DNA from: Colius striatus
Taxonomy: Eukaryota; Chordata; Aves; Coliiformes; Coliidae
NCBI RefSeq assembly: GCF_028858725.1
Contig: NC_084760.1
Span: forward strand, 77,692,367-77,756,366
Direction of reading: 5' to 3'
DNA: 64,000 nt
In this document: one piece after another, positions 1 through 64,000 of the stretch
Layout: each line of letters opens with the position of its first letter
How positions within the stretch are numbered: position 1 is the stretch's first letter
Made by a program: the position numbers and the translations under genes
Notes under the pieces: model-generated
What the model saw: the letters and a program-made list of their open reading frames with translations, nothing else
Databases searched by the model: none
Told to the model about the DNA's origin: nothing

Positions 1-3000
1 GTGTAGTCCACTCTGGGTGATGGAGAGGTAGGTGGTGTGAGGGATGAGAAAACCATATCTGTGCAGGGGGCATTGATGAAGTAGAAGCCGCAGAGTGGAA
101 CAAGTCTGGACCAGCATGTGTGTGTGTTAGAAAACCAGACTAAAAATGACAGAGGTAGAGTTGTGAGGGATGTAGCAGCACTCACTTGGTGCTAAACGTG
201 GCAGGGAGAATGTGAAATTCTCTACCAGCCTCGATACCTTCTTTACTGCAGAATTAGTGAGCTGTCCCTAAGAACATACAAAGGCTTTAAAGAACAAACT
301 CAACTGCATCTGGCTCTTGGCGTAAGCACACCACCACATGGATCAGAGTAAAAGATGGAGTGCTAATGAGTGAATTTTTAGATGGGCAGGAGATTGCATT
401 GGTAGGCATTGGATTGTGCAAATGATATGCAGGTCTGGCAGGGCTCAGAATGACCTAGATCTGAGAGCTGCCAGGTGTACATCAATTGAAAAGAATCATC
501 CATCAAATGTAGGAGATTTTGTGCCAGTGAAAGCTTTTCAGAAGTATGTATCTCTGTTTTACAGATTCAGACAAAGACCTACATAAAGGGCCTATGTAAG
601 AGGAAGCAATGAATCCTTGTTGAAGCATCAGAGACCAGGTAAGAAAGCTGGGAATGAGCTGATGCTGAGTCAGATTGTGTTTTGGGTCCCACTACTTGAA
701 TTTTTCGATAATATGTGAACCACACAGCTGAAAAACTGTCCCTCCTGGTGATGTTCTCTGCATCAATAGTAGCCCTGTGTTGCCTGACTTGAGAGATCAG
801 GGGTGTCAATAAAATGGGAGTGAACCTGGAGAATTCAGTAAGGGCTCCTGTGAAGCCAGTGCTCTTTACACACCATCCAGAGAAGCAGTCTAAAGTCTGT
901 CCTGCCAGTGCTGAAGTAACTGTTCTCTCTACAGCCACAAGTGGTCTGCCCATGCAGAATCCCAGTAAAATTCTTTCAGATGGATGCCGCTCTTACGCTG
1001 TTGCCATGCCGAAGTTAGGCAATTCTATTCCTCTATTCTGTTAGGTTATTCCTTTCACCATGCTGGGATTTTTTCTACCTGTGTTTTATTTTTAATTTCC
1101 TGAGGGGTGGTGCAAGTGTAGCACCAGTCTTTATGTTCTCTCCCGAACTGACTGCTGAAAGCCAGTTTAGAGGGGCAGCTCTTCGGTACCCAGCAGCTGG
1201 TCCTTTGATCACACCATTCAGTCACTTGTCAAATCACTTTTAGTACATGTCCTTTCTTATTTCTTCTCAGTGAATTGCTACAGAAAGCATATGTATCCCA
1301 ACAGTGCTTTGCATGCAGTGTTTCAGATTCTGGATGTTAAATCAAGGTTTAAGTTAATAGGTCTTAGCTATGCTATTTGCAGCTTTTGGCTTTTCATTTT
1401 CTCCTGGGCACACAGTACTCTTTGAAATGGTGGGAATGCATTTCATCAGGGCCAGTGGAGTTCCAAAGTGCAGCCCGTGGCTGTCTTCAACTTTAATATT
1501 AACAAGGCATTAGGTCAGAGGGGATGAGTTATGTGCAAAGACCTGTTGCTTCCTCAAACCAGCTTTCTGAACCAAAGATGACCTTGCATTCTTTTCCAAT
1601 CTGTTTCAAGTTGTTTATTGGAAAGCTGCTAAGTCAATTGCTTTGCAGCTTTCCAACCCTGAACTCTCACCTCTGCTGTCCACTCTACTTAAAATCATGG
1701 GGCATAGTATGTAGGTGAAATAGACTATGGCTTTGAAAGAGATACAGTCCTTTGTGGGTCTGCCCCTTTTTCATCCCATGGCAGGACAAATGAAGTCAGA
1801 TGGGACGAGTGATCTTTGGTCAACATGCTGGTGTGAATCGTATGAGATCTGGCTTGGAGAAAGGATTTGTGACAGCTGGTGTGGCCTATAAAGTGCTTTT
1901 AAAATGAAGAGAAAAGTCAAGCTGTTTGAATAGTAGCAAAATCAACAAGTTTCAGTGAAATGTGATGGTATATTTCAGTAGTTGTTTGAAGTAGACTTGA
2001 TGCTCGTGAGTCCTGGGGGATGATGATTTTTGTTTCTGAAGGTGAGTTTCCTAACTTGTTCTGTTATGTTTTATGAAGAATCCACTAACAACTGGACTCT
2101 CTAAGATTTCCATGTGTCACCACATCTGTGGCATGGTCCCAAGAAGTAGCTCTGGATGTTAGGTCATAAATAACGAGCTGTGTTGTGTTACCTGTTAGCA
2201 AGGGCCTAGCTTTTACAGCACAGTGTGACAAGGATAACGTAGTAGCAGCTAATAACCCTCTGCCTTTCATGTGGCTGGGAGAAATACAACATGCACGGAG
2301 TCTCAAATGAGTTTGCCTGTGATACAAGATTGAGGGCAGGCTTCCTCTGCTATGAAGTGTGGATCTGGCTTGACAGCTTTTTTACTCGTCTCTGCTCTTT
2401 TGACTGGGGTTGTCAGCAACTGGAATTGTCATGATAGAGCGCATTTTCGTGGTTGTTCAACCTGGTTGATGCTTTGAGAGTGTTTATTTAAGGTCCTGAA
2501 GCTGAGTATCTCTGCTTGAAGGCTTTGGTTGGGAAGATAGCCTCATTTTATATGACACCTTGAGCTATGAAGAGAGTGAGTACTTGTGGCATTTGTAGTC
2601 AATGTGTGTATTTCAAGTCATTAGTAACTGGGTGAATATAGTCCTCTGTGAAATTTGTTTTACAGGGACTGCAAAGGAATTGTGTGTGGAATCTATGCAA
2701 ACACGGCTAAAGCCTTAGGGCATGAAATGGTCCATCCTCTTTCCCTGCCAGTTCCCTTACCAGAGGGCTTCTCCTTAGATCTAGATTGGCTGGTTCTGTA
2801 GCTGTAGTAGGAAGAATGTAATGCTTTAAAATTGAAATACCTTTACAGCTGGTTGGAGGGAAAGGATGACCCTGCGGTCGGAATTCTGAACTGCAATGTG
2901 GGATACTTAATCCCTGCACAGATTTATTTTGTGAACGCGTTCAGATCAATATTATTTCTTGCTCTTCATTCTTTGGTTGCAAAATACAATAATGCCTGTC

Positions 3001-6000
3001 CTACTGGGGATTTGAGAGTCTACAGCTGTCTATAAGATGCTTGGATACTGTGGTGTTGAATGCTTTAATAAAGTTTAATAGAGGAAAGAAAGGATATTCC
3101 AAGCTGGGACTTCAAAATGTGTGCTCCACCGTCCTGCGTATCCTGTAGGTGGTGTTTCTATAGAGGGCAAGTTTAAGGCAAGTGTGCACTCTGAGATCCC
3201 CCCTGCTATTTTTCCCAGGAGCCGTTTGCTTGTAAGGCCTTATCTGGCTGAATCTTTTTTTCTTGAATTAATGTTTTATCTTTTTTCCTGCTTTGTTTGT
3301 TCCAGACTCAGAAATTGCTCTCTTCATTGTGAGGATGTTCATATATGGTCTTATTGCTAATATGTTCAGACAGAGAGAGCCAAGAGCAGCAGCTTTCAGG
3401 CTGTCTCATAGATTCGAAATGACGTGAGCCACCCTCTCTGGAGTGTCCTTCTGGGAGCTGTGCTTAGGAAGGAAATGGTGTGGAAGGCCGTGTAGGAGTG
3501 TGAGAACAGCATTGCAATGGTTGGAATGCAGGATAAGCATCACTTGGGTGGGCTCAGTTTTCCTCTGCTTTTCAACAACACTGGGTGCCAAGCCTGGGGA
3601 AGATGCTGTGCAGAGGTGAAGGAGCTGGAATGTATTCTTCAGTTGAGGTGAATGCAATTCAGTGAATCTGATAGGCATCAAACTGAATAATGATTTTAAA
3701 GTATTTTCACATGATGTCTAATCTGTGGAAATTTGCTACCACATAATAGCACTGAGGCTAAGAGCTGAGCGGGATTCAGGAAAGATCAAGCACTTAGGAG
3801 TGGAAATGTTCAGACTTGCTTTAGCTAAAGAACTTGTTTTAGAAAGTGTATTTTTTCAGATGTAACCCAATCTCTCAATGGGTAAATGTTTGAAGAAAGT
3901 TTGTTCCATAATTGTCCACTAAGCTTTCTTGCTCCATCTTCTAAACCACCTTGTATTGGCTTGTGTCAGAGGCAGGGTATTGAATCATACTTGCTTGCTA
4001 TGTTAGGTTGCCCACTAACATTTATTTTTGTGATAGCTGCATTAGGAAGAAAGAAAACCCACCAACCAAAAAATTAAACCCACAGAGTACTCCAGCTACT
4101 CTTGGCTTGGTAGTTGAGGGTTTTAAGCTGATGGAGAGTGGAGTCCTTGGAAAGATACTACAGTCCATAGATGAGGAGTATCTTTTCATGAATGTAAAGA
4201 CACTTAAGTATTGTCTCTTCATGCCAAGTGGTCAGCCAAAGTGCTTTTGTGCTTCTTGTCCTCGCTTGTAAGAGGGAAAAGAACGTGTGGAGTTTGGCCT
4301 TTCCACGTTGCAGTTTCGTAGTGGACTTTAGTCTGAAAGGAAGGGCTTTAAGGCTGTTCGAGTGAGATCAAGTATGCTGTAGCATGAGCTTCAACATAAT
4401 AGTGTCCGGGAAGACACAGTTTGTGTCCTTTGCTCATGTCCAGTCTGTGTTGAGGATCAAGAGAATCATCAGTGCTGGTTGTTCAAGTAGGCATAAGTTC
4501 AGTGTAATGGATAGGCCAATAAAGGTAAGTGGCAGCGGTGTGGAGATATGTATAAAAAGGTGTATGTTTGTAGTGTTCGTCTAAACACAAAGGGAACTCC
4601 AGAAGGAAAGTGTGTCTGTGTGTGTATGTGTGTATTTTCAGAGCTAAAAGCAAGTAATCCAAATTTTGAGATCCTTCTCCCTTGAGACTCTCCCTATGGG
4701 CTGTTCTGGGAACACGTGCTTTAGGGCACAACGTAACCTTTTTGTGGCAGGCGTAACAGCTGCGAGCAAAGGGGTACTGACTTTCACAGAAGTTTTGTGA
4801 TACTGAGAAAGTGAAATGGGTCAGGATTGGAAAGAAAGGCTGGTTTTTTTTAGGTACACAGGATATGACCCGCTGCTAGTGGCAAGAGAGAAATTTAAAT
4901 TTCTGGTTTGTAGGGGTCAACAAATTTAGAACTGAAGGCCCCAGGAGGTCCCACAGTGACTACTGTCTCTTCTGTTGAGTTCCATATTTGTATTTTGTCT
5001 CTGTGACGAAGCTGGCTTTGGCAATGTTATGGGAGCTGTATCTGGTTTTTCTTACTGTTGTGTTTGAAGTCTCAGTTGTCCAGCTGCATTAGTGTAACAC
5101 ATGTGTGAACGACTCAGAAATCAAAAGGGACAGATGAGGTAGTTTCTCTAAGTATTGGGGAATTACACCAAGGCTCATAAAAAGCCTTAGGCGAGTTTTA
5201 CTTTATAGCATTTGTTTCAAAAGAATAGAATTTATTTTCCCAAGATAATAATTAGATAATCGTTGTGGCACTGAGGTTATTTTAGCCTGTGTTACTCGGG
5301 GTAACTGAATTTAAACCTGGCTATGTCTTGCTGCACAATCTGTATACAAGATACTTTGTTGCATTGTCTCCTAAGTCGGATTTTATCCTGCAGCTTTGCT
5401 GTTCGTTAGTGAGGACTCTGCAGCTATGCAACGGGAAGGTTAAAACTATTCTAGGGAGGTGACTTGAAGCCTAGTCCATCTCACGTAACTGAGAAGTGAT
5501 TGCAGTTAATTCTACTGGTTTTTTTAATGTGTTTTAATATATCATTTTTTCCTCATTAAGAACTCTTCCCCCTTCCCTTTCAGCTGTGTGAGATCCATAC
5601 CCATTGTATTGTGTTCCAAACCCTTTCAAACGGGGGAAAAAAAGTAATGGAAAATTACAGAGTATTTGTTTAAAATGAGAGTTAGTTTAAGTAACTTTTC
5701 TTGAGAATGGACTTCAAGTTCACATCCTACCTTTAGGTGCCTTCATTTTTCTGAGCAGAAAGAGTCTCACGCACTAAATTGTGCAAAAGGTTTTTCTTGA
5801 ACTTCTAGAACTTAATTTGTGAGCATTGCTTGCACCATGGTTATGTAAATACTAGGGAATGAAAACTTAGCTCAGAAGGGTTGTCTCAGGTAAATGCATT
5901 TTGCTAGCCATACATTCTGGTAGTAGATGTTTGTGTAGGCCCTTTCTTCAAGGACTGCTACAGAGTGTTGTCTTTGGGAAGTTTGTGGTACCAGGTTGGA

Positions 6001-6935
6001 TTGGTTCCTGAAAACAAATCACCCTTGCTGGACTGCAGAATTTCTATACCCTGCTAACAAGCGTATCCATTTTTCCATGATTTGATGATGCTTTTGTAAA
6101 TAGGTCCCCAGGTGTAACTGAAGTGTCTGTAACAGAATTCAGTGTCATCAAGACTCCAGCTGGATGGGAAGAGCTGTATTACTATGCAGCTCCAGAGATG
6201 ATTTACTACCTGACTGACAACTTGCAATATAAACATTAGTCCAAGCATGATCTTGTCCCAAAACCCCGCCTATGCAGGGAGCCAGGAGTCTTCCTGCCAC
6301 GCGCCATAAATCGTTTACAGTTTGCTCATGCCCATACATTTGAAAAACAGCTGCGTATCAGGGATTAGCAGTTTGCAGAAGGCCCGTGCGGGGGCTAAAT
6401 TAGGGTCTCTTGCCCTGATGGTGAATACCGGTGTGGGAATAGCAGGAGTGCTTCTCTGCAGTGGAAGGCAATTTACTCTGGGAATAGGGGCTGGCTGCAG
6501 GGGATCTATGAGGGTACAGTGGCCGGGGAAGAGCGTTGGATTGCACCACCTCATTTTGGGTTCAGATGCCTGATTGATAGCTGCCTGGTGTGGTGGAGGG
6601 TTCAACAGTACAGTGTTAAATGTGCAGTTTTTCAATTTTATTTATATATTTATTATTTTAATACACATACACAAAATGCAAGCGGACTACTTCTGTCTCC
6701 TAGGAGCTGAAGGATGATAGAGTTTTTGGGTCATTTTATTTACACTGTGATGAGTGGTTACCCTTCTGCCAGTCCATAGTAGCAGAACTAAATTATATAT
6801 AAGGCCATCTGGGGCTTCACAACTAGTTTTCAGCATTTGATAAAATGTTTTACTATGTCACTTGGGTTTACTACTGCTTTGCAACTTCAGCTGGCTTTGT
6901 ACTGGCTGTGATAATTTATCTCCTGGAGTTTCTAA
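1..6935. other. Noncoding stretch, no gene supported
   Basis: I see no conserved protein, RNA gene or convincing exon here. All open frames are short (under about 125 codons) and look like chance frames in both directions. An AATAAA occurs at 3067-3072 on the + strand, but no coding exon precedes it. A GT-rich tract lies at about 4609-4635. The stretch is upstream of TJAP1 on its strand, so it may contain its distal 5' noncoding exons or introns; that is inference from the position of the first coding exon only. Confidence 0.6.
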
Positions 6936-7250
6936 TCAGAGAATCCTAAGGATTGGAAGGGACCTCGAAAAATCATCCAGTCCAACCCCCCTGCCAGAGC
7001 AGGACCACCTAGAGTAGGTCACACAGGAACTCGTCCAGGTGGGTTTTGAGTGTCTCCAGAGAAGACTCCACAATCCATCTGGACAGCCCATTCCAATGCT
7101 CCCTCACCCTCACAGGGAAGAAGTTTTTCCTTATGTTTCTTTGGAACCTCTTACACTCGTTTACGATGAAACAGCCCATTTGTCCAAACCCTGGGAGCAC
7201 AATCTGTTTAATAACTTTAAATATGTCAGTGCTTTTATATCGAGTGTGTC
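6936..7250 (-). mobile_element. CR1-type LINE fragment (3' end)
   Basis: The + strand reads as the reverse complement of a CR1 3' region: the block 'gattggaagggacct', then 'catccagtccaaccc', then 'ccccctgccagagcagg', followed by a stretch ending in 'ccctcaccctcacag'. These phrases are typical of the last few hundred bases of sauropsid CR1 elements, so the element lies on the minus strand. It is a 5'-truncated copy with no reverse transcriptase frame. The right edge is approximate because similarity fades after about 7200. The short open frames inside it are not genes. Confidence 0.85.
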
Positions 7251-8619
7251 AAAGCCTAAAGTCAGTTAGTGGCTTCAAGTCTTTCTGTAATAACGAGAAT
7301 ATGCAGATTTTGCTGTACAAATGAGACTAGGCAATACAGTTCAAATGCCTCCTATGTGCTGGATGGAGGACCAGCTGCTGAATAGAGCAGATGATTTTTA
7401 TCTGGGCTAAGTGTCTCCATCAATGAATCTTTTCTTGCATGGGTTAGGTAAGAATTTGGATGGAACACGTCAACAAGGTGCCCCCTTCTAAATGCCTCAG
7501 CAGAACACAAGTGTTTCCAGACTGTACCATGAGCATCCAGGGGCTCATGGGCAAAGCCACTGGGCTTTTGAGTAAAGCAGGTGACTTGTTTCCAAAATGA
7601 CACACAATTGAAGAGTTCTTGCTATTTTTTTCTGAAGCTGCTGCACAGGTGTCCCTGTGAAGTAAGACCATTTTACTGGAGCTTCCCACTCTCTGTCTCT
7701 CCTCTGTCTCAGGTTTGTGGAGAGTGACTGGAAGGGCTTATCCTAGGCTTGTTTGAGCCTAGGAGTTGCCTTCATTTTTCTTACTCCTTTTAGTGGAAGG
7801 CTGTACAGTCTGTTTGATTCTTTGTGCTTTGCTGAGATGGAGGCCAGATAGCACCAAATATGTTTGTGGCTGTTTGTGTGGGCATTTGAGATTTGGAAGG
7901 CACCTGCTAATGAGGTGTAGGTCATTTCAAGTCAGATTGGCTAAGTTTCCATCAGGCCGGTTCTTTGTTGCGGCAATGCATGTGGACTGTGTATGTTTGG
8001 GGATCCCTATTATCTAAAATGGAGAGGGCTTTCCTCCTGTTTGCTGCCTCCTCTCTCTCCACAAGAAAAACAAATCACCTGATTCTGGAGAGCTGTTAAC
8101 CTCCAGATTGAATGAGGTGTTTTGTCGTTACTTATATAGATTTTCCAGATACATACAGAAGTTAGAGGGGCGTGGGTATTTCGAGCTTTCCCTCCTCCTT
8201 GTTTTTGATGTTGCTGGTGGAATTCACCCTTTTCCTGAGAACTGGTGTGAAGGAACTGCTGTCACCCACAGCAAAGCTCAGTCCGCTTGCCTCAAGGCCT
8301 TACCCCTCCAGGTGAGGACTTTGCCCGACAGTTTGTTTATGAGCTTATGTTACCTGAATCTTCTGGAGTAGATGTGAAGGGAACAATTCAGGGCAGTAGA
8401 AATCTCAGCTCAGAAACACTGGGATAGGGAAGAACAGAGTTAGCAGTACAGTTAACTCTCCACCCCCCCTCCTTCTTTCGCTGTTTCCTCACCTGCCCAG
8501 CTGTGTAGTAGGTTAGCAGTACGTGTCTGTTCTTATTCTTATGAAAGTAGACTTTGTTCTCTGAAGACTGCTAATCATGCCCCATGGGGGTGTAATCAGT
8601 TATAAGGTATTTAATACAG

Positions 8620-8730
8620 TGCAGGCGGGAACAGGCCGCCTGGCCGGGCTGGCAGATTGCAACACTACAATTATAAAGGGCCCCTTTCCCCCACTCACCC
8701 GCCCACCGGTGGCAGGATGAGGGTTGTAGC
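8620..8730 (+). promoter_or_regulatory. Candidate promoter or enhancer patch with TATA-like site
   Basis: A short GC-rich patch stands out from AT-rich surroundings. It contains TATAAAG at 8672-8678, preceded by an attgcaac C/EBP-like site and a GC-rich block (ggccgcctggccggg), and followed by a pyrimidine run and a CG-containing segment. No exon or donor was identified just downstream, so this is only a candidate regulatory element, perhaps for a distal TJAP1 5' exon. Confidence 0.2.
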
Positions 8731-11700
8731 TTGAAACAGTATTAAGTCTATGAAAAATAAAGATGTAGTGGGGGAAGGGAGAGGAGAGGCTGAAGAGGCA
8801 GCTCCTATTCCAGGCAACAGGCAGAGCTGTGTTCTGCGAGAACTTCAGCCATTGCAGGTTGCACTGTTGAGACTTGTGGGAGTTTGGGTGCTGTCACCAT
8901 TGAAGTGGCTTGCATAGGGATGGCCTTTGGCAACCTGTAGAGAGCAGCAGGGCCTTACATCCTCTCTGAAATGGGTTTTCTTGTGGTGGCTGGGGTTGGA
9001 GAGGTATGGAGCGGTTAGAAGGGGAGAAGCACTTTCTCCTGCATGTGGTGATTTAGACACCTAATCTGCTTGGGTGCTTTTGTAAATGCTGCCAGGCCTC
9101 TATTTATATCTTTGGATATAAATCTATTGGTAAACCTGGTCTTTCATGCCTCTTTCTTCCAAGTACTGGAGCTACTGCAGCAACTTACCTCACTGGCTTA
9201 GAAGGGAGTAACTGGCTTGAGGCCTTGATTTTTAATGGGCATGGGAAAGTCTACTGGACCTCATCTGCTCTGTTCTTGTTACCCAGTACCAGATCATCAA
9301 GTACCTTGATGAGGGCCTTGAAATGCATGTGTGGGGTGTGGAGCAGCTGGGCCACAGCCTTGTAAACCTTCCCTACTCCAGCAGCTTGCTAGATGCATTG
9401 GCATGTTTCTGGAGCTTGTGGCTGCACTGACCTTTCCCCTTCCAGGTTCCCCAGAGATTACACTGTTTCAGCCCTTCCAGTATGCTCTTTGAATTTGCTG
9501 ACACTGTTTTGCTCAGTGACAGCACAGGGTTCCCTCTGCATGTGTGCTCTTCGCTTCTTGTGAAGCAGAAGGGAGTACGTGCTCGATCATATCTGTTTGT
9601 GGTAAATAGTTTCTGTCTTTTGCCCTGAGAAATCATGCTCCTTTCTGAACATCCCTGTGCTTTGCTGAAGTTCAGAACCTAATATGCAAAGCACAGCAGA
9701 CAGAAGCTCTTTTTTTGACAGTGTTTGGGATATTGGTGTAAATTCAAGTGTGATGTATTCTTGCTACAGTGGCTTGTGACAGTGTTGGCTTTCCTGCCTG
9801 GTGCTGAGGGAGCACTGGGTATTAAATGTCACAATTGGCCCTTAGCACTGGGTAACGAGTTTTAAGGATTTTTAGGAGTTTGTTTATGTTTCTGTGTAGT
9901 ACACAAAATAGGTGCAGATTAAGAATGCAGGGGATTCACAATATAACCTTCCTTTTGTGGACTTGAGAGCACTGCTGGCAATTTCACCTTCTGATGCATC
10001 CTCATCTTCTTTGCCATCAGAGTAACTTCATGTTTGGGAAGAGTGAATGCTTTGGAAAGCTTTGGGGTTTGCAGTGGTGCCACATGAAGGAGCACTGGGT
10101 TTTTTTTCTGACTAGAGCATAGATTCTGGTTTTGACTCTGAGATGTGGGTTCTGAGACAAGAGGTTACCTGATGTCTTGGGTTTTTGTAGATTGAGTCTG
10201 TCTTGATCATAGGTGACTAGCTGTCCATGCTGTAGCGGGAGAATAATGTACGGTGAAGGTCAGGTCTGTTTCTGTGGGCAATGGGGTTGAGTTTTACAAA
10301 AGGATTTTGGGGTAATGAGAAAGTGCCTGTGTCTCCCAGAAGCTGCTTGACTTACAGTGGAGTGGTTTCCCTGGGGGTGGAAAAAGGCCTGGATCCTTCC
10401 AGGCACCCCTGATGCCCAAGTTCAGCTCTGCCTCCTCAGCTCAACAAGTATGTTATGTGTGTTGTGTGTGTGTGTCCCCCATTATAAGAAAATTCAGGGA
10501 AATTCCCTTCTTGGGCTACTTTACAGAGCTGTTCCAGCCCTTGTAACATGGTCACTTCCCAGCACTGGTAGCAGCTCTTCTCCCCACCTGATAACTCTCC
10601 TGCCTTGTTCTGTTTCTCTTGCCCCATGGCCCGAGAAGCTACCTGGAGAACCTGGGGACTCTCCCACAAATGAGTTTGAAGGTGAAGCTGTTGTTGGGGT
10701 CCTGGCAGTGGCAGCCTGGCATGTATGGGGACCGTGGCGGGTGTCAGTGTGGTGGGTGTGTGGGCTTGCTGCTTGTTTTGCTTCCCTGCCTGGTGAGGAA
10801 TGCAATGTGTTTGCCTTCCTTGGCCTGTGGTTGCAGCCACATTCCTGCACTGGGAGTCAGCGCGGCAGCGGGCGGCGTGCTGTTCATGCCCTCTGGCTAC
10901 ATGCTTTCAGCTCCACATCAAAGGTGTGTTTAGTGTGTAGCTTGTGCCATTCCTGGCCACACCTGGTGGCCTGCAGGCATGCAGGAGGTGGAGTCTGGCT
11001 GTGTTTGCAGATGGCATTCAGGGTTCAGACTCCTTGCTTGTGGAAAGGTAGGAGCTCAGTCCATGCTAAACAACCCCAGGAATGCAGCGGGAGAGCTGAG
11101 CAGTACAGTCACTCCAGGGGCATGTCCTAGCAGCAATGTTTCCTTTATAGCTGCAGTGAAATAACTCATGCTTGCTCCTCCAAAGGAACTGGCTGTTTGC
11201 TTGGGTGTGTTGTAGAGTTTAATTTACACCGATAAGGCCAATTAAGGTTGGCTCATATCCCCCCCTGCAGCCCATGTGCTCTTGGCAATCAGTAGATGAT
11301 TGAGTGGATCCTGCCATCAAGCTCTGCTCAGTACAAACTGTGCGTGAGATGTCTTCTTGCAGATGGAATGGCTCTGGGATTTAACCCAGGCAGGAGTGGT
11401 TCCCCCAGTTGATGGGTAAATGTTCTTACATGTATGTGCTACAGCTGAACCTGTCCAGCTTCTTCTCAAGAAACTTCCTTTTTCTGTCTGGGACCTCAAG
11501 AGTTAAGGATGGGAAACTTGGTGAAGGATGACAGACCAGGACACAGATGCATTATTTTTGGGTTCTTGACATGATATCTGAAATAAATGATCACTGGTTT
11601 TCTGTGAACCTATCATGCAAGCCATCCTTGGCCTCTTCATGCAAGTCATTCATTTGCTTGACAGAGGCAAATATGGACCCTTTGATCAGTGTCAGTATGG

Positions 11701-14700
11701 ACAGCCCATACAAAAGGGTTGTGGAAAGAACAGCAGAACATCTTCTATGTCATTGGTAAGCCCCTGGGTTGTCCACTTCATTACTCAGCCTGCTTTGATT
11801 TTTGGGACTTGGCGTTTCCCTTGGCAATTTTTAGTAGCCTGAGATTTTGTGACCTGACAATCATTTCCATGTTGAGGTTAGTCTTCTGCAGATGATCTCC
11901 CTACTGCCATCCTTAGACAGTATCAGGCATGAAAGAATTGTCTCCCAGAAGTGCTCTGACTTTTACTTTTTGTTTTTCAGTTGTTGCCATGGTCTCTGGG
12001 TCAGTTGCTACACAGCTACTGTTTCCAGCCTGGCCCACACCATCCTCTCTTGAGAAGTATGTATCCTTCTTCAAAGCAGGATCTCAGGGACAAGGGATTA
12101 GGGGAATGTTACTCCTTGCAGAAGACTCTTACTGTTGTGAAACAGTTGGAAATTATTCACATTGTGCTCTCTTCTTTCTTGATTTTATGTAAACTGTGCA
12201 TTTTGTTTCAAACTAGTTGCCACTGACTCTGTACCCAACTTTTAGGACTTGGGTGTTGATGAGAAAGTGTGTTGCCTGAATCTTAGTTTTTCTTCCTCTG
12301 TTCTGCAGTGCCAAACTGAACAGTATGCCCTGTGCCAACATGGGGTATAGCAAAATATAAGTCTAAAAATGGGTTATGAAGAATGTTATTGATAGAACAC
12401 TTCATTAGATATTTCAGCTTTGTCATGCAGTATAGGCTACAGCTGTAAACACTGAAATCATCTTTAGGATTAAATATGGCTTTTGCTGTCATTTTTTGAT
12501 TTCCAGGAAGGGAGTAAGCTAGCCAGAATGAAACACATGTGACATTGGCTAAGGAGGAAGGAGGGCTGATTCTTCACCTTTTTTCCTTTCCTGCCAGTGA
12601 GTTGCAGAGAGAAAGTGACTGGTTCCTTGTTTTGACTTCCTTGTAAGCCTTCAGATCTGTGTAGGAATCTAGATCTCTGTGCCTCTGTGTCCAGTCTCAA
12701 ACAGCTGGCCAGGGAGATGGCCGGAGCAGTAGCCCTCACCAAGTAGCTAGATCTCCCCCTGGTGGGACCGGGAGCAGAGAGCAGGGCTGCAGCCGCATAG
12801 GAACACTGGGAATCGGTCTGATCCTGGGGCACCTTGAGCGAGCAGCAGATGTGGTGTGCCTCCAGTTGAGACATTCCTTAGTCCAGAGTCACAGACTGTA
12901 CTGCTGAGCTCTTGCAGCTGCATGAAGCTGAAGGCGTGAGCAAACAGCTTGCTATTGGCGCTGGACAAACACCTTATCTTTGCAACATCTGCTTGGCTGT
13001 ACACTGGCATTTGTCCATGGTCTTTGCCTGTAGACAAGTGCTGAGCTACTAGCTCTGAGTGGTTTCATCTGACACTTGACAAAAAAAGGGGAAAAAAAAG
13101 TAGCTGGAACCTGATGAATTTAGGATATCTGGGGCCCATCATCCTCTGCTTGCAGAGTCCCTTTGAGGATAGATAACATGCAGCTCAACTGTCTCGTTCC
13201 CAGCTTGCTCTCTGAAGGGCTGCATAGAACTTACTTATGAGGGTAATCTACAGAGAGGAGTCCTGTGGAGGGGAAGAGCTTGTCTTTACCGCTAAGATGT
13301 TCTTTAACCTCAGAATAATTGATGAGTTTATGCTGTCTCAAAGGACAACAATGGTAAAGACAAGGCCACACAGGGGATGTAGTACTCATCTGGACAAGCT
13401 GACCAACTGGAGCGCTGGGCCATCACTGCAATTGTCCCTTGAGACAATTTATGCTCATTAGCAGCTCTAGATGGAGAACAACACTGGTGTCAGAAATTAT
13501 GACAAACGTGGAAGGAGAAAGATGAGAGCTCTGACTCTGCCCCAAAAAGAGGTTGTACCTGGGGAAAGAGCTGTAAAGCAACTCTGCTTGGTTTCAGGTA
13601 TCTGTGCTTGTCCCTCTCAAGGGAGCAAGGTGGACCTAGGAGGTAAAATACAGCATATACAGAAGGATGAGCAGTGCAGCCTGTGACTAGTGGTGTCAGG
13701 CAGGCTCCTCATGTAGGTCAAGGAGTGGAGGTATGGGTCCCCTCTGCTGGCTCTGATTAGCTGGAGCCCAGGTGAGTGAGGAGAGAAGAGCCACAGCCAG
13801 TTGCGTGCTTTACACAGGTCACCAATGAAAGACGGATGGGTGGATCTGTTTGTTTTTCCTAAGATGGATTAAACCATGTTGTATTTCTGTGACTGAACTC
13901 TCAGAATGAAAGTCTCTCAGCAGTTCAGTGGTGCTGAAGAGTAAGAGAATCATTAAAAAAAAAACAACAAAACAAACCACCACCACCCCCTCCCTGAAGC
14001 AGATTAGCTGCAGGACCACACCATAAAAAACGAGAGAAGGTGCTCCAGGGTTACATTCTGCTTCGGGAGCCATGCTGCTCTATTGTTTACGGAGTTGAAA
14101 CAAGTTTTGTGCCTGTTCCTGCCCTTGGCTCAGTCTCTGAATCTGCTAGGCCCAAAGCATGTTTTTGAGAGCTGTCTCCTTTCCACATTTTGCTTTTGTG
14201 TCCTATTGAGCTGACTGCTGCCAGTATGTGAGTGTGGGTGCTCCAACACCCCACATCATGCCTGGATGCAGAGACTGAATGGCAGTCGAAGTGGAACACA
14301 TGATGCGGTCTCCAAAGTAGGCAGTGGTTGTGACTTAAGTGGGAGGCATCTGTGCCTGGTAGGAATTCCACTTTGCAAAGTAGTGAGTAGCAGCATTACT
14401 TGTAACCCCTGGGAAGAGAAAGTAGGCAGATGTGATCAGCTTTGGGAAGAGTCTTTGTCTCCCTTTGGCTGGGTATGTTTACTCTTTTAACACCGTTTCT
14501 GTTTCTCCCAGTGCTACACTGCTTTTCCCTCACAGCTCACCAAGTGGCTGTAGGTGAAGGAAGGATCAGATTGCTTGGTTGAAGAGTGACCCACTGCTGT
14601 CCTCACACAATGCTAGAGTCTGTAATTTTACTTCATAATACTGACTGCTGTCTGTATTCAGTGCTGTAGAGATCATAAAATATTTCTGTGCTAAAAGATC

Positions 14701-17700
14701 TCTGATGAATAGTACAGGGGATAGCTCAAGTTTCCATGGCAATGCTTCTGAATGTGCTTCTCTCACCAGAGAAAGAGGGACTTTCAGTTGATTAAGGTTT
14801 GAGGATTTTGTCTGAGAAAGGAGATGATGGTGAGACTGCATGTTAGTTGTTTGCCTGCCTTTGGGTAGTGCCTCTGATACAAAATCTGGAGAAAGAGGAA
14901 GCTGACATTTGGCTGATGGCAGAGATGGACTATGTCGTGCAAACTACATCTGGACTCCTGGGTATGCTTAACTGTTCAGCTACAGATGCAGCTGCACAAT
15001 CACCCAACAGTTAAGCCTGTACCATTCTCTGCCTCTCACATCTGACCATCTGCTAGGGAAAAGCTAATTAAACCAAAACGATTCTTGCTGGGATTAAACC
15101 CCAGCAGCAGAGAGAATTGAGTATAGTGCAAATATTGTTCTCCTACTACTGGATCAGGGTTGCTGCTTTATTTGTTCTTATAAAGAATTGCAGGCTATTC
15201 AACTCAAATGCTGTCAGGTAGGTGTTTAGCTCATGCACACTTTCATTTTCTTTTCTGTCCCAACAAGATGATTTGTGTTTTAGGTGCAAGAAATAAGGCT
15301 GTGTGTAGTTGGATTTTCCTGCAGTTCCTTTCTTATGACAGCTGACGCTGTTTTTCTTTAACGTGGAATTTCATGCAAAAACAGTGCACAAAGCTGTTGT
15401 TCTCCTAGTGCCTCAATTTCTTCAGGTATAGAATGGAAATTGTTCCTGCCTTCCTCATTGCATTTCTTTATGGTGAGTATGAATCCTAGAGCTGGTGTGG
15501 AGCTACATAACCGTATAATTGCTAGAAGCTACCAGTGTGAATCTGTGACTCAAGACCAAACAGTTTATTGCAAAAATGTGCCTGCAGCTCTTTGAGAGTT
15601 GAAATTTAAATCTTGTAAAGCAGAAAATGTGGAAGTGTGGTTCCCTTAGCAACTGAACTCTTGTGTGTACCTACAGTCCACGTTTCCAAGTGATCAGGGC
15701 TTCAAAATAGCTGTTTCAAAGAAATAATAAATAATTAAATGGACTTAGAACTCTGGTTGATTTCATGGCTGCTGCTGGTACTCAGCAGAAGTGACAGCTC
15801 ACCGTGTTGTTCAGAGTTGTGGCACAGTTTAGTTTCTGAAGGCCAATGAGGGATTTGATTGTCTGCAAGGGGCTCCAAGGTGATTTTTGCTATTATCTTT
15901 CCATGCTGAACATGGAAAACTTACACTGAAGAGGAAGTTAGTTCTGTACATGGTAGGTAGCTTGGAGATGGCAGCAGAAGGCAATGATGAGGAGAGAGTG
16001 ATGGGTGAGTTGCTGGAGCGGATGTGAGGAAGGTTGGAGTGAGCTTGAAGAGATTTAATTGAAGAAGGAGGTAGAGATAAAAGTGAGAGTACCAAAAGAA
16101 TGAAGATAATTGATATTCAGGAAGAACAGTTTGGATAGTTTTGAATGAGGAATGGAAAAAAAACCCAGCAATCTTGGAATTGCTGGAATTTTGACAGATA
16201 CATTTCAAGGGGCAATGCTATGGAAACCAAGGAGATGAGGAATGATTTTAGAGTGTAGATTTGTAGGATGTTAGGTCTGTGACCTCAGATTTGTCTTGTG
16301 AATATGCTTACCCTACACTTGGTAAGACAGTTTCACATTTTGGTGGAAGAATGGCAATAGTAAGACCATGCCTGAGGGCAGTTAGATAACATGCTGTAAC
16401 TCCACGCTCCAGTTTGCTGAGATAAGCTCTTGGTGAGCCATACCCTTAGGAATGAGCAAGTGGGGAACATTGTCTTCCTGGTGTCAAAACTGTTCCAGGT
16501 ATGTTGGACATCAGCAAGCAAAAGCTGTGTGGGTGTATGGAAAACAGGGTACAGCACAAGTATTTGTGATCACTCTTCCCCTCTTCCTTGGGGAGAGTAG
16601 AGAAAATATTAGGCTGTGCTAGTCTGAGCATTATTGTGGTGTTCAGTTGGCATAGGAGTAGTAAAACTTTGAAGTCATATAAACATCAACACCTTTAATA
16701 CCTTAATATACCTTGGGTAGTGTGGTTAGCTTGTATTGATTATGAGAGGGAGATGCCACTCTGGGGTTTTTGGAAGAAAAAAACCCCAACCAACCAAAAA
16801 AAAAACCACCTAGGAAAACCTGCCTCAGAAGTAGAAAAGAGCAAAAAAGGGTTAACTTCAATGTTGATAAGGATTTTGGCATTGCAGGGAGGGTTTACTG
16901 ATTTAACTTAATCAGATTCTAAACAGCTGTGATTATATTAGTACAGCATTCTTGTATAGGCGTACTTAATTTAGTTTGTGTCTTGTATCTATCTATTTAA
17001 CTTAAGTTGATGCAAAGTAAAGTGCTCTTAAACTGAATTAAGAACATTTACCCAGGAGTGTTTTACTGCTTTACATTATTTTCTAAGTCAATTTAATTTA
17101 GTACTCTGTGTGTGTAGACAAGACCTTGGGGAAAAAAGCTGATCCTTTTTATTACTTGCTGAACAGTATGTCATGTTTGGCTTCAGCCCTGTGATTGTGG
17201 AATGAAAGAGCCTGTTGTGGTACATGTTGGTGGAGGATGGGCAAATTGATCATTGCAAGCCTTTGTACAACTTGGTTCTTCTTAGCCATGGTGTTCAATT
17301 CAAGTAGATCGCTCCTCTTTATAAATTGGGTTTTTTCTTGTCTAGAACAAAAATGAGACTCCTGAAATATTTTAAGATTCCTCCTTCACCTGCTGTAAAA
17401 GTGTCTGCAGACCTGTTTAGTGAGCTGTATATGCAGCAAAAGCAACATCTCAAATTTAGCAAATGTTCAATGTTTCAAAAGATTTAGATGGCTGAGCATT
17501 TTGAGATGAACTTTTCTACAGCTAAGCAGAGCTTGAAAGAAAATTCACCCAATATTGATGCTTTTTCCTCATCACTGTCTCTCCCAACTGTGTGCCTCAG
17601 TACATACTGTGACTTAGGCACATACAAAACTCATGGCCAAGGAAGAGATTACTATGTAAGTACCGCAGATGTCAGTTCTCTTGCTGAAAAGGATGAACCT

Positions 17701-20700
17701 AGTCAATACATCTTATTTTCTGCTTGTGGGTGAAGGCTCTGTGAGAGCAAAACTGGCACATGAATTACTCCACAACCGTGAGTGCAGTGATAGCATTTCA
17801 GAATAAAGCTGACTGCTGTAAACATCCATTTCATTTCTTGAAATTTGCTTTTGCCAGCACCTGCAAGCATCAGGGCTGGACTTAACACTTCTTCGGCATT
17901 GCCAGTGCTCTCTTGACTGGGTCACTGCAGCAACTTGTCCATCTGTCCTCTGTAAATAATGCAAGGGAAGTGCTCTGCTCCATTGTCCAGCTGTGTAGGT
18001 ACTGCATGGTGTGTTAGCCATCTGTGCATCGCTGAGACTCGTACACAGATGTCTTAGAGAGCACATTAAGGCAAGCAGATAGGTTGCAGTAATGGAGCCT
18101 TCTGCAGCGTTGCTGTATTCTCTGCTAGAGGGACAGATTGGTGACATTCAGTCTTTGGCACTGAGGAGCTGGAAACTGTAGTTTTCTCTGAACCTATAAA
18201 ACCAAGGGCTGAAACAAGAGGACTTCTGATATTAATACTTACAGGGGGTGAAAGTCTACCTCTCAGTAGTTGAAGAATTTAAGCTGTTCCTACCTTGTCC
18301 TAATTAAATACCTTTTGATTTTATTTCCCCCCACCCCCTGTTTTCTTCCCCTCCCACACAGCACAGGATCTGACAGAGGTCTGAGAAGGGCGTTCCTAGA
18401 TGTTTTCTACAGAAATCCCCCGTCTTCGTTTCAAATGTTTGTTTGCTGCAGCCTTTCCCTAGCATGTGTTTGAGAAAGTTTAAGTGGCTCCAAAATTTGT
18501 CATGTGATTTACCAGCTTTTTTTTCCCCAGATATGTGGTGTTAGAGTATCAAGATTTTTTTTTTGTAGCAGGGCCCAGACAGTTATTTTCAGGAACTTTT
18601 GAGGGTTCTCCTAATCTCCATGAGTTGCCTTGTAATGGCCTGGTTTACATCTCTTTAGACCTCTGAGAAATGTGTGTGCTCCAAAAGTCTTCCCATGGAA
18701 GATCTTAAAAGAACACAGGTAAGAAGATGGAATGGGGAAGGACATGAAATCCAAGACGCAAAACTAAAGAAGCCCTGGAAATTTGTACCCTAAGCTAGTG
18801 AGAGCTGAAAGAATTGCCGAACAAACTAAACAGGCTGTGCTCCAGCTAAACTGGTGTGTCAGTGTTTTTTGGATAAGAAGCTGTCATGACCTCCCATGGT
18901 GGCTGTCGGTGATAAAGGTAACTTGGCAAATGACCTTTCACCAAGCTGGTTCTTGTACAATTTCAGTTGTAGCCATTAAAGGTGGTATTATGCTTTTATA
19001 TGCATTAGAAAGCTATCATTCATTTCCTGGTCAAAATCTCCACTGGGTATTTTTATTCTCCATTAACATTCCTTATGGGGATTGGATTGGGGTCCTTTGC
19101 TTCCTGTCCTGTTCCTGTTCAGATGTTAATCAGCTGTTGCATTCTATTCCAGTTACATGTTAGCAATGTTAGTGTTTCTTGGGCAATACTGATATGTCCT
19201 GGCTTTTATGAGAGGGTTAGGGAAGCTAAGCTACTCTAAACACAGCAGACAGAGTAGGTATTAAAATGCACATTTCAGGAGATGGACTGCAACTGAATTA
19301 GGGGTATTGGGGTCTTTGTATTGTGGAAGGAAGGATCAGGACTGTAATAAAATACGATTCTGATTACTTTTAAGTGGCTTCTGCAGGGTGCACTGAGTAT
19401 GACAGACACATGATACATCCAGTGGTATTTACATTCAGCAAGAACTATGTAAGACTGTAGAGTCTAGGGATTTCATTTTCTTTGAAAATATGTTAGGTGC
19501 TAAGTAGGGCTTGTTATGTGGGCTGTTTTTCAACAGTTAGCCTGATCTTTTTTTCCTGATAGCTCTTGGAATTGTTCCCATGCAGGGAACAGAGGTTTCT
19601 GCCTAACAGTCAAGGTTAATTGGTATGGAAAAGCAGGAATGAGCAATAATCCTCCCGAAACTCGATTTTAATCCAAGAGTGACTATAATGCTATTACTCA
19701 GATCTGAATCGTGAGCATTAACGTCCAAGCAGACTGAGATGCAAGTTTCTGCACCATGAGCTGTCATCCTTTTATTTTATAATGAGCTTTGAAGTAGCCA
19801 GCAGCAGAATGAATCTGAACATACTTCTAATTTAGATGCCTTCTCTGAATGAAAAGATCTCTCTCATTAGATGTTAAAAGTGTCCTTTAATACCTTGCAG
19901 TCTTTTTCCATCATACTTGCCACCAGCAGGCTACATGTGCTGCTTTTAACTTCACACTGTTTGTTTGTCTCTCCTGGACAAGACCCCTTGATGCAGCTAT
20001 TCCATCATCCATCTTGCTGATTAGTTGCCTTGATCAGACCTACTGCAGCAGCTTCTCACATAGTCTGGTTTGAAACATGTGGAGTCTAAGGTCGCCTCTA
20101 ATCATAGGCACAGGAAGGCAACTGGATAAGTCTCTCTTGCTTTTTCTTCTCATGATGTTAGCGAGGAGACATTGTTGCCTTCCAAAGTAGGTTTTACCAC
20201 TGTCTTGTATTGGATATGCGTTCAGGGTATAGACTGGCCCAGACAGAGTGAAAATTCTGGGTTAGCTATGGTGATCAGATATGTGGCACAGGACATATCC
20301 ACTTGTTTTTTACACATGGATATCACATTTGGAGATTTTTGGAGCACACTGACTCTGTGATACCCAAGGCACGTTTCTTTAGTGTTGCATTAGAAACAAA
20401 TGTGGCTGTGGTGACGTTAGGAAGTGTATTTTCTCTGTCATATAAGCTTATCTTTCTCAATAAAAAGAAATATTAAGGAAAATTCTATTTTTAAGAGGAA
20501 AAGACTGTTAAGATGACACAGTACCTGAAATAAGAAGCATTTTCTGCAATGTAATCACCGTATTTCTGTTGAGGGAGAGTGCTGACCCCGAACATTGGTA
20601 GTGAGGCTGTTTTATAAAGTCAGAAAAAGCAACACAAGAGAACGTGATGATGAGGAAAACCCTGTAAGTCCCCTGCCTCTTTGCAGGGAATGTTGAGCTG

Positions 20701-22745
20701 CTGCAAGCAGGCAGAAACTGTGTGCATCCCAGAACCAAAGCAAAGTATTAGCTACCTCAGGCCTCAGTGGACTTGTCAAGTATCAGGAAGACGGTAGGTG
20801 CCTAGAAACGTTGCTGTTTTACTCTGATGCTTTCTCTTTTTGTCCAAGGGCTTCTTGGACTTTTTTTGTATGCTATGGACCTCTCATTACTGGAGACACA
20901 GTGGTGCTAACGAGTAGTATTGTGGTTTTGCATGCGTACCAAGTGGCTCTTAGTTCTCTGGGCCCTGTACAGAGTAGTCTTAAGCAACTCTGTGCTAGAT
21001 CTCACCTGTTCCTGGTGCATGGTAAGGGTTTTGCCTTTCTCAGATCACACAGACAACACAGCCACTATGCAAGTGAATTTTGTGTGAAGACAGCTAGAGT
21101 CGAGCTTGTGTACTGTTTGTGTAGCTGCATTCAGTCACTGGCACCTGCACTCCCTCACTTTCAAGAGGAAAGGGGTTGTGTTTTGTCTTTGTGTGGGGGT
21201 AGAGAAATCCTAAGCTTTTTACATTTACAAAGCAACTTGTTAAGTTTCCACAGCAGTCTTCTGACCCTCTGCATGTTTGTGTCTGCCTGGAAGATGTGAC
21301 TATTACCAATGCTGGTCAAGCCTTGTGGCCCTCAATGAGGCATTCCAGTGAAGCTGTAATGGTCAATGAGAGTAGAGATGAGACTGGAACTACAATGGGT
21401 AGTAGCTAGAAGACAGTAGAATTGAAGCTACTGCGGACAGTGGCTTGCTAGGAAGAGGACTTTAAATGTTAAGAAACATTACTGATGAGAGATGGAAAGG
21501 GTGGACAAAAGGAACCAGAAGGTTAAGTTTCCTCTTGTATTACAGTGCTAATTAGAATAGCTGAAGAGATACCTCCTTTGTAGCTCCAGGCTAAAGCTCA
21601 GCTTCTCCAGAGTAGTCAGAATGTGGACTTGACAGCAAGCTCCTTCAGAGAGAGAGACTGATGAATAGCTTGGTGAGCAGAATTAGTTGCTGCCTTATGT
21701 TTCTGGATATCCATTTCTGCTTTGGAGCACAAAGTCTCTCTATTCTGCAGAGTTATCTGCTCCTCTTTGGATGGAGGTGTAGTGAACTGAGCCACCTTGG
21801 GATTCTCTCTGTGATGGCAAAGAATGCTCAGGTATTGTAGGCAAGGAGGGCTTAACTGTGCTGTTCAGTGCAGAGAAGACTGCAGAACAAAATCAGGTTG
21901 GTGTGGCAGGATGGTTGGATCAGAATGACAGAGACTGGATTCCTGGTGTGGGGGAGGAATGCAGATGAGGAAGCGATGACCCCTGGAGCCATCAAGAAAA
22001 ACCCAGCTACCTTTCAGGCACAGGCATCCCACTCACTGGAGAGATGGTTAAAAGACCTTCCTTTTCTGGGGCACAGTGAAGACAAGGAGCTTATTTCACT
22101 GGAGGGACCTGGCATTAGATAGCAGCCTGGTGGTGCAGCACTTTGCTGCCGACTCCTACCCTGGCACCCAGCCGTGGGCTGCTCTGCGCATGCCTGGCTG
22201 TTTCCGTGTGTTGTGCTGATAGGTGACTGACATCAAGTTTCCTTTCTCATGTTTCAGGAGCTGTTGGCCAGATGCTGCTGGATGCTGACAGGGGAAAGCT
22301 GATTTGGAGACAAGCGGCCAGAAATGTTTGGACACGTTGTCACTTTGGATCTGTAAGTCCTTGTTTGAGGGAAAGTTGCCTGGAGGCACTGTGAGTATTT
22401 AAGTGTCTCTGGAAAGTCTCAGATCATGAGGACAGGTTTAAAATCCCAGTATCTTTTCCAGGTAGGTGGGGATGAGGGTAGGCTCTGGGTTAGGAAGCAG
22501 GACAGTCGTGTTTGAGCCTGCGGAGCTGTGTGCTGAGAGACAGGGAGGCCTTTGGTGTGTTTGTTCTCAGCACCTCTGTAATGGAAACATGCATGGACCC
22601 ATGAATGCAGCTGTTCCTGGAAGCCTCTGCTTCTCTGCCAGCCCATATAGCTGGTGGTTTTGCCTTGATGCTGGACCAACTCCCACTGGGAGCTGGTGGA
22701 AAAGCGGATTGAAACTATGCTGGCCTGATCCTTCCTGGAGGTGCA

Positions 22746-22822
22746 CATTCTAACTCCTTCTCCCTCCCTCTCTCCCAGTATCTCCCTCTCCCTCCCCCAC
22801 TTTCTCTCTCTTTCTCCCCTAA
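22746..22822 (+). repeat. Polypyrimidine (CT-rich) simple-sequence tract
   Basis: Almost all bases over about 75 positions are C or T on the + strand, in irregular ctccc/tctct units. Such mirror-like tracts can adopt non-B structures, but no adjacent gene feature was found. It lies in the noncoding stretch upstream of the first TJAP1 coding exon. Confidence 0.7.
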
Positions 22823-23563
22823 TACTGTACAGTTTGCCCCACAGAGCAGTTATGCTGTTGTGAAGCTGTTTTTTCCCTATGCTAGTCAAGACCCAGCTTC
22901 AGCATTGTAGTAAGGAAAGGGGCCAGGCAGCTTGTTGGGGCAGGGCCAGCACTAGATCAGGACACCTCTTCTGTTTGTTTTGGCAAAGCCTGAGTTTATG
23001 TGGTCCTGGTTGCCTGCTTGTTCCATTCACCTTCAATCTGACTCCCTGTGTGTGTAAAACTGCTCCACACCCTGCACTTATGTCCCACCTCCCAGGGCTC
23101 GGTGTCACAGACAGGGAAAATGCAACACAGCAGCAGAAGAGCATCAGGGAAAGGAAGGCTTCACAGCAGTCTCTGTCATGCCAGTGGCAGAGGGATGGCT
23201 GCAGAGCTACACTCTTACAGTTGACTCCCACATTGACCCAACTCTCTTGTAGTGGCGGGTACTTCTGGGTTTGAACAGAGAGGAAGGTTATTTCTGAACT
23301 TGTGTTATATCCCTGACTGGCTGGATGCTATTTAACAGAAGCTTGTTAGCAGCAAAGTAGAGCATAGCATGCTGTTTGCTGGAGGTAGCTTGCCTTCCTT
23401 TCTCCTGGAGATGTGGGTCATCACAGCTGTAGGCACAAGGAGGTACTGTTTTGGTCCAAGCAAGGATCTGACAACTGCCAGCTCATTTGTAAGTGAGAAG
23501 CACAGCCTCAAAAGGACGAGTGAGGTAATTACAAAACTTCTGTACTAAAGGCTTCACAGTTAA

Positions 23564-23826
23564 CATAGAATTATAGAATGGTAGCTGTTGGAAGGGACCT
23601 CTAGAGATCATCCAGTCTAACTCCCCCGCCAAAGCAGGTTCACCTAGATCAAGTCACATAGGAATGCATCGCAGGTGGGTTTTGAAGACCTCCACAGAAG
23701 GAGACTCCACACCCTCCCTGGGCAGCCTGTGCCAGGGCTCCCTCACCCTCACAGTAAAATAGTTTTTCTTTATATTTAAATGGAACTTTTTGTGTTCCAG
23801 CTTCTTTCCATTATCTTTTGTCCAGG
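23564..23826 (-). mobile_element. CR1-type LINE fragment (3' end, with tail repeats)
   Basis: The + strand begins with catagaattatagaatgg, the reverse complement of the 8-bp ATTCTATG-like repeats that end CR1 elements. It continues with 'ttggaagggacct', 'catccagtctaac' and 'ccctcaccctcacag', as in the copy at 6936-7250. The element therefore lies on the minus strand and keeps its 3' terminus. It is 5'-truncated to about 260 bp and cannot code for protein. Confidence 0.9.
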
Positions 23827-25780
23827 TAAGATTAGCTGGGAGAGTCTCATTTCACTGGAGACTTGTTCAGTTCCTTCTGCCTTGGTTGCTTCCTGGAACC
23901 AACATTCCCTCAAAGCTATTTCTTCATGAATTTTGAGTTTGTGTGGTCCTAGTTACCTGAGTGCCTTGGACGTGTCCTTGCCAGGTGCCTTTCCACCTCT
24001 TGCTGGGCTATGTGGCTAACTTCACTTGCTTTCAGACCTGGTGTCAATTGAGGTAGGTACCTGGAGCTAGATGGCCATCCAACTCTCCTTGGTTACAAAT
24101 ATTCCTTATTTCTTACTTATTTATGGGGTGATATTTCAAACTGGCTGTTTTGATAGATGCTAAGCTATTTGTTTCTTTTCTTCAGGGCATCTGAGTGAGT
24201 GTCCCTGCTTCATGAGGCTTTGAATCTGAGCTCAGGCTGGTAAGTGCTCAAGTCCTGTGGACTACAGAAAGAATTGTGATTCCAGCTTGGGATATCTTCA
24301 TGCACTTCTCCTGTGCTTAGCCTGGCAGGAATTGGCACAACTGTCCCCTAGATCTTCTGTTTGATGGTGGGGTGTTGACAAACCTGCTTCTGATCAGGAT
24401 TTCAACATTCCTCTTTGAAGAAGAGAAATATCTTTCCAGCAAGTCACACTCATCTGTTTTGCTTGGGGAGGCAGTGGAATGTGCATTTGGTATGCTGGAT
24501 GTGATTTTTCTAAAGCTTAGGAGATCTCTTCTACTCAAGTCTATAAAGGAGAAGGGATGTTGAAGGAATGAGTGCAACAAGGGGGATTCTCCAGCATTCT
24601 TATGATGATTTACAAGTTAGTCCTAGGAAGTTGTTCATGTCTGTGGAAGGGCATGAGAAACTTTTGTGAGCTTGTTTTTAGCAATGTGGAGGACAGCTTG
24701 CAAGTGTTCCTGTGAAGTGTAAAGCCTGTTGTTGCTTGGAGTCACTCTGTGCTTGGTGCAGACACTTCACACTTGCCAGTCTTCCCAGGAGATTCAGTCT
24801 AAGTGTCAAGAAGACATGAGGCAAGAGTGGATATGAACTGGGGAGAATTCTTGGGGCTTCAGTTAGACACTTAACATGTAAAACTCTACTGGCCAAAACA
24901 CAAAGGAAGCAAAGCCTGCTAGGTCATTGTGAATGGGAATTACATGGTCCACCCTGTAGAAGAGGAGAGGGGATGATCTGAGTTGAAGTGGGTCCTGCAC
25001 TTTGAAGTGCTGTAGGTCAGACATGAGGATTGTGGAGGTGCTGGGTTTGATCAGTGTTAGGATCCAGCAAGGGAAAGGGGAATGAGAAGCAGGCGCTTAT
25101 CACAAATATAGGAAGACTCCAAACAATGCATGTTGTTATCAGAGAAAGTCTGATATTGGGCTCTGCAGGGACTGCTTGACATCCAAAAGACTTGTGTGTA
25201 CAAAGGGGTGATTGAAATCCTGACTGCCTGAGGGGAAAGTCTTCCTGTCCTCCATTGTAGTCGCAAAGAGGTGGAAAGGAAGGAGATTCTTCCACTTGTG
25301 CAAGATAGCTGTTTTTCTTCCAGCCCAGTTTTTGGACTTGTACGCCTACTGCTCCTGAAGCAGGAAGAATCCTGCCTGGTGCAGCTTGGGTAAAGAGGCT
25401 AATCTGGTCTTTCCACTAATGGTGTACTGCTTTATATTGTAAAATCTGGCCTTAAGTACCAATGTCAATGGCATTGGTCCTTAATTTGATCCCACCTCTG
25501 ACAGTGGGAGTGGTATTTTCTGACAGTAAGCAGTTGTGAAAGTATGGAACCTCCTTTTGATGAGTCTCCTGTGGTCTGCTCCAGTGGGGTTCCAGTGTAA
25601 GCCACAAACTTCTGTGTTTGGGCTCTTTAATGGCTGGAGTCTCCTCCCACATAGTCCCTGCTGACAGTGACAGAACGTGATCAATAACTCCTGTTCCAGC
25701 TGTCACTGCTGCCTGTAAGGCTTGCAGTTTCCATATTGGAAAAGGCCTTTCCTAAAGAGCCTAATCGATACGCTGCTGTG
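23827..25780. other. Noncoding stretch upstream of TJAP1, no gene supported
   Basis: No coding exon is visible. Open frames on both strands are under 95 codons and unlike known proteins. It probably belongs to the TJAP1 5' noncoding region. Confidence 0.5.
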
Positions 25781-25798
25781 AGGTCTGTTCTCGTTTGC

Positions 25799-25807
25799 TA
25801 TATATAA
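25799..25807 (+). promoter_or_regulatory. TATA-like box, possible proximal TJAP1 promoter
   Basis: The sequence TATATATAA lies about 290 bp upstream of the first TJAP1 coding exon. A GTGAGT donor-like site follows near 25,828, and the coding exon itself is unusually CpG-rich, which would fit a nearby start of transcription. There is no proof that it is used. A distal CpG-island promoter outside the window is an equally good explanation for TJAP1 expression. Confidence 0.2.
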
Positions 25808-26126
25808 TCTGGACACACAGAGACTACGTGAGTGAGCGTGTGTAGAGGGGGGAGAGGATGTGCCAGCCCTCTGCTCTCACTGGCTGGGAGAAGGACACAG
25901 CTACCTCTTGCTTTGCTCCCTCTCCCGCAGCTGCTGCTCAAGGCTTATGGACACATCCTTTCCCAGCTCTATTCCCACTCTGCATGGGGACCTGCTCTGG
26001 GATTCCAGGGGAGCCATATTCCCACTGGGTCCTTACTAGGGTTCAGTGGAGCGCCTGTGACTCTCTCTTGTGTGCACTTTCTGCTATTGGTAGGTGACCC
26101 ACTTTCGGAGGCAGGCAGGTGGGAGG

Positions 26127-27569
26127 ATGTCGACGAGCACGGCTCCATCAAAGAAGCCTTACCGCAAGGCACCGCCGCAGCACCGCGAGGTCCGCCACGA
26201 GGTGCCCATCATCCGCGACGACCAGGATGGAGTGGTCTTGGCCGAGCAGAGTCAGGTAACGGCTTCCCGGGTGGCGAAGGGCTTAGCACCATTGCACCGG
26301 CAAACGGGGTTTAGTTACACCGAGGCAGGCCAACTCAAGCAGGCGGAGGGGTTTGAGGTTTGCAACCTCAACTTCTCCTCGTCATGGTCCCTGGAGTCCA
26401 GCAGCGAGAAGGAAGTGGCAGGGTGCAGAGCGGAGCTGAACATCAAGAGCCAGACTGTCTTGCCAGCGCTTCCACATGGTGGGAAGACGGGGCAGCGGAG
26501 AGGGAAGCGGTGCCCAAACCGCAATCGTCGGCCCCTCAGCAAATTTGTGAGCCGTAGCATGGAGACAGTTGTGGTGGCTGGAGACAAAAGACACCATCCT
26601 ACTTGCTCTTTCAAGAGCAGAAGCCTGGAACGCTCACTTATGTTTAAAGAGCCCCCTGAAGTTCTGACACCAAGGAAGGCTCGAGTCTCTTCTACACAGC
26701 TGCCTCTCAAAGGGATCCTGAAGCAGACCAACGTGACAGGCCCATGCCCTGAGACTTTACACAAGTCCCGCTCAGTAGAGACTCTCTCCTGTGGCCGTGG
26801 CTTGTGCAAGTCCAGTGAATCCCAGCTCTGCCTCAGCCGGAGGGAGAAGCGTTCGCTGGAGCATGGCAGCAGCAGCGCCGCTGACTCTGCCAAGCGCAGG
26901 GAGAAGATTGCAGAGGAAAAGCTGCAGTTCTCCAAATTCCTGGATGAGATCACCCGGCGGGTACTGAGTCCCATCCGCTTGCGCTCACTAGGAGAGACCA
27001 GGGCAGCAGAACAAGACCAGAACCCTTCCCTTTCCCCTAGAAGCTCTATGCCAGAAGGCCAAGGGGAAAGTCACCTGCAAGGGCTCAAATCCAAACGTGC
27101 AACAGAAAGATCCCCCTGCCCAAACAGAAGAAAAGCAGGAAAGAAATGTGGGGGGCTGGGAATGGCTGTGTGCCAGAGAAAGTGTGCTGAGGAGGCTGAG
27201 AGAACTTCCAGACTAAGAAAGAAACCTGTCCTTGGGAGGAAGAACAGTAAGGAAAAACTTTCCTTGGAGAGAAGGGCAGTAGATGTGTGTCAGTATGAGC
27301 TGGCAGACCGGGGGCTGGCAGGGACATCGTCTGGGCAGCAGCACTCACTGTCTTCGTGGAAGAGCAGTGCAGAGGGCAGAAGGGATGAAAGCAGTCCCTG
27401 TTCACAGCTATTACAGCCACGCCACCTGTGTACTAAACCTGGGCAGAAGCATGCAGTGGATCCAAACCACCCAGAGAAAGGATCCTTCTCCACTCCAACA
27501 CACTGGAGTCGAGAGGAGGGGCCTACCCCATCTAGATCCTCCCCTTCCTTCAGCCTGGCACTAAAAAAG
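26127..27569 (+). CDS. TJAP1: Alternative long first coding exon of TJAP1 (candidate isoform)
   Basis: The frame opened by the TJAP1 start codon does not stop at the canonical donor (CAG|GTAACG, 26256). It runs on for 438 codons to a second donor, AAG|GTAGGT at 27570. Both donors are phase 0, so either joins the 29259 exon in frame (…KK then EPLTDAERMK), giving about 1,069 aa instead of 631. Without splicing the frame stops at 27632, giving a 501-residue protein. The extra region is basic and Ser-rich. It repeats an SRS-M/L/V-E motif near residues 142, 164, 214 and 243 and contains KFLDEITRRVLSP at about 270-282, which looks like a helical interaction motif. I do not recognise a family. The length and patterned content argue against chance; whether it is transcribed cannot be seen here. 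Confidence 0.6.
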
Positions 27570-30500
27570 GTAGGTGCCAGGGCTATGGGCTCAGAGGCTA
27601 AAGCCCCTGCCTGGGTCTCATCTATTCTGTAATACCAGTGGGGAGAATGAGAGCAGGCCATCAGACCTCATCCCGTGGGTGCTCAGTCGTCAGAGGCTGC
27701 TCTCTTGTGGGTGACAGATAGCGCCGTGCTTCCCTGGGAGGAACCAGCTTCGCTTTGGCCCCAGGAGTGAGGAAGTCAGGAGCTGGTACTGTTCTCTACA
27801 CTGCAGACTTCCTTCCTAGGTGTTTGCAGGTTGGAGGCCCTTCTGTCTGTGGGGCAGCAGGCAGCTGCAGGAGGCAGGCACCTCTCTTGTCAGAAGGTAT
27901 TGGGGTGCTCCCAATGCTTTGTGTGTGCCCTGTGCTTGGCTGCCTTGGCATACTGGATCTTTGTATGATGCAGTTTCAGGTCTTTGTAAACCTTTACCTC
28001 TTTTTTCGAGCTTGTCTCAGGGCCATTGCCTCATTTTGCTAGGAATCCCATTATCCTGTTTGCTTGATGACTAGCATCTGCTGTGTATGTATCTGGTGGG
28101 AGTAGGGGAGGCAGATGCTAAATAATTCTGCATGAATTAAGCAATTGTCCTATTGGAGTTAGGATGTAGGAAGAGACTGCATTGATGGTTTTGTCTTCGT
28201 GGACAGAAGGATGTATGCAGGCAGTGTTCTTTTAAAGTGTGAATTGATGAAGGAAGCAACCCCATGATGTCTTAGGGCTAGGATGTTGGGGTGATTTGCC
28301 TTTTATAATATTGCTAGCAGCTCAACAACCTCATCCACAACTATCTGGGGCATGGCCTTTCAGCCCATACCTAGCTGTGACACTTAATGGACAAACTAAA
28401 GTGTGGTAACATGTTGAGTTTTTGCAGTGCTGTTGGTACCAAGCACCAAAAATAATCCCTTGGCACCTTGGACTTTGTGAGAATGGTCACAGCCTTGGGC
28501 TTTCACAGAAAATATAGTTGCTTTTAGTGCTAATTAAGTGTCTCCCAGCTGTGCTGGCAGGCAGCAGCTATCTCGTGGGTTAACACAGAGAGTGCGAAGG
28601 AAGTGAGAAGAGCTGAGCTATGTGTTCTTGTCACTGCACTGTGTCGCCTTGTTCTGCAGATCCCTGCTCCAGCCACCTCTGAGGATCTTGCCCAGAACAT
28701 TAATTTCTTTCACAGGCTTTTCTGACCTCTGGTGTTTCTTGTGCTATTCCAGAACAGTTACAGTGGCTGGTTTCAGGTTTGCAGAACAAAACCCTTTTCA
28801 CAGCACAGTCTGGGTGGTGCAAATGCTAGACGCATTTTCCAGCTCCCAAATGATTCTCTCTTCTTCTTTTTGTTGGGCTTCAAGGGTGTTGTGATTGCTG
28901 TGGTGACAATGTAATCCTCAGCCTATACTGGCCCATGAGGTTCCTGCTGCCCATGAACCGTGGATGTGGAGAAAGCTGAAACACCAGCTAAGGTGATGGT
29001 GTTGCAAGAGATGCTGAGATTGCACCATGGGAGAGTAAAGTTACCCAACTTGTGTGGTGGTTTCCAGTCTGGATCTTCCATCCTGAACCAGAACACACAG
29101 TTGTGTTTACAGATGATAGCAGCTCTAAGCTTACCTAGCATGACCTGTCAGAACGGGTCACAGGCGAGGGTCTAGGAGTGAAGACTTCCCTTTAGGACAG
29201 TATGAGAGACCAGCTCCTTCTCTCAAAGAATCTCACAGCTGTTTTCTTCCTTGTGCAGGAACCCTTGACGGATGCAGAAAGGATGAAGTAAGTGTCCTGC
29301 TCCCCCTTTATGCCTGTCATACTGCAGCTGTGCTGATTCCTCACACTCTGCCTGTGCCACCTGCACAGAGAAGCTGGCTGGCCCTGCAGACTCCTCTCAG
29401 ATCTTCAGTCATCTTGGGTCCATACAGGCAGAGCTTTAGTCTGTGCATTGCCAGCCTTTGCCTTGTATGTCACTCCCCCTGAAGGGAAAGGGAACATAGA
29501 CCCCCAGTGCAGGTGCAGGCAGAGGGGTTGGTGGGCATGAAAGTAGGAAAGGAAACTTTTAATCTAGGTGGAGAGAGGAGAGCCTTTTTTAACCCTTCTT
29601 GTTGTCACTGTTTTGGTGTAAACTACCAGAAGCAGTGTCCTGAAAACTGCTGATGACAGAGAGTGAGAGCTGGTGGTGGTGTGGGGTATAGACAGCTGCT
29701 AGCACGGAGCTCCAGGGCATAGTGAGGAAAAAGCTCATGCTCCCAGAGGAAGCCATGCTTCTGGGTTTCTTTGAGCAACTGAGCCCTAAGGAATGAAAAA
29801 CAACAGGAAATCCATCTGACCACCAGGCATGTCCTGGCTGGGGAGGAAGGGAGCAGTTTGTATTGGAATGGGGTTGACTGGCAGCTGGGATCACATCTGT
29901 AAACGCACCCTGCCACCTCTGCTCTGGGCTTAAGGCTGTATGGAGGCCTCTTGCCACATATTAAAGGTGTGAGGGCTTTTGAACAGTGTCAGGTGAGGAG
30001 ATGATTATTTTACTCTTTTTGCCTTCAACTCCTCTAACCTGGACTGAGATAAATTATTGAGTGGGTTCCATTCAGCAGTGAGGGATGCTGGAGCTGCACA
30101 GCTCATCTGGCTAGCGGACTTTGTCCAAGCACTGTAACCCGAGAGGGAGCTGGAAGCCATGGCTGGCCAGCTGCCCTGTGCTTTTGTTTGCTCCTACTCC
30201 AAGAGAGCTGGAGTCTCCTCCTGACAGAGGTGCACCTCTGTGTGTGCTGGCATCTCCTGCCAGGTTAGCCTGACTTCCTGAGGCTCCTGTGTAGAGTCTT
30301 GAGCCCTAGAGCAGGGTGGCGAGGTGAGGGTGCGGTGTGGAGTACCCCCCGTGCACTCAGGGGTGCCTTGTTCTTGTGTGCCCTAGGCTACTGCAGCACG
30401 AGAACGAGGAGCTGCGCCGACGGCTGACGTACGTGACAAGCAAAATGGAGGCGATGGAGAGGGAGCTGGAGTCGGGTCAGGACTACCTGGAGATGGAGCT

Positions 30501-33500
30501 GGGCCAGAACCGGGAGGAGCTGGAGAAATTCAAGGACAAATTCCGTAGGTATGAGAAAGAAAACAAGAGGGGCAGAGTTAGAGAGATCCCTCCCTCCAAA
30601 GACTCCCTCAGCTGGCGTCAGCAGGCTGTGCCCTGGTGTGTAAATCAAAGGCGTGATGCATCCTCATAAAGGCAGGAGCACCCTCAGACTTCTGGGCAGT
30701 TAAAGGCTCTGCAGCCACTGCTACCTCCAGAGTATAGTATAGGAATGCTGCCAGCATAAGGGGCTGACAACAACAGGGAATTGTTCATCTGTTGACTGTA
30801 AGGCAGGATCCAGCTTGGATGGTTACCCCACGTGTGCAAAAGGAGCCACTGGTGACTACAAGAAAATACACCACTGCTTTGCCTGGAAAGTATCTCCAGT
30901 TAAAAATCAGTGCCAGTCACTAGTCACATGCTTATACATGACATAGCTCAGGGAAGTCCTCTGAAGTCATTCACCCCCTTCCCCTGCAAGATCATCCCGC
31001 CTGGCCAGCCTCATCTTGCTTCCAGTAACTTTGGGTCTGAAGGCCATTATGTGGCAGAGGTGAGGCATACTTAATATGACTGGTTGTCTTAGTACCAAGC
31101 TGTCTGTGGAGTTGGTGGTTTGCTTGGCAGCTGTGAAGGGGGTTGGAGTGGGTGCCTGACATCCTTCCCGTGGATACAATCTTATTTCTGTAGGCTGCAG
31201 AACAGCTATACTGCTTCCCAGAGAACCAACCAAGACCTGGAGGAGAAGCTGCATGCCCTGGTAAGTGCCCTGTTAAGGCACTACAGAGAGGTGGAAAAGA
31301 CCTGTGTGTTAGGAGCAGAGTGGGGGAAGGGGCCCTGGCTTTACCTGGTGGATGGGGTGAGGGGTGAGATTCTGGCCATGCATCTACTCCCCATTCTGGC
31401 TGGTGTCATGAACTGTTTTCTTGATTTCCTGAGCCCCTATTTGGTCATGCCCATGAGCTTTGGTTCCCCACGACATAATTGCATGGTACTCCGTCATGTT
31501 GCTTCAGTCCCTCTCAAAATGCCAGGGGTGTGTCAGCCAGTCTCTGGGTGGTCATCCTGGGGGGCCAGGGACAGTCAGAGCAAAGCCAATGTGCGTGTAT
31601 GTCTGTTGTGTGCATTCATAACACTCATGGCTGTTTCTTTTCTCTCCCTCCCTCTCTCTCTCTTCTCCCCACGCTGCTGCTGGCACACGCTGGGTGCACT
31701 CACCTCTCAGGCCTCTCTCAGCCAAAGCTGGATTTTTGCAGTTGCGTCTTTTCGTTTGTGTGTTTTTTCTTTTTCCTCTTTACGTGTCTCAGCCTGTTGG
31801 TTTCATTATCAGTCTCACAAACACCATCCCAGGTGGAGGGGCCCCAGCCCTCGTCCAGCCAAGGGCTCACCTGGGATCCAGCAGCTGCCCACAGATGCAG
31901 CAGGTCCCAGCTTGCAGTGCTCCATCTTAAGAGCGTTTGCCTCTGAGCCAGCTGGAGTGTGGCATGTTGGGAAGCGGTGCCCATAAGCTGTGGCACCGCA
32001 GGAGATGTGGATGACTGTGAGCTTCATTTGCTCCCTTTCCTTCCCCTTCTGGGCTGAGAGCAGGCAAGTCAAATAGTGGAGATGCTGGTTGCCTCTGTGT
32101 AGCCCAGGTTGCTTCTAGCACTTGAATTTCTTGGGTTTATATTCATTATGCTGGTGCCTGGAGTCTGCATACGTGGGAACATTGTCTTCCCCTACTCTTC
32201 TCTACCTCCCACGCACAGCTGGGCCCTGGTGGTCACAACCTCAAAGCACTTTGGGCAGGGTTGGAAAAACTTCTTGAGTAGTGTTGGGCTTAAACTCTTT
32301 CAAGACAGTGTCCTCTCTCTGCCAAAAAAAAAAACCCAAACCCCTTTTGTCCATTCAGCATTGACTGCTGGATCTTTGTGGGCAGTATTCTCTTTCTGTT
32401 GCCTCAGAGAAAAGGGCTGAGTATCACAAGCTCAGAGGTCTTTGCTGCCAGAGGTAGGATGGGATCAGTTGCTCAAAACCACTGGCTTTCCACAGGCACT
32501 GTATGAACTAAGGCACAGAAAACATGGTTGTGCTGTAAGAAGAGATACTGCATTAAGGAGGTTCAAACTCAACCTGTTGTCTCTGAGGCTAGCAGAGTGA
32601 CTTTCTCCACTCAGCCTCTGGAATTCCTCCCTTGGTGAAGAGCCAAAGCTGTCCCCCTTGTCTGTCTGTCTGTCTAGAAGTTTCTGTATCCCAGCTAAAC
32701 ATGTTGTGCTATGCTTGGGCTGAGGTGGGTGGTGAAGCCAGATTCTTCTGTGCCAAGGAGATTTACACCTGGTGTTCTTGCATCCCAGATTAAAAAGGCA
32801 GAGATGGACCGCAAGACGCTGGACTGGGAGATTGTAGAGCTTACAAATAAATTACTTGATGCCAAAACCACCATCAATAAGCTGGAGGAACTCAATGTAA
32901 GTGTCAGTCTGCAAATGGCTGTGGAAATGACTAAAAGTGTGCTCTCCTTGGTTTGATGTATTTGGTTTTTTGAGCTTATATCTTGACCTGAGTCCAGACT
33001 GTACCAACGGGAGGAGTCATTTACTTTAGAGCTGGGAGGGAGCTGATGCTTTTTGTACACCATTAATATAGAAGTTCCTGGATAGGATCCTTGTTTCTAT
33101 AAACTCCACCTAGTCTGTCTGCAAGGTGCCTGCCATCAGATACTGTCTTCAGGCACGGCTGAGAGCTCTGGGATGGCATAGCAAGTCTGGTGGGACTTTG
33201 GGAGATTTATATTAAAATCCCCAGAGGGAGAGGAAGTTGAAACACTGACAGACCATATGCTTGGAACAAGGACTGGAGTTGAAAGGGACGCCTTGGCTGT
33301 GGAGAGGAGGGAATAGCAGATGCTGTCACGAACCATTCATCAGATGCCTCCTTCTGCTTCTGTGCAAGCATCTAGTCAGGTAGGGCCTTTTTAGGTAAGA
33401 GATGTGGCCTGACACCGTTGCACACCTGTGCCCTTTCTTGCAGGAACGATACCGACAGGACTGCAACCTTGCAGTGCAGCTGCTCAAGTGTAACAAGTCC

Positions 33501-36500
33501 CACTTCAGGAACCACAAGTTTGCTGATGTGAGTAGCAGTCTTGCTGCTGTGTGGTCAGGGCTCATGGTCTCTGACCTGCATCTTGCTTTCTCTGCAAGGC
33601 TGTTGGCCTCTCATCCTTCAGCCTCAGATAGAAGTGGCGGGGGGGAGGTTCCTGTTCCCACTCCCACTGAGAAGGCAGCACAGAGCCTCTGCCAGCTCCT
33701 CTTTCACACCAGCTCCATTTCACAGCTCAGCCAAGAGCTGTTATAAAAAGCACAATAACCTTGAATTTGATAGCCTGCTGGATGCCTGCTGGGAGCTGGC
33801 AGAAGGAGAGACCTCTCTCTTACCCTGCTCAGTGTTCTCCCTTTCCTCACCTGGCCACATGGAAGGGTTATGCTGCCTGATAAAGAGTCAAGCAGCAGTA
33901 GTTTGGCCCTACTTCCCTTCTTAGTCTGAGGAGAAATGTGGGAGGCAGCATTCAGGGTGTCTTTCAGGCCTCCTGAGCAGACATTCATACCAACTCATAC
34001 TCCCCTTTGTGGGGTCTGTTCAGCTCACGTTGCCCTCAGGGTGAGCAGCGGTAGAGTTTAGGCCCCCCACATTAGTAGCATCAGTTTTTCATGTTGGAAG
34101 TATAATTCAGGCCCTTACCCCACCTCTCTCTTTGCCATACCTCTAGCCTCCATCCCTTCTTACGTTCCTCTCAGCAAACCCATGTGCTTGTCTTTTTTAA
34201 CTTAGCAGGTGACCAACATGTCACCCTCCCCCATTGTGTCTCAAATTAGCACTCTTGAGGTCAGTGTATCAGTTACTGCTGGGGTAACCTTGACCTCTCT
34301 CCCAGCTGTCTCCCCTCCCTGGAGCTTTGAATCCTGCCCCCTCCCCCCCCCCCCCCCCCCCCCCCGCAGAGTGCCACATCCCACGTCAGGGGCTGCCCCT
34401 AGAAGGGGACTGGTGCTCAGAAGCTGTGCAGCCAGACTGCCTCACAGCCAGCTGTTGTCATGGTCCGTGCCCTGTGTTCCCAGCTTGGGACACAGTTTCC
34501 TTCTGTCTGTGATGGGTCAGACCTTGCTGTGCCCTCCGCTGTGCTTGAGTGTGGTGGCCAAGGTGAGAGCAACTTGGCGAGGTGATGAGGAGAGCAGCAG
34601 TGCCCCTGCAGGGGGAGGAGCAGTGCTTACTCCCTGTCCTGCAGGAACCCAGCAGCTCTGGAGAAAGTGAGGAAGTGGGATGCGGTGATGGGGTTGATGG
34701 GAACAAGGGGAGACATTGATTGTGGTCTGTGGGCAGGCTGCCACGGCAGCATGGCTGCAATTACGACGTTCAGGGAGCACCGCAGGTCCCAGCACTGGTG
34801 GCTGTTGAGTCACTTCACTGCAGCCACGGCAGATTTTCCACAGATCAATAGCCCCCTTCCTAGCATGTGCTGTCTAGGCCTTGTCTGTGTGCTCACATGC
34901 GTGAGGGGCTGACCTCATGGACCGTCTTGTCTTGCCCTCCTTGCAAAATGGGGTCTGTGAACCATGACCTAGAACCACAACTGGTGTGACAACTAGAGAG
35001 CTTTGTTAGTCCCTCATGGGGCAGGTTTGCTGTGGAAGGAGATACCTTTCTCAAGGCAAAGTAAGTGCATAGTGAGGTCAAGATAAGGAGTACAAAGTAC
35101 ACACGAAGATTGGTTGGAAAAGGCAGGTTATTTGGAACTAGATGGCTTGCGTGGCAGCCTCCTTCTAATGTCCTTTTCCTTCTCCCTAGCTTCCCTATGA
35201 GCTGCAGGACATGGTCAATAAGCATTTGCACAGCACTCAGGAGTCTGCAGGCCCTGGTCAAGAGGCAGCCCACACCTTGGCTCCGTCTGACATTGTTCCC
35301 ACCTCAGTCATTGCCAGAGTCCTGGAGAAACCAGAATCTCTGGTTCTGAATTCAGCCAAGTCTAGCAGTGGCAGCTGTCCCATGGCCGAGGATGTCTTCG
35401 TGCACGTGGACATGAGTGGAGCCCCTCCTGATGCCTGCAACAGCGCAGGGCAGATGGGGAAGGAGGGAGGAGACGCAGGGAAGCAGCAGAATGGTGGCTG
35501 CAAGCCACAGAGCAGTGTGGAAAGCGTGCCAGAGGAGGTCCCTGCCTTTGAGAAGCTAAGCCCATACCCTACACCTTCGCCTCCCCATCCTATGTACCCA
35601 GGGCGTAAAGTGATCGAGTTCTCAGAGGACAAGGTAAGGATCCCGAAGAACAGCCCCCTGCCCAACTGCACGTATGCCACGCGCCAGGCCATCTCCCTCA
35701 GCCTGGTGCAGAGCGAAGACGAGAGCTGCGAGAGGCAGCGGACGCTCCCCAACAGCCCTGCATCAGAAGGGCGCCGCTCAGCCTCCAGCTGTTCCTGTCA
35801 GCAGTCCCCCAAAGCAGCCAGGGCACACGGCTCTTCCCAGAGCAGCCCCTTCAGCAGCCCCCCCCAGGTTCCGAGCGCTTTTGCCAGCTCCGCCAGCTCT
35901 GAGGAGGACCTGCTGGCCAACTGGCAGCGCATGTTTGTGGACAAGGCGCCCCCCACCTCGGAGCGGGTGCTGCTGAACCGCACGGCTTTCAGCCACGACA
36001 CGGCCCCCGAGCTCCAGAAGCGCTTCAGCCGCTCCATGCAGGAGCTGGGGAGGGCAGCCTCGGCTTACTCGGATGGTGAGGAGTCCACGCAGAGCTGCAG
36101 CTGGACCGTCAGCCGGGACTCAAGCGTGGACACAGACAGCACCGAGTCCAGAGCCCGCAGGAGCCATTTCTCCTCAGACTATGGTACAGATTTCTCCCAG
36201 GATGAAGCCCAGAAGCTGTTGCAGGAAAGTGGTGGAGGCACCGCGGAGCCTGGAAGCCCCTCACCAGAAAAGCACAAGGATTACGTGGACCTTGGCTTGC
36301 CTGAGAGCCCAGCTGAGGAGAGAGAAATGTTGCTCCAGGGAAGCAAGGAAAGCAACCGAGGAGGCACCCCAGAGGAAAGCGGAGAAGGCAAGGTCAAGCC
36401 TTCCCTCAGTCGGCCGCACCGCAGCCCCAAGAGGATGGGGGTCCACCACTTGCACCGCAAGGACAGTCTGACGCAAGCCCAGGAGCAGGGCAACCTTCTC

Positions 36501-36506
36501 AGCTGA
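26127..36506 (+). CDS. TJAP1: Tight junction-associated protein 1 (seven coding exons)
   Basis: TJAP1 (also called PILT or TJP4) is a coiled-coil peripheral protein found at tight junctions and the Golgi. Coding exons are 26127-26255, 29259-29287 (a 29-nt micro-exon), 30387-30548, 31194-31260, 32789-32896, 33444-33527 and 35190-36506. All have GT-AG borders and join in one frame of 631 aa; the human protein is about 557 aa. Recognition rests on the N terminus KKPYRKAPPQHRE, the EPLTDAERMK segment, a long coiled coil (about residues 53-165, with LDWEIVELTNKLLDAK), CNLAVQLLKCNKSHFRNHKFAD-type sequence, the PYPTPSPPHP and PLPNCTYATRQAISLSLV segments, and the tail SPKRMGVHHLHRKDSLTQ. The Ser-rich last exon is longer than in human. 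The start ATG has A at -3; an acceptor at 26093 would place 33 nt of 5' UTR in the same exon. An alternative long first exon is listed separately. Confidence 0.95.
34343..34365 (+). repeat. Homopolymer C(23) tract in TJAP1 intron
   Basis: Twenty-three consecutive C residues lie in the intron between the 33444-33527 and 35190-36506 coding exons and are followed directly by GCAG. The exact length may be unreliable because sequencing slips on such runs. Together with GCAG it looks like a strong cryptic 3' splice site. The complementary G run could form a quadruplex. Confidence 0.9.
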
Positions 36507-39160
36507 GGCAGGGCAAGAAGCAGCCACATGCCGCAGAGCTGTGGAATGCCTTCATCTGTCCACCTTCTGAGGGAGAAACCTCCCTTAGTGCCCCCCTCCT
36601 GGGGGAGCTGCTCTGCTCTGAGATATTATATTTATTCTGTTACTACCTGGAAGAGCCGGGGTCCCCCTTCCCCGGCGCCTCAGATCCACAGCACTAGCAC
36701 AGCCAGCGTGCAGCAGCACACCCACTGCCCCGGCACACCCACAGCTATCTTCACAGCCTCACACTGGTGCCTATACTGGAGTTTGTTCTTGGTACCCCTT
36801 GTCCTGGTGCCTGTGCCTCTTTATGCTCGCATCTTCCTTCCCACTTCCCACTCAGGTACCTGAGGCCCTGGGGGGCTCCCATGCCGGTTGCCCGTAGCTG
36901 CTCTGCACTCTTTTAACTCGTGCCAATGGGGCAGAGTGCCTGTGTGGTGGTGTCTGATTTGCTGGGAGCCCGTGGGGCCGGGGCACGAGGACTCTCCCAG
37001 CGGATGGCTGCGTGCCCTTGAGGATGTGCTGGGATTGCTGGTGTCTCATTCTCTTGCTGGATTTTGTTTTCCCTGGTTGCCCTCGGGGTGGTTCTCCAGA
37101 ATCTGCCTCTGCAGGTCCCCATCGCTTGGCTCTGCTCCCGGCCCCCACTGAGGCCACGCAGGGGTGCTGGAGCTGCGGTGTGGGGCACGGGTGCTGTCTG
37201 CTGAGGCGGGTCCGGGAGGCACTGCCTGCCGGGCACTGGGGTTTGTTTTGGTGTGTCTTCTCCCTCACACCTCTTCCCCCCCCCGCTCTCTGTGCTGTTG
37301 TTTTGTTTGAACAGTGCTGATGCTTTGCTCTTGGGTGGGCTTCTTTCTTCTTTCCAAGCCTTTGGTTTTGGGGTGTATTGTTTTTTCTTTCTCCCCACCC
37401 TGCATAAACAGACACAGCCGTTGGCAGCCAGTCCAATGCCTGCGTTGAGGGCGTGTTGAGGAGGCTTGACTCTAAGAGCTGCGCCTCCCTCTGATCCTGG
37501 CCTCCAGCCTGCAGAAACCCCTCCAGACTCAAGAATGAGGTTTTGTCCTGGGTGAGCAAGGTGTCAAGGATACTACTGGGCTTTTCTGGGCAGGGCTTGG
37601 TGCAAGGCCAGCAGGGATGCAAGGGCAGTGTGCTGAGGAGCTGCTCCCTGTAGATGCACTACCTCACGGCTTGGCAGCAGCCCTTTGCCAGGGTCTCCTC
37701 GCATGCCCCCTTCTCTGGCAGGCTCCAGGCTGGTTCTGGTGCTTCTCTGGGGCCTCCCCTTCTGGGTAGGGCCTCTCTGGATGTTCTTCCTAGTGTAGCG
37801 TGATACTGTGTGACTTCTCAGTCTTGTGTGCTCGGTGTCTTGGGGAGGGAGGGAGGGAATGGGAGAGGTCTGTAGATATAGGCTTTTTTTATTTTTGAGG
37901 GCCTACAAAGCCCGGTGTCTGTTTTAATTTTGTCCCATGCCCTCGTCTATCTGGTGTTTCTTGGCTCCCCTGGAAGTGCAAGGCAGAGAATAGCCTGGTT
38001 CCCTGTGCTGTGCACCCCTCAGCCCCCTGCTGGCTGTCCTCAGCTTGCTGTCTACTTTTTCAGTTGGGTTTGTGTTGTCCTCCCACCCTGCTCCCTGAGG
38101 GCTCTACAGTGGGCTGTAGGAGCCAAAGCCCTCTCACCAGGAGGGAGCTCTTGTTCATATGCTTACAGCAAGAAGTGCAGCCAAGAGCTGCCCAAGGGCC
38201 CTGCTCTCCTCCCCAACCCTCTCTCCCTGCAAAAGGCCTGCAGCTGGCGCAGGCCAGGTCTTCAGCTCGAGCCTGGAGGCTCCAGGGCCTGTGAAAGGGG
38301 AGCTGCAGGCCTCTGGCAGCTGGGCAGGTTGCTTTATGTTTTCCCACCTCAGTTATGGAGCTGGGTGCCACCCACCCTCTGTCTGGGGGGTGGGACTTGG
38401 TGTTTCACTGCAGTATTTTGCTTGATCTCAGTGCAAGGCCAGTAGGGATGCAAGGACACTGAGAGTGAGAGCCTCCTCTGAGCCCGCAGGGAGATTATCC
38501 CTATCCTGAGCCTGGGCAGGGGCCAGCTCAGGCTCTGCGTTTGCTGTCATCAGCCCCTGCACTGCTGCATTTCTTCTATCCCTCTGCAATGGCTGCCAGC
38601 TCCTGCCTCTCAGCTACCACCCTGGGCTGGGTGCTCATTGAGCAAACTCCTCCGGCTCTCAGGCTGCTGGAGGCCCGCCTGTGGGACAGCACAGGCTCCT
38701 GTAGGCTGTGGGGTAGGCATTGCCCCTCAGGGCTCAGCCCCATCTGCCCTGAATGCTGACCAGGGGATAAAACCCACTCTTGCTGAAGCACCTGGTGCTG
38801 ATGGTGCTGTGCAGAGCCAGCCTCCCTCTGCTTCTGGTCAAGGTAGGCAAAACAGTGGAAGAAGGGAGGGGCAGCAAAGGGGTGCCCAGTGCCTCACCGG
38901 GCACTTGTGCTTCGCAGCACTGGGCTGCTAGCAGAGGCTGAGAGTGAGCAGTGGGCTCAGAGGAGCAGAGCCCTTTCCCATCAGGCACAGCACCTGCCCT
39001 CCACGCTCCTGCTTGCCTCCAGCGCTGCTGCAGCTGGGGCCTTCAGCTGACCCCACTTTTGGTGTCCCAACTCCAGACTGTTAATCTGGTTTTTTTTCTG
39101 AAATTTTCAAACTGATGTATATTTTAAGATGAGAAATAAACTATTTTAAAATTAGGGGGC
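36507..39160 (+). other. TJAP1: TJAP1 3' untranslated region
   Basis: No frame in either direction here is conserved or recognisable. The stretch runs from the TJAP1 stop to the first canonical poly(A) signal on this strand, so I read it as one long terminal-exon UTR. It is GC-rich and contains C/T-rich patches. A 25-base segment occurs twice with one difference, at 37600-37624 and 38431-38455. The 256-codon frame on the opposite strand (36852-37622) has no family resemblance. Confidence 0.75.
39135..39140 (+). terminator. TJAP1: Poly(A) signal of TJAP1
   Basis: AATAAA is followed after about 25-45 bases by a GT-rich stretch (ggctgtagtgttctgtctgttgg), the usual arrangement for cleavage and polyadenylation. 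It is the first AATAAA on the + strand after the TJAP1 stop codon. Confidence 0.8.
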
Positions 39161-40245
39161 AATGGCTGTAGTGTTCTGTCTGTTGGATGAGACCTGGACC
39201 GGACTGACCCTGAGCGTGTGAGGGAGCAGAACCATGCGTGGTGCCATGTCCCAAGCTTGTTGAACAGCACATGCCACCCAGTAGCTCTCTCGAGGAGAGC
39301 GATCCGGTGACCTGTAAGTTTTGCAGGAGGCTGTGAATTCACTGGTCATCTCGAGTGCCCGCTTCAGCAGCAGCCTGCTAAATCAAGTCATCTGCGTTGG
39401 AGAAGAGGTGCAGTCCCAGGCAAGGAGTGATGTAGAGGTATAACCGGTGTTTTGCTTCTGTAACGGTATCCAAGCTCAGGAAACTGCTCCTTGGGTCTGA
39501 ATAGAGACTGTCAGCTCAAAGATTAGACTGAGCCTGCAAACCAGAATTCATTGGTCACAGCAGCACCTGTGTCACTTTTGACTCAGAAACTGACAATGGT
39601 TTAAAAAAAAAACTACAAAAAAAGAGCACAGATTATTTAAACCAAGCAGCTTTGAGAAACACTTAAAAATGTGAGCATTTTTCACATTACCTAAGGGCTG
39701 TAAAGGCTAGGCTTGTCAAAACCTCTGCAGCGACGCTGCTTGTGCTGTAAGCGGCCTCAGTGTTACCCAAACTTCTGCCTACCCCTTTGCAGGTATTGTG
39801 CTGGCCATCCTTCTGCCTGCTCCAAGTCTTGCCAAAGGACCTCCAACTGTAGGATGAGATGTAGCTAAGCATTTGAATATGTGTTGGTTTTCTTGAAATC
39901 CCAGCGCTCAGGCAAGTGTCAGTTCTCTATTTCAGAAACCGAGTTACCTGGGAAGGGGGGGATGTACCATCTCCTCGGTTTTGTAATTCTAGTGTTGGTA
40001 TTTTGTAGATTTTCTTTTGTGTGTGGAAGGCAGATTTGGGTTGGTGGGACAAACCCCAGCTAGGAAACCCTGCAAAGATGAGAGAGGGAGTTGATGTAAG
40101 ATGCAGCGGGCAGTCGGACGCATTTCCTTTTCAGAGAATGGTGCTGTGATGAAATTTCCTTCACCTCCTCCGTTAATGCTGCTTTGCCCTTCTGACCTAG
40201 GTGTCCGCAAAGCCTAACGCAGTCAGAGTTTCTTGTTTCTTTGTC
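39161..40245. other. Gap between the TJAP1 and LRRC73 3' ends
   Basis: The two genes converge here. I see no exon or repeat family, only an A-rich patch at about 39,601-39,622. Open frames are under about 75 codons, apart from the edge of a longer frame that belongs to the GC-rich block to the right. Confidence 0.6.
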
Positions 40246-40260
40246 CTCATAATTAATGAT

Positions 40261-40266
40261 TTTATT
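40261..40266 (-). terminator. LRRC73: Candidate poly(A) signal of LRRC73
   Basis: The + strand TTTATT is AATAAA on the minus strand, about 710 nt downstream of the LRRC73 stop at 40976. It is the first canonical signal I found on that strand. Use of this site would put the GC-rich block at 40,385-40,960 inside the LRRC73 3' UTR. Confidence 0.5.
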
Positions 40267-40384
40267 CTGCGTTCCCTGGGGTAGCAGCTGTTGCCACAAT
40301 TTAATCTTCCAGCATAATCCGAGCCTTGAAAGACGATATTCCCAGCCAAGCTCCACCAAGGGCCGCTTTGGCTGTGCAGTGAAA

Positions 40385-40960
40385 CGTGGCAGCGCTGGTG
40401 CGAGCCCAGGCCTTGAGTGGAGGCGAAGGCCCTGGGCGGAGGGGGGGAAGGCCCGGGGGACAGCCGCGGGGGCCCCCCCGCGCCGGGGCCGGGGCCGTGA
40501 CGGCGCCGCCGCCGCCTGAGGAAGCCGTGCGGGAGGCGCGGGCAGCGGGGCGGGAGGCTGCTGCCCCCTGCCGGCGCGCCAGGCCTCGCTGAGGGCCCGC
40601 CCAGCGCCGCGGCCCGCGTAACACTCACCGCCACAGCAGCACGAGCCATAGAAAGAACATCTCTTATACACATCTGAATCAATACAGCTGGCGCCGAGCG
40701 GACACGGCCGGGCGCGGGGCGGGGGGGAGGCAGGGCAGCGTGAGCTACGCATGCAGCGACTGGACAAGCACAAGCGGCCGACGGGGCGTGTGACAACACT
40801 GACGTGAAGAGCTGCGCTCAGAGCAGGCTCCGGCGCACGGGGTGCCGAGGGAGGCATCAAACGGGATGTGGAATGTGTGAGGAGAGGGCTGGGGTAGCCC
40901 GGGGGGGGACCATCGGACGCCGCTTCTCCGGCGGGCACGACGCTCTTCTGGGCAGAAGCA
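40385..40960. promoter_or_regulatory. CpG-rich block next to the LRRC73 3' end
   Basis: This block is very rich in G, C and CpG, unlike the AT-richer sequence on its left. It sits where LRRC73 ends rather than where a recognised gene starts. It could be an orphan CpG island with its own transcript, a GC-rich 3' UTR, or partly an assembly problem: it includes a Tn5 mosaic-end match at 40660-40675. On the minus strand GGCG|GTGAGT at 40,628 resembles a splice donor. The 301-codon minus-strand frame across it is low-complexity Pro/Ala/Arg sequence and is not called as a gene. Confidence 0.5.
40660..40675. other. 16-base match to the Tn5/Nextera mosaic end
   Basis: The 16 bases TCTCTTATACACATCT are identical to the last 16 of the 19-base transposase mosaic end used in tagmentation libraries. 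On the minus strand they give the DVYKR and MCIRD peptides known as translations of adapter contamination. The other three bases differ and no further adapter sequence follows. It is best read as possible library or assembly residue inside a GC-rich, hard-to-assemble block; chance or a natural match cannot be excluded. Confidence 0.65.
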
Positions 40961-40975
40961 GGCACGGTAGCCCAG

Positions 40976-43900
40976 CTACATCTCCGTTTCTGCTAAGAGG
41001 CTGTCACCGAGACCTGACGTCATCAGGACCATCTGGGAGCTGGAATCTGTGGCAAGAGAGGGAGAAAACCATGAGGCGCTTGGGCTGTCAGAGAGCACAG
41101 GGCTGTGTGAGAGTGAGGAATCAGAGAGCACTGCGCAGTAGGAAGCGCACTGCTGAGAGGATTGTGAGATTAAGTAGTAACTAGGTCTACTCTGGCCATG
41201 AAGCAGAGCACGACTGATGTTTGGAGAAGGGGGAAGGCAGAGACTGCAGCGAGAGCCCAGGGTGGGGAGCTGCATGGGTTATCTGTCAGGGGAACATCAG
41301 CTCTGAACCCTTCTCATCAACAGTTTGCAGCGATAGTGGTTGCGCTGACCCAGACCTGAGCAGATCTTTAAATCTGCCCTCACCGAGCACCTCTTCAGCT
41401 AGAGAGATGGTGCACAAGTGGGGTGGGCCAGCAGGCTGTAAGACAACCAAACCCACGTAGCCTTGTGGCATTGCCTTCCCAAAAGCAGGGAAGGCAGTGG
41501 GCAAGCAGCCATTTTACAGCGGCAGAGGCCTGGAAATCCCGACTCTCTGTGCTGCATGAATGGAGGGTTTGTGCGGCCCTCCCATGCCAGCCTCAGGAAG
41601 GTGAGGGCAGCTTGCTGGCTCTGTGATGGCACAGAGCACCAGCCAGGAATGCTGAGACTCTCCCCACACCAAGTGAATCAGCTGCAAGGAGGATGGGCAC
41701 GCATAGCAACTAAGGAACTCATCAGGATACTGGTTTCCTATCCAGCAGCCTTTTTAAAAAACAAGAAGTCTCTTGCTGTGTGTGAGGGAGGTGATCTTTA
41801 GTAGCCGTGTGCTTAAGCTCCAGAGGCCTATATGTTCGGAAGTGCTGCATGGGATCTCTATTTTGGGGATCGGTTTCTGGAAACTAGATCCAAAACTTGG
41901 CCAGAGCTGTCACTAAGGATTTTTATGGCTCTAATAAATGAGGATCCAGATGTTCTGAGGCCTAGGGAGTGGTTGTGCTTGTCTACTGCTAGTCTGAACT
42001 GGGAGGGCAAAAGGACAACTAAAGGTTAAAAAAACCCACCCCAAACCACCAGGATCACAAGGCAGGCATCACAATATACAGTATCAAATACACAAACAAC
42101 ACACAACAAGTTGCTGCTGTCTCCAGAATATACTTTCTTTCTTTTTTTTTCCCTGTTACAAGCAACAGGCAGGCTGTGGCACCTGGCAAACCCTTCCCAC
42201 ATTTGGGATGCAGAGATAGGAATAGCTGACGCTGTGCGGATTGCAGGGAGGTTCTGGAAGCAGTGAGGAATGACACGAGTTCTGGCTGGGATATCTGGCA
42301 AAGGCCTCAAGATCATTAATGCTCCTGCCCTTGAGTTTTAAGACTTTGCACAAAGATTTCTTTACTGCAGCACCAGGGGAAACGCCTCTGTGGTACCATT
42401 TTCCTTCCCTGCAGCAGCCGTGTTGTCCTTGGAGGCTGCCTTTGCAGGCTCAGCCCAACGCTGTTGTAATGCCAAGGTCCCAGCTAGAGGCTGCCTGGAT
42501 TCTGCTTCACTGGGTGAGGACACAGACCCCATTCACCAGCCCCACCCCGGGATACCAGTGGCACTGGAAACAGCCCAGACACCCCAATTCCTGCCTGTCA
42601 GCCCCTGCCCACAGCCCAGGTCCCAGAGCGCTTACTGTTCTGACAGATCCAGGGGTTCTTCTCCCTAGACGTGACCTCACGAGCTTCTGTCTCCTCCTCT
42701 TCCTCACCCTCTGAGAGCAGGTCAGAAATCTGCTGCTGCAGTTCGGGACTAATGTTGTTCTCTGCCAGGATGAGTGTCCGTAGGGCTGTGGGATAATTCT
42801 CCACCATATCCAGCAAAGTCTGGAGAGAGAGCAAGATGAACTGGCTGCCAAGCAGCACGAACAACAGCTAGGCTGGGCAGAAAGAGCTTCAATGCTCTAT
42901 CTCCTTGCAAATTCCAGCCCTCCTCCTCTTACCTCTACCTTGCCTTGGCCAGGGGAAAGCAGCAGCATCCCTGGGTGCAGGGAGGGAAGGGGGTGCATGT
43001 GGACTCTGGGAGAGGGATGGAGGCAGGTACAGGTCCTAAAGCCTCTATAGATGGCCAGGACTTAGGCCCTTGAGGCGCCAGTGGTGCTGTGGAGTAACTG
43101 TAGGTAGGCTGTCTTACCTGGGCTGACTGGTTGGTAAGTCCTGTTCCCTCCAAGTCCAGAACTTCGAGTGTTCGACTGGAGGCCACAGCAACAGCGAGCA
43201 TCCCTGCTACCTGGTCACCTGTGGGAGAAGCAAACGGGGCTCTTAGCAGTTCCTGCTCTCCCTCATGTCATACCACACGCCCTCATGGGCCTGAGGCTGT
43301 CGTGGAAACATCCTCTGAGCATTTCCACCATCAGACAACCTCCAAATCTCAGTTACCTTGGGGGAGAAGCTTTAAACCGAGAAAAGAGACAGCATAAATG
43401 CACACCACTCTGTGGTTATGGGAGCAGACAATGACTACCAAGTGGGAACACAAGGGTACACAGTGAAAGTGGTTTTATTCCCCAAGGAACTATATCTTCC
43501 CAAATCTCTTTCCTACTCAAGGGTGCAAGGGCCTTTAGCAGTCTCTGTAAAGCATCCCAGATGCAAAACAAAGAGTTGAATACCTCAGTCTAGGAGGAGG
43601 CTGGAGCTGGACAGAGAACTCTGCACCAGCGGATGGACTACCCCTGTGGAAAGGGGACACGTTTGGGAGTGGAAGCAGCAGGACCAGGGAAAGTAAAGAT
43701 TCCTGTTGGTGAAGAGACAAGACTCCAGTGTGTTACTTCTGACATTCCCCAGGAATGTCAAGAGGAAGTGTCAAGATATCATGCAACTGCAACACCTTCT
43801 CTTGGGGAAAAAAACCCCACAACAGGCTGCTGTCAGGTAACACGGGGTGAGGAGGGGAGCGCCCTGCTGATGCTCAGGGAGATGGCACGGCCCAATCTGC

Positions 43901-46427
43901 TCCTCACCACCTTGCAGCAGAGCTGGAGAAGGGTTGGTTTCTATGGCAACGAATGCCAGGCTCTCTTCTTCCTCCTCCTCCCTGCTCTGCCAGGAAGATG
44001 AAGGAGGAGCGAAGGGATGTGCTGCATCTGCCAAGCCGGCATCGACACTCAAGGCTTTAAGAACAGGGGGAGACGTGGAGGGGCAAACATGATACCAAAC
44101 ACAGTGCAACCAGCACGGCAGCACCTCCTTGCTGCACCTCCCTGCTTGGCACGTGGCGACCTCACATAAGCAGAGCAGCAAGGCTGGCTTCCCCTACAGC
44201 CCAAAGTGCCTGCCAGGGTGAACTCACTGCAGGGGATCAGAAGGCACCAACACAAGGAACCACTCCACCTCGCTAGAGATACCTGTCTAGAGCTTGATCC
44301 CCAGCCACCCACTGGCACAGGCTGCCCCAAGGCTGAGAGAGAGGCAGGAGTGCGGCATCCCTTCCTCCTCCCCCCTGCCCCCCCAGCTTACCCAGGGGGT
44401 TGTAGTCCAGGTTCAGCACACGGAGCTGGGAGCTGTGAGCCACTGCAATGGCCAAGCGTCCCCAGCCTTTGCTTGTGACACCTGGGTTGGCGCTCAGCGT
44501 TAGCTCTTTGAGGCCTGGAGAAGAGAGGGAAGCCAAACCAGAGCCTTAGGGTCACCAAAGCTGTCTCAAGCAAACTAGTTCAGCTAACCAGAGACACCTT
44601 TGAGCCATGTCCTCTGTACTCTGATGGGCTAAAAGTTGAGTCATGTCCTCTGTACTCTGATGGGCTAAAAGATATGGTTTACTCTGACAACTGTTATCAC
44701 ATATTTCACTGCTCAGTGAAATATTCCACTACCTTCAGCGGTAGCCCTTTGTTTGTGCTGTGACCGCTTCATTTCTCTCCTCTCCCAACCTATGTCCTGC
44801 TTACCCTCAATAGCACACACAATGGAAACAAGTAAAGGGTGTGCAAGGTGACAGGCTGGAAAGGGGGGAACAGGGATAGTAGGTTCTGCACCTGGGAGGG
44901 GTGGCCAGCAGAGATAACAGCAGCAGTGGAACTGTGAGCACACAGAGAAGAAGGTGCTGAGGAGAGCACTTGGAGAGTCAGGAGAGGACAGTGTTACCTC
45001 AGCATGTGCCAGCTCTCAGCCTAACTGTCCCACTGGCCTCTGAACACAAAAGATCATCCCCTGCAAAGACCTGAGCCTTGACACTAAGGCTATGGCCATG
45101 CAACTCTCACAGAGTGCACACGCAGGGGCAGGAACAATCCCCAGGCACTGACAATAAAGCCGAGTGAGGAGGTGGGGGCACACCATATATTTTTTATGGA
45201 CATTATCAACACAAATGCAAAATCCTAAATTCAAAGTCCAAGCTGTCCCTTCTTCTGGTTTCAAATTCTCCTCCCATGAGCCAGAAGGAACCTGTTGGTC
45301 TCTGAGTGCCAAACTGCCAGTAGGACAGACCAACAGCAGAAAGCTCATGCCTGCCCAAGGGAGCTGCTCCCCTATTGCTTGGCTTTTCTGCTTCCCTTAA
45401 GTCCGGGAAAGAAATTCCTCAGCCCAGGCAAACTACAGAGCCTGCCTCCTCCAGGGCTGAGGATTTATTGCTGCATGCATCTGTGTTGGGAAAGCTCTGT
45501 CAGTCACTGTGCAGCCCACAATCCCTGGTGCTTACCTGACTTGGCCCCATCAGGCGGCAGGAGCCCGCAGATAAGGTTGATGCCTTCATCACCCAGCATG
45601 CAGTCTCCTAGATCCAGAGCCACCAGCGAGGGGTGGATAGAGAGAGCAGGGTTGAGGAGGGCCAAGCCTGCATCTGTCAGGGGACTCCCGTGGAGGCTGT
45701 ACAGGTAAAAGGGAAAATTACTATGGAGCCTTCTTCCTCACCTGATGGGGAGAAGCAAACTAAATGAGGATTACAAATCCTAATCACAGGTGGGGAAACA
45801 GCACTGGGGAGCCTCTGCTGGGAGGGTCAGTCAGCTGCTATGGTGGCCTTGGCCAGGATGACAGGGTGAAAGGGATGCCAATAGGGCAAGGGTAGCCCCC
45901 ATCACTGGGGCAACCAGGTCGGAGGGGCTGAGACCGAAAGCCGTGGCTGTGCCCAGCTGACAGGGGCAGAGGTAGCTCTGCCTCCCAGCTGGCTGAAGGA
46001 CGAGGGGTTACTCCCTGCAACGTCAAGGGCATTTTTGCTCCAGCAAGATCTAAATTCAGGGGCTGGCACAGAGTTGCAAGCTCCTGAAAGGGCCTGTCCC
46101 CACCTGGGAGGGTTCCGGGGGCACCTCCCGCAGCCGCCCACCCCGCTGTACTCACAAGAGGGACTGGACAGAGCGATTTGTCTTCAGGGCCTCGGCCAGC
46201 TGCTTGACGCGGTTGATGTTGGAGACGATGCCCAGGTTGAGGTTGAGTTGGGCCAGGGAGCGGGACTCGGCTACCCCGCGGCAGACGTGCCCGAAGTCCC
46301 GCTCCGAGAGCTGGCAGCCCCGCAGCGACAGCAGCCGCACCGAGTTCTCCCGCAGGCTCTCGCAGATGTCCCGGATCTCCGCCCCCGACAGCGTCTCCCC
46401 GGAGATCTGGATGGACCCCGGCAGCAT
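40976..46427 (-). CDS. LRRC73: Leucine-rich repeat-containing protein 73 (six coding exons)
   Basis: LRRC73 (C6orf154 in human) is a small protein of NLR-like leucine-rich repeats whose function is unknown. Coding exons on the minus strand, in order, are 46427-46156, 45696-45536, 44514-44392, 43218-43118, 42819-42636 and 41046-40976. Borders are all GT-AG, and the joined frame is 303 aa against about 316 in human. Visible repeats include VRLLSLRGCQL, LAQLNLNLGI, LVALDLGDCML, LKELTLSANPG, LRVLNLDYNPLG and LEVLDLEGTGL. An acidic stretch (SEGEEEEETEA) follows, then a separate 71-nt exon encoding SSQMVLMTSGLGDSLLAETEM, which closely matches the human tail. There is no signal peptide or membrane segment, so a cytosolic protein is likely. 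The start has A at -3 and sits at the edge of a CpG island. The exon 5/6 join (AAC A|AT) is set by the conserved tail. Confidence 0.95.
44606..44671 (+). repeat. 36-bp tandem duplication in an LRRC73 intron
   Basis: Thirty bases beginning catgtcctctgtactctg occur twice without a mismatch, at 44606-44635 and 44642-44671, giving a 36-bp period. The copies lie between the 45696-45536 and 44514-44392 exons. Perfect identity suggests a recent slippage or duplication event, or a local assembly error. Confidence 0.9.
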
Positions 46428-47030
46428 CTTCCCCCCGCTCGGGGAGCCGCCGCTCGCCGCCCGCCGCGGCCCCTGAGCGCCGGGAGGGAGCCGCGCTGCA
46501 CGCTGCGGGCCGGGGCGGCCGCCAACGCCAACGCCGCCGCCGCCGGGCAGTCCCGGCCCGGCCCACCGCGGCCCCGGGGGCGTCACCGCGCAGCCTTACC
46601 GGCGGCCGCCGGGCCGCCCCGCTCCGCTCCGCCCGGCGCCGCCGCCGCCGCTTCTCCGCGGGCGGCGAGACCCAGGACAGCCATCGGCGGGGGTAACCCG
46701 AACCGGCGCCGGGCCCTCAGCCCTGCGGGGCCGCCCCGCCCCGCTGCGCCAGCAAGCGCCGGGCAGGAGCCCGGCAGCTCCCCGCCCCGCTCCTCCAGCA
46801 CCTGCCGGGCCGCCCCGCCTCCTCTCCGGGTCCTCCCCCTGGTCCCGAGCCGGACGGAGCTGCCTTCCTGCGGGAGCGATCCCTCTTCGCATCCTGGCGT
46901 CCCTCGAAGCCTGTGAGAGGCAACGCCGGCCCCGCCTTCTCCTGCCTGCCGCCCTGAGGCGAGGGGTCGCGGCCCCGGCGCTGAGGGGTGCAGGAGAAGT
47001 GAGGGAAGCCTCTGGGAAGGGCTCTCCCTG
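46140..47030 (-). promoter_or_regulatory. LRRC73: CpG-island promoter of LRRC73
   Basis: The sequence over the first LRRC73 exon and about 600 bp upstream is extremely rich in G, C and CpG and then drops abruptly to ordinary composition. This is the usual form of a vertebrate CpG-island promoter. No TATA box is evident. Long open frames on both strands here reflect the lack of stop codons in GC-rich DNA. Confidence 0.8.
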
Positions 47031-50000
47031 CAAGCCCTGCTACCATCGGGAGAAGAGGCCAAAGCCAATGGGCCATGGTGTACTCAAGGTCTACCTATGC
47101 TGTACCCATGGCTTAAGAGCAAGGTCGGTGTGAATGGCTTGCAGTGGCCCGGGGCTTGCGGAGCTGGTGGTTGGTGGCAGCCGGTGCAAGGTGGAGGGCC
47201 GGGGAAGTCCTGCAGGCTTCCTTCACCTTGCAGCATGGAGCCTGTACCCTCTGCCCAGCCTGACACCTGAGGGGCATGGCTTGCTCCCAGCTCACTCATG
47301 GGTAAGGGCTGGAGGGATTTGTCCCCTCTACCCCACCCCCTGCTGAGTAATCCAGTACTTGGAGAGAAATAGGAAGCAGGGCCCCTGCATTTTCAACTCC
47401 ACTGAACTGAAAAAGGAAGTCAGTGGTGTGGAAATTAGGTTAAACCACCTAAGCAGGCAGCTTTCTGCACACAACTAATCTGTCTGCTGCACAGAGCAGC
47501 ACTTGAGTGACTCCCAGTCCAGTGGGCAGCTCTAGCGTAAACTCAGGCTCCTCTGCTTGGTTTGCAAGGTCAGAGTGGGAGAGAGGGGAGTGAGGGGAAA
47601 AATAGCATGTGAAGGAAGATACGAAGCAATTCTCTTCCATTGCCATGAAGGAGCAGGTCACCTGAGCTAAGAGTTGCAGGTTAGGTCCTCAATGAGACAA
47701 GGGGAGCAGCACACAAGAAGCTGGACGTCAGCTTTAAGGCTTTGGCTGAAGCATCTAACTTAGAGGGTAGGTGTCACCATGACCTTTGAGAACATTGCTG
47801 TTCTCTAGAGCCATCTACACACCTCTCTCCCTTTCCCTGTTGCTCAGGGGTTGCATGCACTTGATACCATACCTGCAAGACACATCAAGAACAGACCACT
47901 GGCCTGGCAATACATCTGTGCTGGGATATGAGCAGGAGCTGTGAGCATTCAGCTGTCATACAGATGATGGCTTTCAAAAAAGGGATGACTGATCTGCAAG
48001 CTCACATTAAACAATCCAGGTGAGAATGGAATCCTGTGTATTGCAGGGCTGCAAGGGGCAGAAGCTGGATATCAGAGTGGTGGTTGGTGTGTCCAAGAAA
48101 ATACCAGCTGCTGATCCATTCAGGTTGACTGGAAGACTGTGTTCAGTCTCACTCACCTTGCAGTTACCTCCAGGCACTAATTAACCAATACTTCGTTAAA
48201 CAGGCTATTATTAGAGAGGTGCTTGGAGGAGAGCCCCTGGGACATGTCCCACTTCATTTGACAGCAGCAGTGTCAACGCACTGATCGAGATGCCCTACTG
48301 CTGGCATCTTCACTGCCTGTTGCCAGGAGCCAGAGCACACTGAGGAGACAAGTATCCTATCTTGCTTTATGCTCAAATATATTGGGAAAAGTGACACGGG
48401 AGCTAATGGTTCAAAGCTTTGGCTCACTGGGGGCCATGCAGAGGGGAACTTGGCAGCAGTATTTTGTAAAGATCTAGATATTACTTCCTTGTAATATGCA
48501 GTTACTCAGCAGGTATGAGGAAAGTAGTTTATTGTTTACCTACTGCGGGCATGAGGAATGAGAGTTGACCCTCTGGACTGATGGCATTAAGAGGCAATGC
48601 ATGAACAGAGAAAAACAGAGGATGAGGAGCAACTAGAGCAAGACTAGATGCTACAAGGAAAATAAATGGGAGAAGAAACAGCATACTTGTAGCCCAGAAC
48701 ACAATTAAGGTGACAATTAGTGCAAGAGGGATGGGTTGGACTCTGGGATACTGCAGAGAAGGAGGTCATAGATGTTCTAATACACATTTTATCTTCCTCT
48801 TTTTCATCTGATAGATGTGTGTGTTTATTTCATGTTTAATAAAAAGGGGCTTACACAGTTCTCACAGAGCTACCCTTCCTCAAAAGAGGGAGGTGATGGG
48901 GGCAATCATTTCAGATTTGCTGCAAGAGAGGAGGGAGAAATTATTTTAGATTTTCTGTGAGATATGTCAGGAAACAAAGGCAGAGATAGTCTGGCATGAT
49001 AGGGCTGTAAGGTTTGTCCTGATAACTAGAGGACTTGAGTAAGCACTGAGCTGCCCTACAAGGACTTCACTAAGGCTGCGTGCTCAGCATGCTCCCTGGA
49101 ACTGCAGCGTGCATGCATTCCCCTGCAAAAGCACGTCCTTCTCTGTCAGCAAAAGGAGAGGGTGAAGCTCTCAGCCAGTACTGGTTTTCTGGCAGTACAG
49201 AACACTTCAGCTTCCAGCTACTGCTGTACAGAGAACTGATCAGGGCTGAAGGACTGGAGCAGAGCAAGCCCCACAGCTTCCAAAAGGATGGTTGGTTGTC
49301 ACCCTGGTCATGACTCCAGCACAGGGGAAGCATGATGAATTTGCTCACTGCTTTCTCCTGTGCTTTGAGTGAAAACACAGGGCACAATGTCATCCCTCTG
49401 ACTTAGCTAAGTGGCTTAGGTGTGGAAGGGGAGCACAGCTCTTCTCTGACAGAGTCTGTAGATCAGCAGTGATAAGAATTTGGCACAGAACAATTTTTCT
49501 TCTTGGATGGACTCATTTCTGGTGACAATTATCTCTTTCTCCTTTCCTTCCCTGCTGCCTGTGTTTGGAGTTTGCACCAAGAGAAACAGACTCGCTCTAT
49601 GCTGCCAGGGCAAGAAGTGCAAATGAGAAACCAACCTCCCGTGGAGTTATAAAGAGGGAAATACCAAATTCAGCATTACAAGCTAACACTTCCATTTTGT
49701 CAAACTTGAAATACCGGGATCTTAAAGTAGTTCAATTGGTCCAAATAACTAGCCCAAATAATCAATTTGATTGCCCCAAATAACTTGCTCTGAGTGGTGT
49801 TCTTCAGTCAAAATAAGTTTCCTGAGGAGGGGGTGGAGGGAGAAGAGACAACATGTCTATTATGTGTGTTTGTTAGCAGGCGAGCTTTTTGCTCTTGGAA
49901 AGGGGACAAACTAGGAACTCGGGAATAAGCAAAACAGGATAAAGTAGGTCTGTGACTGAAAATGCTCAAGTCCTGTCACATTTTTGTTTTAACTGAAGCA

Positions 50001-51110
50001 GATGACCAGCCTGATGACAGTAGCTGGTGCTGTCTTCCTGTCTTTCACTGCACTTTGGCACTTGTCCAAATGCCACTACAGCTGTATCCTGTCCTGCCTA
50101 ATATAAGCAAGAGACCAAAGGGTGCAGTTTTGACGTGCTGCCTCATGCACAGCTAACTTGTGGGTACACCAAGAAAGAGAAACACTTTGGGGTTTTTTTT
50201 CAGCCTGAATGTAAGGGTGAATGTCTCTGAAGGTGGCTCCTCTCCCCAATCATTCAGAGCTACAGGGAGAGAAAAGGTGCAAGCCAGCTATCAGCTAATA
50301 GCTTTCTGCTCTTGAACAAGTTAGAGCAGGGAGCGAAGGCTACATCTGAACTTCGTGCTTTGCAACATCAGTAAGCTGGGGATATTTGTGCCAACTCTAT
50401 TACCATTGCACACTCCCTCCTGTCTCCATGTTTAATGGAAACACTGGAGAAAAGTTTGCCAGAGACTCTCAAGGCTCCAGGAGTCCTTTCAGAAATGAGG
50501 CCGACTTGGCTTGAAAAGCCAGACGCTACACAGCAGCCTACATGGCTGGGGAAGCACAGTGCTGCTCCTGCTCAAATCAGTAAGGTCAAAGTCCCATGTC
50601 TGGGAGACACAAGAGCAAGCTGCACAAAGGTGGCCTAAACTTAGCCTATTAATATCCACAGAAGATCAGGCACAAGCATGCTGCCCCTACCGTCAGAACT
50701 ACTGTCCCATGGAGCAACATGGGCAGAAGGGTGTTAAGAACAAAAGGTGTTGTGAAAGGATGGGGACAGATACATTTCTGACATACATGGGAGAAGGGAC
50801 GGTGAGATGAGACGGTGGTTTGGACCCAGCCAGAAGAGGGGGAATCAATCTGGACCATGATAAAGAAGAGCATGTGGTTAAACATCATGCTGTTCCTGAA
50901 AATCTACAGAGAAACTCAAGTGCCCGTGCCTCTTGGGCTAGGGAAAAGGTGCCAAAGACACAGGTGACGTATCACAGAACATTTGAAACAGGACAGCAAA
51001 ACACTGCAAACAATCCTGCTTTGAGGACAGGACAGATAAAGACACAGAGACCCAACACCACTCTCCCATTGCACAAGTACGCTCAAATGTAAGACATCAT
51101 TCAGCACCAA
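47031..51110. other. Intergenic stretch between LRRC73 and YIPF3
   Basis: I see no gene, RNA or clear mobile element. A + strand AATAAA near 48,838 has no coding exon before it. All frames are under about 110 codons and unlike known proteins. The stretch separates the LRRC73 CpG island from the YIPF3 3' end. Confidence 0.6.
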
Positions 51111-51116
51111 CATCAA

Positions 51117-51122
51117 TTTAAT
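51117..51122 (-). terminator. YIPF3: Candidate poly(A) signal of YIPF3
   Basis: TTTAAT on the + strand is ATTAAA on the minus strand, the most common variant signal, about 350 nt past the YIPF3 stop. No canonical AATAAA was noticed closer to the stop, so this is a plausible but unproven 3' end. Confidence 0.4.
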
Positions 51123-51470
51123 TCTTCCCTCTTCAGGACAGGAACAGGGCAGATACCCCAGGGGTTACATCAGCAAGCAGAAAGTGGGGTAAAGGACAAA
51201 CTGCGCTGGGAAACCCCAGTGAAACATGCAGGCAACAGAACCACTCTACTCGAGGCAGCCCAGACCTGGGTGGAAGAAGAGCACAGTTCTTCTGAGTCAC
51301 CGAGGTGCAGTCCACTCAGCTGCCCACAACTGCAGCCCAAAAGACAGGTCCAGGAAAACACCACCAAGTCTCCTTCCTGCTGTTCTGTCCTGTTCCTAAG
51401 AGGCAGCAGGTTATTATGGCCCTATGCAGCCCCAAAGAAGTACTAAGGAAGCAAGTCCAAGTCTGTGAAA

Positions 51471-59649
<8,179 letters not shown>

Positions 59650-59826
59650 CCAGGCTGTAGCTGGGAAGCACATCCCCGCACTGCTGTTCTAGGCGTCCTG
59701 CACCTGTCTGCTTGTGATTCCTCTTGCATAGGCAAGAGGTTTGAGATGGGCTTGTTAAGAGTCCTAGGACCATCTCTTTCAATTTATTCCTTGTTGGTAA
59801 TGAGCCTCAGTGAGGAGATGCACTAA

Positions 59827-59832
59827 AATAAA
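59827..59832 (+). terminator. POLR1C: Poly(A) signal of POLR1C
   Basis: AATAAA lies 178 bases past the POLR1C stop and is followed by T- and GT-containing sequence. It gives a short 3' UTR. It is the first canonical signal on this strand after the stop codon. Confidence 0.8.
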
Positions 59833-59859
59833 GGGGTTTATTTACAGCTGTCTCCCGTG

Positions 59860-60098
59860 CTGTTCACAACTGTGAGATGGTAATACACAGAGAAGAAAGT
59901 GGCAGCAGGTCTAAATATGAATAATAACGTTTATTTTAGATTGTGTGCAGCATGTGAAGAGGGCTGATGTGGCAGTGTAGTGAAGCTCTTTGCTGCAGGG
60001 CAGTGAGATTTAACAAAGCAATATCGGTGCAGGACAGTTTTGCAGGTGCCTCAAACCAGCTCCAGGGCAGTTAATGTGGCAGATAAAAGGCTGTACTG
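59860..60098. other. Short noncoding stretch after POLR1C
   Basis: No exon is visible. A minus-strand AATAAA at 59930-59935 lies about 100 bp from the POLR1C poly(A) signal and faces it. It has no assigned transcript unless a very long XPO5 3' UTR reaches it. Confidence 0.5.
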
Positions 60099-60500
60099 TC
60101 AGAGGGCTGGGACACCTCTCCTGTGAAGAAAGGCTGAGAGCTGCAGTTGTTCAGACTGGAGAAGGCTTGAGGGAGACCTTATTGTCATGCTTCAATATGT
60201 AAAGGGGGCCTGGAGAAAGGCTTTTTGCTGTGGCCTGTAGTGACAGTACAAGAAGCAACAGTTTTAAACTGGAAGAGAGTAGATTTAGATTGGACTAAGA
60301 CACTAATTACAGTAAGGGTGGTGGTTGGATGCTGGAACAGGTTGCCCAGAGAGACTGTAGATGCCCCATCCCTGGCAGTGTCCAAGGCCAGGCTGGATGA
60401 GGCTTTGAACAACCTGGTCTAGTGGAAGGTGTCCCTGTCTGTGGGAGGAGTGTTGGACTAGATGGTCTGTGATGATCCCTTCCAGCCCATATGATTCTAT
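60099..60500 (+). mobile_element. CR1-type LINE fragment (3' part)
   Basis: The + strand reads in the sense direction of a CR1 3' region. It starts near 'gggctgggacacctctcctgtgaagaaaggctgag' (split here only by small differences from the usual form), goes through 'ggatgctggaacaggttgcc' and 'ggccaggctggatgagg', and ends 'gatcccttccagccc' and 'gattctat', the usual terminus. It is about 400 bp long, 5'-truncated and noncoding, between the converging POLR1C and XPO5 genes. Confidence 0.9.
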
Positions 60501-62092
60501 AACAGAGTACTGGGCTTCTCTGTGCAAAGGTGGGGTTTAACAACATGCTCTGTAAAGACTGACTGTCCCTTCTCCAATAGGTAGTGCATTTCTTCCCAGT
60601 TGTTAGGTTTGATTACACTCTTCTCCCTTTTAGTGACTGAATGATCTTGAAGCAGAACCCAATGGTGGAGGGCAAGTTAGTCAAAGGCCTGTCTTCAACC
60701 AGGGAAGCCTGGGAGAACTTGCAGGTTAATGTCAGGAGTGAGCATTGCTCTTCGTCAGCACCAGGCAGGTTTTGGCTTTTGAAAGTCTCTCTTGACAAGA
60801 TGATGAAGGAACTGGAGCTTCAGAGAATGGCTGGGAGTACTGGTGCGTCACACTTGCTTAAATCAATCCTCACTGCAATGCTAGAGGTTAGTGTAGCAAA
60901 TTGTGCTATTTCCCCACCTGTTTCATGGGGATATAGTTACATTGTCAACACCCTTACAGATGTTAGGGTCCATATGTAGGGAAGAAATAAGGGGCACAGA
61001 CCCATGCCCTGCTTACCCAAGACAAGTGGTAATAGGCTGTGGAGAAAGGGCTGCTTCCCTGTCAGGGCTGTTCTGGGAGATGTTGCTGTGTCACAGCTGT
61101 GCTCGCAGACTCTTGCACCTCATTTTCTTTCAGCAGGTTTGCAGGGACCTTGGCTGCTGAACCTGGTCCACAGAGTCTCCATTCATCTACTTAGCCTTAG
61201 ATGGGAACCCAAGAGCTAGCCTTTAGTCGGTACCTCATGGTTTAGGTCTCATAACAGCCTTAGCCAAGATTCCTCCCCAGGGCTTTTTGCTTGCTTAAAA
61301 ATTGCACCAGCTCAGGTGTGCAGTACTCCCTGTATGAGGCAGACAGGATGTAGTCCCGGTGCCAGCACAAGCAGAGAAAAGTTCCTTTCCCTCTGTGGCT
61401 GGTTCCTAATCAATGTCATTGAGGTGTTTGAACATCTCCTTTGAAAACCAGTTAGTTCTACCTGGGTCCTTTCAGTTTAAACGAGCTCGAGCAGCTTCCA
61501 TACTGAGCTGGATTACAGGTTTTTGTAACAAACACTTGTATTGGTGTTGCTCAGGTCCACCTCTTTGAGGGCTTCTGCTTTTGTAAGAGGTGAGGGGACA
61601 GACCAAAGGCAATAGCTACATCGCCTTCCCAGGGTATGGAAAAGAGCAGCTGGAAGAGTTATGGCTTCAGTACAGTATGAGGTGGGAGGTGAGCCTTGGA
61701 GGCTGCTGGAGCAGCATCTGAACGTGCTGAGATGGTACTCTGCCCATTCCCCATGCACTGGTGGGACATGCCCTAGAAGAGCCCTGACAAAGGGTTTCAC
61801 TTTGGCAACACACCCCCTTCAAGCTGGAACCTGGGACCTAGTGGCTCTTGTAGAATTAATATAAACCAGCTGGGAGTGACTATTACAAATACTTTAAAAT
61901 GCAATTTTCTCCTTGCTTTCCAATTTAATGATTTAGTCTGGAACAGTTTGTCTCCTCTCTGGTAAGGTGCTCCCTTTTTGGGAGCTGGAATAAGGAGTGA
62001 ACAATCGTTCGGAAAGCAGTCTGGGCAGAGCAGAGGTCTCAGATCTTACTGAAAGAGATAAAAGAGTAAAAAGGAAACGTGACACCACGTAT
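60501..62092. other. Gap between POLR1C and XPO5, no gene supported
   Basis: No coding exon, RNA gene or clear repeat beyond the CR1 fragment on its left. Open frames are under about 115 codons and show no family resemblance. Confidence 0.55.
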
Positions 62093-63556
62093 ACGAAACT
62101 GGAATAGCTTTACTGACATTCAGAGGTGTAACACAACCAGTTCAGAGACAGCTTTGGATTTAAACATTCCTACAAAAAAGGTTCTAAAAACCATTTAAAA
62201 AACCCCCCTTGTGTCTAGCATGAAGTCACAGAATGTTAAAAATATCACAACACAATAAATACACCCAGCCTTTGCTAGAGCCAGGAGCCATGTTAACTCA
62301 GAGGTTAAAAATGTTCTGAGGCCAGGAGGAACAGCACAGGAGGGTAAGTGGATTCCCACAGCCTGCTCTTCCTTCCTGCACTCCCAACACCTCCCAGACC
62401 CTCTCTTCTGTCAAGTCTGTCCCAGGGGAGGTGCCACCTTCTCTGGCTGCCACAGTTTATTACTGGCTTTGTCTCCTGGCTGCTGGCACTGCCAGCTAGC
62501 TCTGGCCAGACCCTCCCAGCTCCTGTGCTGACACTGGGATAACTCGAGTGAACATTTGTCATGTAAGGAGGACCAGCTTAGCAAATTGGAGTGGCTTGAT
62601 TGATAAAGAGTCCCACCTCGTCTAAAACCCAGTTTCTAACCTGGCTATCCCCATAAACTGCAGTATAAACCCAAGCCCTCCTGCCCCATGCCCCCTGTTC
62701 TCTAAGTACCAGACGGGGTAAAAACACAGGCTACTGTCACCTCCACAGCAACAGGGTGAGGAGATCCCTTTTGGTTTGCAGGTGCTTCAGATATTGGTCC
62801 AGATTTTGTGTACCCTGCACTGGCCATGTTCTAGTCTACAGGGCATGCTAAAAAGAAGAAATAAAAACAATCAGTCTTGCTCCCCTGAGAGAGATGTCCA
62901 GGAGAGGCTGGCACAAAGGAAAAGCCTGCCCTTTGGCTCTGGGCCCAACAGGCTGCGTGATCATACACACATCTGCCTGTGTGACGGTGTCTGCCTCTTT
63001 CTAGAGAGCAGCTCCACCAAGCACAGAAAGGCTGATATGGAGAGAGATGCTGGAACAGTGCAGCTCCCCTGGCATGCAGCCCCTGTCTGGATGCGGATCT
63101 GTGGGACAGGCACCCACAGGCATGCTGCGAGTCCCTACAAAGCCGGCCTCCTGGCACCCTGGGGAAGACTTGGGGAGCCCCTTCTCACGGGGTGCGTTAC
63201 TCTGCCTTGTGCATTAATCCTACACCCCAAGGGATGAGAGTGAGCCAAGGCTACAGGATGACCTGGCTGTACCTAATGGAGTCTCCGTGCTTGGTTCCCA
63301 CCTTGCAGAGTAGTGGAGGTCTAAAGCTGCTCATCTGATGGAGAGGAGGAGAAGGAATTGAGGAAAGCTTAATAGACTGGTTCATATGCCACCACAGGTC
63401 CCATCCCAGTGCAGGGAGGAGAATGGGACAGGACCCTTAAAGGGGCTTTATTCAGACAAATGCTTGTGGAGGCGATGACAAGGAGAATCTAACGTGCTTA
63501 CTATGAAGAGAGACAAAATATAAGGTAGGGGAGGAGATGGCTGCAGCATCCCAGGC
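62093..63556 (-). other. XPO5: XPO5 3' untranslated region (long form)
   Basis: Downstream of the XPO5 stop there are two possible ends on the minus strand. AATAAA at 63447-63452 would give a UTR of about 125 nt. An AGTAAA variant at 62109-62114, in AT-rich sequence, would give about 1.46 kb, close to what I recall for the human transcript. No conserved frame lies between them, so I read the whole stretch as UTR of variable length. Confidence 0.5.
63447..63452 (-). terminator. XPO5: Proximal poly(A) signal of XPO5
   Basis: TTTATT on the + strand is AATAAA on the minus strand, about 105 nt downstream of the XPO5 stop codon. It is the nearest canonical signal; a distal site near 62,110 may also be used. 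Confidence 0.55.
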
Positions 63557-64000
63557 TCAGGGCTCAAAGAACGCAGTGAGGCCCTCTCCATCCTCATTTT
63601 CTAGCACGTCTGTCTCCAGTGATGGCTTCACCTTTTTGAAGAGAGAGGGGAGGTTCCGGATATGAACCTCCTTGCGGAACTGCTCCCCGAGGGGCTTCTG
63701 CAGGGGACAGAGAGACAGGCATCAATCACTGCTGCCCTCACACCCCTCACACTCAGCTCAGGGGCAGCCAGCTTACAGACAAGGTGCAGACTCCAGACTG
63801 CAATCCCTAGGCCTGGTCCCCCTGCACGCACTTTGGGGACTCTCAGGCCTGGTCCTTCCCAGAGTAACCACTAGTGCACCAGCTCCCCAGCTTCTAATGC
63901 AATGCCACCAGGCTCCAACACTGCCATCCTCAGAGAAGCCCAGCGCTCACCTGGCAGCTTTGTTCAAACATTTTAGCACTGGGTTCCCCTTGGCACTCTT
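63557..64000 (-). CDS. XPO5: Exportin-5, C-terminal exons only (cut by window edge)
   Basis: Exportin-5 is the RanGTP-dependent karyopherin that carries pre-miRNA hairpins from nucleus to cytoplasm. Two pieces are visible: the end of the penultimate coding exon (63951-64000, continuing beyond the window) and the last coding exon (63697-63557). They are joined by a GT-AG intron in phase 0. The visible residues read FEQSCQ, then KPLGEQFRKEVHIRNLPSLF, then an acidic tail ending in GLTAFFEP and a stop. This matches the human C terminus very closely (human ends in GGGLATIFEP, from memory). The HEAT-repeat body lies outside the window. Nothing looks broken. Confidence 0.95.

Follow-up and report, generated by a model that had tools for sequence, protein, structure and literature searches.

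In Colius striatus, the TJAP1 gene probably begins its coding sequence with one long exon, 26094-27569 of the window (the whole 64,000 nucleotides of DNA analysed, C3:77692367-77756366), whose 3' part would be an old arm of the gene family and not a bird-specific accident of an intron. The frame beyond the canonical donor at 26255 appears truly coding, since a helix within it, FSKFLDEITRRVLSPIRLRSLG, recurs at two other places in the same genome, in a BEGAIN-type gene on contig C8 and in a third relative on contig C47, with TJAP1-type coiled-coil exons following on the same strand in both cases.

The TJAP1 locus

The last exon matches the Pfam family Pilt (PF15453) with an E-value of 7.2e-173, which identifies the gene as TJAP1. 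Its features, all on the forward strand, are as follows.

Before 26094, forward: putative acceptor TAG/GTGACC, from splice context
26094-27569, forward: probable long first coding exon of TJAP1, from the open frame, the splice context and the composition segment 26106-27607
26127-26255, forward: canonical first coding exon, 43 codons, 129 nt, carrying KPYRKAPPQHREVR and ending at the proximal donor CAG/GTAACG
26256-27569, forward: predicted 438-codon extension of the first coding exon, a basic, mostly low-confidence and probably disordered arm
26550-26861, forward: the motif [KS]RS[MLV]E, four times (residues 142, 164, 214 and 241), a recurrence not above residue permutation
26712-26723, forward: GILK, which fits the SILK-type PP1-docking consensus, a weak lead only
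26901-26993, forward: conserved helix, residues 259-289, EKIAEEKLQFSKFLDEITRRVLSPIRLRSLG, from the C47 and C8 matches, the reciprocal searches and the AlphaFold2 helix
27570-27632, forward: in-frame continuation beyond the distal donor, with a TAA at 27630, where retention of the intron would yield a truncated protein
29259-29287, forward: exon 2 (EPLTDAERM.), which either donor joins in phase
30387-30548, forward: exon 3, coiled coil, 162 nt
31194-31260, forward: exon 4, coiled coil, 67 nt
32789-32896, forward: exon 5, coiled coil
33444-33527, forward: exon 6, 84 nt
35190-36505, forward: last exon, Pilt domain (PF15453 match), stop codon at its end

The seven-exon model runs without an internal stop through either donor, giving 631 aa via 26255 and 1,069 aa via 27569. 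Exons 3-6 form the central coiled coil, as seen from the in-phase exon model and from the paralogous exons 3, 4 and 6 described below. At the N-terminus, the KPYRKAPPxHR-type peptide KPYRKAPPQHREVR resembles the human peptide KPYRKAPPEHRELR, which binds the PTB domain of Mint1 according to the consulted part of PMC10820826, and this likeness in sequence makes the bird protein a candidate Mint binder.

The open frame and its two donors

The sequence-only reading had claimed that the frame stays open past 26255 as far as a second, in-phase donor, and this was confirmed, with 438 extra codons before the donor at 27569. The stop-to-stop frame (26094-27632) comprises 512 codons with an ATG at 26127, and the stretch from this ATG to the distal donor (26127-27569) is 1,443 nt long, ends in phase 0 and can be spliced to the remaining six exons without a stop. 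Within the extension itself (26256-27569, hereafter the insert) this frame contains no stop, while the other two forward frames contain 13 and 17 and the three reverse frames 13, 3 and 20.

That chance would rarely leave so long a frame open, as had also been claimed, holds under several models. Geometric estimates from the region's own composition put the probability of a read-through of at least 438 codons at 1.2e-8, 4.6e-7 and 2.7e-5 (order-0, -1 and -2), and in simulated 3-kb sequences of the same orders the longest run in any of three frames reached at least 438 codons in 0, 0 and 2 of 5,000 cases. Furthermore, the tail of 4,013 stop-to-stop runs (GC below 0.60, insert and last exon left out, 89 runs of at least 100 codons) leads one to expect 1e-4 runs as long as 512 codons across the window. 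As a control, the frames beyond the five other TJAP1 donors are open for 1, 40, 241, 19 and 72 codons. The 241-codon case, beyond the exon 4 donor (31260-31986), demonstrates that long chance read-throughs do occur here and, together with the weak codon periodicity of the insert, it speaks for a chance open frame in an intron. The small read-through probabilities and the presence of the helix, at the protein level, at two paralogous loci as well as in TJAP1 nevertheless leave this explanation barely credible, and the frame past 26255 is, judged on sequence, very probably coding.

Scored with a weight matrix, the distal donor AAG/GTAGGT reaches 5.93 and is the only GT of at least 4 in 26120-29257, and the proximal donor, which is without a G at +5, scores 3.5. 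Both donors are phase 0 and share one acceptor (29259), in agreement with the earlier claim that they are of the same phase. The difference in strength would suit a species in which the long exon is the sole form, with 26255 a decoy donor, every TJAP1 protein armed and no isoform switch, given that the distal site is also the best in the exon and the following intron. This is rather unlikely, however, as the proximal score falls within the range of the five other TJAP1 donors (2.41 to 6.45), and the short product would fit the mammalian TJAP1 layout, as represented by the human sequence. A further alternative is that the transcript passes both donors, since the frame continues for 20 codons past 27569 (458 codons past 26255) to the TAA at 27630, in which case intron retention or early polyadenylation would give 501 residues without the coiled coil. 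This TAA is nevertheless preceded by a strong donor, and past about 27607 the sequence loses its exon-like composition, which makes such a product very unlikely. On the preferred reading, that of a long first coding exon with two donors, either donor would be used in RNA, as suggested by the splice-site sequences.

Composition and codon usage

A mononucleotide (order 0) model, for which the remaining TJAP1 exons (exon 1 in its 129-nt form) and the TJAP1 introns served as training sets, places the best exon-like segment of 23000-31000 at 26106-27607 (score 54), near the predicted exon 26094-27569, and models of order 1 and 2 end the best segment earlier, at 27144 and 27024. By the order 0 score, the best segment in 0-23000 reaches 13.6, and the GC-rich gene starts at 52959-57191 reach 121. 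The higher score of these gene starts indicates that the model reads base composition and not coding as such.

Codon statistics are ambiguous. The codon-position bias of the insert gives a chi2 of 6.3, within the 1.3-8.9 of eight presumed non-coding stretches and far from the 55.6 of the last TJAP1 exon. Codon log-odds from a human usage table yield only a weak in-frame preference over the whole insert (equalled by 19 of 400 and 11 of 400 stop-free nulls), which is clear in the first half (2 of 400 and 1 of 400) and absent from the second (271 of 400 and 273 of 400). The helix exon on C8 is likewise weakly periodic (chi2 12.2), so that low periodicity may be typical of such exons. An antisense frame, 26315-27070, was considered as a gene and dropped, as all three reverse frames of the insert fall below the sense frame in codon preference. 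Taken by themselves, these data would leave the absence of stops and the distal donor as the whole case for coding, and the ambiguity of the codon statistics led to a search of the window's own genome (1.21 Gb, 191 contigs).

A helix conserved at two paralogous loci

Remote relatives of the insert, which the sequence-only reading had left to a profile search, came from this genome and not from known families. No family was found with the long exon in Pfam or NCBIfam, PDB sequences gave no match, and viral, bacterial and archaeal contigs (viral_contigs and genome_contigs), searched by protein and by helix pattern, gave no relative. In the whole-genome search with the 438-aa insert at E of at most 10, three of the 11 candidates were the insert itself, C47:6235 (E 0.085) and C8:26653257 (E 3.9), the last of which was dropped as chance for its E-value and the stop inside it; the C8 helix exon was not among them. 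A shorter query of 60 aa around KFLDEITRRVLSP gave four candidates in the whole genome, namely itself, C47:6235 (E 0.006, 74% identity), C8:44662087 (E 0.02, 53%) and C4:47048106, which lies in a 61-codon frame with E 6.4 and was likewise dropped as chance.

Reverse searches of the whole genome led back to TJAP1, which was the best other match in both. The 45-aa C8 helix found only itself and TJAP1 (E 0.041), and the 45-aa C47 helix retrieved TJAP1 (E 0.0033) besides itself, with two further weak matches (E 1.6 and 3.0); neither of these two queries listed the other's locus. Queried in full, the 319-aa C8 frame gave no match in the genome at E of at most 10 other than itself. In pairwise BLASTP, each a single comparison, the helix matches reach E 5e-7 and 3e-8. 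By Smith-Waterman alignment, none of 1,000 residue shuffles of the insert attained the real score against either C8 (89, best shuffle 85) or C47 (93, best shuffle 69), and the two other frames of the insert align at 32 to 45 only.

The similarity is only about 23-30 residues long. Once the helix is masked, the alignment scores are equalled by 487 of 500 and by 421 of 500 shuffles and no similarity is left among the three exons, so that the support from conservation is limited to the helix and does not extend to most of the arm. Within a 21-residue helix block, TJAP1 and C47 differ at 8, 3 and 13 first, second and third codon positions (16 identical residues, 11 encoded differently), TJAP1 and C8 at 11, 3 and 13 (11 identical, 9 encoded differently), and C8 and C47 at 9, 6 and 17 (11 identical, 9 encoded differently). 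Differences are thus most frequent at third positions, which points to selection on the protein.

The exon could also be real while the C8 and C47 helix matches are convergent or due to chance, which would leave the arm specific to TJAP1. The shortness of the similarity would fit this, as would the single whole-genome E-values of 0.003-0.085 and the failure of whole-exon queries to link C8 with TJAP1. The copies on C47 and C8, however, precede TJAP1-type coiled-coil exons of equal length by about 10 and about 89 kb on the same strand, and such paired placement would rarely arise by chance in 1.2 Gb, which renders this explanation improbable in comparison with a helix shared by descent.

The BEGAIN-type gene and the third relative

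On C8, the helix exon (44661622-44662548) is open for 309 codons, from an ATG to the phase-0 donor ATG/GTGAGC, has no Pfam match and lies about 89 kb before exon 3 of its gene. Downstream on the same strand follows the coiled coil LQEQKGELRKRLSYTTHKLEMLETEF, which by its likeness to the human sequence is presumably that of BEGAIN, the brain-enriched guanylate kinase-associated protein. The gene resembles TJAP1 in having coiled-coil exons that equal TJAP1 exons 3, 4 and 6 in length (162, 67 and 84 nt), in the codon splits of exons 3 and 4, and in bearing the same helix in a phase-0 5' exon. A genome-wide search with the TJAP1 coiled coil gave 13 matches, and the six with E below 0.01 comprise four in TJAP1 and two in the C8 gene. 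Exon 2 of the C8 gene was not found with one narrow pattern, exon 5 was not found with TJAP1 exon 5 in the fetched pieces (44802001-44808600 left out), and a genome search with the TJAP1 last exon did not reach this gene. The 309-codon exon is possibly a first coding exon of BEGAIN that is missing from its usual description. Mouse BEGAIN is given as 600 aa and 65 kDa in the consulted part of PMC5066261, a size that a 309-aa helix exon would hardly fit.

C47 is a small GC-rich contig (50,638 bases, 62% GC) with repetitive proline-rich frames. Its predicted helix exon, at about 6189-6456 in GC-rich sequence of low complexity, ends at a weak phase-0 donor (GAG/GTAAAA, score 2.17), and a homologue of the 67-nt exon 4 follows 10 kb later on the same strand, at 16708-16774. 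This exon 4 was matched only in the fetched pieces (E 0.009, 0.001 and 0.0014), and the 13 matches from the genome-wide search with the coiled coil do not include it; a two-sequence profile did not find exon 3. C47 apparently holds a third relative of TJAP1 and BEGAIN. At both loci, the order and strand of the exons suggest that the helix exon would be spliced to the coiled coil.

Charge, motifs and predicted structure of the arm

The insert is basic, as had been noted from the sequence (net charge +38, pI 10.1), and its inclusion shifts the pI of the whole TJAP1 protein from 5.8 to 9.0. A single-sequence AlphaFold model is mostly of low confidence (mean pLDDT 45), with a single confident helix at residues 249-289 (pLDDT 92 in the best 10-residue block) and three further, uncertain helices.

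Part of the earlier description of the arm did not hold. The recurring SRS motif, which had been read as patterning, is not above chance, given that 507 of 5,000 residue permutations contain some motif that recurs three times, like SRS.E. Likewise, the self-similarity of the insert is not raised (its top score is attained in 207 of 300 permutations and its summed score in 101 of 300), and no tandem repeats were found in the insert. The segment KFLDEITRRVLSP had been called amphipathic; it does lie within the helix that recurs at two paralogous loci and is confident in the AlphaFold model, but its amphipathicity does not exceed what composition gives in TJAP1 or C8, and does so only in C47. The helix window QFSKFLDEITRRVLSPIR ties for the top hydrophobic moment across 481 aa, and shuffles of its own residues equal the 18-residue moment in 456 of 5,000 cases for TJAP1, 1,361 of 5,000 for C8 and 29 of 5,000 for C47. 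As the moment is unremarkable in TJAP1 and C8, it is the conservation of the helix that suggests a docking role.

Two specific docking functions were tested by motif and found no support. AKAP-type amphipathic helices follow a strict h..hh..hh..h pattern with a hydrophobic residue at each place, and this spacing is not matched; the sequence from residue 268 would conform only with T accepted at place 9 and F at place 1. SILK-type PP1-docking sites have the consensus [GS]IL[RK], and a PP1 regulator with both SILK and RVxF motifs was not supported, as the scanned insert contains GILK but no RVxF. Background on the SILK motif is given in the consulted part of PMC10066265.

A possible donor switch and its relation to known scaffolds

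The evidence can be combined into a mechanism in which the spliceosome would choose between two sites that each join exon 2 in phase, a weak proximal donor (26255) and a stronger distal one (27569). Use of the proximal donor would give the short form, a mammal-type TJAP1, and use of the distal donor would insert the arm behind the predicted Mint-binding peptide and ahead of the coiled coil, turning an acidic scaffold into a basic one. The arm would be 438 residues long, basic and mostly disordered, with one conserved helix of about 30 residues, which may act as a docking element for a putative partner.

The bird gene resembles mammalian TJAP1 (Pilt, tight junction protein 4) in its 43 first codons with the Mint1-type peptide, its coiled coil and its Pilt domain. 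Human TJAP1, a protein of 557 aa, is not known to carry an arm or helix after its N-terminal peptide and ahead of the coiled coil, and in this the bird frame, which has both there, would differ from it. The consulted part of PMC10820826 describes TJAP1 without such an arm, as an unstructured N-terminal region, a central coil and a proline-rich C-terminal domain. The sequence-only reading had proposed an undescribed isoform defined by an insert. The in-phase donor and, very probably, the coding frame of that proposal stand, but its polarity should probably be reversed, with the short form derived from an apparently ancestral long exon. We infer this age of the arm from the two other loci, where the helix likewise sits in a 5' exon that ends in phase 0, which makes the long exon probably the older state.

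Optional long coding segments that are mostly disordered and enlarge a scaffold are known from exon 4A of 'big tau' and from the giant ankyrin exons. TJAP1 differs from these in that an alternative 5' splice site would lengthen its first coding exon, and in that a short helix is kept across paralogues. An exitron is coding sequence that can be removed as an intron, with both splice sites within one exon, whereas only the donor lies inside the TJAP1 exon.

TJAP1 and BEGAIN are scaffolds of poorly understood function, and their usual descriptions may omit an N-terminal arm. If the reading is true, the conserved arm would be a new interaction site for both proteins, and the choice of donor within one exon would be a simple switch. 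The localisation of TJAP1 is disputed, with the tight junction, the trans-Golgi and the cis-Golgi proposed in the consulted part of PMC13305319. It can be suggested, tentatively, that the vertebrate TJAP1/BEGAIN scaffolds all stem from a long-armed ancestor with a docking helix, that mammalian work, including the dispute over localisation, has dealt with arm-less forms only, and that the donor switch in the first exon gates the engagement of a partner.

A predicted long bird TJAP1 may already be present in RefSeq, Ensembl or UniProt. Among the matches listed from open-access papers, no long TJAP1 or BEGAIN helix exon is named in titles or abstract openings, and the claim of novelty is confined to the shared helix and its meaning, which did not turn up among the same matches. 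In addition, the case illustrates that a paralogue search within one genome can settle the coding status of a long intronic frame where codon statistics cannot.

Other features of the window

Between 50051 and 51914, the A-over-T skew is 0.21-0.23 in 1,314-base windows, matching the insert and the last TJAP1 exon. An equally high skew is found in 15 of 1,194 such windows, 11 of which lie in 50051-51914, and otherwise only in the insert and the last TJAP1 exon. At 56956-57135 there is a gene start with an RNA polymerase Rpb3/Rpb11 dimerisation domain (Pfam PF01193, E 7e-8), probably POLR1C. On the opposite strand, the frame 55434-56792 has no Pfam match and is presumably YIPF3, in which case the two would share a divergent promoter. 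Finally, two near-perfect tandem copies of a 36-base unit occupy 44600-44671.
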